From Fretibacter rubidus (GTDB taxonomy: Bacteria > Pseudomonadota > Alphaproteobacteria > Caulobacterales > Maricaulaceae): a DNA stretch of 64,000 nucleotides. Below the pieces are notes generated by a model. It made no database searches, was not told where the DNA came from, and saw nothing but the letters and a program-made list of their open reading frames with translations. Where the stretch lies: NCBI RefSeq assembly GCF_041429785.1, contig NZ_CP163423.1, positions 558,001 through 622,000 of the forward strand, given 5' to 3'. Positions 1-64,000 of this stretch are shown in pieces (position 1 is the stretch's first letter; each line of letters begins with the position of its first letter). A program made the translations under genes and the position numbers.

Positions 1-117
1 ACCCCAATCCGTAGGGTCTGCGCCCATATGGTCGCGCCACCAGTCTAAATAGGCTTTTGGGTCTTTAACCTTATAAAAGACCCCTCCCAGTCCAAGAATT
101 TTTGCGTCTTTGTTCAT
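1..117 (-). CDS. VOC (glyoxalase/bleomycin-resistance) family protein, N-terminal part
   Basis: Only the first 39 codons are inside the window; the gene runs off the left edge. The translation starts at the ATG whose complement is at 115-117 and contains the stretch ILGLGGVFYKVKDPKAYLDW, which matches the opening beta strand and helix of VOC-fold proteins, where a small beta-alpha-beta-beta-beta unit binds a metal and a small substrate. No metal ligand can be judged from this fragment. A purine-rich AAAGGGG lies a few bases before the ATG. The substrate is unknown. The family call rests on a short piece and could change with the full sequence. Confidence 0.65.
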   Translation of the reverse strand, partial: MNKDAKILGLGGVFYKVKDPKAYLDWWRDHMGADPTDWG

Positions 118-268
118 GGTGTCCCCTTTATAAGGAAAGCTTAGTCTGTATTTTGTCATAATTCCACCCCATCGCGTCTTTGCATTCTGGCCAAGACAGG
201 GTATAGCGGCCAAAATTATGGTGATGTGGTCTGCTATCCAGTCTACATCCGATTTTAACGAGGTTACT

Positions 269-400
269 ATGTTATCCGTCATCCAAGCTGGTATCAGCAT
301 CTTTGGTTTGTTTCATATGGATCCCGCTTTGTTTGCGTTTCTTTTGGTGACTATCACCTTTGGGGCTTTGAACATTTTGGAATTTAAACGCTTTGACTAA
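269..400 (+). CDS. small membrane protein, unknown function
   Basis: A 43-residue protein beginning MLSVIQAG. It has one clear hydrophobic segment (about residues 17-35) and ends in the charged tail EFKRFD, as in a single-pass inner membrane peptide. I prefer the ATG at 269 over an in-frame start at 218 because an AACGAGG ribosome binding site lies just upstream, and the extra 17 residues are polar and unlike the rest. It is the only gene between the VOC gene and the antiporter. No family is recognised. Confidence 0.5.
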   Translation: MLSVIQAGISIFGLFHMDPALFAFLLVTITFGALNILEFKRFD

Positions 401-443
401 TTCGCATCTTGCGAATGTAGTTTAAGCTTCAAGGACGACTGGC

Positions 444-1418
444 ATGGGCCTATTGCCTAGTTTTGCGCTGTTGATTGTCGGCATTATTGTGCTGATTGTT
501 GCGGGTGATTTGCTCGTTCGCGGGGCGGCTGCGCTTGCGCGTCATTGGGGCATACCGGCCCTTATCGTGGGCCTCACGATTGTTGCCTTTGGTACATCTG
601 CGCCCGAACTTGTTGTCTCTATTCAAGCGGTCATGGTCGGTGCTGGCGAGTTGGCCTCTGGTAATGTTGTTGGCTCTAATATTGCTAATGTGTTGTTGGC
701 GCTGGGACTTCCTGCGATATTAATGGCTGTGCCCACGAATATGCCGGGTGTTGGGCGTAATGCACTTATTGCAATGTTTGCAACACTGCTATTTATTTTG
801 CTCGCGTGGCTTGGTAATCCGCTGACCGTCTGGCAGGGCGCTATCTTGTTTGGCGGTATTGTGATTTATCTTGTTTATATGGCCCGTTTGGCCAAACAGG
901 GTGCAGAAGATCCTATCTTGGCCGAAATGACCGAAATTGACGAAGGCGAGCTTGGGCTGCCGACAAATGTTCTCTACTCAGGGATTTTTGTGGTTATTGG
1001 CCTGATCGGTTTGGCATTTGGTGGTCACCTGATTGTTGAAAATGCCGTGAATATTGCTGGAACGCTGGGCGTGAGTGAGACGATTATCGGTCTGACAATT
1101 GTCGCTATTGGCACGTCGCTCCCCGAAGTGGCGACGGTTATTGTCGCGGCTTATCGGGGTCATTCCGAAGTCGCCATCGGCAATGTGCTGGGCTCCAATA
1201 TTTTCAATCTATTTGCCGTGATGGGGGCCGCATCGCTAGCGGGGCCTGTGGCGATTAACCCGACGCTGTTTGTCTTTGACTTCTGGGTCATGCTTGCGAC
1301 GATGGTTGTGCTGCTTGTCTTTGTGATGCGCCGTATACCGATTGGGCGCTTGGCTGGTATTGCCTTTATGGTGGCCTATGCTCTGTATCTTGCGGCGCTA
1401 GTTGCGGGCGCAATGTAG
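444..1418 (+). CDS. calcium/sodium antiporter, CaCA family (YrbG-like)
   Basis: The 324-residue protein is almost entirely hydrophobic and has the inverted two-repeat design of Ca2+/cation antiporters. Repeat one has GTSAPEL (residues 50-56) and GNVVGSN (73-79). Repeat two has GTSLPE (223-228) and GNVLGSN (246-252). These alpha-repeat motifs carry the acidic residues that bind the exchanged cation. A short acidic loop (about 155-170) separates the halves. Length and motif spacing fit the bacterial YrbG group, which is expected to exchange cytoplasmic Ca2+ for Na+ or H+ in the inner membrane. The exact ion pair cannot be read from sequence. The next gene starts 5 bases after its stop, so the two may be co-transcribed. 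Confidence 0.93.
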   Translation: MGLLPSFALLIVGIIVLIVAGDLLVRGAAALARHWGIPALIVGLTIVAFGTSAPELVVSIQAVMVGAGELASGNVVGSNIANVLLALGLPAILMAVPTNMPGVGRNALIAMFATLLFILLAWLGNPLTVWQGAILFGGIVIYLVYMARLAKQGAEDPILAEMTEIDEGELGLPTNVLYSGIFVVIGLIGLAFGGHLIVENAVNIAGTLGVSETIIGLTIVAIGTSLPEVATVIVAAYRGHSEVAIGNVLGSNIFNLFAVMGAASLAGPVAINPTLFVFDFWVMLATMVVLLVFVMRRIPIGRLAGIAFMVAYALYLAALVAGAM

Positions 1419-1423
1419 CGCTC

Positions 1424-1816
1424 ATGACGTCCAGGTCCACATCTGCGCCGTTGTTTGAAATTGAAAAAGATTTCCAATTTGAAGCTGCCCATTATTTCGG
1501 TCACTCCGATGCCAATGATTTATTCAAACAAGTCCACGGTCATAGCTTTCGCGGGACAGTGACCATCATTGGCGACCCCCAAGATGACAAAGGCTGGATT
1601 CGCGACCTTTGGAAAATTGAACAAATTGTCAAAGAAGCCGTGGCCCCGCTGGACCATGCGCTGCTCAACGACGTCGAAGGTCTATCCGCGCCAGCGCTAG
1701 AGCAAATCGCGCAGTGGATTTTTGACCGTCTTGCGCCGCGTTTGCCTGGCCTGTCATGTGTTGAGGTGGGACGCCCGAGTTGCGGTGAGCGCGCGCGTTA
1801 CCGGGCCGCTTCATGA
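1424..1816 (+). CDS. 6-pyruvoyl-tetrahydropterin synthase/QueD-family protein with altered active site
   Basis: The 130-residue protein has the T-fold pattern of PTPS/QueD. The zinc ligands are present as H23 (in FEAAH) and H38 and H40 (in HGH), and the Asp-His pair is D77-H78. The catalytic Cys that lies four residues before HGH in QueD is replaced by F34, and the usual C-terminal catalytic Glu position appears to be R117. The gene overlaps the following pteridine-reductase-like gene by four bases (ATGA), which itself overlaps folB. Seen together, this suggests a role in pterin or folate chemistry rather than queuosine synthesis. Automated annotation would probably call it QueD; I regard that name as unsafe. 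Confidence 0.85.
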   Translation: MTSRSTSAPLFEIEKDFQFEAAHYFGHSDANDLFKQVHGHSFRGTVTIIGDPQDDKGWIRDLWKIEQIVKEAVAPLDHALLNDVEGLSAPALEQIAQWIFDRLAPRLPGLSCVEVGRPSCGERARYRAAS

Positions 1817-2595
1817 GCGTTCACGCCGTTTTAATTACGGGCGCAGGGGCACGCGTCGGCAAAACCTTAGCCAGAGGCCTCGCGAGTGATGGTCATGCGG
1901 TGGCCGTGCATTATAACCGCTCCAGCGACGGCGCAGAGGCCTTGGTGCAAGAGATTAAAGACGCGGGCGGGCAGGCGGCAGTCGTACAAGCCAATTTATT
2001 TGTGCCCCAAGACTTAGACACGTTAGTTGACCGTGCAGCAGAGGCGTTGGGGCGTCCGCTAACGGGTCTGATTAATAACGCGTCTACATTCGCTGATGAT
2101 AGCGTGCGCGACATGACCCGCGCCAACTATGATTATCATATGGATATCAATTTGCGTGCGCCGCTATTGCTATCAGGGCAGCTTGCCCAGCAAATGGTGG
2201 ATGGGGCAGACGGCTTTATCATTAATATGATTGACCAACGCGTCCTGAAACCTAATCCCACATTCTTTAGCTACAGCGTGGCTAAATCGGCTTTGCATTT
2301 TGCGACCAAAACGCTGGCCCAAGATTTGGCTCCGCATATTCGCGTCAATGCTGTTGGACCAGGGCCGTCACTCGCCTCTGTCCATCAAAACGAAGCGGTA
2401 TTTCGGGCCGAAGTTGCGGCGACATTATTACAGCGCGGCTCTCCGCCCGAAGACTTACTGGCAGCGGTGCGTTACCTTATTTCTGCGCGCGCAGTGACGG
2501 GGCAGATGATTGCTGTGGACGGGGGGCAGCACCTGACATGGCAAACGCCTGATTTGATGGTCGGTGAAAAGGATATGGGGGATGGCAATGATTAA
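1813..2595 (+). CDS. SDR oxidoreductase, pteridine reductase/FolM-like
   Basis: This is a 260-residue Rossmann-fold short-chain dehydrogenase with the cofactor motif TGAGARVG (residues 9-16), NNAS (88-91) and YSVAK giving Y154 and K158. The place of the usual catalytic Ser is taken by Asp: D141 in NMIDQR lies 13 residues before Y154, the spacing and residue known for the pteridine reductase PTR1. HYNRS after the second strand fits an NADPH-preferring enzyme. It probably reduces a dihydropterin such as dihydromonapterin or dihydrofolate. Position between a PTPS-like gene and folB, with overlapping ends on both sides, supports this. The exact substrate is inferred. Confidence 0.85.
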   Translation: MSVHAVLITGAGARVGKTLARGLASDGHAVAVHYNRSSDGAEALVQEIKDAGGQAAVVQANLFVPQDLDTLVDRAAEALGRPLTGLINNASTFADDSVRDMTRANYDYHMDINLRAPLLLSGQLAQQMVDGADGFIINMIDQRVLKPNPTFFSYSVAKSALHFATKTLAQDLAPHIRVNAVGPGPSLASVHQNEAVFRAEVAATLLQRGSPPEDLLAAVRYLISARAVTGQMIAVDGGQHLTWQTPDLMVGEKDMGDGND

Positions 2596-2986
2596 GCGGC
2601 TTAAAGGCGGGCGAATGAAAATGCGCCAACCCTCTATGCGTATCTTCGTCGAAGGTCTGCTGATACAGGCTTCTATTGGTGTGCATCCGCATGAGCATGA
2701 AAGCACACAGCCGATTATCATCGATATTGAGCTCGACATGGGCCCTATGGCTGCGCCAACGCTGGACCGTTTACACGAGACACTTGATTACGGTGTGGTC
2801 GCGCAAAAGGCCGAGGACATCGCGCTAGAAGCCCATGTGCAATTGGTCGAAACCTTGGCCGAACGCATCGCAAGCTGGGCGCTTGAGACCGACAAACGTG
2901 TGCAAGCGGCGCGTGTTAAAATTTCTAAACCACAAGCCCTTTTAAAAGCCGAAGCCGCAGGCGTCGAGATTGTGCGTTACCGTTAG
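2588..2986 (+). CDS. folB: dihydroneopterin aldolase (FolB)
   Basis: With the start at 2588 the protein has 132 residues. It shows the FolB pattern: an early beta strand with VHPHEHEST, ETLDYGVVAQ in the middle and KISKPQALLKAE near the end, where the Lys of the SKP segment (K114) matches the catalytic Lys. FolB cleaves 7,8-dihydroneopterin to 6-hydroxymethyl-dihydropterin in folate synthesis. Starts at 2564 and 2582 are also in frame. I chose 2588 because a GGGGG run precedes it and it overlaps the previous stop by eight bases, as expected for translational coupling. A later Met before MRIFVEG is also possible. Confidence 0.88.
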   Translation: MIKRLKGGRMKMRQPSMRIFVEGLLIQASIGVHPHEHESTQPIIIDIELDMGPMAAPTLDRLHETLDYGVVAQKAEDIALEAHVQLVETLAERIASWALETDKRVQAARVKISKPQALLKAEAAGVEIVRYR

Positions 2987-3080
2987 AGTTTTGTGCCTGT
3001 TTCTTAAAAGAGTGTTGCGCGCGGTTTAATCAGTTTTTTATCATCTTCCTTTACACACCTTCTAAAAGATAAATGGGTGT

Positions 3081-5393
3081 GTGATGACAGATATTAGCGT
3101 GACGCTGGGGTCTAAGGACCGGCAAAAGCAATCGGCTCTGGCCATGATTTCAGTATTTACGCTGGCAATCTTACTGAGCGCCGTATTGCTGTTTTCTGTG
3201 CAACCGATGTTCACCAAGCTGGTTTTGCCGCTCCTAGGTGGGTCGTCCAATGTTTGGAATACCGCCATGGTATTCTTTCAGGCGGTGTTACTGCTGGGTT
3301 ATATCTATGCGCATGTTATTACCAAATATCTGCCGCTAAAGGCGCAGATTATCATACATATGGCGGTGTTGGGGCTGGGCTGTTTCTTTCTGCCGTTATC
3401 CATTGCCCAAGGTTGGACCCCGCCTGACGGGGGCGCACAGTCGCTTTGGTTAATCGGTCTGTTTGGGATATCCGTAGGCGCACCATTTTTTGCCATTTCC
3501 GCCAATGCACCGCTTTTGCAACGGTGGTTTAGCCGCGTCGATCATAAAGATGCCCAAGACCCCTATTTCCTCTATGCCGCCAGCAATGCGGGCAGCTTAC
3601 TCTCGTTACTCCTCTATCCGATTGTCTTTGAACCCGCCTTGCGCGTGGGCGAACAAACGGCCCTCTGGGCGGTGGGATACGGACTTTTGATGGTCATTAT
3701 TGTGGGGGCGGGCATCACGGCCTTTCGTAACCAAGCGACAGTGACCTCACAAACCACAGAGCAAGAAACAAGCCGTGGTGTGGTGACAATTAATCGACGC
3801 CTATTCTGGATATTCTTGGCCTTTATACCGTCCAGCCTGATGCTCGGCGTGACCAGCCATATGACCAATAACATTGCTTCGACCCCGTTTTTGTGGGTCA
3901 TGCCCTTGGCGCTTTATTTGCTCACCTTTGTGATCGCCTTTGCCAAAAACCCGCCGATTGGGTCAAAGCATTTGGGATATGTTGCCGCATTCGCGATTAT
4001 GGCGTCTTTATTTTTCGGGTTTTATTATAAAGCCAATGTGTTGCTCTCTATCGGGGTCAGCCTCTCCGCCTATTTCATTATCTCACTGGCTTGTCATTCA
4101 CGCCTTGTAGAGGATCGCCCCAATACCTCACATCTAACCGAGTTCTATATCTGGATGTCTGTCGGCGGTGTTTTGGGCGGCATGTTTAACGCGCTACTGG
4201 CGCCTGTCGTATTTAACGGGATTTATGAATATCTCATCGTTTTAATCTTGTCCTATTTAGTCGTGCTGCGTGTTTCTAAAATCGAGTCTGTTTCCTTCTC
4301 GCTTAAAGGCAAATTACTCGCGCTTACTTTGGGGACGGCTGTTATTGCATTGGTTTTAACGGTAATAGGCCAGCCTGCCAAAGTCGCTATCATCGCGGCG
4401 GGGTGCGCCTTTTTCTTTGGTCTGCGGATGCTCACTCAAGCCTCGCCCCGTGTGTTGGTCATGGATATATCGCTCGTCTTTGGCTTGGCTCTGCTGTTGC
4501 CAGGTCTGGCGTTGCCAAAGCTATTCCAAGACCGCTCTTTCTTTAGTCTGTTAACGGTCAAGGCCGAGGCGTCCGAGTACGGTACCGTGCATAAATTTAT
4601 CCACGGCGACACGGTGCATAATTATCAATTACAAGACGACGGCCTGTCCACCGTGCCGCTGGCTTATTACGCGGCGGATAATAGCTTTGATATCGGTATG
4701 CAATTTGCGCGGAGTTTAACCCCGCAGGGTGATTTATCGGTTGCCATGATTGGGCTGGGCGCTGGGGCAATGGCCTGTTACGAGCGTCCAACGGATAATT
4801 GGACATATTACGAAATTGACCAAGCCGTTGTCGATATGGCGCGTAACCCAAAATATTTTAGTTATATTCAAGATTGCTCTTATGGCTCTGATATTGTCAC
4901 GGGGGATGCCCGTTTAAAAATCGGAGACCTTGCGCCCAAATCCCAAGATTACATTGTCGTGGATGCGTTTTCGTCTAATTCAATTCCAGCGCATTTGGTG
5001 ACACGCGAAGCCTTCGCACTCTACCGCTCTCGGTTAAAAGACACGGGTGTTGTGTTCTTTCATACATCTAACCGTATGCTGGATGTCGACAGCCTCGTCA
5101 TCCGTTTGGCCGAAGACGCAGGCCTAAGCGCGCGGCACTTTTTCAAAAATGATTTTGACGGTGAACCCTATCAGGATTTTCAATCAACAAGTTCTGCCGT
5201 GATGATTGGCACAGAGGCGCAGATGTCCGCGCTTAGTAACTTTGATGCCCGCTGGACGGTCATGACGCCAAGCGAAGACGTCGCTTTATGGTCCGATGAT
5301 TATTCCAATGTCGTTGCCACCATGCGCGCGAAAAGCCGCTTAAAGGCTGAAAAAGCTGCGAGGGAAGCTGCCGTCACGGCCACGCAAAAATAG
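3081..5393 (+). CDS. membrane-fused spermidine-synthase-like protein
   Basis: The 770-residue protein has two parts. Residues 1 to about 500 form many hydrophobic helices, with the opening stretch VLLFSVQPMFTKLVLPLLGG seen in fused transporter/spermidine-synthase-like proteins. The C-terminal 250 residues are a soluble SAM-dependent Rossmann domain: GLGAGAM at about 557-563, YYEID at about 574 and VVDAF at about 631. These match the aminopropyltransferase fold, but polyamine synthesis has not been shown for this fused group and the true substrate is unknown. The start is either the GTG at 3081 or the ATG one codon later. It appears to be transcribed alone, after a 94-base gap with T-rich sequence. 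Confidence 0.85.
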   Translation: MMTDISVTLGSKDRQKQSALAMISVFTLAILLSAVLLFSVQPMFTKLVLPLLGGSSNVWNTAMVFFQAVLLLGYIYAHVITKYLPLKAQIIIHMAVLGLGCFFLPLSIAQGWTPPDGGAQSLWLIGLFGISVGAPFFAISANAPLLQRWFSRVDHKDAQDPYFLYAASNAGSLLSLLLYPIVFEPALRVGEQTALWAVGYGLLMVIIVGAGITAFRNQATVTSQTTEQETSRGVVTINRRLFWIFLAFIPSSLMLGVTSHMTNNIASTPFLWVMPLALYLLTFVIAFAKNPPIGSKHLGYVAAFAIMASLFFGFYYKANVLLSIGVSLSAYFIISLACHSRLVEDRPNTSHLTEFYIWMSVGGVLGGMFNALLAPVVFNGIYEYLIVLILSYLVVLRVSKIESVSFSLKGKLLALTLGTAVIALVLTVIGQPAKVAIIAAGCAFFFGLRMLTQASPRVLVMDISLVFGLALLLPGLALPKLFQDRSFFSLLTVKAEASEYGTVHKFIHGDTVHNYQLQDDGLSTVPLAYYAADNSFDIGMQFARSLTPQGDLSVAMIGLGAGAMACYERPTDNWTYYEIDQAVVDMARNPKYFSYIQDCSYGSDIVTGDARLKIGDLAPKSQDYIVVDAFSSNSIPAHLVTREAFALYRSRLKDTGVVFFHTSNRMLDVDSLVIRLAEDAGLSARHFFKNDFDGEPYQDFQSTSSAVMIGTEAQMSALSNFDARWTVMTPSEDVALWSDDYSNVVATMRAKSRLKAEKAAREAAVTATQK

Positions 5394-5431
5394 GGATTGC
5401 GAGGCTCATAACCGCAGTTTAGTCTCTATGA

Positions 5432-5800
5432 ATGAGCTTTAAAAATTCAAATAATGTGCTGGGCGATCCGCTTGTCCCGTGTAGTTTTGACCCGCTAACA
5501 GGATATTACCGTGACGGCTGTTGCGAAACGGGTCCAACGGATGCAGGGCGGCATATTGTTTGCGCTGTTATGACGGACGCCTTTTTGAAATTCTCCCAAG
5601 CGGTTGGCAATGACCTGTCCACGCCGCGACCTGAATACCGCTTTGCGGGACTAAATCCTGGCGACCGCTGGTGTCTATGCCTTGACCGTTGGCGCCAAGC
5701 CCACGCAGCAGGGGCTGCGCCCAATGTGGTACTAGAGTCTACTCACGAAATTGCATTGGAACGTGTGCCGCTAGAGACGCTGCGCGAGTTTGCGGTTTAA
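5432..5800 (+). CDS. DUF2237 family protein
   Basis: A 122-residue cytoplasmic protein with the features I associate with DUF2237: NVLG near the start, CSFDPLTGYYRDGCC, DAGRHIVCAVMT, FAGLNPGDRWCLCLDRW and a short C-terminal helix. The conserved cysteines (two in GCC, one in HIVC, two in WCLC) and the GDRWCLC turn are intact. The biochemical role is unknown. It follows the membrane-fused synthase by 38 bases, with a sequence rich in A and T before the ATG. A minus-strand reading frame overlapping its end is not credible as a gene. Confidence 0.85.
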   Translation: MSFKNSNNVLGDPLVPCSFDPLTGYYRDGCCETGPTDAGRHIVCAVMTDAFLKFSQAVGNDLSTPRPEYRFAGLNPGDRWCLCLDRWRQAHAAGAAPNVVLESTHEIALERVPLETLREFAV

Positions 5801-6052
5801 CGTCTTTGGCCCGCCGCGTTAGCAGCAGGCCAATGACACGCCCCGTGTCGGGGATAAGCGATACGTGTTTGCCTTGGCCTCTGTTATTCATGAGGAGAGC
5901 CATTGGCCTATGCGCCCCGTGCATATCATCACATCGCGTTCCCAATCACAGATTAACACAACGCGCACGGTTAAATCTGTGACTCCCGTCACGGTCAGGT
6001 GAAATTACTTTAATTATTTTACGCGTAAGCAAAAATCAGGGTAACACGACTT

Positions 6053-6715
6053 ATGGCTGACGACTTTATACACTTTCCATCAACAATAAGCGGTAGCGCA
6101 ATTATACGCGAGCATATCCGTGTGCGTGATTACGGCGCTAAAGAAACGATTATCATCGAAAAAGACGACAGTGCTCAAGTCTATTTTATCCTGTCGGGCA
6201 AGGTCAAAGTGACCTCGTTTCATACCAATGGCAAGGAGGTCTGGCACGCCGCCCTGTCAGAGGGTTATACATTCGGCGAAATGGCTGCGATAAGCGGTGC
6301 CAGCCGCAGCGCGAGTGTGGTGACGCTCGCCCCGTCCCGTATCGGTATCTTACCCCAAGCGCATTTCCTAGCAGCGCTAGAGGCTGAACCAGGGCTTGCG
6401 CTCTATTTCCTCAAAGACATGGTCGCGCGGCTACAAACGACGACGCTTTATTCTAATGAACGCATCGCGCTGGATATTCCCGCGCGTATTTGCGCCGAGC
6501 TGCTCCGCCAAGCGAGTGAAAAACCAAACGCAGACGGTGGCTATCCCGTCGCACGTGACCTGACCGTCACAGCGCTGGCGGAGCGCATCAACGCGAAACG
6601 CGAAACCGTCTCGCGCCACATCTCGACGCTCATTGAGGCGGGTAGTGTGAAGAAAAAAGGACGGCAATTTATTGTGCTGGATAAAGCCGCGCTGGAGGCG
6701 AGGTCGGAGGGGTAA
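6053..6715 (+). CDS. Crp/Fnr family transcriptional regulator
   Basis: A 220-residue regulator with an N-terminal cyclic-nucleotide-binding beta roll (about residues 15-120, with GKVKVTSF and FGEMAAISG), a dimer helix, and a C-terminal winged helix-turn-helix. The recognition helix lies in LAERINAKRETVSRHISTL (about residues 180-198). There is no N-terminal cysteine cluster, so it is not an oxygen sensor of the FNR type. The bound effector is uncertain. It stands alone behind about 250 bases of non-coding DNA, which presumably hold its promoter, and converges with the YHYH gene. Confidence 0.9.
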   Translation: MADDFIHFPSTISGSAIIREHIRVRDYGAKETIIIEKDDSAQVYFILSGKVKVTSFHTNGKEVWHAALSEGYTFGEMAAISGASRSASVVTLAPSRIGILPQAHFLAALEAEPGLALYFLKDMVARLQTTTLYSNERIALDIPARICAELLRQASEKPNADGGYPVARDLTVTALAERINAKRETVSRHISTLIEAGSVKKKGRQFIVLDKAALEARSEG

Positions 6716-6760
6716 CGTCTTTGCTTGAAATAAGCCCGTCCCTCTAATGAATAACGAGTA

Positions 6761-7657
6761 TTATTGGCGGCGGGAGCGGTCGCGGCGTCCTCTCCCTTGC
6801 CCTCTGCTTCCTCTGGCTTCAGCCCCATGTCGCGCCCGATTGAAGTCAGCGCTCACAGTTCCGTAAAGGCACCGGGCTACAAAAGGGTAGCTGTCGGTGA
6901 TAAAGTAAACATAGCGCCCCTCCAAAAAGCCGCCATTACATTCATCTAATCGGTCCTCGCCGCCAGTAAATACATAATCCTCGTTATATGTCCCGTCATA
7001 GCGCCCACCGGGGCCAGATGGGCGCTCTCCTGTTTTTAAATCCCAACCTGATTGCATTTTTGCTCCAAGGTAGTGAATTTCAAATCCATCCCCCGCATAA
7101 CCGATGAGGCTATTGTGATCTGTTGCCAAACTTTCAGCGATGCCGTGATAGTGATACAGCCCGCCCCGACCAACATGCGCATTATTAAAGTCTAAGCCTA
7201 ACTTTCCTGGTGCCCCGTGAATGTCCAGACTCCAATTGCGGTCTCCATTCGGACTGTGGCCACGCCGCGCATCGGCATCCCAAAAACCTGCTGTATTTGG
7301 GCGGAATTGCACGCCATTTAACGCGATGCCAACAGTGCCTCGAATTGGCGTGAGGGTCTCTTGTTTTTGCGGCACTAAGGGTACGCACACATTCACATTT
7401 TGTTTTTCAATGGCGTTGGGATTACCTCGATTAGGAAACTGTCCTGTTGGGTGGTTGGGTAAGCCGTTAGCCTGAAAGCATCTTTGCGTATCCGTGATCG
7501 TCATCTGTGCTTCACTATGATGGTGATGACCTGATGTTTCATCGGCAAAGGCAATCGATACGGGAGGGACAAACAAACACGCTAAAAGTACATGTGTTAT
7601 GTTTTTGATTGTATTGACAGGCGATTGATTGTCGGGGCGTTTGTTGAACATGGGCAT
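6761..7657 (-). CDS. secreted YHYH-domain protein
   Basis: The 298-residue protein has a long basic N-terminus and a hydrophobic stretch (about residues 20-38) ending at a likely cleavage site near SIAFA/D, so it is probably exported. A His-rich patch (HHHH, residues 44-47) follows. The hallmark LYHYH is at residues 167-171, preceded by a Gly/Asn-rich segment with GVQF and WSLDIHG. The C-terminus is rich in Arg and Gly. YHYH proteins are a poorly characterised secreted family; the His clusters hint at metal binding but this is inference. An in-frame ATG two codons downstream is an equal start candidate. It converges with the Crp/Fnr gene. Confidence 0.85.
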   Translation of the reverse strand: MPMFNKRPDNQSPVNTIKNITHVLLACLFVPPVSIAFADETSGHHHHSEAQMTITDTQRCFQANGLPNHPTGQFPNRGNPNAIEKQNVNVCVPLVPQKQETLTPIRGTVGIALNGVQFRPNTAGFWDADARRGHSPNGDRNWSLDIHGAPGKLGLDFNNAHVGRGGLYHYHGIAESLATDHNSLIGYAGDGFEIHYLGAKMQSGWDLKTGERPSGPGGRYDGTYNEDYVFTGGEDRLDECNGGFLEGRYVYFITDSYPFVARCLYGTVSADFNRARHGAEARGSRGQGRGRRDRSRRQ

Positions 7658-7773
7658 GATGCTTTCTATAACGGTTACATATTGTAAACGACACAGCCGT
7701 AAAAATCCTTCGGGGAAATTTCAAAATTGCCTTAGCCCTAGCGTCACTCGCTTAGACCCCCTACCTTAAGTCT

Positions 7774-9666
7774 GTGCAGACACCTGATTCCCATAACCCT
7801 GATTTGACGGCGCCCGATAGCGGCGAGGCGAAGCCCCTACGCGGAAATAAGGTGATTGCGGATTACGTGAAACGCTTGCCTGGGCGGCCCGGGGTTTACC
7901 GCATGTTTGATGAGCACGGGGCCGTGCTTTATGTGGGCAAGGCCAAAGATTTAAAAAAACGCGTATCGGCCTATACGCAATATTACCGCCATCCTGTGCG
8001 CCTGCAGCGTATGATCCGCGCGACCCGGACGATGGAATTTGTCGTGACCGAGACCGAGACCGAGGCGTTACTGCTGGAGGCATCGCTGATTAAGCGGCTT
8101 AAACCGCGCTATAATATCTTGCTGCGGGATGATAAAAGCTTTCCCTATATCCTTGTGCGCAAAGACCATCCCGCCGCCCAAGTGACCAAACACCGTGGGG
8201 CGCGCAATATTAAAGGCGATTATTACGGCCCCTTTGCCAGTGCAGGTGCAGTGAACCGGACGCTAGACACTTTGCAACGCGCGTTTCGCCTTCGCAATTG
8301 CTCCGATAGTATTTACGCGAGCCGCACACGCCCCTGTATGCAGCACCAGATTAAACGCTGCGCCGCGCCGTGCACGGGTGAAATATCTATTCCTGATTAT
8401 AATGAGTTGATTGATGAGGCGCAGGATTTTTTGCGCGGACGGTCGGATAAGTTGCGCGTCAAGCTGACGGACCAAATGCAAGCTGCCAGTCAGGCGATGA
8501 ATTTTGAAAAAGCGGCCGAGCTCCGTGACCGTATCCGCGCCCTGACCTATGTCAGCGGCTCTGGTAGCACGATTAACCCCAGCACATTTTCCGATGGTGA
8601 CGTGATTGGAATTTATAGCGCGGGCGGGCAAAGCTGTATTCAAGTGTTCTTTTTCCGCGCGGGTCAAAACTGGGGCAATCACAGCTTCTTCCCGCGTCAC
8701 GGCAAGGATGAGCTGCCTGCGCAAATTATGGATGCCTTTATTGCGCAATTTTACACTAATAAACCCATCCCGAAATATGTCTTCACATCAGAAGATGTCC
8801 CGAGCAAAGACCTCTTAGAACAAGCTTTATCAGAAAGCGCTGGCCGCAAGATTGAGGTGACCGCCCCCAAACGCGGCGAGAAAAAACTGCTGATTGACCG
8901 GGCCGTGAAAAATGCTGAAGAGGCACTCGCGCGCAAACAGGCCGAAAGCGCCAGCCAAGCCAAGTTGATGGCGGGGCTACAAGACACATTTGATATGGAC
9001 GCGCCGCCAGAGCGCATAGAGGTCTATGATAACAGCCATATCCAAGGCACCAATGCCATTGGGGCGTTCATTGTCGCGGGCCCTGACGGCTTTACGAAAC
9101 GCGATTACCGCACTTTTAATATCAAGGATTTAGACACCGCGCCTGGTGATGATTACGCCATGATGCGCGAAGTCTTTCGGCGGCGGTTCTCTCGCCTGAT
9201 GAAAGATGATAGCCTAGCCTGGCCTGATTTGGTGTTAATCGACGGTGGCAAAGGGCAGCTATCTGTGGTGACGGATACGCTTTTAGAGATTGGGGCGCTG
9301 GACCGCGTCACACTCGTTGGTATTGCCAAGGGCCCCGACAGAAATGCGGGACGAGAGACGTTTTACATGAACGGGCGCGCGGATTTCACCCTGCCGCCGC
9401 GCACGCCTGTGCTGTATTATTTGCAACGCCTACGCGACGAAGCCCACAGATTTGCGATTGGCACACATCGCGCGCGCCGTAAAAAACAGATGAAGTCAAA
9501 CCCGCTTGATGGTATTGCAGGAGTGGGGCCGGGGCGTAAACGGGCTCTGCTCGCCCGATTTGGGTCGGCCAAGGCTGTCAAATCCGCCTCGCGCGGGGAG
9601 CTTGCAAGTGTAGAGGGGGTCAGCGAAACACTGGCCAATGTGATTTATGAATATTTCCACGAATGA
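7774..9666 (+). CDS. uvrC: excinuclease ABC subunit C (UvrC)
   Basis: The 630-residue protein has the full UvrC layout. The N-terminal GIY-YIG nuclease contains GVYRMFDEHGAVLYVGKAKD (about residues 40-59). A UVR motif for UvrB contact is around MNFEKAAELRDRI. The RNase-H-like nuclease half contains IEVYDNSHIQG and GDDYAMMREVFRRR. A helix-hairpin-helix pair lies near the C-terminus (GIAGVGPGRKRALLARFGS and SVEGVSETLA). UvrC makes the 3' and 5' cuts around bulky DNA lesions in nucleotide excision repair. Translation appears to start at a GTG. The next gene overlaps its end, so repair and phospholipid genes share a transcript here. Confidence 0.97.
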   Translation: MQTPDSHNPDLTAPDSGEAKPLRGNKVIADYVKRLPGRPGVYRMFDEHGAVLYVGKAKDLKKRVSAYTQYYRHPVRLQRMIRATRTMEFVVTETETEALLLEASLIKRLKPRYNILLRDDKSFPYILVRKDHPAAQVTKHRGARNIKGDYYGPFASAGAVNRTLDTLQRAFRLRNCSDSIYASRTRPCMQHQIKRCAAPCTGEISIPDYNELIDEAQDFLRGRSDKLRVKLTDQMQAASQAMNFEKAAELRDRIRALTYVSGSGSTINPSTFSDGDVIGIYSAGGQSCIQVFFFRAGQNWGNHSFFPRHGKDELPAQIMDAFIAQFYTNKPIPKYVFTSEDVPSKDLLEQALSESAGRKIEVTAPKRGEKKLLIDRAVKNAEEALARKQAESASQAKLMAGLQDTFDMDAPPERIEVYDNSHIQGTNAIGAFIVAGPDGFTKRDYRTFNIKDLDTAPGDDYAMMREVFRRRFSRLMKDDSLAWPDLVLIDGGKGQLSVVTDTLLEIGALDRVTLVGIAKGPDRNAGRETFYMNGRADFTLPPRTPVLYYLQRLRDEAHRFAIGTHRARRKKQMKSNPLDGIAGVGPGRKRALLARFGSAKAVKSASRGELASVEGVSETLANVIYEYFHE

Positions 9667-10357
9667 GGTTGGCACGAATAGGGCTGGCATGAATGAGTCT
9701 AGCGATACGTCTGACATGACACCGTCAAAAATGGGTGGAGCCTTTGCGGATGGTCTGACCCTTATCCGTTTTCTGCTGACCCCGATTGTTATGTTTGTAA
9801 TTATCAAAATGGGATGGCCCGACCTTGCGCCAGCTGTCCTGGCAACCAGTTTGTTTATCGTCGCTGCCGTCACAGACTTCCTAGATGATATTATTGGGGG
9901 ATCGAAAAAGTCAGTTCACCGCCAGTTTGGTTGGTTTGACGATATTGCCGATCTCGTGCTGATCATCGGCACGCTTATCGCGCTGGCGTGTGTGATAAAT
10001 GAAGCGGGCCTGATGGGTTGGGCTTTTGCAGTGCCCGTTGTAGTGCTTATTGCGCGCGAAGTGATTGTGGGACTTGTAAAGGGCTATGAGTTTTCCCGCT
10101 ACGGCTGGCCATCAACCAAATGGTTGTCTCTCAAAAATACGCTTACTTTTATCGCTGTTTGTACACTATTGGCCTCGCCGTGGATTACGGCATGGCTCAA
10201 CAGTCTGACGACCGCGGATGCGGATTTGATGGCCGTTTACGGATCTAATTCTGCGGGTGTCTGGATGTTCGCCCAAGGGATGCTTTGGATTGCGGCTATT
10301 ATATCTGTCCTGACAGGCATTAAGCTATTGCGCATGCCTAAAAACAAGACAGCATAA
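9647..10357 (+). CDS. CDP-alcohol phosphatidyltransferase-like protein with degenerate motif
   Basis: A 236-residue inner membrane protein with about six hydrophobic helices after a polar N-terminus. It resembles CDP-alcohol phosphatidyltransferases, but the signature DGxxAR...G...D...D is altered: the segment from TDFLDD to FDDIAD has D for G, GG for AR, and the final G-to-D spacing is one residue short. PgsA just downstream keeps the motif perfectly. So this copy may use another substrate, act with PgsA, or be inactive. It overlaps the end of uvrC by 20 bases if the first ATG is used; ATGs at 9689 and 9716 are alternatives. It ends one base before pgsA. Confidence 0.75.
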   Translation: MNISTNEVGTNRAGMNESSDTSDMTPSKMGGAFADGLTLIRFLLTPIVMFVIIKMGWPDLAPAVLATSLFIVAAVTDFLDDIIGGSKKSVHRQFGWFDDIADLVLIIGTLIALACVINEAGLMGWAFAVPVVVLIAREVIVGLVKGYEFSRYGWPSTKWLSLKNTLTFIAVCTLLASPWITAWLNSLTTADADLMAVYGSNSAGVWMFAQGMLWIAAIISVLTGIKLLRMPKNKTA

Positions 10358-10358
10358 T

Positions 10359-10991
10359 ATGACCACAGAGCCCACTCGCCATGCCCTTTATTGGGTGCCG
10401 AATGCACTAACGCTCGGCCGTATTGCCTCTATTCCCGTTTTAATCGCAGGTGTGTTGTTGATGGGCGAGGGCAGTCTTAGCGGCTTTGGCAAACCTCTTT
10501 TTGTTATTGGCTTGTTTGTTTTGGCAATGATTACAGATTTTCTGGACGGATTTCTCGCCCGGCGGTGGGGGCTGGTATCCGATTTTGGGCGTATGATTGA
10601 TCCGATTGCGGATAAGCTATTGGTTGCGGCTGTGCTTATCGCGCTTTGTATCGTGACAGAAGGCACATGGGTTTTGATGGTGCCCGCCATGGCGATTATC
10701 GGACGTGATATTTTGGTCTCAGGTGCGCGCGAACACGCCGCGCTGTCGGGTCGTGTCATGCCGCCGACAAAGCTCGCGAAATATAAAACAGCCTGTGAAA
10801 TGCTGGGCCTTTTGGTGTTGCTGGTCTGGTTATCCAGCCGTGCATTACTGCCCGTTGATAGCTTTATCCCCGCCCTTGTGGAATATAGCGGCATAATTGG
10901 CCTGACCCTGATATGGATAGCGGCCATTCTGTCTGTCTATACAGGGTCGCTTTATTTGCGCGCAGCCTTGGCAAAAGTCGCGGATAGCTAA
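10359..10991 (+). CDS. pgsA: CDP-diacylglycerol-glycerol-3-phosphate 3-phosphatidyltransferase (PgsA)
   Basis: The 210-residue membrane enzyme begins with NALTLGRIASIPVLI, the usual PgsA opening. It carries the complete CDP-alcohol phosphatidyltransferase motif: D, G, AR, then G, D and D with the normal spacing, in FLDGFLARRWG...DFGRMIDPIADK. It makes phosphatidylglycerophosphate from CDP-diacylglycerol and glycerol-3-phosphate, the first committed step to phosphatidylglycerol. Five to six helices are predicted by eye. It lies directly behind uvrC and the degenerate paralogue; the uvrC-pgsA link is common in proteobacteria. Its stop overlaps the stop of the convergent ilvE by four bases. Confidence 0.93.
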   Translation: MTTEPTRHALYWVPNALTLGRIASIPVLIAGVLLMGEGSLSGFGKPLFVIGLFVLAMITDFLDGFLARRWGLVSDFGRMIDPIADKLLVAAVLIALCIVTEGTWVLMVPAMAIIGRDILVSGAREHAALSGRVMPPTKLAKYKTACEMLGLLVLLVWLSSRALLPVDSFIPALVEYSGIIGLTLIWIAAILSVYTGSLYLRAALAKVADS

Positions 10992-11866
10992 AGCGCAATT
11001 TTACCTCGTACCAGCGCGTCGTAATCTGCGGCCAATGTTTTCGTGATGTCACCCACTGTGTAATCTTGTCCCGCAATTTCGCGAACTGGGGTAATCTCGG
11101 CCGCTGTCCCGACAATAAAACACTCAGTGAAATGCGGCATCTCTGTGGGATATATATCGCGTTTATAGACTGTGTAGCCGCGCTTGGCGGCGAGTTTGAT
11201 GACCGTGTCATGGGTGATGCCGTCTAGCAAAATATCATTCGTCGGCGTGTGAATTTCCCCGTCACGGATAAAGAAAATATGTGCGCCCGTGCATTCAGCG
11301 ACGCGGCCTTTGTAATCATACATCAATGCATCATCATATCCCGCAGCAGAGGCGGAGTCTTTGGATAATGTACAAATCATATACAGGCCTGCGCCTTTGG
11401 ATTTACAAGGGATTGTATCAGGGGCAGGGCGCTTCCATTTGGAAATGGTCAGGCGGATGCCTTTCATTTTATCAGGGAAATAATTGCCCCAATGCCACGC
11501 TGCGACGCCCAAATGGATACGGTTGTTCTTTGACGCAACACCCATCATGTCCGATCCGCGCCACGCAAAGGGGCGAAGATAGGCATCGCCGAGTTCTGTC
11601 TTGGCCAGCGTTTCGCGGCAGGCCTCATCAATTTGGTCGCGCGTAAACGGAATTTCAAACCCCATAAATTCAGCTGAATTGACGAGGCGCTGGCTATGGT
11701 CTGTCAGGCGAAATATTTCGCCCTCATAGGCACGGTTGCCTTCAAACACAGCAGAGCCGTAATGAAGCGAGTGTGTCAGCACGTGAACTTTCGCCTCGCG
11801 CCAATCGACAAATTCGCCGTCAATCCAAATCTGACCATCGCGGTCGTGATAGGCTTTTTCAATCAT
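10988..11866 (-). CDS. ilvE: branched-chain amino acid aminotransferase (IlvE-like)
   Basis: A class IV PLP-dependent transaminase of 292 residues from the ATG at 11866. Visible family features are IWIDGEFVDWREAKVHVLTH and HYGSAVFEGNRAYEG near the start, the lysine-containing SKGAGLYMICTLSK that should hold the PLP Schiff base, and the substrate-region sequence VAECTGAHIFFI. It interconverts Leu, Ile and Val with their 2-keto acids. An upstream in-frame start at 11935 would add 23 unlikely residues. The gene converges with pgsA and is divergent from the response regulator gene, separated by about 125 bases. Confidence 0.9.
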   Translation of the reverse strand: MIEKAYHDRDGQIWIDGEFVDWREAKVHVLTHSLHYGSAVFEGNRAYEGEIFRLTDHSQRLVNSAEFMGFEIPFTRDQIDEACRETLAKTELGDAYLRPFAWRGSDMMGVASKNNRIHLGVAAWHWGNYFPDKMKGIRLTISKWKRPAPDTIPCKSKGAGLYMICTLSKDSASAAGYDDALMYDYKGRVAECTGAHIFFIRDGEIHTPTNDILLDGITHDTVIKLAAKRGYTVYKRDIYPTEMPHFTECFIVGTAAEITPVREIAGQDYTVGDITKTLAADYDALVRGKIAL

Positions 11867-11992
11867 GATGTTTCTCGCGTTTAACGGCAGAGCTTGCCGC
11901 ATGCCTCTTTTCAGGCCATTGTTGCAAAATGGCATTTTATGTCAACGCAACAATGCGTATTCGCGCTTATTAAATAACTTTGAGAAACCAAA

Positions 11993-12715
11993 ATGGCCCA
12001 AACCATCGGACAGAGCAGCGATATAATGGATCATCAAGATATTCACCTGCTAGTCGTGGATGATGATGACCGCATCAGAAGCTTACTGCGCAGCTATCTC
12101 GGCAAGCGCGGCTTTCGTGTCTCGACCGTCGGCAATACAACCGAAGCGCGGCAATTAATGGGCACATTAGCCTTTGATTTGCTTATCGTTGACGTGATGA
12201 TGCCGGGCGAAACAGGTTTTGAATTTACCCGGACCTTGCGCGAAAGCGACGATATTCCTGTGATATTGCTAACCGCGCGGGGAGAAGCGGATGACCGTAT
12301 CGAGGGTCTGAAGACGGGTGCGGATGATTACTTGCCAAAGCCGTTTGAACCAGAAGAGCTTGTCCTGCGCATTGATGCCATTTTTCGCCGTATCGGCACG
12401 ACGGCTCCCGCCTCTCAAGTTAGCTTTGGGCCTTATATATTTGATTTGGACCGCCAACTGCTGGCCAAGAATGGGGATCGCGTCAAGCTGACCACAGGCG
12501 AAGAAGTGATGCTGACAATGCTCGCGCGCCGCGCTGGGGTTGCCGTCTCTCGCCATGCATTATCAGAGACGATAAATGCGCAATCCGAACGCGCCGTTGA
12601 TGTGCAGATGACGCGCCTTCGCCGTAAAATCGAAGATACCCCATCAGAGCCGGATTACCTTTTGACTGTGCGGGGGCAGGGCTACCGCCTCGTCACTGAT
12701 AGTCCAGACGCTTAA
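11993..12715 (+). CDS. OmpR-family response regulator
   Basis: The 240-residue protein has a receiver domain followed by a winged-helix DNA-binding domain. The receiver has the acidic cluster VVDDDDR, the phospho-acceptor Asp in LLIVDVMMPG and the Lys in LPKPFEPEEL. The C-terminal half (about 140-235) has the OmpR-type wing with VRGQGYRL at the end. Translation may begin at 11993 or at the Met of MDHQDIHLL 12 codons later. It is followed after six bases by a histidine kinase gene, which is surely its partner. The sensed signal is not known. Confidence 0.93.
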   Translation: MAQTIGQSSDIMDHQDIHLLVVDDDDRIRSLLRSYLGKRGFRVSTVGNTTEARQLMGTLAFDLLIVDVMMPGETGFEFTRTLRESDDIPVILLTARGEADDRIEGLKTGADDYLPKPFEPEELVLRIDAIFRRIGTTAPASQVSFGPYIFDLDRQLLAKNGDRVKLTTGEEVMLTMLARRAGVAVSRHALSETINAQSERAVDVQMTRLRRKIEDTPSEPDYLLTVRGQGYRLVTDSPDA

Positions 12716-12721
12716 GCCGTC

Positions 12722-14062
12722 ATGAGCAAGCGCGCGACCTTAGTCCCCAACGGCCTTAGCCCGCAGATAAAGCGGATTTTGCCCAAAAGCCTGTTCGGAC
12801 GCGCGATACTTATTATCATTTTGCCGATCGCGGTGATGCAAATCGCGGTCGCCTATTTTTTCTTTAACGCCCATTGGGACACAGTCACAGCTAGCTTATC
12901 AGACAGCGTTGCCGCCGATGTATCCGTCGCAGTAGAGCTTTATAAACAGTCGCCAGGGGCGGAACGAGCCGAGCGGCTGGATAATATGTTGCGCCCAAAC
13001 ATGGAACTAGCTGTCGCGCTGGAAATGGGTGAGAGCCTACCGACAAGCCAACGCGCGAGTTTTTTTAGCGCGCTGGATAAAACGCTGCGCCGCGCGCTGA
13101 ACCAAAGCCTGACTGACCCGTTTTGGTTTGATACGACACGCTATCCCAACCACATCGATATTCGTGTCCAGGTGGATGATGATGTGCTTCGGTTTATCGC
13201 CGCCCGTGAACGTGTATTTGCCCCGACAGGCTTTGTTTTTATCTTTTGGCTATTGACCGCAACTGTGCTTTTGACCTTGGTCTCGATAATATTTATTCGC
13301 AACCAAGCGCGCCCGATTAAAGAATTATCCGAAGCGGCGGACAGGTTTGGGCGCGGGCAAAATATTTCAGGGTTTAAACCCAGCGGGGCATCAGAAGTAC
13401 GATTGGCGGGGCAGTCCTTTTTAAAAATGCGCCGCCGTATTTCCCGCCATATTGATCAACGGACTGTATTTTTGGCCGGTGTTTCCCATGATCTACGTAC
13501 ACCGCTCACACGTCTTAAACTACATTTGGCATTACAAGACGTAAATGAGGAAACTGACGCCGCCAAGCGCGACGTCAAAGACATGGAAAATATGCTTGAT
13601 GGTTATTTAGATTTTGCGCGCGGCTTGACGGGTGAGAGTGCGGTGCAAACATCGCTTGAGCCATATTTAAAAGGACTTGTTGAAAAATACACACCCGCGC
13701 CGCGCCTCTCCATTCTGGGTGATCCCGTCGCCGCCATCAAGCCTGTAGCGCTAGAGCGCGCAATCGCAAATTTAATTAGTAACGCACAGAAATTTGGCGA
13801 TAAGTGCCGCGTTAGTGCAGAGGCCGCAGACCAAAATGTATTGATAAGGGTTGAAGATGACGGCCCCGGTATCTCTGATGACAATTATGTCGAAGCCCTA
13901 AAGCCGTTCAGCCGCCTTGATCCCGCGCGCAATCAAAATATCGAAGGCGTGGGGCTGGGCTTGTCTATTACGCGCGATATTATCCAAAGTCACGGCGGGT
14001 CGCTGCGTCTGTCTCGATCTGACATGGGCGGACTTTGCGCAACGATTATCCTGCCAGTTTAG
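12722..14062 (+). CDS. EnvZ-like sensor histidine kinase
   Basis: A 446-residue inner membrane kinase. One helix is near residues 28-50 and a second near 172-195, flanking a periplasmic domain of about 120 residues. A HAMP linker follows (NQARPIKELSEAADRFGRGQ). The phospho-accepting His is in AGVSHDLRTPLTRLK (about residue 256). The ATPase part has the N box AIANLISNAQKFGD, the G1 box VEDDGPGI and G2 box GVGLGLSI. All catalytic elements look intact. It forms a pair with the upstream regulator and converges with proC. Its ligand is unknown. Confidence 0.92.
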   Translation: MSKRATLVPNGLSPQIKRILPKSLFGRAILIIILPIAVMQIAVAYFFFNAHWDTVTASLSDSVAADVSVAVELYKQSPGAERAERLDNMLRPNMELAVALEMGESLPTSQRASFFSALDKTLRRALNQSLTDPFWFDTTRYPNHIDIRVQVDDDVLRFIAARERVFAPTGFVFIFWLLTATVLLTLVSIIFIRNQARPIKELSEAADRFGRGQNISGFKPSGASEVRLAGQSFLKMRRRISRHIDQRTVFLAGVSHDLRTPLTRLKLHLALQDVNEETDAAKRDVKDMENMLDGYLDFARGLTGESAVQTSLEPYLKGLVEKYTPAPRLSILGDPVAAIKPVALERAIANLISNAQKFGDKCRVSAEAADQNVLIRVEDDGPGISDDNYVEALKPFSRLDPARNQNIEGVGLGLSITRDIIQSHGGSLRLSRSDMGGLCATIILPV

Positions 14063-14065
14063 GCG

Positions 14066-14893
14066 CTATTTTTCGGCGAGTTCTTTCGCGCGTTTTAAGG
14101 CCGCTTTGACCGTTTCGCGCATGATAGGCGGCAGTTCTGGCATCAGCACATCAAGTGCAGCTTGGGTTGTGCCGCCCGGCGATGTTACGGCTTGGCGAAG
14201 CTCAGATGCGGATAGGCTAGAACGGTCCAGAAGCGCCCCCGCGCCAACAATCGTCTGGCGCGCAAAATCGCCCGCGATAGTTTCGGGCAATCCAATTTTA
14301 ATCGCGGCGGCTTCTAAGGCTTCGACCATGTGAAAGACATAGGCGGGGCCAGATCCCGATACAGCCGTGACAACATCAATCAGGTGCTCACTATCCACCG
14401 CGTGAACCGTTCCGCCAGCTTTCAAGAGGCGCTCTGCTGTGCGCTGTTGGCGCTCTGATACGCCGTTATCGCAAGTAAACGCTGTGATGCCCGCGCCAAT
14501 CGCGGCGGGTGTATTGGGCATAGCGCGGATAACGTGTTGGTTAGGGAACGCGCGTCGCAGGCTATCCATGGCTGTGCCGGCTAAAATGGAAATGACCAAG
14601 GCGCCTTGCGGTAAATGCGGGGCGATTATGGGGGCAATCTCGGCAAAGCCTTGGGGCTTAATAGCGAGTAAAATTGTTTGCACCTTCGCCAATTTTTTCC
14701 CGATATCAGATGCGGTCGCGTCCAAATGCACTGCCCCGCTGGTAATCGCGTTGCGCGCATCATCACCGGGGTGAGGGTCGATAATCATTAAGCGGTCTGC
14801 GACAACGCCGCTAACGGGGTCAGCAAGCCAGCCTTTTAATAGTGCGCCGCCCATACGGCCTGCACCAATTACAAGATAATGCTCAACGGTCAT
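14066..14893 (-). CDS. proC: pyrroline-5-carboxylate reductase (ProC)
   Basis: The 275-residue enzyme starts with the NAD(P)-binding segment YLVIGAGRMGGALLKGW. It includes LLAIKPQGF, RAMPNTPAAIGAGITAF and the C-terminal substrate signature (LSASELRQAVTSPGGTTQAA), which is diagnostic for ProC. It makes proline from 1-pyrroline-5-carboxylate in the cytoplasm. The YbjN-like gene ends only a few bases upstream on the same strand, so both are probably one operon, an arrangement often seen in alphaproteobacteria. Confidence 0.95.
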   Translation of the reverse strand: MTVEHYLVIGAGRMGGALLKGWLADPVSGVVADRLMIIDPHPGDDARNAITSGAVHLDATASDIGKKLAKVQTILLAIKPQGFAEIAPIIAPHLPQGALVISILAGTAMDSLRRAFPNQHVIRAMPNTPAAIGAGITAFTCDNGVSERQQRTAERLLKAGGTVHAVDSEHLIDVVTAVSGSGPAYVFHMVEALEAAAIKIGLPETIAGDFARQTIVGAGALLDRSSLSASELRQAVTSPGGTTQAALDVLMPELPPIMRETVKAALKRAKELAEK

Positions 14894-14901
14894 TATGTGC
14901 T

Positions 14902-15435
14902 CTATGCTCCTGCGGCTAAATCAACGAGCGCTGCCGTTAGGGCATCTTCGGGGCTTTTGCCTGCCCAAATAACATATTGCGATGCCGGGTACCCGCGTTC
15001 TGCCGCGTCGAGTGCAAGCGCGACAAGGTCAAGGGCTTGTTCTGTGCGTAGAGTTGCCCCACCGCGCAGGGATAGCGCGTTGCGGTAAACCAGCGCCATA
15101 TTTTTATTCCAAAAATCAAAATGCCCCGCGGCAAGACGTTCATTAATCAGGCTCATGAGGCGGCAGATATCGTCTGTGCGACCCCCCGGAATGCGACCTT
15201 CAAAGATGAGGAAAAGCTGCACGGCTTCGGTGGATGCATTCCACGTCAGCGAAATATCATGATCTGTCCAATGGCCGGGCACCGATAGGTGGATTTCCTG
15301 CTCATTGACCCTCTCAAAATCATAATGCTCGGCGAGGGCGATACGCTCAAACACATCCAGCGGGTTGGCCCGCATGGCATTTGATGTATGTAGCCCGGGA
15401 TTGGGTCTTACGCAGCGTGTATCTGCAATATTCAT
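14902..15435 (-). CDS. YbjN domain-containing protein
   Basis: A 177-residue soluble protein. It matches the YbjN fold, related to type III secretion chaperones, with the early segment ANPLDVFERIALAEHYDFERV, a beta-sheet core (HLSVPGHWTDHDISLTW) and EGRIPGGRTDDICRLMSLIN in the middle. It may act as a chaperone or small regulator; no catalytic residues are expected. It is followed after eight bases by proC on the same strand. About 500 bases of non-coding DNA lie upstream. Confidence 0.85.
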   Translation of the reverse strand: MNIADTRCVRPNPGLHTSNAMRANPLDVFERIALAEHYDFERVNEQEIHLSVPGHWTDHDISLTWNASTEAVQLFLIFEGRIPGGRTDDICRLMSLINERLAAGHFDFWNKNMALVYRNALSLRGGATLRTEQALDLVALALDAAERGYPASQYVIWAGKSPEDALTAALVDLAAGA

Positions 15436-15689
15436 CGCTATCCCACCGATTCTTATTTTATTCTTGATATAAGGCTACGAAATCAGGACGTAATTACAAG
15501 ATATAGTGTGAAACCGCCTTGTGTATAACTAGGTTTAGAGCGTTTTAGCTGTGGATGGGGTGTGGAGAGGGATAGTTACCCCTTAACTTACTTTATCCAG
15601 ACCGCTGGCTGGGCGCGTCACTTTTCCGCGATTAAAAACACGACCGCCCTCGCTGTGCTCAAGCATATTTGTAAACATAAAAAGACAAA

Positions 15690-15740
15690 GCGGCGTTGTT
15701 TTGGTTAAAGAGAGAGAGAAAACCAAAACAAACACCGCCT
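15690..15740 (-). terminator. large inverted repeat, probable terminator or small-RNA end
   Basis: Within the 514-base gap 15436-15949 an inverted repeat pairs TTGTTTTGGTT with AACCAAAACAA around an AGAGAGAG-rich loop, extended by imperfect GC-rich flanks. Read on the minus strand it is followed by a T-rich stretch, as in a Rho-independent terminator. It may end the transcript of the 15950-17206 gene or a small RNA. I see no credible protein gene in the gap. Confidence 0.5.
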
Positions 15741-15949
15741 TGCTGCGTGTTATACGGGCCAAAGGATAAATCCCAAGCGGCCTGACCGGAAAGTGGTCGT
15801 GCGTTTCATTCTGGCCCAGGGGGAGAGAGCAAGAAAGCACGTCGTATTTGGGACGCACGCAGACTGTATATAGCAAACGGCATTGAACCTTTGCTGAACG
15901 CGGTCGTTATATTGCGTTTATCTAGCTTATATTTTGGTAATGTTGGGGC

Positions 15950-17206
15950 CTAGTATTGCGGCGTAGCGGTGAGCACTAATCGCGTTGTATCGCCGAGTAC
16001 AGATTGCCCGTTTGTTTCAAACAAGACCACACCCTCTTGGCTGGTGATACGTCCGCCTAACCACATGTCAGGGTCTATGCGGGCAGGATCAGCGGTTGCT
16101 CGTGCGGGCGGCAGGGTAAAGGCGACGTCGCCCGATAAGCCGTCTAGCACTATTGCCCGTCGTGATATGACCTGTGTATCGACGCCGTCCATACGCTGCC
16201 AAAGCTCGACGGTCAAAACGGCACCGCGAGGGAGGCCGCGAAAAGCAGGGAAGGTCGCTTCACCCGATATTATCATAACAGGGGGCAGAGCGGTTATTGC
16301 GGACGCATTTGTTTGGGGCGGCACGGCGATAGGGGCATTATCACTAACAATATTAAAGGGCTCGACCTCAGATCCCGTTCGGATACGGTCAAGGGTCAGT
16401 CTGTAATCTTTGTCGGGGCCTGTGAACTCTTCGCGGTTGGGCATAACATGGGTCGTACGACCTGCCCAATCGGTCACATAAGCCTTTAGACCCAGCGGCA
16501 TTTTAAACCCGCCCAGTGGAACACCGTAGTCAAAGGCAAATTGCACTGTGCCGTTTGTTTGGCTTTCCGCGCTGTCTATTGGCACAGAGACTTTTCCTTT
16601 GACGGGATTGCCGCGTCCGCCCGCTAGTCCCGCTTCAATCAATTCTACATGCAAAATTGCGCCTTGGAATAAGTCGCTTGCATCTGTTAACTTTACGCTA
16701 CCTTGCACCGTCTCTAGCGCCGAAATGGGGCCTGGCGTTTCAGACGGCGGGACTTGGTTGATCAAACGGAGCTGCGCCGTGCCGCTGGTATGCATTATGT
16801 CAGACGCCGTGCGAGACAGTGTGATGCCGTCTGTATCAACGATGCGGGCTTTTAGCATGACAAAGCTACGGTTGGTTTGCACACGTGGTGGCGTATATAG
16901 TGATAGGCGCAGGGGGGAAACCAGTCCGTCTATTGTGAGGCGAAGCTCGCTCAAAGGGGTGTTGTCTTCCCCTGTTGCGGTGATGATTAATTGAGGGCTG
17001 AGCGTCCCTGGGGGCAGATCAAAAACGAGGCTTACGGGTATAGTGCTGGCGTGACCCGTTGCAGGCGCGGGGCTTGGAGCAATGGGACCGTTTTGAATAA
17101 TATCGCGGATTATGGCACCGTAATCAGGCGTGTCTTGCGCAGAAACAGGTCGCGGCAAGAACAGCGCAACAATCGCTATGATTAAGATAAATAACCGCAT
17201 GAGCAT
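15950..17206 (-). CDS. secreted protein with YbaY-like repeats
   Basis: The 418-residue protein has a signal peptide (about residues 1-23, cleavage after VSA). It then contains several similar beta-rich units. The clearest are ETVQGSVKLTDASDLFQGAI (about residue 160) and ISGEATFPAFRGLPRGAVLT (about 310), each followed by a VELW/VELIEAG-type strand. The last unit includes GRITSQEGVVLFETNGQ. These resemble the small YbaY/YscW-type beta domain found in envelope lipoproteins. No lipobox is seen, so it is probably periplasmic. Function unknown. It stands alone. Confidence 0.65.
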   Translation of the reverse strand: MLMRLFILIIAIVALFLPRPVSAQDTPDYGAIIRDIIQNGPIAPSPAPATGHASTIPVSLVFDLPPGTLSPQLIITATGEDNTPLSELRLTIDGLVSPLRLSLYTPPRVQTNRSFVMLKARIVDTDGITLSRTASDIMHTSGTAQLRLINQVPPSETPGPISALETVQGSVKLTDASDLFQGAILHVELIEAGLAGGRGNPVKGKVSVPIDSAESQTNGTVQFAFDYGVPLGGFKMPLGLKAYVTDWAGRTTHVMPNREEFTGPDKDYRLTLDRIRTGSEVEPFNIVSDNAPIAVPPQTNASAITALPPVMIISGEATFPAFRGLPRGAVLTVELWQRMDGVDTQVISRRAIVLDGLSGDVAFTLPPARATADPARIDPDMWLGGRITSQEGVVLFETNGQSVLGDTTRLVLTATPQY

Positions 17207-17261
17207 AGTTTACGGCGCTTTCTCTTATCAGGCCAGTCTGAATGTCAGGTCGCTTAACCGA

Positions 17262-17882
17262 CTAATCCTGTGCGTCTGACCAAAGCGCGTGTTTTTTCAT
17301 AATCTTTTTAAATAAGTCGCTTTCGACATGGCGGGTTAACCAGATTGATAAAGTTGGAAATCTGGCGTTGAACCAATCAGGTTCTACGGCAGCGAATTGG
17401 CGAATGAACGGAAAAATAGCAATATCTGTAAAACTTTGATTGTTCCCTGACAGATAGGGGTGGTTGCCTAGGCGCGCGTCTAAATTATCCAATATAACAC
17501 TTGCGGCTTGGCGGTGGGATAAGTCGATGTCACCGCGTGCGGCATCGTCTTTGTAACGACTGGCATATTTATAACGGTCGAGGTGATGTTTAAAATCGCC
17601 GTCATTTAACGCCACTAAGTCAGCGTCGAAATTCGCCAACCAATGATGCGGGTCGTTATGATCAAGAGCAAAAAGCGCAATGGCCAAACTCTCGCCAATC
17701 ACGCGGCCGTCCTGAGTGATAAACACAGGGACTGTTCCCTTGGGCGAGGCGTCGAGCATCGCTTGGGGTTTGTCGCGCAGGGCGACTTCGCGGTGCTCAT
17801 AGGTAAGACCTGACACCGATAGAGCCATACGGGCGCGCATGGCATAAGGGCAACGGCGAAAGCTATAAAGAACAGCGGTCAC
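17262..17882 (-). CDS. glutathione S-transferase family protein
   Basis: A 206-residue protein with a thioredoxin-fold N-terminus (LYSFRRCPYAMRARMAL, then GTVPVFI with the cis-Pro and ESLAI, which binds the glutathione gamma-glutamyl part) and an all-helical C-terminal domain. The CPYA segment, close to a glutaredoxin CPYC, suggests a Cys-type GST that forms mixed disulfides. It lies seven bases downstream of trhO on the same strand, so both are probably one transcript. Its substrate is unknown. Confidence 0.85.
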   Translation of the reverse strand: MTAVLYSFRRCPYAMRARMALSVSGLTYEHREVALRDKPQAMLDASPKGTVPVFITQDGRVIGESLAIALFALDHNDPHHWLANFDADLVALNDGDFKHHLDRYKYASRYKDDAARGDIDLSHRQAASVILDNLDARLGNHPYLSGNNQSFTDIAIFPFIRQFAAVEPDWFNARFPTLSIWLTRHVESDLFKKIMKKHALWSDAQD

Positions 17883-17888
17883 GGCGGG

Positions 17889-18812
17889 CTAGGCCTTTCG
17901 CCCGATGTGGTCTTCGCCGCGCGCCTTGGCGAGTGCAATTTGCTTTTGACGCTCCGCAAACCGTGCGCGTTGATCTTCACTCATTTTATTGTGACAGCGA
18001 TGGCAAGACACGCCTTTAACATAAGCGGGATGGTCTTTATCAGCCTCGGTAATTGGATAGCGGCACGCATAACACTGATCATAATGCGATTCTTCTAGCC
18101 CATGTTCGACGGCTACGCGTTGGTCAAACACAAAACACGCACCGTCCCAAAGACTATCTTCTTTGGGCTGGGTTTCTAGATATTTCAAGATGCCGCCTTT
18201 TAGGTGATAAACCTCGTCATAGCCATTTTCCATCATGAAAGAACTCGCCTTTTCACATCTGATGCCGCCTGTGCAGAACATGGCGACTTTGGGTTTTTTC
18301 AGCGTGTCTTTATTCTGGGCGACCCATTCGGGGAACTCGCGAAAGGTTTGCGTATTGGGGTTCAGCGCACCGCGAAATGTGCCTATTTCGACCTCATAAT
18401 CATTGCGTGTATCAATCAGTACAACATCTGGGTCGGATATAATTGCGTTCCAATCATCGGGGTCGACATAGGTGCCCACAGTCTCTGTCGGGTCAACACC
18501 GTCAACGCCGAGCGTCACAATCTCTTTTTTTAAGCGCACTTTCATGCGGTAAAACGGCTTATCACTGGCGTGTGATAATTTGTAATCAAGTGAGGACAGG
18601 CGCGGGTCGGCGCGTAGGAACCGGATGATCTCTGTTATGGCAATCTCGGACCCCGCGATTGTACCGTTGATGCCTTCTCGCGCCAAAAGGATGGTGCCGT
18701 TAAGATCCAGATGCGCACACATATCTTGTAAGGGGCCGCGCAGATCTGCGAAGTCATTTAACCGCGTGAAATGATAAAGCGCAGCGACAGTATAATGTGA
18801 GGGCATAGTCAT
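17889..18812 (-). CDS. trhO: tRNA uridine(34) hydroxylase TrhO (rhodanese-like)
   Basis: From the ATG at 18812 the protein has 307 residues. It has the N-terminal UPF0176-type domain ([18 protein letters not shown]), a rhodanese domain with the active cysteine in [13 protein letters not shown], and a C-terminal Cys-rich part with CYACR and CHRCH that may bind zinc. TrhO proteins make 5-hydroxyuridine at tRNA position 34 using oxygen. An ATG at 18806 is nearly as likely; the longer frame at 18848 adds basic residues with no support. The GST gene follows closely. Confidence 0.93.
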
Positions 18813-18868
18813 GGCGCGCCACCTACACCCGCGCTGACGATAGGTCAATATTGTGCGGAAAAAGAAGA

Positions 18869-19333
18869 CTAACGCAAGGCGGTATTGGCATCCGTGGTCG
18901 TCAGTCTTTCATACATTGGAAGGTCTTCGACAAAATTAATCATGCGTTCTGAAAGCCCGTTTTTACGCATCACATTCGTCATGGCCTTTTTGATAATGTC
19001 CGGATCATTACATGTGGACGATAGCATCTTTAAATCCCGCATGCCTTGGCCTGTCTCTAACTCGCGCGTTAGGCTTTTGACGCTAGAATTAAGAGACATC
19101 AGTTGGAACGGTCCGGGCTGTTTTCCTTGTGCCCAGCTTTCAGCCGCTTTTGATAAATTTCTCAGCGCAGGTTTCGCCCGACTCTCGATACGCGATATGG
19201 CTTTGTCAGATCGTTTTGAAATCCAATCTGCTGTGCAAACTTTTTCAGGGTCTGGCGTTGTCGCGCAAGCTGTGACGATTACGGCGAAAAATCCGCCCGT
19301 GATAATGGATGATAGGCGGCGTGAAAATGTCAT
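18869..19333 (-). CDS. putative lipoprotein, unknown function
   Basis: From the ATG at 19333, preceded by a GGAG ribosome binding site, this is a 154-residue protein. It has a basic start, a hydrophobic stretch and a lipobox-like VTAC at about residues 20-23, so it is probably attached to the membrane by lipid. The rest is helical, with [19 protein letters not shown] and a C-terminal [12 protein letters not shown] do not recognise a family. The start at 19384 would place the signal sequence internally and is less likely. Confidence 0.6.
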
Positions 19334-19416
19334 AGCGAGCTCCAATTGGGCTTTGACTATGTTTGTTTTCGGGCGTTGCTGCAACTGTGTATTTCAGTGA
19401 CTATTGATTGTGGCCT

Positions 19417-19463
19417 GAAAACCGCAGCCCTGCATAAACTGGAGGAGAAATGCAGGGCTGCGG
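19417..19463 (-). terminator. Rho-independent terminator
   Basis: A perfect 14-base stem pairs CCGCAGCCCTGCAT (19422-19435) with ATGCAGGGCTGCGG (19450-19463). On the minus strand the hairpin is followed by TTTTCAGG. It lies downstream of the 19578-19997 gene and probably ends its transcript. Confidence 0.8.
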
Positions 19464-19577
19464 ACAAACCATAACGCGATGAGTGTGGGGTCATCTGCGT
19501 TACAGCTATTGCGGGCTCGCTATATCTGGGGGTAGGGCCACAGATTAGCGGGAAGGCTGCGCTAAGGGGATGTCGCC

Positions 19578-19997
19578 TTAACGCATATGGCGCGCAAAAA
19601 ACTGGTGTATTTGTGTCCATGCGGCGGCGCGGCTTAATCCGTACCGCCTTTGTAAAACACTGGCGAGTTCCGCACGACGGCCAGAAATTTTATCAAGATC
19701 TGTGTCACGGATTTCAGTCCAAAACTGTGTCATGGCGCGCCGCATTTGGGCCGTGTTCTCAAAGCTATCAGCGTCATTCACGATACTGCGTAATATAACA
19801 TCCGCTTTTTCATTTGAAATTTCATAGCAATCCGCAATTGTATCACGCAGCGTGTCTGGCTGGCCTTTAAGGGCCGTTAAATTCTGCGCTGTTGCCAGGC
19901 AGGGCCGCTCTAACACATGGCGCATAATCAACGGCCAGTTACCAGATAGGGCATCCTCTAGGCTGTCTTTAAACGCTGTTGCGGGCATCTGCGTCAT
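19578..19997 (-). CDS. hypothetical protein with CsbD/YjbJ-like C-terminus
   Basis: The 139-residue protein has a helical N-terminal half that I do not recognise. The last 50 residues resemble the small stress proteins CsbD/YjbJ: a Trp (in FWTEI), then LDKISGRRAELASVLQRRYG and a final helix, matching the family pattern of W, DL, I-G-R-L, and QxRYG. CsbD proteins are usually 60-70 residues and stress-induced, without a known activity. Here the unit would be fused to an extra domain. It is monocistronic, with a strong terminator after it. Confidence 0.55.
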   Translation of the reverse strand: MTQMPATAFKDSLEDALSGNWPLIMRHVLERPCLATAQNLTALKGQPDTLRDTIADCYEISNEKADVILRSIVNDADSFENTAQMRRAMTQFWTEIRDTDLDKISGRRAELASVLQRRYGLSRAAAWTQIHQFFARHMR

Positions 19998-20189
19998 GAT
20001 TATCTCCGTCGCGGCGACCTGCGGTCGTCGGGCCTTATAAAATTTACAAACGTGTGATTCAAAAATCCAACTATGGTGTTGCCAGCGCAGTCATGTCATA
20101 AGGGACAGGCTACGGGCAGTGAATCACAGTGATGCGAATGTGTAGGGACAGAGCGCGCTAAACCTTCCACCCTGGATAATGGAGCGTCT

Positions 20190-21860
20190 GTGGGGGCAAC
20201 CAAAGACATAATCGTCGGACATAACGGCGCCCTGCCACGGTCTGACGACCCTGCGCTAGAGGCTAGTGTTCATGATGCTTTGGCCCGTATTTTAACGCAT
20301 AAGCAGTTTAAAGATACGACACGATTAAAGCGCTTTCTGACCTATGTCGTGGACGAAGCCTTGGCGGGGCGTTCAGACAGACTAAAGGGATACTCCATTG
20401 GTTTAGAGGTGTTTGACAGGCCTGAGGATTTTGATCCGCAAGCAGATACAATTGTTCGCGTGCAGGCGGGACAATTGCGCCGCCGCCTTGATTTATATTA
20501 TTCCACAGATGGGCGATCAGACCCGTTGCGTATATTGCTCCCAAAGGGCAGCTATGTGCCCGTATTTGAACGGCGCCAATCGGCGCTTCCAGCACCAAGC
20601 GAGGCTGAGCCAACGGACGCATCAACGCCGCGTTCGGCAGATAGTGATGCGGGTTTAGAGGCTGAAAACGTACGACCGGGGATCTATGTGCCGACGTTTT
20701 CTGATCTTTCTAAAGAGCCTGATAGTGTTCATTTTGCCGAGGGCTTAACAGCTGAAGTCATTAATGCGCTCGTGCAGTTTCGGTATCTACGGATCATTGC
20801 AGGGACAAGTCGTATTGAGACCCGTGAGAATCCAGCGCTAGAAGATATCAAAACACGGTTAAGCGCAGATTTTATTCTAACGGGCAGTGTGCGTCGTCAA
20901 AAAGATTTAGTGCGTGTATCGATAAATTTGATTGCGTCTAAAACGGGCGAGCATGTGATGAGTAAGATTTTTGACCGTGAATGCACGCCTGATAACCTTT
21001 TTGAAATCCAAGAAGAAATTGCATCCTATACAGCGGCAAGTGTCGGTGCTCCCTTCGGTGCGGTAAATCGGTACAACCGCCGTTTGCCCTCTGGCGTGGC
21101 CAATAATATGAACGGCTATGTGGCGTTACTTCAATTTTACAATATGGGTTTGACTGGCAGCGGTGCCCATGCAGCGCAGATGTTAAAGTCCCTAAAAGAG
21201 GTGACTGAAACAACCCCGATGTTTTCATCGGCTTGGGCAGCTTTGTCGCTCACCCATGCTTTTTTTATTGCACAAGCAGCCCCCAATACGGGTTATCAAG
21301 GCCATATAGACGAAGCGTTGCGCTGTGCGCATAAAGCTGTGACCCTTGACCGCGATAATTCACTAGCGTTTTTTGCGGAATTTGTAGCGGCTTTTCATGC
21401 GGGGGATTTTACCACTTATGAAACGTCTGCGCGGCGGGCTTTAACATTAAACCCCAATGACTATAACCTTCTAACCTATTATGCGATTACACGTGCGGTT
21501 CGCGGCGAAGTTGAAGTTGCTCGCGCCTATATTGCGTCGGCACGGGAGTTGATTGCGACGCCGCCTGAATGGTTCTTTGTGGCCAATGCAGTGTGTGATT
21601 TCACCGAAAAACGCTTTGACGATATTTTGTCTTATACCAAGCCCTTATCGCCAAGCTCTCCTGTTGGGCTTATTTTATTTCGCATAGCGGCGGCTGGGGC
21701 TGTTGGCCGTGTTGAAGAGGTCAAAACGTTACGGGATACATTATCGACCGCGCGCCCCAATGTCTTTGAAGGGGCATTGGAGACGTTCAGAATATGGCAT
21801 CCAACAGACAGCTTATTTGACGCTGTAAAGCGTGGTTGGACTAAGGCGATGAAAAGCTAG
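20190..21860 (+). CDS. TolB-like/TPR protein with N-terminal regulatory-type domain
   Basis: This 556-residue protein begins at a GTG. Residues about 20-130 form a domain rich in basic residues (RLKRFLTYVVDEALAGRSDR, then GYSIGLEVFDRP and VQAGQLRRRLDLYY), which I know from alphaproteobacterial proteins that join it to TolB-like and TPR parts. Residues about 165-290 match the TolB N-terminal-like unit (HFAEGLTAEVINAL, ADFILTGSVRR). The rest are TPR-like helices (AHKAVTLDRDNSLAFFAEFV, RALTLNPNDYNLL). Such proteins may sense or scaffold; no catalytic motif is seen. It stands alone. Confidence 0.65.
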   Translation: MGATKDIIVGHNGALPRSDDPALEASVHDALARILTHKQFKDTTRLKRFLTYVVDEALAGRSDRLKGYSIGLEVFDRPEDFDPQADTIVRVQAGQLRRRLDLYYSTDGRSDPLRILLPKGSYVPVFERRQSALPAPSEAEPTDASTPRSADSDAGLEAENVRPGIYVPTFSDLSKEPDSVHFAEGLTAEVINALVQFRYLRIIAGTSRIETRENPALEDIKTRLSADFILTGSVRRQKDLVRVSINLIASKTGEHVMSKIFDRECTPDNLFEIQEEIASYTAASVGAPFGAVNRYNRRLPSGVANNMNGYVALLQFYNMGLTGSGAHAAQMLKSLKEVTETTPMFSSAWAALSLTHAFFIAQAAPNTGYQGHIDEALRCAHKAVTLDRDNSLAFFAEFVAAFHAGDFTTYETSARRALTLNPNDYNLLTYYAITRAVRGEVEVARAYIASARELIATPPEWFFVANAVCDFTEKRFDDILSYTKPLSPSSPVGLILFRIAAAGAVGRVEEVKTLRDTLSTARPNVFEGALETFRIWHPTDSLFDAVKRGWTKAMKS

Positions 21861-21925
21861 CGGGTTAGACGCTTAAAGCAGCGGATTGCGCTGGTTTGGC
21901 GCATTTTAAATGAGTTGACGAAGTT

Positions 21926-21999
21926 TGGAGGCACCACCCGGAATCGAACCGGGGTACACGGATTTGCAATCCGCTGCGTCACCACTCCGCCATGGTGCC
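21926..21999 (-). tRNA. tRNA-Cys (GCA)
   Basis: On the minus strand a cloverleaf runs from GGCACCA to TGGTGCC with discriminator T and an encoded CCA. The anticodon loop TTGCAAA gives anticodon GCA, and the T arm has GGTTCGATTCC. The total is 74 bases including CCA. Confidence 0.95.
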
Positions 22000-22049
22000 T
22001 CACTGTGGCGTGCTATAGCGCTGCCGCGACGGGGGCGCAACGGGGTATT

Positions 22050-22397
22050 TTATTCTTTTCTTGCGCTGTGATGCGTGACACCTGCTTTTTCAAGCTCACG
22101 CCCTAAACGGCCTGTTAAAAAGCAAAACAGCATCTTAAAATCACTGCCCAGCGACCAGAGCGGATAGGTAAATGTGGCGGGACGGTTTTTCTCTACCAGC
22201 ATATGTGCCAGCCATGCAAAGGCGTAACCACAGACCAAAGCTAGCGCAATAAACGCCCAAGCACCCGTTGCCACTGCTGCGAGCAATATAATAATTGCAA
22301 GGCCAGTCCCAACGTAATGCAGCGCGCGTGTTGCCGGCGCGCTGTGTTCGCGTAAGTAATGCGGCCAAAAGGCGTCAAAGCTTGTATAATCGCGCAT
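22050..22397 (-). CDS. DUF962 (Mpo1-like) membrane protein
   Basis: From the ATG at 22397, which follows a good GGAGCC ribosome binding site, the protein has 115 residues. It starts with FDAFWPHYLREHSAPATRAL, the typical DUF962 opening with conserved His, followed by LHYVGTG, two close hydrophobic helices, and HMLVEKNRPATF with another conserved His. The yeast member Mpo1 is a dioxygenase acting on 2-hydroxy fatty acids; the conserved His residues fit metal binding. The role in this organism is unknown. A start at 22415 adds six residues. Confidence 0.85.
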   Translation of the reverse strand: MRDYTSFDAFWPHYLREHSAPATRALHYVGTGLAIIILLAAVATGAWAFIALALVCGYAFAWLAHMLVEKNRPATFTYPLWSLGSDFKMLFCFLTGRLGRELEKAGVTHHSARKE

Positions 22398-22484
22398 GAA
22401 GGCTCCTATTCTCACGCAAAGCTAGCCAAATCTGAATCAATCGTCAATTTTTATGGCTATGTTAACGCGGCATTAACCTTGTTC

Positions 22485-22565
22485 GTTAATATAGGTTATG
22501 TCTTCTCTTGGAGACACCCACCATTCACCTAATACCTTCGGAGCCCTTGTGGCTCCTTTTTTTTT
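22485..22565 (+). ncRNA. possible small RNA ending in a terminator
   Basis: A short conserved-looking stretch after an AT-rich promoter-like segment (TTAACG...TAATAT) contains a small hairpin GTCT...AGAC and ends in the terminator at 22540-22565. No neighbouring plus-strand gene needs this terminator, so a small RNA is the simplest reading. A 30-codon ORF (ATG at 22498) covers the same bases but has poor protein character. Confidence 0.3.
22540..22565 (+). terminator. Rho-independent terminator
   Basis: GGAGCC (22540-22545) and GGCTCC (22551-22556) form a six-base stem with a CTTGT loop, followed by nine T residues. This is a textbook terminator on the plus strand. Confidence 0.85.
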
Positions 22566-22698
22566 GCTGAATGCGCAGCGTGAAATTTGATAGTTGTAGG
22601 GGAACGCTAGTCAAAATTTTTCACATATTTAGCTAAAATTACGCTTGTAACGCCTGGGGAATCTCTGCTAAAGGGCGCTCCTACCTGATATGGTCTAT

Positions 22699-22774
22699 TC
22701 CGCAATAGCTCAGTTGGTAGAGCAGCTGACTGTTAATCAGCTTGTCGCAGGTTCGAGTCCTGCTTGCGGAGCCA
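22699..22774 (+). tRNA. tRNA-Asn (GTT), integration target
   Basis: A 76-base cloverleaf with acceptor stem TCCGCAA/TTGCGGA, discriminator G and an encoded CCA. The anticodon loop CTGTTAATC shows anticodon GTT. The T arm is GGTTCGAGTCC. The integrase gene begins 136 bases further on, in the same orientation, so the 3' end of this gene is the likely attachment site. Confidence 0.95.
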
Positions 22775-22864
22775 TCCTTTCCCTCGCGGAATTTACCTAA
22801 CTCATTGAAATCGCAATATATTATAATTTGGATTAGGTCCACTTTTGCGTGAAACTGTGTTATT

Positions 22865-22895
22865 GTGCCCCAAAACGTGCCCCTAATCGTGCCCC
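22865..22895 (+). repeat. three GTGCCCC direct repeats, 12 bp apart
   Basis: GTGCCCC occurs at 22865, 22877 and 22889, each exactly 12 bases from the next, just before the integrase start. Regular direct repeats beside an integrase and its attachment site are typical of arm-type binding sites for the recombinase or an excision factor. They also overlap the expected integrase promoter, so binding could limit its own expression. Confidence 0.5.
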
Positions 22896-22910
22896 AAAAG
22901 GAGCAATGAT

Positions 22911-24308
22911 ATGGCGAACTATGAGAATCGGTACTTGTACCAAAGAGGTAAGGCCTGGAACTATAAACGAAGAGTTCCCAGTAAGTATAAACACGTGGAC
23001 GCACGCTCAAAAGTCAGAGCTTCCCTTGAGACTAAATCACTAGATATTGCTAGAATTCGACGCGACGCAATGGAACGCGCCGATGAGGCTTATTGGGCGG
23101 CTCTTGCCAATGATGCTTCAGCAAACCAAGGAGTCACGGAAGCCACCCTGCGTGTGCAATCTCTTCATTATCAAGCCGCCAAAGCGAAAGCTTTGACATA
23201 CGGGTTCATCTACAAAACGGCTCAAGAGATTTATGATGATCGCAATATAGACGATGCCAAAGGCCGTGTTATGGCACTGGCCGAACAGTTCGACATTCCT
23301 AAAGAAAAGCCTCCTACGCTTGAAACCAAAGCGCTGCTTGGGGGGATTGAAAAACCCAAGCGCGAGGACCGCACGATTTCCCAATGCTTTACATTTTACG
23401 TCAATGAGATTGAGTTCGATGCCCAATTGAAGAAATCGCCCGCACAACGGAAGTCTTGGGAAAATTCAAAACGAACCTCTATCGATTACTTCATCAAAGT
23501 CATTGGCGATATTGGAATGACAGAAATCACTCGTGACCACGCCATCACCTTTAGAAACTGGTGGGCCGACAGAATCAAAAATGGGGACGAAAACGGCAAA
23601 CGACCCACGCCCTACACGGCTAACCGGCGTATCGGAAACATGCGCACCTTATATTCGCAATACTTTACCTTTATCGGCGAAGAAGACCGCGTCAACCCCT
23701 TCCGAAAACTGTCATTCAAAGACAATGACAAAAACAAGAGAAAACGCCCGCCATTCAGCATCAATTGGATGCGAAACAATATCCTTAGACCGGGCGCTTT
23801 AGAGGGCTTGAACGCGCAAGCTCGCAATATTTTTCTGGCTATTATTGAAACCGGAGCTCGGCCAAGTGAGATATGCAATCTGCTGCCTGAAAACATCCAC
23901 CTCAATCACGACGTTCCTTATGTTGAAATCAGAGAGCGGTCTAACCGAGAGGTAAAGGCCTCCGCTTCAAACAGAGATATTCCGCTGCTCGGCGTATCGT
24001 TGGAAGCCATGAGGGCTCATCCGGAAGGATTTCCTCGATATTTTGATAAAGATACACACCTATCCAATACGCTGATGAAGTTTTTTCAAGACAACAGTCT
24101 TTTAGAAAGCGAGAAACACACAATCTACTCTGTGCGCCATTCATTTGAGGACCGTATGCTGGAAGCAGGTATTGATCACGATCTGCGCTGCACGCTAATG
24201 GGTCATAAACTGAAGCGACCTCTTTATGGTTCTGGTGGATCTCTTGCTTATAAAAGAGATGAATTGTCGAAAATTGTCCATCCATATGATGATCAGTTAT
24301 TCATCTAA
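22911..24308 (+). CDS. int: tyrosine recombinase/integrase
   Basis: The 465-residue protein has a basic N-terminal part (YENRYLYQRGKAWNYKRRVP), a core-binding domain around residues 140-250, and a C-terminal catalytic domain. The first catalytic Arg lies in ETGARPSEICNLL. The second box is YSVRHSFEDRM, then LMGHK and the probable nucleophile Tyr in RPLYGSGG. The length fits a full integrase. It sits right behind tRNA-Asn in the same direction, as expected for the enzyme that inserts this element. A ribosome binding site AAAGGAG lies before the ATG. Confidence 0.92.
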   Translation: MANYENRYLYQRGKAWNYKRRVPSKYKHVDARSKVRASLETKSLDIARIRRDAMERADEAYWAALANDASANQGVTEATLRVQSLHYQAAKAKALTYGFIYKTAQEIYDDRNIDDAKGRVMALAEQFDIPKEKPPTLETKALLGGIEKPKREDRTISQCFTFYVNEIEFDAQLKKSPAQRKSWENSKRTSIDYFIKVIGDIGMTEITRDHAITFRNWWADRIKNGDENGKRPTPYTANRRIGNMRTLYSQYFTFIGEEDRVNPFRKLSFKDNDKNKRKRPPFSINWMRNNILRPGALEGLNAQARNIFLAIIETGARPSEICNLLPENIHLNHDVPYVEIRERSNREVKASASNRDIPLLGVSLEAMRAHPEGFPRYFDKDTHLSNTLMKFFQDNSLLESEKHTIYSVRHSFEDRMLEAGIDHDLRCTLMGHKLKRPLYGSGGSLAYKRDELSKIVHPYDDQLFI

Positions 24309-24351
24309 AAAGAAAGACAACAAAATCGGAGAAATATCCCCATTGCGGACG

Positions 24352-25194
24352 TTAGCCAAGCTGGCGGAATGCCTTCAGATATGCACGGCTGATAGGCAGA
24401 GTATCTTTGATATCTTTCAAGTGAAGTTGCCCAGTATCATTTCTCCTCCTGTCAATGTGGCTAAGGAAGGCTAGGTTGACGATCGTGGAGCGATGAGTTT
24501 GCGCAAATGCTTTAGGGTCTAGCTGTTTTAGGAGGGCCTTTAATGGCGACCTGATCAGGCCTTCCGAATATGCCCCTGTTTGGTTGCGCCACAATACTCG
24601 TGTGTATTTCCCGTCAGATTGAAAATAGGCAATATCTTCAACGGCTATAATATGGATTTTTGCTCCCACACGAATACGTATCGAAGTGCTGTATTCTGTT
24701 GATTGAGGCTCTTGCAGTTTCTGGCGCAGAGTCTCGATCAAAGACTGACTTTTACTTTGGTTGCGTTCAAAATTAATTTTCTGTTCTTGAGCAAGGTCTT
24801 CTTTTTGCCGAACCAAAGCTCCTAAAGCGACCCAAGGCGCAACTAACAACCCTATGAAGGTCACAAAACCAAACTCCATGAGTCGGTCACCATCTCGCCA
24901 AAAATATGGCCAATCTGCGGCTGGTGTGGTGACTCCCCAAAGGATCAACGTGGTCAAGGGAACCATGCAAGCAACGGCCAGCACTTGATAAACCCAGCGC
25001 GCGCCATATCGAATTTTCACAGACGGTCGGGAAAAAGTCTCGAATGCCACGAGTGTAGTCATACCTACGATTAGCGTTCGAAAGACGAACCATGGCACGC
25101 CGTTGTTGAAGGCAATATCTATCAGATACCCTATCCCCGCACTCAATAGGGCTATGAAACGAATGTGTCTGAAAATCTTTTGGTGTGTCAGCAA
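24352..25194 (-). CDS. membrane-anchored LytTR transcriptional regulator
   Basis: I place the start at the TTG at 25194, because GGAGAAG lies just before it and it comes 14 bases after the upstream gene ends. This gives 280 residues; the ATG-like start at 25299 would run 90 bases into that gene. The N-terminal half has about four hydrophobic helices. A linker follows, then the C-terminal LytTR domain (about residues 185-280): IIAVEDIAYFQSDGKYTRVL, a loop, AFAQTHRSTIVNL and LPISRAYLKAFRQL. LytTR domains bind direct repeats in promoters. The membrane part and the co-transcribed small membrane protein suggest control by a membrane signal. Confidence 0.85.
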   Translation of the reverse strand: MLTHQKIFRHIRFIALLSAGIGYLIDIAFNNGVPWFVFRTLIVGMTTLVAFETFSRPSVKIRYGARWVYQVLAVACMVPLTTLILWGVTTPAADWPYFWRDGDRLMEFGFVTFIGLLVAPWVALGALVRQKEDLAQEQKINFERNQSKSQSLIETLRQKLQEPQSTEYSTSIRIRVGAKIHIIAVEDIAYFQSDGKYTRVLWRNQTGAYSEGLIRSPLKALLKQLDPKAFAQTHRSTIVNLAFLSHIDRRRNDTGQLHLKDIKDTLPISRAYLKAFRQLG

Positions 25195-25208
25195 GACTTC
25201 TCCATGGT

Positions 25209-25613
25209 TTACCGAATGAAATAAGACTTTAGAACGAAACGCCACGGAATGAACGCGAAAAAGATGACCACTGTTATACATGCCCAAATGTTCTCCCAAG
25301 AGACGCTATCGGCCGTTCCTGAAATTATCAAAGGCAAAGCAAACGAAATCATGAAGATGAACTTCCATAAAATCTCAAACAACAACAATGGTAACATTTT
25401 CACAGGCTTAAAGATGCCTATAACGGACAGTAACCCTAATGCAGCTAACATGCTCTGCGATGCTGGACCGGAGTGCGCTTGAACCAGGTCGTGTGAAATA
25501 ATGTAAGGCCAAACAACCACCGCAAGACCTATTGCCATAATGATGTAAGGCACCCTCAAGACGTGTCGTCGCCGAGCGCTGATTGTAAGTTCTGCTGCAG
25601 ATTCTGAAATCAC
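25209..25613 (-). CDS. small four-helix membrane protein next to LytTR regulator
   Basis: The 134-residue protein has a short polar start and four hydrophobic segments (about residues 20-40, 53-70, 74-97 and 108-127). No family is recognised. It is upstream of, and 14 bases from, the LytTR gene on the same strand, and some LytTR regulators work with a membrane protein that holds them inactive. It could play that role, but this is inferred from position only. It is divergent from the DUF4386 gene. Confidence 0.6.
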   Translation of the reverse strand: MISESAAELTISARRRHVLRVPYIIMAIGLAVVVWPYIISHDLVQAHSGPASQSMLAALGLLSVIGIFKPVKMLPLLLFEILWKFIFMISFALPLIISGTADSVSWENIWACITVVIFFAFIPWRFVLKSYFIR

Positions 25614-25846
25614 TATAAATATCCTAAATTAATTACGACTGATTTTCTTAAAAAATTTACCTGTCTCAAGCCCGATATTGGTTGAATGGTGGTTTTAAGG
25701 GTATCAATGGTTTGTGGGTCGTGGCCAGATTTGGTGACGTCACAGGACCGCTCCGTTCAACCCCTCTATTCAGCCGTTCATACCCATCAGTTCTTGAGAA
25801 TTATTATAAAAATCAGAAACTCGTCATATTCAAAAATGGTGATGAT

Positions 25847-26545
25847 ATGTATGAGTCTAGAAATAATTTAAAATGGGCAGGTTGGCTATATTTGGCCTTA
25901 GCTATAATTGCGCCGTTTAGTCTGTCATATGTCCCGTCCGTTATTGACGGTGCAAATGGAGCTTTCGTCGATCGGCTATCCGCACATGAACCGCTTCTAC
26001 GCCTCAGTCTGGCAAGCGAAATACTCTATCAGGTGATTGAGGTTTATATCGTCATTGCCCTTTTCAACTATTTTCGGGGTGTCAATGTAAACCTCGCTAG
26101 ACAAATGTTGGTGCTTGGTCTTTTGCCTCTTCCCATAATATTTTTAAATGAATTGAATCTGATTGGCGCACTTTCGTTTGTCAACGCGGATGTAACTCAT
26201 GGAGGCATGACCCTTGAGCTTCGGGAGTCGATGTCGGCGCTCTTCTACACATTGCACGGAAAGGGTCTGATTCTGGCCAGTATTTTTTGGGGCTTGTGGC
26301 TCATTCCATTGGGACGGCTTGTTCTTATCTCGAACACAATACCAAAATTTTTTGGTATTTCTGTCATGATTGGCGCGGCGGGATACATCCTTCGTGCGGT
26401 CGCAATTCTCGCGCTTCCTTCTCTGGCCTCCCCACAAATGATAGAAAATCTATCCTATGTTGGCAGTCTAATGATGATAGGGGAAGTGCCAATCATCGCC
26501 GGCCTGCTGTTTGCAGCATATCGAAAGCAACCAAAATTGACTTAG
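25847..26545 (+). CDS. DUF4386 family membrane protein
   Basis: From the ATG at 25847 the protein has 232 residues with about six membrane helices. It shows the DUF4386 pattern: the start NNLKWAGWLYLALAIIAPFS, then LLRLSLASEILYQVIEVYIV and FNYFRGVNVNLARQM. The family has no known function. A longer frame from 25682 lacks family similarity and overlaps the promoter region, so it is not used. It is divergent from the LytTR pair and could be one of its targets. Confidence 0.75.
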   Translation: MYESRNNLKWAGWLYLALAIIAPFSLSYVPSVIDGANGAFVDRLSAHEPLLRLSLASEILYQVIEVYIVIALFNYFRGVNVNLARQMLVLGLLPLPIIFLNELNLIGALSFVNADVTHGGMTLELRESMSALFYTLHGKGLILASIFWGLWLIPLGRLVLISNTIPKFFGISVMIGAAGYILRAVAILALPSLASPQMIENLSYVGSLMMIGEVPIIAGLLFAAYRKQPKLT

Positions 26546-26630
26546 TCTTTATGCTGAGCGGCGTATCCAATCTTATTAAAAAATGATTTAACTAGATCAG
26601 CGTATCATTCAAAAGGGGGGTGATTGGTTC

Positions 26631-26897
26631 ATGCAAGAATTTTTGACCTATTCAATATTGATTCTGGTAATTCCCATTTTCATCGGCAAGTTTATTTTAC
26701 GGGCAAGTTGGCAACACATTGGTATCACCTACGCTGTTTTAGTTGCAGTATATGTCCTGCTTATTATTCTCATGCGTGCAGATGGCGGCACCTGGACAGA
26801 AGCGACCGGATGGCCGGCTGTAATGTTCTTATTTTGGGGCCTGCCTGCATTTATTTTAATTATTATAGCTTTGAAGGTGAAAGACTTGATGGGTTAG
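26631..26897 (+). CDS. small membrane protein, unknown
   Basis: The 88-residue protein has three hydrophobic segments and a short loop with WTEATGWPAV. A strong ribosome binding site (GGGGGGTGAT) lies before the ATG. It is followed by a larger membrane-anchored gene after ten bases, so both are likely translated from one message. Another frame over the same bases is less plausible because it is rich in Cys, His and Tyr. No family recognised. Confidence 0.6.
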   Translation: MQEFLTYSILILVIPIFIGKFILRASWQHIGITYAVLVAVYVLLIILMRADGGTWTEATGWPAVMFLFWGLPAFILIIIALKVKDLMG

Positions 26898-26907
26898 GGA
26901 TAGCATA

Positions 26908-27687
26908 ATGAAGGACATTCTTCTCCTGATTCTGATTGGTATCGCAGCCGCGTTTTACGGGATCCATAGCGGCCGCGCAAAGGCAGATAGATTTCGGGCT
27001 TTCCCGGAGACGCTGAAAAGGATGCGTGTACGGGACTGGGTTATCTCAATCATTATTGTTGCCGGGATATTCATGGCGGCCTCTACCCTAAGCAAGAATG
27101 AAGAAGTCGCGCAAAAAAATTCTTTAAGAGAGCAATTCAGATTATCAGCTGACGTAAATTTGGTCGATTTTCGGCAAGGTGAAAGCGGTAGCAAGAAACC
27201 GGCCTTTAGCGCGACAGTCCACTTCACACCCCAACAATGGAAAGATTATATCAATGATATAAACGATCCAACTGTTTGGCAGCCGAGACCGCTTCGCCGT
27301 ACGGCATCGATACCAATTCCATTCAAGGAAGACGACATTGATTTTAGGGGGGACATAATTGATGGTGATTACGCGGCCAATGCAAGAGTTTGGTACGAGC
27401 TACCAGAACCGCTCGAATTTAAAACGGGCTTGAGTACACTTCGCGAGTACCCCCGGCTTTATCATTACTGGTGGGATGAAGGGGAAGCCAGACCAAAAGC
27501 CGGAAGGATTATGTGCTATATATTTCATAGAGACCGCACGGAGCATGACGTTGATACCCCTCAGCGCAACTACTTAAATTATAAAGTTTCTGCCTGTGCC
27601 GATCTGACCAAGCGCGATGACGTAAATGCGTATGTATTGGGTATTCTAGATTTTGACAAAAAAACACTCCGCATGGTCATAGAATAG
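26908..27687 (+). CDS. membrane-anchored protein, unknown function
   Basis: A 259-residue protein with an N-terminal hydrophobic helix, a basic loop (RMRVRDW) and a second hydrophobic helix (about residues 45-60). A soluble domain of about 190 residues follows, with many charged and aromatic residues (FTPQQWKDYIND, LYHYWWDEGEARPK) and two cysteines. The soluble part probably faces the periplasm. I do not recognise a family. It is co-directional with the preceding 88-residue gene and looks like accessory cargo of the element. Confidence 0.6.
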   Translation: MKDILLLILIGIAAAFYGIHSGRAKADRFRAFPETLKRMRVRDWVISIIIVAGIFMAASTLSKNEEVAQKNSLREQFRLSADVNLVDFRQGESGSKKPAFSATVHFTPQQWKDYINDINDPTVWQPRPLRRTASIPIPFKEDDIDFRGDIIDGDYAANARVWYELPEPLEFKTGLSTLREYPRLYHYWWDEGEARPKAGRIMCYIFHRDRTEHDVDTPQRNYLNYKVSACADLTKRDDVNAYVLGILDFDKKTLRMVIE

Positions 27688-27754
27688 TTCGCTACCTTCG
27701 CTTTAAGCCAGTCACCTAACTTCCACTAAGCCACTGACATGAAGACGCGATAAC

Positions 27755-27808
27755 CCCCAAACCGGACCTTAACTCAGTGTCTTACTTTGAGCGATTTTAA
27801 GCCGCTCA
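27755..27808 (+). repeat. 54-bp intergenic repeat, copy 1
   Basis: This stretch between two convergent genes matches 45698-45751 at about 45 of 54 positions, starting CCCCAAACCGGAC and including GTGTCTTACTT and GCGATTTTAAG. In this copy TGAGCG and CGCTCA can pair into a small stem. Origin unknown. Confidence 0.6.
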
Positions 27809-27839
27809 GGCAATATAGGGTTTGGCAGCTGAGGAGTCT

Positions 27840-28355
27840 TCAGAGCTTTAACCGCATTAGAATATCTGTCTGGGGGTCGTTCCCCAGCATAAAGTCATGT
27901 GTCGAAAACTCAGAAAGACCTTGTCGTTTGTAAAACTCAATCGCCTTTTCGTTCTGATTCCATACGCCCAGCCATAACCATTGCGCGTTCTTTTCTGATG
28001 CAAACTGTTTTGAAAATTCAAACAGGGCTTTCCCAAGCCTTTTGCCTTGATATCTCGCTAGGACATATATGCGCTCTATTTCCAGCGCATTTTCTAATTT
28101 GGATTCTGTTTGGGCATCCCCGATGTTTAGCTTCAAATATCCTGCTATCGCTTCTTCAAAATATACGAAGAAGAAGAACGAATTCTCATTATGAAATTCC
28201 TTGACAATTTGCTCTGTTGTGAAGGCCTTCGCAGAATATATTTCGATGTCTTCAGCAGTGTTCAGATGAGCAAATGTTTCAAGAAACGTGACTTCTATAA
28301 TGTTCCTAAGTTCATTTGTTTGGTCATTGTTAATCTGAGAAATTTTCACTGACAT
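27840..28355 (-). CDS. GNAT family N-acetyltransferase
   Basis: With the start at 28355 the protein has 171 residues. It shows the GNAT core: FVYFEEAIAGYLKLNIGD, then LEIERIYVLARYQGKRLGKA, where the QGKRLGK loop binds the acetyl-CoA pyrophosphate, and the late strand WLWLGVWNQNEKAIEFYKRQG. The acceptor substrate is not known. An upstream start at 28406 is possible, with no good ribosome binding site at either. It is a solitary cargo gene, with a base composition poorer in GC than the conjugation genes beside it. Confidence 0.85.
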   Translation of the reverse strand: MSVKISQINNDQTNELRNIIEVTFLETFAHLNTAEDIEIYSAKAFTTEQIVKEFHNENSFFFFVYFEEAIAGYLKLNIGDAQTESKLENALEIERIYVLARYQGKRLGKALFEFSKQFASEKNAQWLWLGVWNQNEKAIEFYKRQGLSEFSTHDFMLGNDPQTDILMRLKL

Positions 28356-28518
28356 ACTGAAAAAGCTATGAGATGACCGCGTTGCTTGCAAGCGTGATTT
28401 TGTCATTTCCGAAGTCTGCGCTTAGGCGGTTTAAGACACTCGTCTAATGCCCGCTAAGCCCCCGATGCTGAAATAAGCCTAGAGGTCATTTCTCGGGCCT
28501 AAGCCCCTAAATCATAGC

Positions 28519-28731
28519 TCAATGAACGTCTTGAGGAACACGAGTTTTCTGAAAGGATGGAATGTGACTGAGCGTTTTGTTCAGTCTTTTTCGGCGTGAT
28601 CTAAGTCTTTCAAGCTCTTCTTCAAACAGTTTATAGACAGGCCAGTAGTCTTCGCCGTGGTGGTTTATGACGCAGGCAACGACTGCTAGGCAGTCTTCTA
28701 ATTCTCGTTCTTTGGTTGGTAAATTAGACAT
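28519..28731 (-). CDS. small hypothetical protein
   Basis: A 70-residue protein starting MSNLPTKERELEDCLAVV. It is charged and helical, with an arginine-rich part (ELERLRSRRKRLNKTL) near the C-terminus. No family is recognised. It lies downstream of the trb operon and may be its last gene. An upstream start at 28767 adds 12 residues. The even amino acid use suggests that it is real. Confidence 0.45.
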   Translation of the reverse strand: MSNLPTKERELEDCLAVVACVINHHGEDYWPVYKLFEEELERLRSRRKRLNKTLSHIPSFQKTRVPQDVH

Positions 28732-28781
28732 TGAAGAACTGGTGCGCACTCTAGCTATGCGCACCAAATCCCGAGCTTAAA

Positions 28782-29105
28782 TTATGAACTGGATTTCGGG
28801 CGAGACCAAACAAGGTCAGCACCATCTTCACGGTGAAAAAGCGCCGCGTTAATTGGCTTTGTCATTTCAGGGCCGTCCAGTTTAACGCTGATATACTCCA
28901 GCGGCTCGGCGTCATCTTGCGGCTCTGTGACATCATTCCAGGCCACGCCAAGATCACAGCGGCCGGATTTCACAAAATAGTCTGGACTGTTTTCCGTCTT
29001 CTTCTTTTCATTCGCCACAAAGCGAACCTTTTTGTTTGTCATAAGTGTTGCAATCGTGCCTTCAAAGCCCGTTGCAGTCGGTTTGAATGTTCCAATAGTA
29101 GCCAT
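28782..29105 (-). CDS. DUF736 family protein (transfer-operon copy)
   Basis: The 107-residue protein starts MATIGTFKPTATGFEGTIAT and ends with INAALFHREDGADLVWSR, the DUF736 pattern. It includes SGRCDLGVAWNDV, YISVKLDGPEM and a final Trp. DUF736 proteins are frequent in alphaproteobacterial conjugative elements and have an unknown role, possibly nucleic acid binding. A second intact copy is at 59886 and a decayed one at 60524. It lies 33 bases behind the DUF2274 gene in the trb operon. Confidence 0.9.
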   Translation of the reverse strand: MATIGTFKPTATGFEGTIATLMTNKKVRFVANEKKKTENSPDYFVKSGRCDLGVAWNDVTEPQDDAEPLEYISVKLDGPEMTKPINAALFHREDGADLVWSRPKSSS

Positions 29106-29138
29106 AGCGTTTTTCTCCTGTGCTTGACGTGGTGGAAA

Positions 29139-29363
29139 TTAGGCCAGCTCGCGCTTAGCCTTTTTGAACCCCGTATCGCCGGCAAGAAAGCTTGCGAGCA
29201 TTGACGGGATGAGCGCTGAAATATCGGCCTTTTCGCCGTAAGCCTTTTCATAAACTTTGGCGTATGCTTCCAAATCAACTTCCAAGTCCGGCATCACAGA
29301 GATTGTGTGCTTGGTTGGCTTGGTATCGGGAAGTTTTTGTAATTTGATCTGAGGCTGGCTCAT
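29139..29363 (-). CDS. DUF2274 family protein
   Basis: A 74-residue protein with IKLQKLPDTKPTKHTISV near the start and LIPSMLASFLAGDTGFKKAK near the end, as in DUF2274, a small family nearly always found directly after trbI. It overlaps trbI by four bases (ATGA), so the two are translationally coupled. The ribbon-helix-like pattern could bind DNA, but this is not shown. Confidence 0.88.
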   Translation of the reverse strand: MSQPQIKLQKLPDTKPTKHTISVMPDLEVDLEAYAKVYEKAYGEKADISALIPSMLASFLAGDTGFKKAKRELA

Positions 29364-30613
29364 GGTCTTGCTCCATATGGTTTGAGAATAAGATCGCGCG
29401 AGACGATGACGTTAAAGCGCCAGCCTTGGCGCACTTTGAGTGTCGGCTGCACATTGAGGTTACGGTCAATGATCCGCTGCCCCGCGATGTTGGCTGTATC
29501 TTGTCCTGCATTTTGCAACGCGCGAGTCAGGCGGTCGCCATCATCACTGGCAAGCTCAGACCCAATAGAGAGCAATGAGGATAAGGCGGCCCCTTTGATG
29601 AACTGCCATGTGTGCTTATCGACCTTGTCTTTAAGGCCCGCAAAACCTTGGCTGTCTGAGCCAGGCAGATTATCAAGCTGAATACTGTCCCCGTTGGGCA
29701 GTATAAGCCGCGTCCAGACAACGAGCGCGCGGCTCTGTCCAAAAGCGATGACACTATCATAGCGCCCCATAAGGCGAGAGCCTTGCGGGATAAGCAGGTG
29801 CTGCCCCGTCACCGTATCATAGACGTTCTCAGTCACTTGGCCGATGACTTGGCCCGGCAAGTCTGAATTTAGCCCTGTGACCAGCGAGGCCGGAATGATA
29901 TTGCCCGCCATGACCTGATAGGGCGAGCGCGGTGAAACCAGACCGTGGGAATTGTAGATGTCGTCTGCATCACGGTTTAGGAAAGCCTGCTTATCGATTT
30001 GACCGTTTGGGTCACTCTGGCCACCGCTCAAATCAAATCCTGATGGCGGTGCAGGATAATCAGGCATTTGCGGGACGGGAAACCCAAGACCTTCGCTGAG
30101 TTGATCGACGGGGCCAGCACTTGCAAATTGCTGAACCTGACCACCCGAGGCTTTACGGCCTACATTAAAGAATAAGCTCTGCGTTTTTGCCTGCTGTACG
30201 GGTGGATTATAGACAGGCGCGGCTGGCTGATATGATGACTGCGGCGCGCTATATGACACGCGCTTTTGGGGTCGCGGCTTTAATGCCGTTTCGGCGATAG
30301 GAGGTTTTGGAATAGCTTGGGCTTTCGACAGATAAGCCTCTCCAAGATCACCCGGTAAAGGCGGCCCTAATGTGGGCTTCATCTCCTCATAAGTCTTTGG
30401 CAGTAATTCGAGCCCCGCAGCCATGGGCTTATGTGTGACGTTGTATAGCTCTTCCGCTTTCTCATCATGCACAGGCGATTGAAGCGCCATTGCTAAAGCT
30501 CCGAACATCACGGCGCCTAAGACTGCTGCACCGCCCAATAACGCCTTGCGGCTAAAGCGGCGCACAGCGCGAGGCCGTGCCCGAATGGTTAAGTTTGGAG
30601 GCGTATCACTCAT
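29360..30613 (-). CDS. trbI: conjugal transfer protein TrbI (VirB10-like)
   Basis: The 417-residue protein has a short basic cytoplasmic start, one membrane helix (about residues 24-42), a proline-rich middle and a C-terminal VirB10 beta barrel domain. Landmarks are YQVMAGNIIPASLVTGLNSD, GQHLLIPQGSRLMGRYDS, ALVVWTRLILPNG and DRNLNVQPTLKVRQGWRFNV. VirB10 spans inner and outer membranes and signals pore opening of the type IV secretion system. It overlaps trbG and the DUF2274 gene by four bases each. Confidence 0.95.
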   Translation of the reverse strand: MSDTPPNLTIRARPRAVRRFSRKALLGGAAVLGAVMFGALAMALQSPVHDEKAEELYNVTHKPMAAGLELLPKTYEEMKPTLGPPLPGDLGEAYLSKAQAIPKPPIAETALKPRPQKRVSYSAPQSSYQPAAPVYNPPVQQAKTQSLFFNVGRKASGGQVQQFASAGPVDQLSEGLGFPVPQMPDYPAPPSGFDLSGGQSDPNGQIDKQAFLNRDADDIYNSHGLVSPRSPYQVMAGNIIPASLVTGLNSDLPGQVIGQVTENVYDTVTGQHLLIPQGSRLMGRYDSVIAFGQSRALVVWTRLILPNGDSIQLDNLPGSDSQGFAGLKDKVDKHTWQFIKGAALSSLLSIGSELASDDGDRLTRALQNAGQDTANIAGQRIIDRNLNVQPTLKVRQGWRFNVIVSRDLILKPYGARP

Positions 30614-31662
30614 GATGCGCGCTCGATACGAACAACGGTTTGCTTCTTTTCGCCAAGGCGCAATTCAGCGGCGTCGAATAAGCGGTCAACAACGTAGTAG
30701 CCGTCTCTGACGCGGTAATTGACGAGCTTGCTTATGCTGCCTTTACCGTCCGTGACGAATAATGGAGGCGCTTCGGATACGGTCAGTCCTTCCGGGAACT
30801 CGATGAACACCTTTGAGCCATCATCAAAGACGCGGGTTGGCCGCCAGTGCGGCGTATCGCCTTTGATGACATAATCAAAGCGCAGCTCATCTGGGATTAG
30901 CTTGGCATCCACCCTCTCATAACTCGCCCTGGTAACGCGGGGTGTTTCCGGTGAGCTTGTGCGAATGTTTCTGATAGCGTCATACGGATAACGCCAAGAT
31001 ACCGCCGCCATATAGGTGTCGGTAAATGATTTCAGATCCAGATAGTAGGTGCGCCGCGTCGAGGTGATAATGGCATTGGTCGAGAGGTTGGCCGCCATGG
31101 GCTTCACCAGAATATGAACCTGCTCATTCACTCCCGATCCTGAAACTGTATCCCCAACCGTCCAGCGTTCGGTGTCACCTGCGGAGACTGTAATAAGCCC
31201 TTCGCCCTTTTCCAAAGCAATATCCGTAATCTGTGTCGGCGAGGTATAGACCTGATAGAGCGATCCTGCTGTGTAAGGGTAAAGCTGAATAGCATTGAGA
31301 TAATTATCGGTCGTCGGCTTCACTATGGCCGCGTCATTGGCGTAGCTGACGGCCTGAAACCCTGACAGTGACGGTCCGCTATCAAAGAGCTCCACAGCAA
31401 GCGGCATCGGTTTCAATTGGCCGTCCATAATCAAGGTTGGCGTTTGAGAGTTTGTGTAACCTTCAGTCTCAGCCAAGACGTCATATGCCTTTGGCGGTTC
31501 GGGCACATAAAGCGCTTTGGACATCTCGTCGGGCGTGGTCACGCGCCCCGATTTTAAACCGCCCCAAGCCCCCTGAAGACTGGCACAGCCTGATAAGCTG
31601 GTAGCGAGAACCAAAATGGATGCGGTCATCAATTGGCGCGGCATGTTTGATGGTTGTCTCAT
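30610..31662 (-). CDS. trbG: conjugal transfer protein TrbG (VirB9-like)
   Basis: The 350-residue protein has a signal sequence with a lipobox-like LSGC near residue 25, so it may be a lipoprotein. The C-terminal two-thirds shows the VirB9 fold, with YPYTAGSLYQVYTSPTQITD and STRRTYYLDLKS. VirB9 joins VirB7 and VirB10 in the outer-membrane core complex. Gene ends overlap trbF and trbI by four bases each. The lipobox may mean this protein also replaces a separate VirB7/TrbH lipoprotein, which I did not find. Confidence 0.93.
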   Translation of the reverse strand: MRQPSNMPRQLMTASILVLATSLSGCASLQGAWGGLKSGRVTTPDEMSKALYVPEPPKAYDVLAETEGYTNSQTPTLIMDGQLKPMPLAVELFDSGPSLSGFQAVSYANDAAIVKPTTDNYLNAIQLYPYTAGSLYQVYTSPTQITDIALEKGEGLITVSAGDTERWTVGDTVSGSGVNEQVHILVKPMAANLSTNAIITSTRRTYYLDLKSFTDTYMAAVSWRYPYDAIRNIRTSSPETPRVTRASYERVDAKLIPDELRFDYVIKGDTPHWRPTRVFDDGSKVFIEFPEGLTVSEAPPLFVTDGKGSISKLVNYRVRDGYYVVDRLFDAAELRLGEKKQTVVRIERAS

Positions 31663-32360
31663 TGGGAGGCTCCTGTTGCATTGAGGTCTTTTGACCAGTG
31701 AAGTCCGTGGACGTAGAGACCGAGCGGATTGCGGTGCAGCGTCTCGGCGTCCGTTGGCGGCTTTGTGATAATTGAAAGGCTCGCCGTATAAGTTTGGACG
31801 CTGAGTTGCGCGCCATTGCGGAATGATTTTTCGCGCCAGCGCACTTCAAAACTGTCCTCTGAGGAACGCACGATGCTTGTGACATCCACTGTGACGCTGC
31901 GCTGCCCAATGTCCGCGAAAGGGTCATTCTCATTGGCATAGCTATTGAGCGTAAGCGCGGCTTGATCCGTGGCGTAATTATAGGCGTTCAGCCAATTATC
32001 GCGCAGAACAACGGGATCGATTGAGACGGAACGGACATTCGTTATGAAGCGTGCCAATTGATGCGCAATCTGGGCATCCGAGGGTTTGAAATTTGTTTGC
32101 GCCGGGCCAGACGTTTTCACCGCGCCCGTCTCATCCACCTCAACAACCCAAGGCACAATGCTGGCTTGCGCGCTTTGATAAATCAGGCCGCTCGTGGACA
32201 GCGCCGCTAATCCCATTGCGCCGCAAAAAGCCAAGCACCATCTATTTCCGCGCGCATTGGCGCGGCCTAATCGGCGGTCCTCTTTTTGTCCCGCACGTTG
32301 ATAAGGCGTTTCAGGGATAGGTGTTTTCCCAAACTTCGATTGGCTACGTTTCCATTTCAT
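31659..32360 (-). CDS. trbF: conjugal transfer protein TrbF (VirB8-like)
   Basis: The 233-residue protein has a basic cytoplasmic start with TPYQRAGQ-like sequence, one membrane helix (about residues 42-65) and a periplasmic VirB8 domain with WVVEVDETGA, IAHQLARFITNVRSVS and TDQAALTLNSYANENDPFADI. VirB8 is an inner-membrane assembly factor. It lies between trbL and trbG in the usual order. Confidence 0.93.
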   Translation of the reverse strand: MKWKRSQSKFGKTPIPETPYQRAGQKEDRRLGRANARGNRWCLAFCGAMGLAALSTSGLIYQSAQASIVPWVVEVDETGAVKTSGPAQTNFKPSDAQIAHQLARFITNVRSVSIDPVVLRDNWLNAYNYATDQAALTLNSYANENDPFADIGQRSVTVDVTSIVRSSEDSFEVRWREKSFRNGAQLSVQTYTASLSIITKPPTDAETLHRNPLGLYVHGLHWSKDLNATGASQ

Positions 32361-32382
32361 CGTCTTCTCCTTCTATTCGGGT

Positions 32383-33750
32383 CTATCCATCAGGGTTCAG
32401 GGATGGACCGCTTCCACTGCCGCCGCCGTCTCCGCCGCGAAGTGCATTTGTGGCTGTGCGCGTGGCGTGGCGCGTTTGTTGTTGGCGGTGAACTTTCTTG
32501 GCCCAATTGGGCCCTTTGCCCGTTTCGCCCGAAGTGGCCCCGCCGCCATCTTTGCGCGGCGCTTTCATCCCTTTGGTTAGCGCGGCCATCCCGCCGCGCA
32601 TCCCATTGCCGTGCGCCGTGGAAACCGCACCGCCTGCCGCCAGCACTTTACGCCCTCCGGCTTTGGCGACAGACATAACGCCGGCCTGTGCCACAGCGCC
32701 CACACCTGCCGCCGCGCCTTTAATGCCGCCGCCTTGGGACATACTGCCAAGCGTGAAAGCGACTTTAGAGCCGCCCGCCATAGATGCGCCCGCTTTCACA
32801 GAGGCGGCTGCGCCTTTACCGAGACCCTTAATACCTGCACCTGCGACAGCTCCGCCTGCTAATGCGCCCGCGCCAACGGCGGCCATCGTGCCAACAGCTG
32901 CGCCTGCACCTAATTGCGGCGCGCCTGAGACTAAGCCTGTTGCAATGCCCGGCCCGAAGATACCGAGAGCCAAGAGCGCCATTGAACCAAGCATGATTGA
33001 GGCCGCATCTTTTAGCGTAATAGGCACTATCGTATCTGGGGCACTCGCAGGCGGCGCAAAAGCTGACGTAATGTCGCCAAAGATTGTCGAGCCGATGCCA
33101 ATGATGATCGCAAGCACCATAAGTTTGATGCCGCTGGCCACGACATTGCCGAGAACTTTTTCCGCTAAAAAGGATGTCTTATTCCAAAGCGCGAAGGGTA
33201 TCAGAATGAACCCCGCAAGCGTTGTCAGCTTGAACTCAAGAATGGTCACAAAGAGCTGTATCGCGATAAAGAAGAACGCGAACATGGTAATGATCCACGC
33301 TAAAAATAGCGCGACAATCAAGACGATGTTGTGAAAGAACTTCACAGGACCTGTCAGCTCGCCGATTTGTGTTAAAATCGGATGTGCCGCTTGAAATCCC
33401 GTATCGGCGATAAAGCCAGGGCGCAGCAAATCATTGGCCGTAAGGCTAGTGGCTGTTGCCTGAAGTCCAAGCCCGCCAAAGCTGTTGAAAACGATATTCG
33501 CAAGGCTAGAGAAATTTGTGATGATCAGCGCAAAGACGCCGACATACATAACCTTTTTAAGAAACTTCCCAATGACTGAATTATCAGACCCCATCGCCCA
33601 ATAAAGGCCAGCCAAGGTAATATCGATTCCTATCAATATAGCCGTGAGATATTGAACCTCACCGCCAAGGAGGCCGAAGCCGCTATCAATATAACTTGTG
33701 AAGGTGACGACAAATTCGTCAATTACGCCGAGACTTGTTGGATCAGCCAT
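32383..33750 (-). CDS. trbL: conjugal transfer protein TrbL (VirB6-like)
   Basis: The 455-residue protein has five to six membrane helices in its first 260 residues, with an opening VIDEFVVTFTSYIDSGFGLL as in TrbL. A long Gly/Ala-rich stretch (about 275-400) and a Gly/Ser tail follow. TrbL/VirB6 forms part of the inner-membrane channel. Its start touches the trbJ stop, so no trbK-type entry exclusion gene lies between them. Confidence 0.92.
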   Translation of the reverse strand: MADPTSLGVIDEFVVTFTSYIDSGFGLLGGEVQYLTAILIGIDITLAGLYWAMGSDNSVIGKFLKKVMYVGVFALIITNFSSLANIVFNSFGGLGLQATATSLTANDLLRPGFIADTGFQAAHPILTQIGELTGPVKFFHNIVLIVALFLAWIITMFAFFFIAIQLFVTILEFKLTTLAGFILIPFALWNKTSFLAEKVLGNVVASGIKLMVLAIIIGIGSTIFGDITSAFAPPASAPDTIVPITLKDAASIMLGSMALLALGIFGPGIATGLVSGAPQLGAGAAVGTMAAVGAGALAGGAVAGAGIKGLGKGAAASVKAGASMAGGSKVAFTLGSMSQGGGIKGAAAGVGAVAQAGVMSVAKAGGRKVLAAGGAVSTAHGNGMRGGMAALTKGMKAPRKDGGGATSGETGKGPNWAKKVHRQQQTRHATRTATNALRGGDGGGSGSGPSLNPDG

Positions 33751-34481
33751 TACGGTGTGCCTCCGTTATAAGCGTCACTGGCACGTCCCATAAAAAGCCG
33801 TCTGCGGGCACGCGCTTCTTTTTCAAGCGCCAATTGGCGGGTGGCTTCCAGACTGCTTGCCCGAGCTTGCGTAATCTGCATTTGCTGCGCTTGCATGGAC
33901 TGTTTAACGAGCAATCCCATGAGCTGATTAGTGGATTGCGTGGCTTGCAGTTCGCCAACCGCGCCGTGACTACTATTCATAAGCTGGCCGAGTAAAGCCT
34001 GATCAGCCTCAAGGCTTTCCACCATTTTTGACTGCATGAGCATGGCTTCATTTTGAGCGCGCTCTGACATTTGAAATTGCGCTTCCGCCTGAACCATGAG
34101 TTCATCTTGCGACAAGCCATCATAACTCTCGGGAAAGTGCTGCCGGATAAGCTCGCGTGTCCGGTTCACATCATAGGCGACGTTCTCAGCTTGCCGATTT
34201 AAGTAAGCAATCTCATTCAGAATACGGTTCAAATCCGTGGCAGAATTTATATCCAGTCTGGATAAATGCTTGGCCTGATTGATAAGCATATTGGCCTCAT
34301 TGCGAAGCTGCTGCGCTTGGCGAATAATCTGCGTGTAGCTGCGCACGGCCGTATAAAAGTTCTGAACATAATTGGCCGGGTCATAAACGACGCCGCCAAA
34401 TTGGGCATGACTTGCGGGCGCATGGGCAAATCCCATTGCCGCGATTAAAGCCAGTGTAATTATTCCGCGACGTCGAGCCAT
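33750..34481 (-). CDS. trbJ: conjugal transfer protein TrbJ (VirB5-like)
   Basis: The 243-residue protein has a signal peptide ending near SHA (about residue 25) and a long helical body with VYDPANYVQNFYTAVRSYTQ and many Gln, Asn and Glu residues, typical for TrbJ. It probably acts as a minor pilus or adhesin component in the periplasm. It overlaps the end of trbE by 22 bases. Confidence 0.9.
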   Translation of the reverse strand: MARRRGIITLALIAAMGFAHAPASHAQFGGVVYDPANYVQNFYTAVRSYTQIIRQAQQLRNEANMLINQAKHLSRLDINSATDLNRILNEIAYLNRQAENVAYDVNRTRELIRQHFPESYDGLSQDELMVQAEAQFQMSERAQNEAMLMQSKMVESLEADQALLGQLMNSSHGAVGELQATQSTNQLMGLLVKQSMQAQQMQITQARASSLEATRQLALEKEARARRRLFMGRASDAYNGGTP

Positions 34482-36919
34482 GGCACATACTCCTCTTCAT
34501 TAAATTGCTCAGTCATCAAATCGGCCGCCCATTCCAACCCTTTGAAACGTAGCCAATGGGCCGCAAAATTATCCTGGCCGCCCAGTTCAAGAACGCGGTC
34601 AATTTGGGTTTGGTCTTTCTCTGAACCCGCCGCGCAAAAGGCGAGTGCAACGGGACCGAGTTGCAAATCGAACAGGCGATTGCCGCCGTGACTTTGAAAA
34701 TAGTAATCCCGCTTAGGCGTAGCCGAGGCGATGATTTGAACTTGGCGCTTGTTTAGACCAAAGCGGTCATAGGCCTCTTTTTGTTGCGGCTCCATTGCGC
34801 GGTTATTGGGCAGGAATATCCGAGACAGGCAGCTCTCAATAATCGCAGGCGCGATGGGGCTATTCGCTATATCCGCCAGTGATTGCGTCGCGAAGATAAC
34901 GGAGACATTTTTCTTACGAAGAACTTTAAGCCATTCTCGAATGCGGTCTGCAAACATCGGATCATCAAGGAAGACCCAAGCTTCGTCCAGTATCAGGAAT
35001 GTAGGCTTGCCATCAAAACGCGCTTCGAGCTTATGAAACAGATAGGTCAGCACGGGCGCAACAAGCGCCTTTGAGTGCATCAATTCTTCCATCTCAAAAG
35101 CCTGCACCGCGTTATCACGGAGCGTATCTTCATTGCCGTCAAGAATATGACCGTAAGCGCCTTCAAGTGTGAACGGTTTTAAGGCTAAACGTAAATCGCT
35201 ATCTTGGATTAGAGCTGAGAGGCCTGTGAGCGTGCGTTGATCCTCGGGCGCACTGGCAAGGCTTTGAAGGGCTGACCAGACGGTGCTTTCAACTTCAGCC
35301 GTGACATTTACGCCCTTGGACTCCAGCAATCCTGAAATCCATTCTAAGGCCCACGCCATTTCATTTAGCTCATCAATCCCCCGTAAGGGCTGGAAAACCA
35401 AAGCTGAGTCTGTCTCTCCCAGCGCGTAGAAGTCACCTCCCAACGCCTCAATCATCGCGCGTGATGAAGCGCCCTTGTCGAAGGTGAAAACCTGCGCGTC
35501 CGGATAGCGTTTGAACTGCATTGAGAGCAGATTGAGCAAAACGGATTTACCTGCGCCTGTTGGGCCGACAACCAATGTGTGGCCTACGTCACCTTGATGA
35601 GTCACCAATCGAAACGGCGTGTGATCTTCTGTGGTCGCATATAGCAACGGCGCGCCGTCCAAATGCGCGTTACCTTCCGGCCCCGCCCAAACCGCTGAGA
35701 GAGGCATCATATGGGCGAGGTTTAAAGTGGAAACCAACGGAACGCGCACATTTGCATATGGATTGCCGGGATGTGTGCCGAGCCAAGCATCAACGGCGTT
35801 GACCTTCTCATGTATGGTGACAAAGCCGCGACCATTGATAATGCGCTCAACCGCTCTGATGCGCGCCTCGGCAGCCGTGGCATCTTCATCCATGACGCAA
35901 ATAGCTGTCGTCAAATATCCGTAAGATACATAGTCGCCGCCTAGGTCTTGCAGAGCGGCATCGGCGTCAATGGCTTTGTTATCAGCATCGCTGTCGACCA
36001 AGGGCGTCGTCTCATTCATCAGCGCTTCTTTGAGCAGCGCGACGACTGACTTACGCTTGGCAAACCATTGCCGCCGCGTCTTAGTGATGACCTTTGAGGC
36101 TTCAGCCTTGGAGAGCGGCAAGAAGCGCGTCATCCAGCGATATGAAAAACCCAGTGTGTTTAGCTCGTCCAATATGCCCGGCGTTGTCTCGCTCGGAAAT
36201 CCAAGGATCGTCACCGTATGGATGGAATGCTCACCCAATCGTGGGACTAACCCGCCCACCAAATCAGCTCCGCCAATAAAGCTATCGATATAAGCGGGTG
36301 TTTCGGGCGTTTTGATAGGATGGCGTTTAGGCGAAACCGTTGAGTGCAAATATGTCAAGGTCGCGTCATCATCCAGCCACTCCGCCATCGGGAATTGGCT
36401 TTGCAAAAGATCCAAACATCTATCGCATTCTGACATGAAGCTTTGCAGGTGGTCTTGAACCGATACGCCTTTATCATCAGAGGGCGTTTCTATAATCCAG
36501 CTTTCGGCCTTACTGGATCTGTCTGCTGGAGGAATAAACTGAAAGGTCAAGTAATAGACGCTCTCAAACAGGTCTCGCTGACCTGCCTCTTCTTCAAACT
36601 CACCTCTACGTTCCTGCTCAATGATCCAAGGTGCAGGGTCTGTGAAATCAGACACCGGATATTCGCGAGCCGGAATACGGGCGGCTTCAAAGTAAAGCGC
36701 CCAACCCGAGCCGAAGCGGCGAAGCGCATTATTGAGGCGCGCGCAGGTCGCAACTAATTCTTCCTCTGTAGAGCTTTCAAGGTCGGGGCCACGAAACTCC
36801 GCTGTACGCTGAAAACTACCATCCTTATTGAGCACCGTGCCGGGCGCAATGAGCGCTGTCCAAGGCAGATAATCAGATAAGCAATCAGGCCGCTTTTGAT
36901 ATTCACTTAAATTCATCAT
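34460..36919 (-). CDS. trbE: conjugal transfer ATPase TrbE (VirB4-like)
   Basis: From the ATG at 36919 the protein has 819 residues, the normal TrbE length; the frame from 37030 would run into trbD. Walker A is VVGPTGAGKSVLLN and Walker B is FLILDEAWVFLDD. The N-terminal CagE/TrbE domain starts LSEYQKRPDCLSDYLPW. VirB4 ATPases power pilus assembly and substrate transfer at the inner membrane. The gene starts 10 bases after the trbD stop. Confidence 0.96.
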   Translation of the reverse strand: MMNLSEYQKRPDCLSDYLPWTALIAPGTVLNKDGSFQRTAEFRGPDLESSTEEELVATCARLNNALRRFGSGWALYFEAARIPAREYPVSDFTDPAPWIIEQERRGEFEEEAGQRDLFESVYYLTFQFIPPADRSSKAESWIIETPSDDKGVSVQDHLQSFMSECDRCLDLLQSQFPMAEWLDDDATLTYLHSTVSPKRHPIKTPETPAYIDSFIGGADLVGGLVPRLGEHSIHTVTILGFPSETTPGILDELNTLGFSYRWMTRFLPLSKAEASKVITKTRRQWFAKRKSVVALLKEALMNETTPLVDSDADNKAIDADAALQDLGGDYVSYGYLTTAICVMDEDATAAEARIRAVERIINGRGFVTIHEKVNAVDAWLGTHPGNPYANVRVPLVSTLNLAHMMPLSAVWAGPEGNAHLDGAPLLYATTEDHTPFRLVTHQGDVGHTLVVGPTGAGKSVLLNLLSMQFKRYPDAQVFTFDKGASSRAMIEALGGDFYALGETDSALVFQPLRGIDELNEMAWALEWISGLLESKGVNVTAEVESTVWSALQSLASAPEDQRTLTGLSALIQDSDLRLALKPFTLEGAYGHILDGNEDTLRDNAVQAFEMEELMHSKALVAPVLTYLFHKLEARFDGKPTFLILDEAWVFLDDPMFADRIREWLKVLRKKNVSVIFATQSLADIANSPIAPAIIESCLSRIFLPNNRAMEPQQKEAYDRFGLNKRQVQIIASATPKRDYYFQSHGGNRLFDLQLGPVALAFCAAGSEKDQTQIDRVLELGGQDNFAAHWLRFKGLEWAADLMTEQFNEEEYVPWLDVAE

Positions 36920-36929
36920 GCCAAATTCC

Positions 36930-37205
36930 TTAGGAGAGATAACCCTTATGTTTGATGTGACGGACAAGCACTTCCATGAACTGCGGATCACGTGAGGCGA
37001 AAAAGACGCAAAGAGTATGGGCGCAGACATAATAAATGATGCCGAGTAACCAGAGTTGGAGACCCAACCCTAGGGCCGCTGCAAGCGTGCCATTCAGGAT
37101 AGCCGCCGTTCTCGGAACACCGCCTAATAGGATGGGCTCGGTCAATGAACGGCGCACCGGAATGGTGAAACCTTCGGGAAGCTGATATGCGGCCGTGTCC
37201 GTCAT
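36930..37205 (-). CDS. trbD: conjugal transfer protein TrbD (VirB3-like)
   Basis: The 91-residue protein has the VirB3/TrbD form: a polar start with GFTIPVRRSLTEPILLGGVP, two close hydrophobic segments (about residues 28-67) and a short basic tail (HIKHKGYL). It works with VirB4 and the pilin in the inner membrane. The ATG overlaps the trbC stop by one base. Confidence 0.92.
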   Translation of the reverse strand: MTDTAAYQLPEGFTIPVRRSLTEPILLGGVPRTAAILNGTLAAALGLGLQLWLLGIIYYVCAHTLCVFFASRDPQFMEVLVRHIKHKGYLS

Positions 37206-37546
37206 TAGATGACAGCCCCGCCCGTAAAGCTGAAGAATGACAAGAAGAAGCTTGTCGCGGTAAAGGCAATCGACAGACCAAAGACAATCTTGATAAGATT
37301 GCGCATACCGCCGCCTGCATCACCAAAGGCCAGGCCAATGCCCGTCATGATAATGGCAATCGTGCCGAAAATTTTCGCTACAGGGCCTTCAATAGATTGC
37401 AAGATGCTGGTCAGCGGCCCTTCCCACGGCATGGCTGATCCTGCTGCGTGCGCCGTTTGCGGCATCAACATCATAATCAGAACGACAATAGCTGCGCCGT
37501 AGAATAGCCGTTGATTTAAGCTTCCGTGTGTTAGGGGTCCGTACAT
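37205..37546 (-). CDS. trbC: conjugal transfer pilin TrbC (VirB2-like)
   Basis: A 113-residue prepilin with a long signal sequence (hydrophobic residues about 17-34, cleavage near AHA/A) and two hydrophobic helices, which after processing would be packed as pilus subunits. SAMPWEGPLTSILQSIEGPV is typical of TrbC. Its start overlaps the trbB end by 16 bases. Confidence 0.92.
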   Translation of the reverse strand: MYGPLTHGSLNQRLFYGAAIVVLIMMLMPQTAHAAGSAMPWEGPLTSILQSIEGPVAKIFGTIAIIMTGIGLAFGDAGGGMRNLIKIVFGLSIAFTATSFFLSFFSFTGGAVI

Positions 37547-38541
37547 GAGTTACCTCCGTCAAAAGTGAGTTTAGGGATGGAAGACGAGGCTGTGAGCGGT
37601 TCGAGCTGGTAGCCCTTGTCCGTCAGATCAATGAGGCGCGCGATGGTTTGCACGCGGCGTTGTGAGCCTCGCCCGGAAATGAAGACAATCACGTCGATGG
37701 CCTCCGCAATCAGAGCCCGCGGAACAATCGCCACGCCCTCTAAAATCAGTTGTTCAATTCGGCCCAGAGCCGCTTTCGCTGAATTTGCATGGACGGTCGC
37801 AATGCCGCCGGGATGCCCAGTCGTCCAAGCCTTGAGCATGTCGAGCGCTTCAGGCCCGCGCACTTCACCTACGATGATGCGATCAGGGCGAAGGCGCAGT
37901 GTCGAGCGCACCAAATCTGCGAGCGTGACATTCAAGCCATGCGTGCGAAGCGCCACAGTGTCCTTAGCCTTACATTGAAGCTCGCGCGTATCTTCCAGAA
38001 TCAGGACGCGGTCACCTGTGTCCGATATTTCAGACAGTAAGGCATTGGCGAGCGTGGTTTTACCGCTTGAAGTGCCGCCTACGATTAAGATGTTCTGGCG
38101 AGACGTGACCGCATATTTTAGCGCTTCGGACTGGTCATAGGTGAGACTGCCCGCTTTGACGTAATCATCCAGGGTGAAGACCGCGACTGCGCCCTTCCGA
38201 ATGGAGAAACATGGCGCTGAAACGACAGGCGGCAAAACACCTTCAAAGCGTTCCCCATTACCCGGAAGCTCCGCGCTGATAATCGGCGCTTTCGTTGTCA
38301 CGTCTTGATTGATGTGGCTGGCAACGAGACGCACCACGCGCTCGCCCTCATCAGGCGTCAAAACACTGTCCGTGTCAAAACGGCCAACACCTAATTTATC
38401 AAGCCATAAACGGCCATCGGGATTGAGCATGATCTCGACAACTTTGGGGTCATCAAGCGCGTTCGTAATAACGGGCCCCAGTGCGGTACGCAGCATAGCA
38501 AGCGTACGGTCTGATGTAGCGGTTGTTTGAAGGCTAGACAT
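37531..38541 (-). CDS. trbB: conjugal transfer ATPase TrbB (VirB11-like)
   Basis: From the ATG at 38541 the protein has 336 residues. Walker A is [16 protein letters not shown], followed by the Asp box ILEDTRELQ, Walker B region [16 protein letters not shown] and the His box [13 protein letters not shown]. VirB11-type hexamers supply energy for machine assembly and DNA export in the cytoplasm. The longer frame from 38706 overlaps the copG-like gene and is not used. It overlaps that gene's end by eight bases. Confidence 0.96.
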
Positions 38542-39049
38542 TTGCTGTCTCCTTCTTCTTGGGCGCGGACACTTTTTTCTTCTGCAGCTTTTCGAGAAGT
38601 TGTATTTCATCGAGCCGAAAGAAGTCTTGGTCGGACACAAGAACATCAGACAGAGCTTGCTTGAAGGTTTTACCACCCGAACGCATTTTAACGCCAAGCT
38701 GATCAATGAACTGGTTCATCAATCCAACACCGCGCGCGGCGCGCGCATCAGTATCCGCTGCCGAGATTTGCGGGGCCATTGTGAAGTAAAAGTGCAGGAA
38801 GAGCGCAAAGGTCTCCGAATGCAGATTGAGGTCCCGCGAATGGCGATGATTATGGCGTATCATCATATCCAACTTTTCGAGTATACGTGCGTCCCGAGCG
38901 TCGTCGTGCTCAAACGTGAAACAGGCGGACAGAGCATCGTTTATGACGCGCGATTTTGTTTTCCCCATTGCGCGTGCCCGAACGTCCAACAGCGCTGCAT
39001 TTTCCGGTGTGATACGCGCGCGAACGCGAGCTGTGAGATCGTTGCTCAT
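38534..39049 (-). CDS. CopG-family ribbon-helix-helix protein
   Basis: The 171-residue protein has a ribbon-helix-helix start (VRARITPENAALLDVRARAM, then KSRVINDAL) and a long helical C-terminal part with a lysine-rich tail (KLQKKKVSAPKKKE). A gene of this kind between traG and trbB is standard in this ICE type. It probably controls the transfer operon or helps DNA processing; its target could be the phased repeats at 41183-41236, but this is only a proposal. Confidence 0.85.
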   Translation of the reverse strand: MSNDLTARVRARITPENAALLDVRARAMGKTKSRVINDALSACFTFEHDDARDARILEKLDMMIRHNHRHSRDLNLHSETFALFLHFYFTMAPQISAADTDARAARGVGLMNQFIDQLGVKMRSGGKTFKQALSDVLVSDQDFFRLDEIQLLEKLQKKKVSAPKKKETANV

Positions 39050-39051
39050 AG

Positions 39052-41112
39052 TTACATTCCCAAATCTATGTCTGTGCTGCGGGTCAGGTCATGGGCGCGT
39101 GCAAGCGTGGCCGTGTCTCTGACAAACTCGCCCAGTTTAATTGCGGGTGTGAGTTCATCGCCCTCTGCAACATCGAGAGACTTCTCTCTGGTCTTGGCTT
39201 GAGATGTGGAAGACTCAGGAGCGCTAAGCTCGGGGCTGCGTTCTTTGCCGCCTGCGTCTTCCTCGTCTTCCATATCAGTCTTTGAATTTAAGGCTGATGC
39301 GATTTTGTTTTGCTCTGACTTTTCAATTTCTGTGTAGAGACGGTCATCCACGGGCCGTGTCTCAACACCCCAGACGCAAGGCGTATTCGGGGAAAGTCCG
39401 CCATATCCGCCTGAGGATATTTGGGGAGGGCTGGAGACACGGCCTATGAAATTCTTATCCGCATAGTAGCGAACTTTATCGGCTTTGATCGGCGAGAAAC
39501 CTGAAAGAAGAATAAGCTCCTGATTGGATGGCAACTGCATGATTTCGCCGGGCGTGATCAGCTGGCGCGCTGTTTCTTGGCGAGAGACCATGACGTGGGA
39601 GAGCCAAGGCGCGAGGCGGTGACCGGCATAGTTCCGCATCGCCCGCATTTCCGTTGTGCTGCCAATAGCGTCCGATAAGCGTTTGGCCGTGCGCTCATCA
39701 TTGGTCGCAAAGGCTACCCGCACATGGCAGTTATCGAGGATGGAATTGTTAGGACCGTAGGCTTTCTCAATCTGGTTGAGGGATTGAGAAATCAGAAAGG
39801 CCCGCAAACCATAGCCAGCCATGAAAGCGAGTGAGCTTTCAAAGAAATCTAAGCGTCCTAAAGCCGGAAACTCGTCCAGCATGAGTAGCAATTGACGTGT
39901 CGGTTTACACTCGCCTGAGACAACAAGCTCTTCTGTCAAGCGGCGACCAATTTGATTTAGGATGAGGCGAACCAACGGCTTCGTGCGCGAGATGTCGGAC
40001 GGCGGAATGACCAGATAAAGAGAGACGGGCTTATCTGCGCTGATCAAATCGGCAATGCGCCAATCACATTTTGATGTCACCTCGGCGACCGTGGGGTCTC
40101 GGTATAATCCGAGAAAGCTCATAGCCGTTGATAATACACCTGAGCGCTCGTTTTCAGATTTATTGAGGAGTTCACGCGCTGCTTGTGCGACCACCGGATG
40201 GACTTGTGCCCCTGAACGGTCACCGAGATGATTAGTTTTCATCATGACACCAAGCGTCTTTTCAAAACTACGTTTTGGGTCAGAGAGGAATGAGGCTACG
40301 CGAGCCAGCGTCTTTTCGCGCTCTGCGTAGAGAATATGAAGGATAGCGCCGACTAAAAGACTATGAGCAGTCTTTTCCCAATGGTTGCGACGCTCAAGCA
40401 TACCTTCAGGGTCAACAAGGATATCGGCAATGTTCTGAACATCGCGTACCTCGTTGACGCCTTTGCGCACTTCTAAGAGAGGATTATATTTTGCGCTCGC
40501 GGCATTAGTCGGGTCAAACAATAGGCAATGGGAGAATGTTGCTCTCCAGCCGGAGGTGAGCTGCCAATTCTCTCCTTTGATATCATGGATAACCGCGCTG
40601 TCAGTCCAGGAGAGCAAGGTCGGGATGACAAGGCCCACGCCTTTGCCAGACCGTGTTGGCGCAATCGCCATGACATGCTCTGGGCCCTGATGGCGAATGT
40701 AATCAGTCTTTGTGCGCCCAAGGAAAACACCATGGTCATCCAGAAGACCAACTTGCTTCATTTGCTTTGATGTCGCCCAGCGCGATGAGCCAAATGTGTT
40801 TAGGGCTTTTGCAGAGCGGCCGCGGAGTACAGAACCTATGACCGCGAAGACAATTCCGAATAGACCACCGCCTGCTGAAATCTGACCGCCTCTTGAAAAA
40901 ATATGTGGCGCATAGGCGTCAAATTGATACCACCATTTGAAGAGGTTCCAGGGCGCATAGATTTTGTGATTGCCAAGCTTTGCGAATCCCGTTCCCAAAT
41001 AAGCATCATAATCAAACTGAAGCGCGACCCACTGCGTAGCATACCATGTCGACAAAATGATTGTCGCAAAGACGACGCATATTTGTCCGATCAAGATATT
41101 TTGTGGCGACAT
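39052..41112 (-). CDS. traG: coupling protein TraG/VirD4
   Basis: The 686-residue protein has an N-terminal membrane part (two helices, about residues 8-28 and 82-97) and a TraG/VirD4 ATPase: Walker A APTRSGKGVG (151-160), VIHDIKGENW, and Walker B LLLMLDEFPALG. It brings the relaxase-DNA complex to the secretion channel. The C-terminal 80 residues are acidic and variable. It is the first gene of the transfer operon, with the copG-like gene two bases behind it. Confidence 0.96.
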   Translation of the reverse strand: MSPQNILIGQICVVFATIILSTWYATQWVALQFDYDAYLGTGFAKLGNHKIYAPWNLFKWWYQFDAYAPHIFSRGGQISAGGGLFGIVFAVIGSVLRGRSAKALNTFGSSRWATSKQMKQVGLLDDHGVFLGRTKTDYIRHQGPEHVMAIAPTRSGKGVGLVIPTLLSWTDSAVIHDIKGENWQLTSGWRATFSHCLLFDPTNAASAKYNPLLEVRKGVNEVRDVQNIADILVDPEGMLERRNHWEKTAHSLLVGAILHILYAEREKTLARVASFLSDPKRSFEKTLGVMMKTNHLGDRSGAQVHPVVAQAARELLNKSENERSGVLSTAMSFLGLYRDPTVAEVTSKCDWRIADLISADKPVSLYLVIPPSDISRTKPLVRLILNQIGRRLTEELVVSGECKPTRQLLLMLDEFPALGRLDFFESSLAFMAGYGLRAFLISQSLNQIEKAYGPNNSILDNCHVRVAFATNDERTAKRLSDAIGSTTEMRAMRNYAGHRLAPWLSHVMVSRQETARQLITPGEIMQLPSNQELILLSGFSPIKADKVRYYADKNFIGRVSSPPQISSGGYGGLSPNTPCVWGVETRPVDDRLYTEIEKSEQNKIASALNSKTDMEDEEDAGGKERSPELSAPESSTSQAKTREKSLDVAEGDELTPAIKLGEFVRDTATLARAHDLTRSTDIDLGM

Positions 41113-41174
41113 TACCTAAGTCCTTCAATTGCGATGGACTAAGGCTGTCAGAAAAACGGATTTTTAGTCTAGTT

Positions 41175-41241
41175 CCTATATAGTGAATTCGCGTGACCTA
41201 TTATGACTTTCTATGAAGTTCTGTGACTTTCTGTGAAAATG
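41175..41241 (-). promoter_or_regulatory. six 10-bp-phased RTGA repeats in front of traG
   Basis: RTGA occurs at 41183, 41193, 41203, 41213, 41223 and 41233, each exactly ten bases after the last. The last four have a longer match (T[AG]TGA, with CTTTCT between two pairs). On the minus strand they read TCAC/TCAT and end just before a TATATAGG stretch that could be a -10 box for the traG operon. Ten-base spacing puts every motif on the same DNA face, as for cooperative binding of a regulator. Confidence 0.6.
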
Positions 41242-41399
41242 GCCAATTTGACCATATTGCCGGGCGGTACTTGGACTTTGGGGAATTCTGAATATTGCAG
41301 ACAGATTTTACAGATGTAAGTTTAGTGGAATCCAAGACTTTTCTGAGCCGTGAGCATAGCCGGAAAACCCTTTGGCAGATATTGGCTCATGAAAGAAAA

Positions 41400-43145
41400 T
41401 TACAGATGAAAATCCAGTTCAGTCCCATGTGACGTTCCGCTGGTGGCCTTAATGGCGTCAAGCTGGGAGAGATGGACCGCACCAGTGAGCTGGCTTAGTA
41501 AATGAGACTTCTCTAGTCGATCCATCACCGGCCCCTTTACTTCGGAGAGATGAAACTTGATGTTCGCCGTTGCGAGCCGTTCATTGATAGCCTCAAGGCT
41601 TTCCAGCGCACTGAAGTCGACATCATTGACAGCTGAGCACATCAGAATGACATGCTCGATTTCGGGCTTATTATAGATTAGATCGTAGATAGCATCTTCC
41701 ATATAGCGGGCATTGGCAAAATAGAGCGACTTATCAATGCGCAACGTCAAGACTTTCGGGTTCGTAATTACATTATGGCGCGCAATATTCCTGAAGTGTT
41801 CCGTATCACGAACTTGACCGACAATGGCAAAATGAGGCCGCGATGATCTATAGAGAAAAAGCGCAATTGAGAGCACAACACCTGATAGCACGCCCGCCTC
41901 AACGCCGACAGTCAGTGTAACGATGATCGTCGCGATCATAGCGGCGAAATCTGCCTTTGAATAAGCCCAAGCTTGGCGAATATCCGCAATATTGACGAGG
42001 GATAACACCGCCACAATGATTGTTGCGGCCAGCGTCGCGATAGGTAGGAAATATAAAAGCGGTGTGAGGAATAGGGTCGCGAGTGCAATTCCAATAGCGG
42101 TCATCGCACCTGCCGCCGGCGTCTCGGCCCCGGCATCAAAATTGACGGCTGAGCGCGCAAACCCGCCTGTGACGGGATAGCCGCCAGAAAATGCCCCAGC
42201 AACATTCGCTGCACCAAGCCCGATAAGTTCCTGATCTGGATCTATCCGCTGACGCCGTTTAGCCGCCAATGTTTGCGCCACCGATATCGACTCAACGAAA
42301 CCAATAACGGCTATGATAAGTGATGAGGCGAGCAGACTGCGCCATAGTTCCAAATCAAATTCAGGAACACTAAGAGATGGCAAGCCTTTCGGGATATTAC
42401 CGACGATGTTTACGCCCCTATCGGCAAGGCCCAGCGAGGCAACCACGATAATCGCGATGACCACAGCAATGACAGGTCCAATTTTTGTTCCGATTGAGGC
42501 CAAGCGATCTGATAAGCCAACTTTCATTAGAAGCGGCTTCATTCCTCGACGCACCCAAAATAAAAACGCGGTTGAAACAACGCCGATAATCAGCGTTGGA
42601 AAGTTTGTTTGTGGCAAACTCGTAACAAGAGCATGCAGCATCTCAATGAGGTTATGGCCGGATGCGGAGACTCCCAGTATATGTTTCAACTGGCTAACGG
42701 CTATCAAAAGTCCCGAAGCCGTGATGAAACCGGAAATGACGGGATGGCTCAGAAAATTGGCAATGAAGCCGAGTCTAAACAACCCCATGACCAAGAGCAT
42801 CAAACCTGAAATCAGGGCCAGCAGCAGCGCCACCGCAATATATTCCGGCGTCCCTTGTGCGGCGATCTTTCCCGCCGCCACAGCCGTCATGAGTGAGATG
42901 ACGGCCACAGGCCCGACTGCCATGGCGCGACTTGTCCCGAAGATCGCATAAGCGACTAAGGGCAGGATGCTCGCATACAGTCCGACCTGCGGTGGCAATC
43001 CCGCCAAAAGTGCATAGGCCAAGGATTGCGGGATCAACATGATGGTCACAATGACGGCGGCAATCCCGTCATTCACGAATGTCTCGCCCTTATAGCGGCG
43101 ACCCCAGTCTATGATCGGTAGATATTTTGCGAGCTTAAAGGCCAT
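41400..43145 (-). CDS. SulP family anion transporter with STAS domain
   Basis: The 581-residue protein has the SulP/SLC26 layout: about 12-14 helices in residues 25-440 with MLIPQSLAYALLAGLPPQVG and AVGPVAVIS, then a STAS domain (about 450-560) with HVILMCSAVNDVDFSALESL. SulP proteins move sulfate, bicarbonate or related anions across the inner membrane. Its place behind persulfide genes suggests sulfate or sulfite export or uptake here. It is three bases downstream of the phosphatase gene. Confidence 0.92.
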   Translation of the reverse strand: MAFKLAKYLPIIDWGRRYKGETFVNDGIAAVIVTIMLIPQSLAYALLAGLPPQVGLYASILPLVAYAIFGTSRAMAVGPVAVISLMTAVAAGKIAAQGTPEYIAVALLLALISGLMLLVMGLFRLGFIANFLSHPVISGFITASGLLIAVSQLKHILGVSASGHNLIEMLHALVTSLPQTNFPTLIIGVVSTAFLFWVRRGMKPLLMKVGLSDRLASIGTKIGPVIAVVIAIIVVASLGLADRGVNIVGNIPKGLPSLSVPEFDLELWRSLLASSLIIAVIGFVESISVAQTLAAKRRQRIDPDQELIGLGAANVAGAFSGGYPVTGGFARSAVNFDAGAETPAAGAMTAIGIALATLFLTPLLYFLPIATLAATIIVAVLSLVNIADIRQAWAYSKADFAAMIATIIVTLTVGVEAGVLSGVVLSIALFLYRSSRPHFAIVGQVRDTEHFRNIARHNVITNPKVLTLRIDKSLYFANARYMEDAIYDLIYNKPEIEHVILMCSAVNDVDFSALESLEAINERLATANIKFHLSEVKGPVMDRLEKSHLLSQLTGAVHLSQLDAIKATSGTSHGTELDFHL

Positions 43146-43148
43146 GCC

Positions 43149-43535
43149 TTAGAGCGTGTAGCCCGCTTGCTGGCCGATTCTGCTTATCTCTTCAGGTGAC
43201 AAAGCGTCAGGGTTGGCCCTTGCCCAGAGATTAGCCGAGCGCGTGCCCGTCCGACAAAATGCCAAGATCGGCCGATGGGCCTGAGCATAGATAGTCGTAA
43301 AGTCTTCTACATTCTTAGGCGTCATTTGCCCTGAGATTACAGGCAGGTCTAAATACGCAATGCCTGCATTTTTCGCATGCGCCGCTAAAGTTTTCGAACG
43401 TGGTTGGAATGGCACTTCGCGGTCAGGGCGATTATTGATGATCGTCTTGAATCCCATCTCGGCAATCTTTGACATATCCCGATGGGAGATTTGTTCAGAA
43501 ACAGACAGGGACTCCGTGAGACGTTTTATGTTCAT
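43149..43535 (-). CDS. TIGR01244-type phosphatase (DSP-like) of the sulfide module
   Basis: From the ATG at 43535 the protein has 128 residues. It shows the Blh/TIGR01244 pattern: LTESLSVSEQISHRDMSKI, INNRPDREVPFQ and the phosphatase-like loop AFCRTGTRSANLWA with the Cys of CxxxxxR. In other bacteria this domain is fused to an ETHE1-like MBL domain; here the two are separate neighbouring genes, the MBL gene ending 10 bases before this ATG. Role proposed in persulfide handling. The frame from 43694 overlaps the MBL gene. Confidence 0.88.
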   Translation of the reverse strand: MNIKRLTESLSVSEQISHRDMSKIAEMGFKTIINNRPDREVPFQPRSKTLAAHAKNAGIAYLDLPVISGQMTPKNVEDFTTIYAQAHRPILAFCRTGTRSANLWARANPDALSPEEISRIGQQAGYTL

Positions 43536-43545
43536 CACAGCCCCC

Positions 43546-44409
43546 TTAAATACGGTTGATTGGAATTTTGAGATAATGCTGACCATCATCTTCAGCGGGC
43601 GGCATGTTTCCGGCGCGCATATTGATCTGGATTGATGGCAGGATGAGTTTGGGCAAACCGAGCGTCTTATCCCTCGCATTGCGCATCGCGACAAATTCCG
43701 CCTCGCTCACGCCGCCGCCAACATGAATGTTAAATTGTTTCTGCTCGCCAATAGTGGTCTCCCACATATAATGGTCGCGGCCTTTCGGTTTGTAATCGTG
43801 ACACAGAAAGACGCGCGTTTCATCCGGCAGCGCAAAGAGCTTTTGAATAGAGCGATAGAGCGTCGCCGCATCCCCGCCCGGAAAATCACATCGCGCTGTA
43901 CCGTAATCTGGCATGAACAATGTATCGCCGACGAATACGGCGTCTCCAATCAGATAGCTATTACATGCGGGTGTGTGACCGGGCGTGAAAATCACCTCTA
44001 CCGCCATAGCTCCAATGTGAAACATCTCGCCATCTTTGAAGAGTTTATCAAATTGGCTGCCGTCCTTTTTAAACGTGTCGCCGGCATTGAAGATGCCGCC
44101 AAAGACTTTCTGAATATCCGGGATATGCTCCCCAATCGCAATCTTACCGCCCAATGCATCTCGCAGATAAGGCGCCGCTGATAGGTGATCGGCGTGAGCA
44201 TGCGTTTCTAAAATCCAATCGCAGGTCAAATCATTGTTTTGAATATAGGAGATGACGGCGTCGGCGGAGTCTGTCCAGGTTCTACCGGCACTAGAATCAT
44301 AATCCAGAACGGAATCGATGATTGCGCAATGTTTACCTTTGTGCTCACTGACCACATAGGAGACGGTATTTGTGCGTTCGTCAAAAAAGCTTTTAACAAT
44401 AGGGGTCAC
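43546..44409 (-). CDS. MBL-fold persulfide dioxygenase-like protein (Blh/ETHE1-type)
   Basis: The 287-residue protein has the metallo-beta-lactamase motif THAHADHL (about residue 70), GHTPACNSYLIGD, GDTLFMPDYGTARCDFPGG and LCHDY. The GTARCDFPGG segment is characteristic of ETHE1-type enzymes, which oxidise glutathione persulfide to sulfite with one mononuclear iron. It overlaps the ArsR-like gene by four bases. It is the central enzyme of the sulfide module; sulfite made here could then leave through a transporter in the same cluster. Confidence 0.92.
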   Translation of the reverse strand: MTPIVKSFFDERTNTVSYVVSEHKGKHCAIIDSVLDYDSSAGRTWTDSADAVISYIQNNDLTCDWILETHAHADHLSAAPYLRDALGGKIAIGEHIPDIQKVFGGIFNAGDTFKKDGSQFDKLFKDGEMFHIGAMAVEVIFTPGHTPACNSYLIGDAVFVGDTLFMPDYGTARCDFPGGDAATLYRSIQKLFALPDETRVFLCHDYKPKGRDHYMWETTIGEQKQFNIHVGGGVSEAEFVAMRNARDKTLGLPKLILPSIQINMRAGNMPPAEDDGQHYLKIPINRI

Positions 44410-44720
44410 GACAGTTGCCCTTCCTTCATCATGACATCACAAAGCATATCCACGATTGCACGAATACGATCATCCTTGAGATGATAAATAATGGACTTGG
44501 ATTTTCTTCGCGTGCCCAAAATATTGCGCCTTCGAAGTTTCGATAGCTCTCGCGAAAGACGTGGTTGTGTGATGTTGAGCTTGGCCTCTATCTCTCCTAC
44601 GGACAACTCGCCTTCCCGCAATTGACAACAAATCATCAGGCGCTCGGGATGGGCCAAGGCTTTCATTAGCCGTGTGGCCTCTTCGGCCTTTGGCATCATA
44701 TCAAGGGACGTCATCGCCAT
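44406..44720 (-). CDS. bigR: ArsR-family repressor, BigR/SqrR-like
   Basis: From the ATG at 44720, which has AAAGGAAACCCT before it, the protein has 104 residues with a winged helix (GELSVGEIEAKLNITQPRLS, then RRRNILGTRRKSKSIIY). Cysteines lie at the two positions used for persulfide sensing: C-C in LMICCQLREGE and C in MLCDVM. BigR and SqrR release their operator when these cysteines form a tetrasulfide bond. The start at 44750 would lie within the operator, so 44720 is preferred. It probably represses itself and the divergent yeeE genes. Confidence 0.85.
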   Translation of the reverse strand: MAMTSLDMMPKAEEATRLMKALAHPERLMICCQLREGELSVGEIEAKLNITQPRLSRELSKLRRRNILGTRRKSKSIIYHLKDDRIRAIVDMLCDVMMKEGQLS

Positions 44721-44740
44721 AGGGTTTCCTTTGCAATCGA

Positions 44741-44776
44741 CATATAACACTTTACAAAAACGTCAAGTGTTATATG
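44741..44776. promoter_or_regulatory. BigR-like operator, perfect inverted repeat
   Basis: CATATAACACTT (44741-44752) and AAGTGTTATATG (44765-44776) form a perfect 12-base inverted repeat with a 12-base spacer, between the repressor gene and the yeeE pair. Repressor binding here would block both promoters. Confidence 0.8.
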
Positions 44777-44808
44777 GGAGACAAGTTCACTCAGAAAAAG
44801 GCTCTGCG

Positions 44809-45234
44809 ATGGAAAACTTCACACCCCTCTCCGCACTGATAGGCGGCGCATTGATCGGGCTTTCCGCCGTGATATTGATGGTCTTCAACGGACGCATTGC
44901 TGGCATAAGCGGAGTCTTTTCAGGCGTAGCCTTCGCCGAAAGGGGCGACAAATTGTGGCGCTTGCTTTTCGTGTTAGGACTCATCGCGGCTCCTATTCTG
45001 TATCAGTTTGCGACTCATCAACCCTCCGCATTTGAGTTGTCTGCCAGTCTGCCATTCGTGGTCATTGGCGGTCTTCTGGTTGGGTTTGGCACGCGCCTAG
45101 GCTCGGGCTGTACGAGCGGTCATGGCGTATGCGGTCTCTCCCGCCTCTCGCCCCGCTCAATGGTTTCAGTCCTTCTCTTTATGGGCGCGGGAATGTTGAC
45201 CGTGACGGTCGCCAGAACAGCTATTGGAGGCTAA
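44809..45234 (+). CDS. YeeE/YedE family protein, first half
   Basis: The 141-residue membrane protein begins at the ATG at 44809. It has about four helices and the Cys motif GSGCTSGHGVCG near residue 100, the typical thiosulfate-path signature of YeeE/YedE. It overlaps or abuts the second half gene. The longer frame from 44674 runs through the operator and is rejected. Together the two proteins may import thiosulfate or another sulfur compound under control of the repressor. Confidence 0.9.
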   Translation: MENFTPLSALIGGALIGLSAVILMVFNGRIAGISGVFSGVAFAERGDKLWRLLFVLGLIAAPILYQFATHQPSAFELSASLPFVVIGGLLVGFGTRLGSGCTSGHGVCGLSRLSPRSMVSVLLFMGAGMLTVTVARTAIGG

Positions 45235-45235
45235 A

Positions 45236-45664
45236 ATGTTGCGACATTTTACTGCTCTGATGGCGGGTCTGATTTTTGGTTTGGGCTTGGTTATTTCCCA
45301 GATGGTTAACCCTGCAAAAGTTATCGCGTTTCTGGATATATTCGGAAACTGGGACCCATCACTGGCTTTTGTTATGGGCGGCGCACTGATTGTGACGGCT
45401 ATTGGCTACCGCTTGGCATGGCGAAAGAGTAAGCCACTTGCCGCGCCGAAGTTTCAAATTCCCGGAAACCGAAAAATCGACATTAAACTCGCCATTGGGG
45501 CCGTTCTATTCGGCGTTGGTTGGGGCCTCGTCGGCCTCTGTCCCGGCCCTGCGATCGCTGCGCTCTTGATTGGTGGAACGCCAATTATCGTGTTCTTAGG
45601 AGCAATGATTACGGGAATGATGTTGTATGAGGGTGCGAACAGACTGAACATTAAACAGCCTTAA
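45236..45664 (+). CDS. YeeE/YedE family protein, second half (DUF6691)
   Basis: From the ATG at 45236, which follows GGAGG, the protein has 142 residues. It has four helices, ISQMVNPAKVIAFLDIFGNW at the start and GLCPGPAIAALLIGG later, with the conserved Cys of the second YeeE half. It is co-transcribed with the previous gene; its start follows the previous stop by one base. Proposed role in sulfur compound transport. Confidence 0.9.
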   Translation: MLRHFTALMAGLIFGLGLVISQMVNPAKVIAFLDIFGNWDPSLAFVMGGALIVTAIGYRLAWRKSKPLAAPKFQIPGNRKIDIKLAIGAVLFGVGWGLVGLCPGPAIAALLIGGTPIIVFLGAMITGMMLYEGANRLNIKQP

Positions 45665-45697
45665 TACGTTACGCGCTAAAGTAAGAAGCCATTAAAT

Positions 45698-45751
45698 CCC
45701 CAAACCGGACTTAAGCTCGGTGTCTTACTTGCGGCGATTTTAAGACGTTCA
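45698..45751 (+). repeat. 54-bp intergenic repeat, copy 2
   Basis: Matches 27755-27808 at about 45 of 54 positions in the same orientation. Like copy 1, it lies between convergent genes, here yeeE and the alpha/beta hydrolase gene. The small stem possible in copy 1 is not conserved. Confidence 0.6.
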
Positions 45752-45800
45752 CTCAAGAAACATGATCGCTTTAATGAAGTAGGTTTGGCGAAAGGTTTGC

Positions 45801-46751
45801 TCAACCCCCATTATTCAGGAAGCCATCAATCTTGGTTGAAAGTTCCTCATGATGACCGAGCAATAAATGCCCGCCTGTATCTAATGGCAGGAGCTGTGAG
45901 TTTTCTACACGGGACGCGATGTCTTCACTGACTTCAAAGAGGTTAAGTCGATCATCACGCGCATGAATGACGAGGACTGGCGCACGAATGGCTTCCAGAT
46001 TATAGGTCGCATTAGGGTCAACCGCGACGACTTCATTGCCGACGCCTTTGGCTCTCCTTGATGCAGGCAGGAAAGTATCGATAAGTTTGTGGATGAAAAC
46101 CTGTTCGGAAGTGGATAAACCCGTCCGGAGGTCGCGGCGTGCATCAAAAGCCTCCTCTAAGCGGCTACGTGCTAGTTTGGTAAGGCACCAATAAATAAAA
46201 TCGTTTTCAAGTAGCGCTGAGTATACCCATGTGGGAATAGGGCGGTCTTCGATATCGGGACTAAACGGCGTGAAGGGGGCTGGTGACAATAAAACCATGT
46301 GATCGATATTGTTTGGAAAGAGTTCAGCGAACTTAAGTGCGGGCGGTACACCGCCAGACATAGCGAGGATACTAACCCGCTCTATGCCAAGTTCGTCGAG
46401 AAGATCCATGAAGGCTTCGGCTTGCGCGGCAGTCGAAGGATTTTCTGGCATCGCACTCCCAAGATAACCAAAACGGGAAACAGAAATCCAATTGTAACCC
46501 TCTAAACCCATAGCTTCGACCAGTAGTCGTCCCTGGTCAAACCCACCGCCCGCTCCATGAATAACGAGGACAGGCTCTCCAATGCCCCAACGTTGGTATT
46601 CAATCTGCCCATGACGTGTTTTGGCGAAGGCATGCACCGCTTCAAGCGCAACAACTCGTTGGTGCGTATCACGCAGCGCCATCACAGTGACGATAAGGCC
46701 TCCAACAATTAGTAGGCCCGCAATTAAAAATAGCCCTCTCAATAATCCCAT
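45801..46751 (-). CDS. alpha/beta hydrolase with N-terminal membrane anchor
   Basis: The 316-residue protein starts with a hydrophobic helix (about residues 5-26). A hydrolase fold follows: the oxyanion region VLVIHGAGGGFDQG, the nucleophile elbow LAMSGGVPPA, a late Asp in VLVIHARDDRLN and the His in DTGGHLLLGHH. All parts of a Ser-Asp-His triad look present. The substrate is unknown. It is a single cargo gene between the sulfide module and the defence-like genes. Confidence 0.88.
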   Translation of the reverse strand: MGLLRGLFLIAGLLIVGGLIVTVMALRDTHQRVVALEAVHAFAKTRHGQIEYQRWGIGEPVLVIHGAGGGFDQGRLLVEAMGLEGYNWISVSRFGYLGSAMPENPSTAAQAEAFMDLLDELGIERVSILAMSGGVPPALKFAELFPNNIDHMVLLSPAPFTPFSPDIEDRPIPTWVYSALLENDFIYWCLTKLARSRLEEAFDARRDLRTGLSTSEQVFIHKLIDTFLPASRRAKGVGNEVVAVDPNATYNLEAIRAPVLVIHARDDRLNLFEVSEDIASRVENSQLLPLDTGGHLLLGHHEELSTKIDGFLNNGG

Positions 46752-46934
46752 GATTTCCTAAAGCCCTGAAATTGAGGTAAACTTGGAATAATTATTACTT
46801 CAAAAAACTCGACCTTTTTGACCGCCATCAAGTACCAACGGCTTATTCAGTGGGTTTATTGCCAATGAGAAATCGTGGCAAGATCCCCAGAGCTGACATT
46901 AGAAAAATAAAGACTATAAGTATTGAAGCTCGTT

Positions 46935-48692
46935 TTATCTTTCAGTCTCCTCAATTTCCGAGGAATTCGCATCAGCCTCCATAAGTTCATTGAGTATTCC
47001 CGACAACAAGGTTTGAAATGAAGTAGGAACAGGTAGCTTGTACCGGCGAAAGGCAACAAGAGGTATTGTCCATAACATCGCCTGAACTGCGGATAAGTTC
47101 TGAAATCCATCTTCATGCTTAAGTATGCTGTTTAAGTTTGTGATGAATTCGACGGAGGTTTCATCGTCAGGCATATCTGTCATTGCACGCCCATGAACTT
47201 CGGAATTGGTCCAAAGGAGGTCTTCGCTTGCCTCATTTGGAAACCAGAGTTGTGTCGTAGTATGGGGCAAACTTTCCCTCAAAAACTTTTGAAGAGATTG
47301 GAGGTTCATGTCATTTCCCTGACGTCCAAACTCAACCAACAATGCAGCATAAAGCACATTAGCGTTCGTGAATTTTTCTCGCAGCGCTTTATCTCCGCGA
47401 ACGCGGTTGGCAAGGTCTGAGTACACTGGAGTTGCCATCGGGTAGTTCCCATCCGTTTCATACGCGAACTTACAGGCGGCAAACATTTGTTGAGACCATG
47501 AGGTTATTGTGTTTTCCCAGCCAGCAGCCGTTAAAAAGGAAAGCGCTAATGATATTTCCGTATTTTGATAATCTGACACTGGCGAGTAAAATACAGGATT
47601 ATTTTTGATCATTGCATCGATGATATTAGCAATATCACGGATTTCTTGTATCTCCACTTCAGAACCATAATCGGCTCCGGCCTTCATCCGACGGTATTGC
47701 TCTTGTAATCGCCAATGCCCCAATATTGCCACGCGACCTAACAGGTCAAACATCTTAAGATTGACATCAACGGATGCGGCACTTGGAATCTGAGAAGCAA
47801 GACCGTCGATAATATAAGCTGAAGGCACTATATAAGTTTCAACGAAACGACTTAAGATATTTAGATGCATATTTGCCACTGATACTGCGGCGGCTATAGC
47901 TGTATTGGCTGATTTGGATTTCACGCCCAGAGCAGTTCGGGCTATATCCCATGCATATAGTAGAGCCACTTCACTAGCTCGGTAAGCACCTTCTAAATTT
48001 TCAGCATTCCTTGCCCAAACAAAAATACTGAATAATGCTAAGTTAATCTGTCTTAGGGCTGTAATTTGATTTTTTCGTTTACTTAGATCTTTATTGGCGA
48101 GAGCGTGACACAAGTTTTCCATGTGTCGTTCGCAGACCTCAGCTTCGTCAACAAATGCGATCGCTTTTCTTAATTGTGAGCGCAATTCATTCGAGAAAAC
48201 GCTTTCTCTTAAAACGCCAGACATAACAATATCAGCTAAATGATCACCATTCCATTCCTGAAAACTAATATCTTTGTGCTGGCTTTCGATAGTTGCTGTT
48301 AGGCCAGACAAGTTCTGCCGGACAGCTTCTTGAACATGACCCCCGCAGCATACGACGATGACCTTATTGGTATTCCTCAGACCGGGAGGGAGATGAGTTG
48401 GGATATATACATCCACTATATCATTAATTGACTGCCTTACGGCTTGCGGTCCTGAATCCCAATCAGACCGGCCAATATCACCGGACTTGATTGTAATCAG
48501 ATATGTGAGCTTTTTAGTTTTATCATTTGGGTCTAAACCCGTTGCCAGTACATCAACACCATATTGTCGAGTTCCGCGCCCCGGACGCGAAATTACCTTC
48601 ATGCCGATTTCACTTAGAATATCAGGTAAAAGCTTCTCTAAGTCTGCTCTCTCACCCAGAGAAGCAATGTATTCACGCATCAACTGTTTCAT
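46935..48692 (-). CDS. protein with restriction-endonuclease-like N-terminal domain (putative defence effector)
   Basis: The 585-residue protein has an N-terminal region that looks like a PD-(D/E)xK nuclease: helix, PGRGTRQYGVDVLATG with D47, then a strand with ITIKSGDIG giving K69. The residue two before the Lys is Thr, not the usual Glu, so the active site is unusual or uses another acid. Residues from about 170 on are all-helical with no family that I know. It follows the HEAT-like gene by four bases and is the last gene of a three-gene operon. Base composition is lower in GC than the transfer genes, as for recently acquired DNA. Likely a DNA-cutting or sensing partner in antiphage defence (inference). 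Confidence 0.6.
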   Translation of the reverse strand: MKQLMREYIASLGERADLEKLLPDILSEIGMKVISRPGRGTRQYGVDVLATGLDPNDKTKKLTYLITIKSGDIGRSDWDSGPQAVRQSINDIVDVYIPTHLPPGLRNTNKVIVVCCGGHVQEAVRQNLSGLTATIESQHKDISFQEWNGDHLADIVMSGVLRESVFSNELRSQLRKAIAFVDEAEVCERHMENLCHALANKDLSKRKNQITALRQINLALFSIFVWARNAENLEGAYRASEVALLYAWDIARTALGVKSKSANTAIAAAVSVANMHLNILSRFVETYIVPSAYIIDGLASQIPSAASVDVNLKMFDLLGRVAILGHWRLQEQYRRMKAGADYGSEVEIQEIRDIANIIDAMIKNNPVFYSPVSDYQNTEISLALSFLTAAGWENTITSWSQQMFAACKFAYETDGNYPMATPVYSDLANRVRGDKALREKFTNANVLYAALLVEFGRQGNDMNLQSLQKFLRESLPHTTTQLWFPNEASEDLLWTNSEVHGRAMTDMPDDETSVEFITNLNSILKHEDGFQNLSAVQAMLWTIPLVAFRRYKLPVPTSFQTLLSGILNELMEADANSSEIEETER

Positions 48693-48696
48693 TGCT

Positions 48697-50439
48697 CTAG
48701 ATCGTCCTCCCTAACAGAGTGAGGCGTTGATACTGATAGTAAGTTGGACAGAGGACCGACATCATGGGAACGGTTAATGAATGAGAGATAGAACTCATTG
48801 GCATAACTTGTCTCTGTGGGTTTTCGTCATCCCCTCTAAATACCGAGAATACAGTTTCAGACCCATGAAGTATATTCTTTGTAGTAAAGATGTCGGCAAA
48901 GATTGAATTCTCATTTGCGCCTTGGCGAACTTGTCGCGATTCCTCCAAACGTAAAGACATCTGGACTAACCTTTGTTCAACTTCGACAGCAAAAGCTTTT
49001 TGTGTCTTTAGGTTTGATAGTCGATCAACGAAGGGCTTTGCGTATTTGCGCAGAGCTTTTTCTGCTGATTGAGATAAATTTTTATCTTTGCCTGCTTGTA
49101 GCATTAAGTCGTAATCCCCCGGGAAGTTTCGAAGCCAAAATTCCGTAAAATCTGAGATTAATTGTGTTAGCTCGTCATCATCGAGGGCCCGATTAAACAC
49201 TGCGCATGCAACGGATAACACTAATCCACGTTCAAACATGCTGTGCCCCATAGCTTTCGAGAGTAATACCGAACGCACATTCGGATCATCGAGAAGTGGA
49301 TTGTCGGAGAAAATAAGAATAGAATTGTCTAGCCGGTCGACCAGATCAATTGATTGTCGCGATACGCTAGTATCGGAATTTAAAAGCAGTAGAACTAAAA
49401 GTTCAGCTAATTCCGACTGATAGTCTGCTAAAAGCTGGCTCCTAAACCATGAGAGCTCTTTATGGCTTAGCTTGAATTCGCTGCTTGCCAACATGAGGGT
49501 GGCTGCCCTCACTTTGTGAAACTCAAGACTAACCTTTTTCTGCCCTAACCACATCCCAATGCGATCCAAACACCCCAATTCATCAGTAGTGATTTCCGAC
49601 ATCGTTTTGATAACTTCAAATATCACCCAATCAGAGTAATATGCTTCATGCCGCCATAGCTCTTCATATAAACGATAACGAACTTCGGGGTGATTCAAAT
49701 GCAAAACATGTAGAATTTTAGTTTCATGCTTTTTAGCTAGGCTCTCATGTTTACGGCGGCATAAGCGTAAAAAAGCATGAGCGAGTAAATCCTTTTCGCT
49801 AAAATTCGGCTCCACTTCCAATGCCAGAAGTTTACTCATCCAGAGGACCGCCTGCTGCTGAGACAACTTTATATTTGCGATTGCAAGAATGGCTGCACGT
49901 TTAACATCAACATTATCATGATCAACAAGAGGTAATGAAGTTACGAAAGCAAGCTCGTTGCTCGAATTCACGAGGCCGTTCAAAGTTGCAAGTAATAAAG
50001 CTTTGTCTGAGGGCGTTTTTATTGAATGCTGGATGAAATTCTCTGCTTCATTGAGTCTATTTTGTATCAATTTCTCCCAAGCTCCATAGATAGCACCTAC
50101 GGTCATATCTCTGCCGCTCGTCACGGCGAAATTCTCCGCAATCCGCGCTAGCTCGAAAATATTTGCAATTGATCGAGGTATCCAACTTGCAACTATTTCT
50201 TGAACTTGAAAAAATCCGTTCTGTGAACTATTGATGAAAGGATTAGTTATGAATTCAGATGCAACATCCAATCCCGCTTTTTCCAATTGAATGAGAGCAG
50301 AAACAACTTGGTCTTTGTCTTCCCAAGAAACCCCAGAAACCCATTGGATAAGCGACCCTTGCATTAGTGCAATTCTTGCCTGTGGTAAAAGACGAACAAC
50401 AAGCTCAGTACAGCTAGATACATTGGTCTGAGGGTTCAT
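48697..50439 (-). CDS. large helical, HEAT-repeat-like protein
   Basis: The 580-residue protein is nearly all helical with repeated helix pairs such as NVDVKRAAILAIANIKLSQQ (about residues 175-195) and FHKVRAATLMLASSEFKLSH, resembling HEAT or armadillo repeats. No catalytic motif, signal peptide or membrane helix is visible. Such proteins usually act as a scaffold that senses or holds partners. It lies three bases after the PIN gene and four before the nuclease-like gene, so it is expressed with both. Family unknown to me. Confidence 0.6.
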   Translation of the reverse strand: MNPQTNVSSCTELVVRLLPQARIALMQGSLIQWVSGVSWEDKDQVVSALIQLEKAGLDVASEFITNPFINSSQNGFFQVQEIVASWIPRSIANIFELARIAENFAVTSGRDMTVGAIYGAWEKLIQNRLNEAENFIQHSIKTPSDKALLLATLNGLVNSSNELAFVTSLPLVDHDNVDVKRAAILAIANIKLSQQQAVLWMSKLLALEVEPNFSEKDLLAHAFLRLCRRKHESLAKKHETKILHVLHLNHPEVRYRLYEELWRHEAYYSDWVIFEVIKTMSEITTDELGCLDRIGMWLGQKKVSLEFHKVRAATLMLASSEFKLSHKELSWFRSQLLADYQSELAELLVLLLLNSDTSVSRQSIDLVDRLDNSILIFSDNPLLDDPNVRSVLLSKAMGHSMFERGLVLSVACAVFNRALDDDELTQLISDFTEFWLRNFPGDYDLMLQAGKDKNLSQSAEKALRKYAKPFVDRLSNLKTQKAFAVEVEQRLVQMSLRLEESRQVRQGANENSIFADIFTTKNILHGSETVFSVFRGDDENPQRQVMPMSSISHSLTVPMMSVLCPTYYQYQRLTLLGRTI

Positions 50440-50442
50440 TAT

Positions 50443-51378
50443 TTATCGCCCTTCTTCGATCAATGCCTTGAGGCTTGCAGTCTCATTTTGAATTATCTTA
50501 ATTTCGTTTTGAAACTCCATATAGAATTCAAAAGCTTTGCCAACCAAATCAAGGCTCATATCAAGATATCGCCTACGGTTTGTTAGCCCATGGTTCGTTT
50601 TAGTTAAGTAAATCAATCCAGCGCCACCTGCGGCTATACCGCCAATTATGAGCGCTTTTCTGGGAACCTTTTTTATCAAATCATACGAGGTTTTAGCAGC
50701 TTCGCCCACTACATTAGTGGTAACTATCGTTCCTAGCTTACCGGCCGTCCGAATTTGGATTTCTGAATTTAAAAGGCGCGCCATGTGCTGCATTTGTCTC
50801 AGAACATCTTCCTTGAAAGTACTGACGTGATATTTTTTGAATCCTTTGTCCCAGCTCAGGATGCCTAAGGCATTAATGTCCCGAGCAAGTCTAGCATAAG
50901 GTTCATCTTTGGTATCAACTCCTTCTGGTAAGTTGTTAGCTTCCGGCTTGTCATACCCAGAAGGTATTATTATTTCTTCAAGAAGGGATTCTGCTAATCG
51001 TTCAAGTATTCTAGGAGATACCCCTTCACTCTTGTACAAGCTTGGCAGTGTGGATGTTATCAGCTCTGTTTCTATCCACTTTGGGGCGTATATCTCTCCA
51101 ACGCCAGACCTATGAACTTCTTGAATAAAAGTGGGGTTTCCTACCGCTGATATATATCTGCGAATTTCATTGCGCATGACACAGGCATCAATAACAATTT
51201 TATAATTTGGTATGGAAGTCTTTTGCGCAGAAGGAAAACCTAAAGAATTCTCGTATGAAAAACCTTCTCTCAAACGAGAAGCATCTTCATTTAATAGTTT
51301 CTCCAGCAAGCTGGAAGCGAACGTGTTAGAATTACTCTGCATGATTCGAATGAGTGCATCATTCACAAGTTTTAGCAA
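50443..51378 (-). CDS. PIN-domain nuclease with membrane segment
   Basis: The 311-residue protein has a PIN domain at about residues 58-185. The four acidic residues are visible with normal spacing: D64 (KIVIDACVM), E103 (WIETELI), D158 (TKDEPYARLA) and D177 (LSWDKGF). PIN domains cut RNA or, less often, DNA. A Gly-rich hydrophobic helix (about 242-258) and a C-terminal coiled coil follow, so the nuclease may sit on the inner membrane. The start is uncertain: a TTG at 51378, or an ATG at 51342. It is the first gene of the three-gene operon and comes after the SIR2-HerA pair. No antitoxin-like gene is next to it. Confidence 0.72.
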   Translation of the reverse strand: MLKLVNDALIRIMQSNSNTFASSLLEKLLNEDASRLREGFSYENSLGFPSAQKTSIPNYKIVIDACVMRNEIRRYISAVGNPTFIQEVHRSGVGEIYAPKWIETELITSTLPSLYKSEGVSPRILERLAESLLEEIIIPSGYDKPEANNLPEGVDTKDEPYARLARDINALGILSWDKGFKKYHVSTFKEDVLRQMQHMARLLNSEIQIRTAGKLGTIVTTNVVGEAAKTSYDLIKKVPRKALIIGGIAAGGAGLIYLTKTNHGLTNRRRYLDMSLDLVGKAFEFYMEFQNEIKIIQNETASLKALIEEGR

Positions 51379-51595
51379 GTCTTCCGACCACTAAGATCAA
51401 AGTTTCGATCTCCGCTTTGCCGGCTAAGACTTAGTCACAACCAGCCCTAAACGCTCCGCGGAATATTTAGGCTGACGGAAGCCAGAAGTTTTCCCAGCAA
51501 GTTGAAGGCAGTTGTTTAAAACAGATGGGGGTGAGGCGAATTTATGAGTTACACTCGGCGATTGCTTGAGCGCCATTCTTCATCAAGCTTTTTCA

Positions 51596-53346
51596 TTAAA
51601 TCATCGACCAAGCATCAGAGAAGCTTGCATCTTCGCTTGAAGGCTCAAAGCCAGCAATCGGGCGCGCCACCTTAATCTTAGTCGCTAATGGTAATGCGTC
51701 ACCGAACATAACCATTTGCCCTCTAGCTAATCCAGGTATTTGGGCTGTTGCGTATCTACTGGCTTGTTCTGAACCGGAACTTACTACCGCTTGATCTCTT
51801 TCATTTGTAAGCCTGAAAACCGCCCAGGTCCCACATTGCGCGAGAACGGTGGGAGACACTTCTGAAGGACGTTGAGTGCTAATCAACATTGATACCTGAA
51901 ATTTCCGACCCTCTCGCGCCAGTCTTTCATATGCAAGAGTGTGAAGGCCAGTATCAACATCACCTGGAATTTGACGAAGATAATGATGTGCTTCTTCAAG
52001 CACTAATAAAGTAGGGTAGCTCTCTCCAGCGCCACGTCTAAAAAGCTCTTCTGCATATAATTCAAGAAGTGAACCTAAAATATATGGCGTGAGATCTCCT
52101 GGTAAATTCTTTATCCCGACGATGTGAACATTCCATTCTGAATTGCCTGAAGGGCCAAAATTTTGTCAACCAAACTACGCGTTTCATTTCCATAGTTGAG
52201 AGTGCCTGGTGGGTTAAGTAAGCCACTTGGCCCAATCCCAATAATTTCGTTAAATCGTGAATCTCTGATAAGACGATTTATTCGTTGAAGCATCGGAGCA
52301 ACATTCCCGTAGTCCCACGCTGAGCGCTCCATTACTCCACGCCCGTTTCTTTTTAGAGCAGCCCACTCTGCAGCCAAATGAACAAGCGCGGACATGTGTG
52401 GCCACTGTTGGGCTGGATTGGCCGTTAAATTCTTCAAGCTTTCGATGGCAGCGTGTGCTGCATCAGCATTTCCAGGCCGACCGTCACCAAACATACAGTT
52501 ATGGGCTTGACCAATAAGGCGAGAGCCGTTTGCGTCTCCCTCAACAAAACGAAGCTTATCTACCGCAAAGTTTAATGCGGGCCTTTGAGTTTTCTCGCTC
52601 GGTAGAATAAGGCGACTTAATCCCGCAAGTCCTAGTGAATAGTATGGGATCCTGAAATGCTCTCGAGTATCATCAGTCCTATTTGTTCCAAGAACAGTTT
52701 CCTTCAATGTTACTTGTGGGAGGCCTCGAAACGCGCTGCCATATTCATCGTGAATATCAAAAATTACTATGCGAGCGTTGGGGCCGGCTTTCAGGAGTTT
52801 TTGCAAGATGCTAGCGACAAAATGAGTTTTTCCCTGTCCCGATGCTCCAAGTACAGCGAAGTGCCTCGTGAGTAGCGCGTCCATTCCTATGCTAATAGGT
52901 ACATTAGACGCAGACACTGAATCTCCTATCAACACATCCTCACATGCAGAATCCATGGACTTTGGAGCCAATACCACTGATAATTCTGAGGAAGTAAGAC
53001 CCACAACTTGAGCCCCAAGCGCAGGAAGCTTGGATCGGTCAGGATGGAAAACCATGTCTTCTCCTCTCTTGACAATTCGTCCAATCGTGACCGCCTCCAG
53101 CACCCGAACGGGCTCCAGTTCGGCCCTTCTTCCTAGCGCAAATGCCGAGTCAAACATTTGGATGGCTTCAATTCTGGCGATGAGTAGAGATGAACCTCCT
53201 TCTATACCTATTAAATCCCCGGGTTGGCCTATTGTCGAAATTCCATCGGCATGCGCCACAACTGAGCCACGAGCATAATCTTGAAGCCGCACTGAAACTT
53301 TTGTTGTACTTACCTCTGTGACAGTTCCTAGCGATGGTCGCTTCAT
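51596..53346 (-). pseudogene. HerA-like ATPase with apparent one-base frameshift
   Basis: Two frames together make one HerA protein of about 583 residues. The first part (53346 to about 52160) has the N-terminal HAS-type barrel, Walker A GASGQGKT (167-174) and Walker B IVIFDIHDEYGS. It then hits a stop at 52111. Another frame continues without interruption: EWNVHIVGIKNLPGDLTPY, VLEEAHHYLRQIPGDVD, STQRPSEVSPTVLAQCGTWAVF. The frames join if one T were added to a four-T run (A run at 52157-52160 on the plus strand). It may be a sequencing error or a real mutation. HerA works with SIR2 as a two-gene antiphage pair; the start overlaps the SIR2 stop by four bases. Confidence 0.85.
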
Positions 53347-54611
53347 GACGCACGATCATCTTGTTGAAGTTGCTCAGCCAAGGCTCGACCAAGTTTTCGT
53401 GCGCGGGCCGCTGGGTCATCGAGCACAGTAGGGTCAGGAAGGTGCGTTGCTAGTTTATCGAAATAGGCTTCGCTTCCTCCCCCCAAGACAGTAACCTGCG
53501 GAAGCTTCAGGCTTAATAGTCTCGAAACTGCGGAATTAAGCGGGCGTTCGCTAATAGGAGATCCATTTCCGTCAAAACTGATAATTTCCGGAAGATATAT
53601 TATTAGTTGAAGTGTGGGATTGTTTAGAGCGGACAATAACACTCGATTCAGATGATGATCACCGAACCCATAACCGTTCACTATCAAACAAACATTTGGC
53701 CGAGAAAGAAAATGAGTTAAACGCCGTATCATTTCTCCATACACAAACCCCACAGTATCAACAAACTTTGCTGATGATGGGTAAATCAGCACGCTTGGAG
53801 AATCGTCAGTTGCACCGTCTGCGAAGCTAAATAATTTATTGCAGACGGCTGATATTTGCAAGGCTCGTACATTTCCATCGTCGGTTGCTTCCCATGAAAG
53901 AGAGCCATGCATCTTAGCCAGATATATTTCATATGTGCCGAATTGGGCTTCACCACGCGCTTCGGTATTGCGAAGGCCTAAATCAAAAGATGATGGTGAG
54001 AATTCCCTATTATGGAATCCTCGGAAGCCATCCCGTACATTAAGGGAAGCGTTTTCAGCAGACAGTTCAATAGCCATATCATAATTTGTGGTGAAGACCC
54101 AAGGAGATGGTTGCCCAGGCTGTCTTGTGTAAACAAGGCGAGTTAACATCTTAACATGGGCCTGAAGAGCCTCAGCTGAGGCAGCGCTTTCAGGATTGGA
54201 AAGCCATGATCTTTCTAAAAGGGACGCCCTAAGGACTGCTCTCAAAACTGATGTCTTTAAGTTTTTCAGCTCTTCGAGCGTAGGGGCTCCTATTTGAGCG
54301 ACCTGACCTCGAATCAGTGAACGACGTTTTGCGTCCATTACAGCCACAGTAAGTTGATCTAGGAGGGTTTCTACATTTGGAACAACTCCAGGCAACAAGT
54401 TGATGAAACCTAACTCTGTTAAGCGTGTTACGGCGTCAGGGTTCCCAGTAGAAAAGTCGCCCCAAAGGCCTGCCATTGTTTTACCACCGCAGCCTAAAGA
54501 GGCGCCTGCGCCGAGCATAACACCAACATGTTCCAGCATAACGGCTTGGGAAAGATGCGCTGTAAAAGCCTCAATATCCCAAACAGTGTCGCCTCTTCGT
54601 GCTATGCTCAC
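53343..54611 (-). CDS. SIR2-like protein of a SIR2-HerA defence pair
   Basis: The 422-residue protein has the SIR2 NAD-binding features: GAGAS (residues 34-38), FTTNYD (173-178), KMHGS with the His (233-237) and NGYGFGD (312-318). In antiphage systems such domains break down NAD+ to stop infected cells. The gene overlaps that of HerA by four bases (ATGA), the known SIR2-HerA arrangement. No extra domain is obvious; the C-terminal 60 residues are helical. Because the HerA frame seems broken, this copy may have lost partner function in the sequenced strain. Confidence 0.88.
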   Translation of the reverse strand: MSIARRGDTVWDIEAFTAHLSQAVMLEHVGVMLGAGASLGCGGKTMAGLWGDFSTGNPDAVTRLTELGFINLLPGVVPNVETLLDQLTVAVMDAKRRSLIRGQVAQIGAPTLEELKNLKTSVLRAVLRASLLERSWLSNPESAASAEALQAHVKMLTRLVYTRQPGQPSPWVFTTNYDMAIELSAENASLNVRDGFRGFHNREFSPSSFDLGLRNTEARGEAQFGTYEIYLAKMHGSLSWEATDDGNVRALQISAVCNKLFSFADGATDDSPSVLIYPSSAKFVDTVGFVYGEMIRRLTHFLSRPNVCLIVNGYGFGDHHLNRVLLSALNNPTLQLIIYLPEIISFDGNGSPISERPLNSAVSRLLSLKLPQVTVLGGGSEAYFDKLATHLPDPTVLDDPAARARKLGRALAEQLQQDDRAS

Positions 54612-54675
54612 ATTTTCTCCTGATCAATTCTCGCGGGGGTCGTTTTGTGGACAATAAAGTTTTTCAAACACGGTA

Positions 54676-54858
54676 TTAGATTGCCCCAGCAAATAGTTTC
54701 ATCGCTGTAGGACGTAGATTAAGTTTATCTAACAATGCAACCATAAGAATTAGTATCGCATGGAGCGATTCTTGGCAACGTGTAACAAGCTTTGTAGGGC
54801 TGTATTTACGACACTCGGGATGTCGGCTATGCCCCCATTTGAGAAGCACGGGCGTCAT
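54676..54858 (-). CDS. possible small protein coupled to upstream lipoprotein
   Basis: A 60-residue frame starts in an ATGA overlap with the stop of the lipoprotein gene. It has a hydrophobic run (AILILMVALL) in the middle and several cysteines. No family is known to me and the composition is only moderately protein-like. The overlap is the main support. Confidence 0.25.
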   Translation of the reverse strand: MTPVLLKWGHSRHPECRKYSPTKLVTRCQESLHAILILMVALLDKLNLRPTAMKLFAGAI

Positions 54859-55511
54859 TTCATAACACTATGATGCACCCAGCCGTTATTTGTCAGCACC
54901 AGATCATCATCTTTGGCGATACTATCACTAGAAACTCTTTCAGATAGCCATGCAAATTGATTAGTTAGTGCCGGATCGCTCGCCCATGGGGCAACATCAA
55001 CAAGTCTATATAGATATTGAACATTGCTGACCTTGGCGCCCATCGTTTCGGCTGGTTCTGTGAAGTTGACGATCTCAACCACCTGCGGCGTACCATAGCA
55101 AAGTTGACGAGCACCTGTGCTGAAAGCCCCTTTTTCAAGTTCAACAGGACGTAAGAATGTCTTGCCCTGGTCCGAAAATTTATAGCCCACCCAGTCGGCT
55201 TTCCCGGTAACTTTCCCGCTGAAGTTTTTAGTGTCCTTTTGATAGGTGACCGCTTCCAAGAGCCCTAAACTGGCGAGGCCATTATAGAATGGAGCTTGGT
55301 TATCTTGAACAGTGCCATCTGTTCGGAACTCTTGGATAATCCCGTCTGCGTTCGGCTTACTTCCAATTTTGACGCATTGTTTCATCTGCGCGTAGTAAGC
55401 ATTCAAAGCCTTTTCAAAATTGACTTTATTTGGAGCTTTCGGGTCTTCGCCACAGGCCGATAGTATCGCGGCCCCTGATAATAGCAAAATTGCTTTGATT
55501 GAATTAGTCAC
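54855..55511 (-). CDS. putative lipoprotein, unknown function
   Basis: The 218-residue protein has a lipoprotein signal with lipobox ILSAC (Cys20). The mature part includes ALNAYYAQMKQCVKIGSK and a C-terminal WLSERVSSDSIAKDDDLVLT. It begins 13 bases after the relaxase stop, so it may be the last gene of the relaxase operon, or cargo inserted behind it. No family recognised. A role at the cell surface, such as exclusion of a second element, is possible but not supported by any motif. Confidence 0.7.
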   Translation of the reverse strand: MTNSIKAILLLSGAAILSACGEDPKAPNKVNFEKALNAYYAQMKQCVKIGSKPNADGIIQEFRTDGTVQDNQAPFYNGLASLGLLEAVTYQKDTKNFSGKVTGKADWVGYKFSDQGKTFLRPVELEKGAFSTGARQLCYGTPQVVEIVNFTEPAETMGAKVSNVQYLYRLVDVAPWASDPALTNQFAWLSERVSSDSIAKDDDLVLTNNGWVHHSVMK

Positions 55512-55524
55512 AGTCTTCCTCCGT

Positions 55525-57441
55525 CTATGAAATGCTTTGTCCTCTGGTCTTTGTGAGTGTCCATGAAATCGTCTGACCTTTCATCACGCCAGAAATAGAT
55601 TTGCCCAAATTCCTATCCATGGTCTCGCGCCAAGGCACGAGCGTAAATTCTTTGGACTTTTCGATAACGGCATACTTTCCGCTCGGCCTCTGAATGGCCT
55701 CGCGGTATATCCCTGAAATACGTCCGGATTCAGGCGCGGCTTTGTAAGGCTTGCCAAGTTGTTCGCTGAGCGCCTTACCCGCCGCATCAAGATCCTTTTT
55801 TTCAAGCGTATCGAGCGTGCTTTGCGTCACCCCTGATGACTTCTGAATAAGCTTTTGTGAGAGCAGGAACTTCTGGCGTTGTGCCTTTAGCGTTTCGACC
55901 TCTTGCCCAAATCCTGACGCCTCGCATTCGGCATCACTCTTCATCAACTCAGTATCAAGCCCTGTCTTGCCCATCGTCTGCGTAAGCTCCGCCAGCGGCG
56001 CGCGAGACCGAATATCTAATTTAACAGGGTTTCCGAAACTGCGTGATGTCTCATATTGCACGGCGCGTTTGAGGTAATCCCTCGGAACCTTCCACGACCC
56101 GTCTGAATTTCGCTCGGCGTGACCGGCACGACGCATAGCTTCTAACCGCCGCACATGAGCTTTAATGAATTCTTCCCTAGCGCTGGGGTCACTCATCTCG
56201 TGAAAGGATGGACTATATATGCCGCCGCGTTTAGAGGCGATGTCAGCAATAGTCCTATCTGATGCCTTAGGCGCATAGGTTTGCGGTCCTGCGGTCACGA
56301 CCATACCGCGCTCTATTTGCGCGACATTCGCTTCTCTCCCTGTCTCAACAAAGAGAGCCTCGCCGTGCATCGTATCAAGGACGATATAGCTTCGGTCATT
56401 CACATCATCGAGCACGCCTTTTTCAATGACTTTGCCGGTGATGGGGCGAGCTAACTTTTCCGCCGGATCATATATCGGCTCGCTATCAAGGCTGCGGTCA
56501 AGCTTGGCGCGGGTCATGACGCGATGATAGGCTTTGAGAATATCGCCGCGATCACCCATGCGGCGAAGCGTGCGTTCAAAATTGTCATCAAGTCGCCATT
56601 TGCCGAACCCCACCTTCTCGGCAAGGCCCAGCAAGCTTAAATATTTCACGCGCCATTTTTCAAAACGCCGTGACCAGTCCGACCCATCCAGCGGCAATTT
56701 AGACAAATCAACGATTTGGCTTTGCGCCTTCGCCAGTAAGTCCCGGTCAATCGATGTGAAACGGTCATGCCTCACGGACAACGCCAGTTTTTTCGCGACA
56801 TCAATTTGGGTTGTTGGCCCAAGCTCTAAGGTCGCGATATGTTCAGCCGCCTCTCTCATGCCGTGGGAGATATAGTCTCTCGGAATAATGAGCGTTGAGC
56901 CTCTATCCGTTACGCCGCGGATAACGACATGGCTGTGCGGGTTAGCGGTGTCATAATGATTGGCCGCGACCCAATCGAGCTTGGTGCCTAGGTCGCGCTC
57001 CATCTGGGCCATGACGTTTCGGGTGTAGCTGCGTAGGTCACCCAATTCTTTTCCGTCTTCGGGCGAAACGATCACGCGGAACTGATGCCTGTCATCCATG
57101 CCCCGCTCGTGAAACTCCTCGCCGTCAATCATCACCTCATCACGGCTATAGAGCAGACCCGTCTCGCCCTCGCGGGCGGCACTATCCCTTTGAATGTAGT
57201 CTAAGTGATGGCGCTGCGCATCTTTGCCATAAGCGCCCATCTTCACGAGATGCACTTTGACGATGACGCGACGCGAAAAATACTGCTCCGTAACAGCACC
57301 CTTTTTAACGCGCCCGCCCGATGAACGCGACGAGCGTTGCGCTGCCCGCCGCACTTGTCCCGCAAAGCTTACAAAGCGCCCTGTACCGTTGGGCGATAAT
57401 ATTCTTCCCAGCCGAACGTTGAATTGATTATCGCCGCTCAT
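55525..57441 (-). CDS. VirD2-like relaxase, DUF3363 domain
   Basis: From the ATG at 57441 the protein has 638 residues. A basic start with SSRSSGGRVKKG is followed by the relaxase domain. Tyr residues lie in HHLDYIQRD (candidate nucleophile), and the metal-binding histidines in ANHYDTANPHSHVVIRG. The DUF3363 region covers the C-terminal half, with RAGHAERNSDGSWKVPRDYL. It nicks the transfer origin and stays bound to the DNA strand. An in-frame TTG at 57447 is an alternative. The direct repeats at 57482 and 57529 may belong to its target site. Confidence 0.92.
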   Translation of the reverse strand: MSGDNQFNVRLGRILSPNGTGRFVSFAGQVRRAAQRSSRSSGGRVKKGAVTEQYFSRRVIVKVHLVKMGAYGKDAQRHHLDYIQRDSAAREGETGLLYSRDEVMIDGEEFHERGMDDRHQFRVIVSPEDGKELGDLRSYTRNVMAQMERDLGTKLDWVAANHYDTANPHSHVVIRGVTDRGSTLIIPRDYISHGMREAAEHIATLELGPTTQIDVAKKLALSVRHDRFTSIDRDLLAKAQSQIVDLSKLPLDGSDWSRRFEKWRVKYLSLLGLAEKVGFGKWRLDDNFERTLRRMGDRGDILKAYHRVMTRAKLDRSLDSEPIYDPAEKLARPITGKVIEKGVLDDVNDRSYIVLDTMHGEALFVETGREANVAQIERGMVVTAGPQTYAPKASDRTIADIASKRGGIYSPSFHEMSDPSAREEFIKAHVRRLEAMRRAGHAERNSDGSWKVPRDYLKRAVQYETSRSFGNPVKLDIRSRAPLAELTQTMGKTGLDTELMKSDAECEASGFGQEVETLKAQRQKFLLSQKLIQKSSGVTQSTLDTLEKKDLDAAGKALSEQLGKPYKAAPESGRISGIYREAIQRPSGKYAVIEKSKEFTLVPWRETMDRNLGKSISGVMKGQTISWTLTKTRGQSIS

Positions 57442-57632
57442 GGCCAAAGCTCCGAAACTCTCACAAAATCCGCAATATCAGTCCACGTCCCGGCCTTCTT
57501 CTCAGGTTCTATGGGGGAGTGCGCCGAATCCACGTCCCGGCCCAAACCCCTCGCGTCCCGCGAAAAAAGATGTGCAGACAATGGCTTAGGCCATTTTGGG
57601 CCGCGCCCTTTATCTTGCCCTCTTAAATTCAC
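57438..57632 (-). CDS. possible small protein in front of relaxase
   Basis: A 64-residue frame from a GTG ends in an ATGA overlap with the relaxase ATG at 57441. It is polar and basic, without a known family. The same bases hold the repeats proposed as origin of transfer, so the frame may be chance. Confidence 0.25.
   Translation of the reverse strand: MNLRGQDKGRGPKWPKPLSAHLFSRDARGLGRDVDSAHSPIEPEKKAGTWTDIADFVRVSELWP
57482..57542. repeat. 14-bp direct repeats, candidate oriT
   Basis: TCCACGTCCCGGCC occurs at 57482-57495 and again at 57529-57542, 47 bases apart, in the non-coding segment between traF and the relaxase gene. Repeats beside a relaxase gene are common in origins of transfer. No nick site can be named from sequence alone. 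Confidence 0.45.
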
Positions 57633-57645
57633 CCCTCAGACCCCG

Positions 57646-58182
57646 CTAAATCAGGCTTTTCCGATGATTTAAGATTCTAAAATCTTCTAAGTATTGAACC
57701 ACGCCTAGAATATTTTCAGAACTCACAGGGCCAAAATATCGACTATCAAACCCCGTCTGCACATCGGGGGACATCAACAGATATTCATCCGATTTCAGGA
57801 CAATACAGCCCGACTTTTGAGGCATTTCGCGTCCCAAAACATCCTGCCCCAGCACGGGAATATCAGGACGTTTTGGGACGCTAACCGATTGAGTATTGTA
57901 ACAGACCTCATCCCCATGGACGGCCCAGACCGTCTTTATGAGAGGGTAATCATAGGGCAGATAACCCCGCTCATCGGCTAATTGGCGCGCCCATTCCGGA
58001 GCATAAGCCGCTACCTGCGCGCCCAAAACTACAGGTTCATTCGGTCTCAAACGATACCATCCGACCTGCGCGCTATAGCTGGGATTATAAAATACAATAG
58101 GCTTTGGCGGGAAGATAATCTGCCCTGCCGTTCCAATAACAGCGAGGGTCATCACGCCCGCAATAATGGCCTTAAACAACAT
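57646..58182 (-). CDS. traF: TraF-like S26 peptidase for conjugation
   Basis: From the ATG at 58182, with the strong ribosome binding site GGAGG before it, the protein has 178 residues. It has an N-terminal membrane helix, the serine region NPSYSAQVGWYRLRP and the lysine in PLIKTVWAVHGDEVC, matching the Ser-Lys pair of TraF. TraF joins pilin ends into a cyclic subunit in IncP-type systems. The longer frame from 58320 is rejected. It overlaps the DUF2840 stop by 11 bases. Confidence 0.9.
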   Translation of the reverse strand: MLFKAIIAGVMTLAVIGTAGQIIFPPKPIVFYNPSYSAQVGWYRLRPNEPVVLGAQVAAYAPEWARQLADERGYLPYDYPLIKTVWAVHGDEVCYNTQSVSVPKRPDIPVLGQDVLGREMPQKSGCIVLKSDEYLLMSPDVQTGFDSRYFGPVSSENILGVVQYLEDFRILNHRKSLI

Positions 58183-58627
58183 CGCGCGCCTCCAAAGGCG
58201 AGGACTGGGGCAGTAGCCCGTTGAGAGATTGCCGCGTCGAGAGGTCATTCTGAAAAGAAATCCAATAAGCGTCTGGCAGTGTCTCAATGGGCGCAGATAG
58301 AATGTCTTGGACATCATCAAATGCGCTTAAAGCCCGCTTCACAGCTTGCGTTCCGTTAAAAGCCGCCAGCACTTTGACAGCGGGCGAGACACCCGGCACG
58401 CGGGTCAGTAGGCCTGTATTTTGTGTTTTCAAAACAAAGAAACGCCAGTCCTGCGTTCCATATTCATTAGCGCGCCAGCGAATATAGCCCAGTGTTTCGC
58501 CTGGCTTAAAGCAAGCCAATTCACGATATTTATCAAGTTTGATGGTCTTGTGAGGTGTCCCAAACCTTAGCCTGTGATTGAGCAGGCCTCTCACAAAATG
58601 GCATTGAATGACGGTAAAGCCGGTCAC
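58172..58627 (-). CDS. DUF2840 family protein
   Basis: A 151-residue protein if it starts at the GTG at 58627, which overlaps the HTH gene stop by four bases (GTGA); an ATG at 58654 is also possible. It has the DUF2840 features LLNHRLRFG, LACFKPGETLGYIRWRANEYGT and LPDAYWISFQNDLSTRQSL. The family is confined to conjugative elements beside traF and has no known role. Confidence 0.85.
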   Translation of the reverse strand: MTGFTVIQCHFVRGLLNHRLRFGTPHKTIKLDKYRELACFKPGETLGYIRWRANEYGTQDWRFFVLKTQNTGLLTRVPGVSPAVKVLAAFNGTQAVKRALSAFDDVQDILSAPIETLPDAYWISFQNDLSTRQSLNGLLPQSSPLEARDVV

Positions 58628-58860
58628 ATCTTTGCCGCTGTGATTGTCGACCATTCTCGTAAGTCATCGCGGTGATAACAGATCGAGCCGCCATGTTTGC
58701 GATAGACGGGCCCCGTTTTATTAGACCGATAATTCGCGAGCGTGCGCTCATCCAGCCTCAAGAAAACGGCGGCCTCGTCCGGCAATAGAAAAGGACTTGG
58801 CACATCATCCAGTAGTATTTTTCGTCTCGGTATATTTTGTCTTTTTAAACTCTGTCCCAT
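58624..58860 (-). CDS. AlpA/excisionase-like helix-turn-helix protein
   Basis: The 78-residue protein contains the HTH_17-type unit: FLLPDEAAVFLRLDERTLAN, then YRSNKTGPVYRKHGGSICYH and RDDLREW. Such small proteins act as excisionase-like factors or activators in mobile elements. It is the first gene of the DUF2840-traF-relaxase operon, with a 122-base promoter region upstream (58861-58982). Confidence 0.85.
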   Translation of the reverse strand: MGQSLKRQNIPRRKILLDDVPSPFLLPDEAAVFLRLDERTLANYRSNKTGPVYRKHGGSICYHRDDLREWSTITAAKM

Positions 58861-58982
58861 GTCAATCTCACTTCATTCATCACGTCTGCGCTTGACCGCG
58901 CATGTTAATGCAACGAATCAAGACACAACTTTGAAGCGTTAACGAGTCACGTTTTTAGGACGTTCAAAAAACGATACGGGGG

Positions 58983-59783
58983 CTAAATGGTCTTTTTAGG
59001 CAATAGGCTTTGGTAGTCTTGAGCGACCATTCGCTCTCCAAATTTGCACGCCCGAATGGCCCGGGCCTTCAAGAAACCACCGCTTGAATCCCAGTTCTGC
59101 TGCACATTTCTGGCACCAAACAGAGCAAGGCCAACATCTTTATATGAGCCGCCATTGGCCCGAATATCATATGCGACAAGCGCATTTCTCATCTTGGTGA
59201 ACGCCTTTTGACGCCCCAATAATTTGAAATTTTCAGACCCGTTTCGGCTGAGTGATGTTAGCTGTCGAAGCGCATCAATACGACGTCTTGCGCCTTTTCC
59301 GCCGTCAATGAGCACAGAAAAGGGCTGATCTTCGCCTTCAATCTCATCGGGTTTTCCTGAAATTTGAAGCCAGAATTCAGCTGATTTAATCACACTGATA
59401 CGCGTTCCATCAGCTTTGACATAATGTTGTTTATGGCAATCAAAATTGGAAAGTTTAAATGATTTTCCATCCTTATCATGGTCCAATTCATCGTGATATT
59501 GAACAGACAACGCGCCCGGAAACGCATCCTGACGCCAAATAACGAGGGCATCTAAACCATTTGAACTGGGCGACTCAAAACACTCTAAACCCCAGCGGTG
59601 AGCTTGTTTATCAACGTCCATTTCATAGCGGATTGATCTTTGTTCGGATGTATTGTCATATATATCTGACGACAGAATGCTCTCAAAATCACGGGCATAG
59701 GCAATGTTGCGCCGTAAATAATCCCACGCAAATCCTGCATAAGTCTCGGATGCAGGCCCGATTATCTCGGTCAGCCCTGTCAT
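58983..59783 (-). CDS. DUF6499/DUF2285 regulator-like protein
   Basis: From the ATG at 59783 the protein has 266 residues. Its start has YAGFAWDYLRRNIAYARDF, the DUF6499 pattern. The C-terminal 100 residues (about 170-262) show DUF2285, with LRQLTSLSRNGSENF and VQQNWDSSGGFLKARAIRACKF. Proteins with this pair are standard in alphaproteobacterial ICEs beside an AlpA-like gene and are probably DNA-binding regulators. A TTG start at 59825 would add 14 residues. A TATATAAT stretch lies just before 59783. Confidence 0.8.
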   Translation of the reverse strand: MTGLTEIIGPASETYAGFAWDYLRRNIAYARDFESILSSDIYDNTSEQRSIRYEMDVDKQAHRWGLECFESPSSNGLDALVIWRQDAFPGALSVQYHDELDHDKDGKSFKLSNFDCHKQHYVKADGTRISVIKSAEFWLQISGKPDEIEGEDQPFSVLIDGGKGARRRIDALRQLTSLSRNGSENFKLLGRQKAFTKMRNALVAYDIRANGGSYKDVGLALFGARNVQQNWDSSGGFLKARAIRACKFGERMVAQDYQSLLPKKTI

Positions 59784-59842
59784 ATTATATATACTACCGA
59801 GCGACCCATTCGGTTTCAATTCCAAATTGTGACCGTAGAAAT

Positions 59843-59870
59843 ACCCGCATCAGCGTGAGCTGATGCGGGT
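59843..59870 (-). terminator. hairpin behind DUF736 gene, probable terminator
   Basis: ACCCGCATCAGC and GCTGATGCGGGT form a perfect 12-base stem with a four-base loop (GTGA), 16 bases after the DUF736 stop. On the minus strand it is followed by ATTTCTAC, a weak T stretch. Confidence 0.65.
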
Positions 59871-59885
59871 CGGGGCGCGACTGAT

Positions 59886-60212
59886 TTAGTCGTCTTGCGG
59901 GTTCCAGAGGATCGCAAATTCATCCGCCTCTTTGCCATAAGCCTGACCGAGATTGGCGTAAACTTTACGCGGGCCGAGGGTCGGATGGGCGAAGGTGAGC
60001 GAGATATATTCTTTCCCGCTGACTTCGCCTGTCTTGAACCAGCCGCCGCCAAGTTCCTGACCGCGACTATCAACAATCCGAAAGTCGGGTTGTTTGTCGG
60101 TCTCTTTATTGTCATTTGCGACAATGTTGATGCGGTTTGCGCCGCCGAGGTTCAGGGTGCCTTGAAAGTTACCCACTTCAGTTTTCGTTACATATCCAAG
60201 TGCTTGTGCCAT
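59886..60212 (-). CDS. DUF736 family protein
   Basis: The 108-residue protein starts MAQALGYVTKTEVGNFQGTL and shows FRIVDSRGQELGGGWFKTGE, YISLTFAHPTLGPRKVYANL and the final ILWNPQDD. It is only distantly like the copy at 28782 but much closer to the decayed gene at 60524. The ATG at 60212 follows TTTGGAGAC; a start at 60227 is less likely because it overlaps this binding site. A structured leader (60232-60269) comes just before. Function unknown; DUF736 genes are typical of this ICE type. Confidence 0.92.
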   Translation of the reverse strand: MAQALGYVTKTEVGNFQGTLNLGGANRINIVANDNKETDKQPDFRIVDSRGQELGGGWFKTGEVSGKEYISLTFAHPTLGPRKVYANLGQAYGKEADEFAILWNPQDD

Positions 60213-60231
60213 GGTTTCAGTCTCCAAATTA

Positions 60232-60269
60232 TGTCAGCGAAATCTCGGGAGCCAATCTCCCTGCTGACA
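60232..60269 (-). promoter_or_regulatory. two-stem leader hairpin before DUF736
   Basis: On the minus strand TGTCAGC pairs with GCTGACA, and inside it GGGAG pairs with CTCCC around ATTGG. The structure ends eight bases before the TTTGGAGAC ribosome binding site region. The same architecture is kept in the second copy (60462-60500) with compensating changes, which supports a real RNA structure. Confidence 0.6.
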
Positions 60270-60367
60270 AGAACCGCCCGCTCAAGTTCTGATTTGCAGA
60301 GGTGCGAAGCATCCCGGAACGCAGTGGAGATAGGCCAAAGGGGCGCTCTTTTGTTTCGCGATGAATG

Positions 60368-60388
60368 TGTGATTTCCTTCAAATCACA
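60368..60388. promoter_or_regulatory. palindrome TGTGATTT-N5-AAATCACA
   Basis: A perfect eight-base inverted repeat with a five-base spacer lies between the two divergent DUF736 copies, upstream of both leaders. It looks like the operator of a dimeric regulator acting on one or both genes. Confidence 0.5.
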
Positions 60389-60461
60389 GAGAAGAAAAGA
60401 GTGACGCTTAGTGAAACGGTGGCCTATTCGGCATAGCAGGTTTTGTGCAGGTTATTTTGAC

Positions 60462-60500
60462 ATCAGCAGGGAATTTGGCTTCCCCTATCATTTTGTTGAT
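60462..60500 (+). promoter_or_regulatory. two-stem leader hairpin before DUF736 pseudogene
   Basis: ATCAGC (60462-60467) pairs with GTTGAT (60495-60500), and inside it GGGAA pairs with TTCCC. Relative to the other copy one pair in each stem has changed from G-C to A-T, keeping pairing. It is followed by TTTGGAGAC, as in the intact copy. Confidence 0.55.
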
Positions 60501-60523
60501 ATGGTTTGGAGACGCGTGGGATC

Positions 60524-60870
60524 ATGGTGCAAGCATTTGGATATGCCCTGACTAAACATGACTGGGGTCATTTGAGAGGCATCTTTACGCCTTGGCGGCC
60601 TTACTTGCCCCATCAACATTGCCGCCATGATGACAATGAAGAGAGCGGCAAACAGCCCTTACACTTGAGGTCTGTTGATAGTCTCGTTCAGGAACTTGGC
60701 ACGCTTGGCGGCTGTTTTAAGACCCGCGAAGTCTGCCTTGAAAGACTCTATCTCGCCAGCCTTCGTTCATCTGGCCCTTGGCCCATTGTAAAGTTTCATT
60801 CTAATCTTGATCAGGCTTTCGGCAAAGAGGCCCTATGAATTTGCCCCTCTGGAACTTGCAAGACGACTAA
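60524..60870 (+). pseudogene. decayed DUF736 gene, inverted duplicate
   Basis: The frame starting at the ATG of MVQAFGYALTKHDWGHLRGI follows the neighbour gene closely: ESGKQPLHLRSVDSLVQELG corresponds to TDKQPDFRIVDSRGQELG, and FHSNLDQAFGKEA to VYANLGQAYGKEA. It then shifts frame and stops at 60838, while another frame restores the C-terminus PLWNLQDD with its stop at 60868-60870. Small indels and substitutions spoil the middle as well. It is head to head with the intact copy and includes the leader, so the duplication covered the regulatory region too. Confidence 0.8.
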
Positions 60871-60949
60871 TCCCACCGCGCCCTGACCCGTCTCGGCTCA
60901 TGCTGATGGGCGGTATTTTTAGGGGCGCAATTTACCCCTCTTCAAAGCA

Positions 60950-60975
60950 AAGCCCCCGCGATTTCGCGGGGGCTT
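60950..60975. terminator. bidirectional Rho-independent terminator
   Basis: AAGCCCCCGCG and CGCGGGGGCTT form an 11-base perfect stem with an ATTT loop. It lies between the DUF736 pseudogene (plus) and the end of the parB-like gene (minus) and can serve both. Confidence 0.85.
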
Positions 60976-60996
60976 TCATCTTAGCTTGGCTCAAGC

Positions 60997-62751
60997 TCAT
61001 GCGGGTTTGAACATTTTATCAATGCGCCGCGCCCGTTCTGCGGGGGCACATCCGTTGACCGCCTTATAGGGTTTTGCAGGGAAAGCGGCCCATCTCGGGA
61101 GCCAGTCAGGGCTTGCGTCCTCCACCCCATGCCCCGCCATACGGTTCTTGATAATTTGCTTTTGTTGCTTCGCCGTGTCCGTCACCGCGCCATCGGCGCA
61201 GGATTTTCCCGCAATGTCTTTGACCATTAAATTAATGGTCGGCTTGTCCCGCAAGATGTCAAAAAACGCATCGTCGGGCGACCAGTAATCTCCAAAGTCT
61301 GGCTTGGTCAGAATGCCAATGGCTTCAACTTCACTGCTATCCACGGCCAAAGTTTCGCAAAGGCAGAAGGCCTGAATGCGCAGGACATCTGCGTCCTCAA
61401 GCGTGAGAAGCCGCGCAAATATCTCGCAGACATCATAGGGACTATGGTGACGGTAGTAGATTTGCGGATGCTCCATCGACAGCCCAAGCAGGTCGCAGAC
61501 CGCTTTGCGTTCTTCAGCCAGTATGGCTTCGGCCTTACTGCCTTCCACACTGGCTTGGGTTTCGGGCTTTCGGCTGCGGGGGCTTATCCCATCAATCTTC
61601 CACTTCCGCGCCCCGCATATCATATGCGCGACTGACAGACGCAAAGCCAAGTCTGCCCGCTTTATCAACTCGGCTCGTGCAATACTGTGGCGGTGCAAGT
61701 TCATATAATCGGCCATCGGCCCTGACATTTCAGGCTTGCTCGTTTTGGATGCCTTCGCCCCCTCACTCTGCCCATTTGATAAGGCACGGCGTATGGTCTG
61801 CGCTTCTTTGTCCGTGATATACCCCTCATGGAATAGCACTTCGCCGTTATCGCGCGTCTCAATATAAACTCTGCCGCCTTGGTCTTTGGGGTGTCGGACA
61901 TAGCTATAGGTCGGAAAGTAATGACCCCGCTCTCCTAAGATTACCTCTTTCCATCCGTCGGCTTTATAGGTCTCAACCTCTTTGGCGATAGCGGCATTTT
62001 GGGCTTCCCAAAAATGCTCCACGTCCGCAAATTGGCCATGCTCTCCAAACAAATCCGTCAGAATTGTGCCTGTATATTCAGTCACATTAAATAAGGCGAC
62101 TTCTGTGGTAATCACGCCGCCGCCTGTCAGCCATGCTTTAAGCTGATGCGTTCCTGTCGGGCAGTAATCGTCTGAATTGAACAACTCAAGCCATGCGGCT
62201 TGCTGTTCTTCTGTCGCCATTGTCAGAACGCGGATGCTTGCCGCGTCTATCTGCTGATTGGTGTAGGCTTCTTTTACCTCTGGAATCAGCGCGCCCAAAG
62301 CCAAGCGGCGTTTTACAGAATTAGCCGTAATCCCAAAAACGGCGGCAATGTCGTCTACGCTTTGGCCTTTCTTCGCGAGGGCAGAGAACGCTTCATATTG
62401 CTCCATTTCCGTGGGCGCTAATCGAGCCACGTTTTCAATAATGCTTGTTTCAATCGCGAGTGCATCGTCTTTCGCGTCCATGACGCAACACGGCACATCG
62501 GGAATTTCAACACCCTCTGCCGCGATAGAAGAAAGACAAAAATAACGGCGGCGTCCTGCAACAATGCCGTATTTCGGTTTCTTGGCTGTGCCGCCCTCAC
62601 GGCGCACGATTAAAGGCTGACGGATGCCGCGTTCTTTGACGCTCGGCAGAATATCGTCAATCTCTGGGGCCGTTTCGCTGTGGCGCATATTCAGCTTTGA
62701 GATATGCAATTGAGAGAACGGGATGAATTTTAAGTCGAAAGGTTTGCTCAT
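60997..62751 (-). CDS. ParB/RepB/Spo0J-family protein of the element
   Basis: The 584-residue protein has an N-terminal ParB nuclease-like domain (IPFSQLHISKLNMRHSETAP, then GIRQPLIVRREG and GIVAGRRRYFCL) and IETSIIENVARLAPTEMEQY, followed by the HTH part SVDDIAAVFGITANSVKRRL. The long C-terminal half is peculiar to large mobile element versions. It probably helps maintain or regulate the element. No ParA gene is next to it within the window. It is the last gene of the ardA operon, nine bases after the 74-residue gene. Confidence 0.9.
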   Translation of the reverse strand: MSKPFDLKFIPFSQLHISKLNMRHSETAPEIDDILPSVKERGIRQPLIVRREGGTAKKPKYGIVAGRRRYFCLSSIAAEGVEIPDVPCCVMDAKDDALAIETSIIENVARLAPTEMEQYEAFSALAKKGQSVDDIAAVFGITANSVKRRLALGALIPEVKEAYTNQQIDAASIRVLTMATEEQQAAWLELFNSDDYCPTGTHQLKAWLTGGGVITTEVALFNVTEYTGTILTDLFGEHGQFADVEHFWEAQNAAIAKEVETYKADGWKEVILGERGHYFPTYSYVRHPKDQGGRVYIETRDNGEVLFHEGYITDKEAQTIRRALSNGQSEGAKASKTSKPEMSGPMADYMNLHRHSIARAELIKRADLALRLSVAHMICGARKWKIDGISPRSRKPETQASVEGSKAEAILAEERKAVCDLLGLSMEHPQIYYRHHSPYDVCEIFARLLTLEDADVLRIQAFCLCETLAVDSSEVEAIGILTKPDFGDYWSPDDAFFDILRDKPTINLMVKDIAGKSCADGAVTDTAKQQKQIIKNRMAGHGVEDASPDWLPRWAAFPAKPYKAVNGCAPAERARRIDKMFKPA

Positions 62752-62760
62752 GGGAGCCTC

Positions 62761-62985
62761 CTATTTGTGAGTTGAAATGAGGTCTAACAAGTCAATTTGC
62801 GCACGGCCGACCTCGTCGAATAAGCCGTGGTCACATGGTTTTTGCTCTGCATTTGGGTTGCGTTTGGGAGTCATGGGGTGAGAGGTTCGGGCGGTCAGTT
62901 TTTCGCCCAAAGTGACGGGGCGAACCCCGTCAATCAGGCTCTGCTCTCCAACGTCAGTCAACTCGTATGTGCGCAGCGCAGTCAC
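62761..62985 (-). CDS. small hypothetical protein of the ardA-parB operon
   Basis: A 74-residue protein starting MTALRTYELTDVGEQSLIDG, with a polar middle and FDEVGRAQIDLLDLISTHK at the end. It overlaps the upstream gene by four bases (ATGA) and is nine bases from the parB-like gene, which supports it being real. No function known. Confidence 0.6.
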   Translation of the reverse strand: MTALRTYELTDVGEQSLIDGVRPVTLGEKLTARTSHPMTPKRNPNAEQKPCDHGLFDEVGRAQIDLLDLISTHK

Positions 62986-63458
62986 GCGACTGCCTCGTTT
63001 TCACAGAGAATGGCACATTGTCGTTTGCGTTCGGCTTTCGCTGTCTCAAGCGCTTCGGGTAGCAACTCATTTGCGACTTCTGACAGGTAGGCGTTATCGC
63101 TGTCGGGATAATTCGCCTCTATGCCCCATAGGCTTGCGGCGTGGTCATCTAGGGTAATCCCATCAATCGCAACGGATAGAATGACGCCGCAATAATACCA
63201 CTCGTCATTCTTCCACGCGGCCATGACCGCTTCGGCCTTGGCTTGGGCTTTGTTAAAGCGATCTCGCCATCCATTTCCCGCGCCGATGAACCCCGCGTCA
63301 TTCGGGTAAAGGCTCGGCCAAAATCCGTCTTGGCGCTCGTCTGGCGCGTCTGGTGTGTCGTCGTGGCTAATACGGGCCGTGATGGTGTAGCCATCAACCT
63401 CGCATGTGATGCTGTCGCCCTCACAGACAAAGTCGTCAAATTTCTTTGTAAAGGTCAT
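62982..63458 (-). CDS. hypothetical protein of the ardA-parB operon
   Basis: The 158-residue protein has a beta-rich start (FDDFVCEGDSITCEVDGYTI), then a Trp- and acid-rich middle (FWPSLYPNDAGFIG, AWKNDEWYYCGVILSVAIDG) and a C-terminal helix. It is acidic overall. I know similar proteins only as uncharacterised products of conjugative elements. It overlaps both neighbours by four bases. Confidence 0.7.
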   Translation of the reverse strand: MTFTKKFDDFVCEGDSITCEVDGYTITARISHDDTPDAPDERQDGFWPSLYPNDAGFIGAGNGWRDRFNKAQAKAEAVMAAWKNDEWYYCGVILSVAIDGITLDDHAASLWGIEANYPDSDNAYLSEVANELLPEALETAKAERKRQCAILCENEAVA

Positions 63459-63649
63459 GCAACCCTCCGCATCTCAAACCCTGCTTTGTCGCAAAGGGTC
63501 TGCAAATGTGCGGCGTCTTGAGCGTCTAGGTCGTCGCCCATCTGCGTGTAAATTGTGCCTTGTCGCAAAGCGTTGTGCCGCTTCACGACATGGCTCCACC
63601 GATACGGGCCGCGCCCATCCTCGCGGGGTTTCACTTGATAACGGGCCAT
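63455..63649 (-). CDS. small hypothetical protein behind ardA
   Basis: From the ATG at 63649 the protein has 64 residues, MARYQVKPREDGRGPYRWSH, with basic character and a C-terminal segment HLQTLCDKAGFEMRRVA. It starts one base after the ardA stop and overlaps the next gene by four bases. The frame from 63691 would run into ardA and is rejected. No function known. Confidence 0.6.
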   Translation of the reverse strand: MARYQVKPREDGRGPYRWSHVVKRHNALRQGTIYTQMGDDLDAQDAAHLQTLCDKAGFEMRRVA

Positions 63650-63650
63650 C

Positions 63651-64000
63651 TTAATGCGCCCAAAAAATATGAATGGAGCCGCTGACCTCAAAGGTCAGAA
63701 AGTCGCCAGATTGTTCATAATCATGCGCCATCGCTTTATAATTGATATAAGGCGCGAGGCGTTCGGGAATTGTCTCACCGCTTTGCTCGGTTAGTTCTTC
63801 GGCGTAAGCCTCTAGGCTGTCATATTCGCCCGCATATTCATCAAAGCGGGCTTTGGCGTCCTCGATATTGCCGCCGTAATAGTTGAGCACCTGCGCCCCT
63901 AATGCGCCGCGCTCTCGGATAAAGTCTGCAAGCTCTACGACATTCTCAAAACTGAAATACTCGCCAACCTCTGCCCCTTCAAAGCCCTCATAGTCGTAAA
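63651..64000 (-). CDS. ardA: antirestriction protein ArdA, C-terminal part
   Basis: The gene runs off the right edge; 116 codons are inside. Visible ArdA features are DYEGFEGAEVGEYFSFENVV, ADFIRERGALGAQVLNYYGG, then the acidic helices AKARFDEYAGEYDSLEAYAE and YINYKAMAHDYEQSGDFLTF near the end. ArdA proteins imitate DNA and block type I restriction enzymes when an element enters a new cell. It is first of the visible ardA-parB operon. Confidence 0.9.
   Translation of the reverse strand, partial: YDYEGFEGAEVGEYFSFENVVELADFIRERGALGAQVLNYYGGNIEDAKARFDEYAGEYDSLEAYAEELTEQSGETIPERLAPYINYKAMAHDYEQSGDFLTFEVSGSIHIFWAH

Follow-up and report, generated by a model that had tools for sequence, protein, structure and literature searches.

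In the window, as we call the whole 64,000-nucleotide stretch of DNA analysed (positions 558001-622000 of a 3.45 Mb genome), a DUF736 gene is preceded by a conserved leader of about 200 nt with two kinds of hairpin structure. We consider it about an even chance that this is a composite leader which stands before several entry-side genes of alphaproteobacterial conjugative elements, with an upstream structure, element A, working on the transferred strand and a hairpin at the 3' end, element D, working on the mRNA.

The leader lies in a conjugation region with genes for a DUF3363 relaxase, an S26 peptidase, DUF2840, HTH_17, a PF10074+PF20109 protein, DUF736 and a ParB-like protein. We take it to correspond to the rdfS-traF-rlxS region in elements similar to ICEMlSym-R7A, which share the gene set rdfS, traF and rlxS and are all described as carrying DUF736 (msi110), often in duplicate (PMC8627217, PMC11963761). 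The DUF736 gene behind the leader is at 59886..60212 on the minus strand (PF05284, E 4.2e-18), and the RlxS-like relaxase gene is at 55525..57447 on the same strand (PF11843, E 5.1e-121), with element A upstream of it. Close relatives of the DUF736 gene come from records labelled Hellea, Hyphomonadaceae, Marinicaulis and Caulobacterales. The genome itself has five DUF3363 relaxase matches (C1: 139296, 449002, 497615, 533778, 613534) and five DUF736 genes, suggesting several conjugative elements. A Leptospira gene annotated as DUF736 is reported to be strongly temperature-dependent, with a fold change of -10 and higher expression at 29 °C (PMC8055020).

The sequence-only reading had described a two-stem hairpin in front of TTTGGAGAC at two DUF736 copies, and this was confirmed. 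In the minus-strand copy of element D (60232..60269) the outer stem is formed by 60263-60269 and 60232-60238 (TGTCAGC/GCTGACA) and the inner stem by 60257-60261 and 60247-60251 (GGGAG/CTCCC), around the loop ATTGG at 60252-60256; TTTGGAGAC, which includes the Shine-Dalgarno site, was read from the sequence at 60220..60228 on the same strand. In the second, divergent copy on the plus strand (60462..60500) the outer stem pairs 60462-60467 with 60495-60500 (ATCAGC/GTTGAT, with one G-T pair), the inner stem pairs 60469-60473 with 60480-60484 (GGGAA/TTCCC), and TTTGGAGAC was likewise read at 60505..60513. The exact TTTGGAGAC, without mismatch, is found at just two places in the window, one behind each element D. 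The pair changes between the copies, including the change from GGGAG/CTCCC to GGGAA/TTCCC and the one outer G-T, also read as had been claimed.

The two DUF736 genes with their leaders are the arms of a single diverged inverted duplication. The plus-strand gene (60524..60838; no Pfam hit at E 0.001) has 42% identity over residues 1-96 and is open across 112 codons. Its counterparts contain stops in G057 and G074, are split over two frames in L037 and end after 35 residues in L040, and in L036 and L040 the corresponding leaders have GGGAA/CTCCC, which places A-C at the innermost pair. Since the plus copy is a diverged duplicate that is broken in some relatives, covariation between the two copies is weak evidence. 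The claim that compensating change argues for selection on RNA structure held in part: the wider comparison described below backs selection on a structure immediately ahead of the Shine-Dalgarno site, but the two-copy argument is weak and covariation proper is moderate. When the window leader was folded alone, the outer stem was recovered and the inner pairing was different, so that the inner stem rests on comparison. A decaying second DUF736 copy that keeps much of element D was seen, besides window 60524-60838, in L036, L037, L038, L040, G057 (C2:1626-1913) and G074 (C11:2998-3330). Divergent DUF736 pairs also occur outside the window: a locus of another species (L063/L083; G295:C112 66337-68149) has two divergent copies, each with an element D hairpin.

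To follow element D in relatives, DUF736 genes were gathered by protein similarity, one listing contributing 6 of its 40 records. We defined a strict motif, with no fewer than 5 Watson-Crick pairs and a loop ANGGN, ANNGG or ANNGGN, and it was present in 41 of the 97 distinct 80-nt leaders of DUF736, as compared with a mean of 0.61 and a maximum of 4 in 100 mononucleotide shuffles, the collection being one for which 6 of the 7 HMM seeds came from genes already known to have the hairpin. Some leaders outside the strict motif have variant loops or bulges, and many leaders with no hairpin resemble, by eye, spacers behind the neighbouring gene. Element D loops are mostly R-N-N-G-K. A looser motif, the loop RNNGK with a ribosome site and a start codon, occurred 78 times in 1.0 Mb (both strands), 58 of them before DUF736, and the reverse-complement loop control 10 times, 3 of them before DUF736; the loci scanned were centred on DUF736, which overstates this specificity. 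Three scans of viral contigs found no relative.

Near-identical hairpins of another sequence (ccgttctc-GACGG-gagaacgg) were observed before frames of 49-70 aa behind DUF736 (L064 near 2172, L065 near 2149 and, on the minus strand, L078 near 2061 and L069 near 2154). In addition, an rdfS-like gene (L103, minus strand, near 2141) has its own hairpin with the loop ATTGG before the ribosome site. This is the exception among the rdfS leaders, which by eye are without element D, and the idea of element D as a regulon-wide hairpin was rejected. A CsrA-like interpretation of the ANGG loop was dropped, since loops ACAAT, ATTTC and AAAAA are found as well (L100, L103, L111). DUF736 as an RNA-binding autoregulator was rejected as well, no relative having been found in the PDB by sequence; the AlphaFold model of DUF736 was poor (mean pLDDT 63.6) and the Foldseek list obtained from it (best E 0.61) was not used. 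No analysis that we ran gave any indication of a ligand or binding protein for the hairpin, as had been suggested.

Covariation was assessed on alignment A6, made by MAFFT from sequence only and consisting of 24 leaders, the more alike ones, chosen by hand out of 40 displayed; pair counts from alignment A4 and model R1, both built from hand-anchored hairpins, are circular and were excluded as proof. On A6, RNAalifold predicted the inner hairpin and nothing else. The inner stem was paired in 95.0% of cells and both stems together in 86.6%, and the covariation score of the inner stem was 0.401 versus 0.196 after shuffling (0/500 as high). Under a tree-aware null the paired fraction of the inner stem was 0.95 versus 0.50 (0/300), and the G statistic gave p 0.05 for the inner and 0.45 for the outer stem. 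Thus, in the larger alignment that had been proposed as a check, the inner stem is recovered and paired above the null, but the covariation looked for in a structured mRNA leader is only moderate.

The mismatches in both stems of these 24 leaders were 2 A.C versus 12.1 expected and 15 G.U versus 19.8, that is, A.C was reduced to 17% of the expectation and G.U to 76%, each below all 1000 shuffles. Judged by this pattern, element D in the window's family fits an mRNA; a broad set of 43 arm pairs, examined at pairs 4-7, had no asymmetry, with G.U 11 versus 13.4 and A.C 15 versus 17.2. A sigma-70-like match on the minus strand overlaps element D (60255-60228, 9 of 12 positions; 2 sites found, 0.4 expected). 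If it were a real promoter, the transcript would start behind the hairpin and element D would lie outside the mRNA; by eye, the match is not kept in the aligned relatives, and the L112 leader has no sigma-70-like match.

Element A was found at 60342..60405 on the minus strand as a match of model R2, with helix P1 formed by 60395-60401 and 60346-60352, helix P2 by 60381-60388 and 60368-60375, and the core TTCATCGCG; on the plus strand P1 extends through a G60345.T60402 wobble. The general layout is P1 (T-rich, then A-rich), CCCC or similar, the GC-rich hairpin P2, a core like TTCCTCGCG and P1', with conservation around TCGCG and CCCC. In alignment A7 (22 leaders, cut by eye) double changes were seen in 10 of 12 pairs and 83.0% of cells were paired versus 62.3% after shuffling, and RNAalifold gave six P1 pairs with weak energy. 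R2 was built from the P1 pairs found on A7, and it recovers the window with E 1.1e-7 in a 363 kb search and 1.0e-6 across the whole genome, the close relative L005 being among its seeds; it also finds leaders outside its seed set. Its matches at E up to 0.01 cover 86 places in 51 of 148 relatives, the last few of them weak; in a separate survey of the class, 23 of 289 genomes had a match. An outer pairing, P0, between 60330..60337 on the gene side and 60420..60427 (minus strand, both arms read from the sequence) has modest support: at least 6 bp were formed in 26 of 63 leaders versus 18% of cross-leader pairs, a comparison that replaced an earlier, mostly noisy search. The similarly modestly supported element B, a stretch resembling GTCCTCCGCT.CGCT.CGG, starts at the gene-side P0 arm (60330..60337). 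No Rfam family matched the leader above the cut-offs, the best sub-threshold one being ArcZ (E 0.64, 17.3 bits versus 66).

Counting G.T against A.C mismatches in a helix is a simple test for the strand on which a conserved hairpin works. We applied it to pairs 6-10 of P1 in 82 distinct arm pairs, with the register set blind to the tested pairs and with within-column shuffles; these counts replaced the first ones (G.U 2 and A.C 56 at pairs 6-10), for which the register had partly been picked by outer pairing. Watson-Crick pairs numbered 253 versus 146.5 in shuffles, G.T mismatches 5 versus 21.9 (0/1000 as low) and A.C mismatches 71 versus 64.9. For 45 representatives the values were G.T 4 versus 13.9 (p 0.001) and A.C 38 versus 36.9, and for YspA and ArdC alone G.T 0 versus 2.6 (p 0.026) and A.C 15 versus 10.1. 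Because a mismatch that reads A.C in gene coordinates becomes a G.T wobble when seen on the opposite strand, the P1 helix is kept on the template strand, and by this measure element A appears to be selected there. Folded as DNA, the template strand was the better one in 70 of 73 leaders (mean advantage 6.5 kcal/mol), compared with 119 of 219 random windows. Composition-matched shuffles accounted for 3.7 of the 6.5 kcal/mol (263/292; excess p 9e-9), so more than half of the difference is composition and the remainder is significant.

The strand results bear on the idea that the whole region is a plain 5' untranslated region with hairpins that either adjust translation or are bound by a protein, possibly the one encoded by the gene itself, the strand bias of P1 being incidental. 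Such an mRNA leader would explain the place of element D just before the Shine-Dalgarno site and its mRNA-like mismatches, and in 45 of 73 leaders the sense RNA of the element D region folds better than its antisense counterpart (p 0.006, composition uncontrolled). However, the bias of P1 is in the opposite direction, the 266-nt minus-strand sense RNA of the window leader does not fold above shuffles (z 0.31) whereas its plus strand as DNA does (z -2.18), and element A follows position relative to the relaxase. We regard this explanation as rather unlikely. The earlier suggestion of a leader RNA in front of DUF736 survives for element D with its mRNA-like mismatches, but the leader is far longer than the hairpin, is common to other gene families, and in its main upstream structure speaks for the template strand.

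These other families are YspA/SLOG (PF10686), the anti-restriction family ArdC (PF08401 with PF18818), a ParB-like family (PF02195) and two small proteins without a Pfam hit. Element A mostly ends 105-150 nt before the start codon (74 to 171 seen). Among 137 genes with enough upstream sequence it was present before 67 of 116 DUF736, 16 of 16 YspA and 3 of 5 ArdC genes, the YspA and ArdC genes having mostly been reached through element A itself. A family name could be given to 61 of 86 geometric hits, and the family counts are upper bounds, some hits being intragenic (L119+1811, L149+1020). Element D is also present before YspA (GGCCGCG-AGAGG-CGCGGCC) and before a ParB-like gene (GGCCGCG-AGGGT-CGCGGCC). 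The two small proteins (L170 1716-1943, L194 1680-1922) share MSWDEY, and they are candidates for new entry-region proteins.

A DUF3363 relaxase gene was found within 40 kb of 54 of the 86 element-A places, the stronger part of the relaxase list having been entered, and in all 54 element A was upstream of it and on its strand. Similarly, DUF736 genes with element A were upstream and on the same strand in 40 of 40 cases, with 8 more without a relaxase nearby, versus 13 of 44 for DUF736 genes without element A (24 on the same strand but downstream, 7 on the opposite strand; 14 more without a relaxase). This control consisted of 106 places among the matches listed, set against 50 places of element A and 55 of relaxase genes; R2 may have missed an element at some of the 13. 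Gene order is conserved, and the orientation counts are thus non-independent. In ICEMlSym-R7A, oriT is upstream of rlxS, behind rdfS-traF-msi107 (PMC11963761), and relaxases are typically located in the lagging region (PMC11541004), from which we infer that the genes behind element A should enter first, with their template being the transferred strand. ArdC of R388 was needed by the recipient but dispensable in the donor (PMC7213743).

On this basis a sequence of events can be proposed. The template strand of these genes would be the one transferred in conjugation, reaching the recipient single-stranded; element A would fold on it and could allow reading of the gene, or priming of the second strand, while the element is not yet double-stranded; element D might then adjust the translation or stability of the resulting mRNA. 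We hold tentatively, at somewhat less than an even chance, the specific reading that this is a dual-strand leader, in which a hairpin selected on incoming ssDNA is followed by one selected on the mRNA read from the same strand, and that it marks early-entry genes (DUF736, ArdC, YspA/SLOG, ParB-like and new small proteins) in alphaproteobacterial conjugative elements.

Element A might instead be a single-strand initiation site that primes the complementary strand in the recipient and is not a promoter for the gene behind. Template-strand folding and the entry-side position would suit such a site, as would the promoter scan: across 71 leaders, the best TTGACA/TATAAT matches in three regions lying before or within the hairpin were not above shuffles. 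We nevertheless find it improbable, since the similar distance before several gene families and the multiple copies in single elements (G058, G075, G004, G011, G136) point to gene expression. An antisense RNA from the opposite strand, in which element A would act to control the gene, predicts the same mismatch pattern, but it leaves the entry-side restriction unexplained, and a search of the window gave no antisense promoter ahead of element A on the plus strand, the plus-strand match at 60496-60525 being on the other side; we judge this distinctly improbable. Double-stranded operators of a regulator would account for a conserved core common to several genes and are highly improbable, because the arms change together yet stay complementary and the pairing is strand-asymmetric.

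The proposed dual-strand leader can be compared with known systems. Element D is like the cis-regulatory leaders collected in Rfam in being a covarying hairpin before a Shine-Dalgarno site with one main gene family, but it has no match there, and for most of the leader the evidence favours the other strand. Among the open-licence papers listed for DUF736, msi110/ICEMlSym, structured RNA with conjugative DUFs, ssDNA promoters, leading regions, ArdC and single-strand initiation, we saw no description of the leader, nor any work joining Frpo with Alphaproteobacteria; the words "leader" and "hairpin" are absent from the two texts on the ICEMlSym-R7A conjugation region (PMC8627217, PMC11963761).

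The closer likeness is to Frpo/ssi of F-like plasmids, hairpins that let entry-region genes, including anti-defence genes, be read from the transferred strand and that occur in several copies per element (PMC11541004). As in Frpo, a structure is found on what would be the transferred strand, the template strand being indicated by the P1 bias and by folding and its transfer by orientation and the literature; the entry-side genes are readable from this strand (54/54; 40/40 versus 13/44), if the direction of transfer is as we propose. Unlike the leader, the Frpo hairpin carries both the -35 and the -10 hexamer, and since no such signal rose above shuffles in the 71 leaders scanned, we do not assign the leader to Frpo; the likeness is one of description. 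Element A further differs in having a P1 of 7-14 bp together with P2, and the leader in having a second, mRNA-type hairpin behind and alphaproteobacterial hosts. If the dual-strand reading is right, the leader would be a marker for early-entry genes, usable to find new anti-defence genes, and would offer an initial clue to the function of DUF736 and YspA/SLOG beside ArdC; alphaproteobacterial plasmids and ICEs would then have their own counterpart of the ssDNA promoters of the F plasmid.
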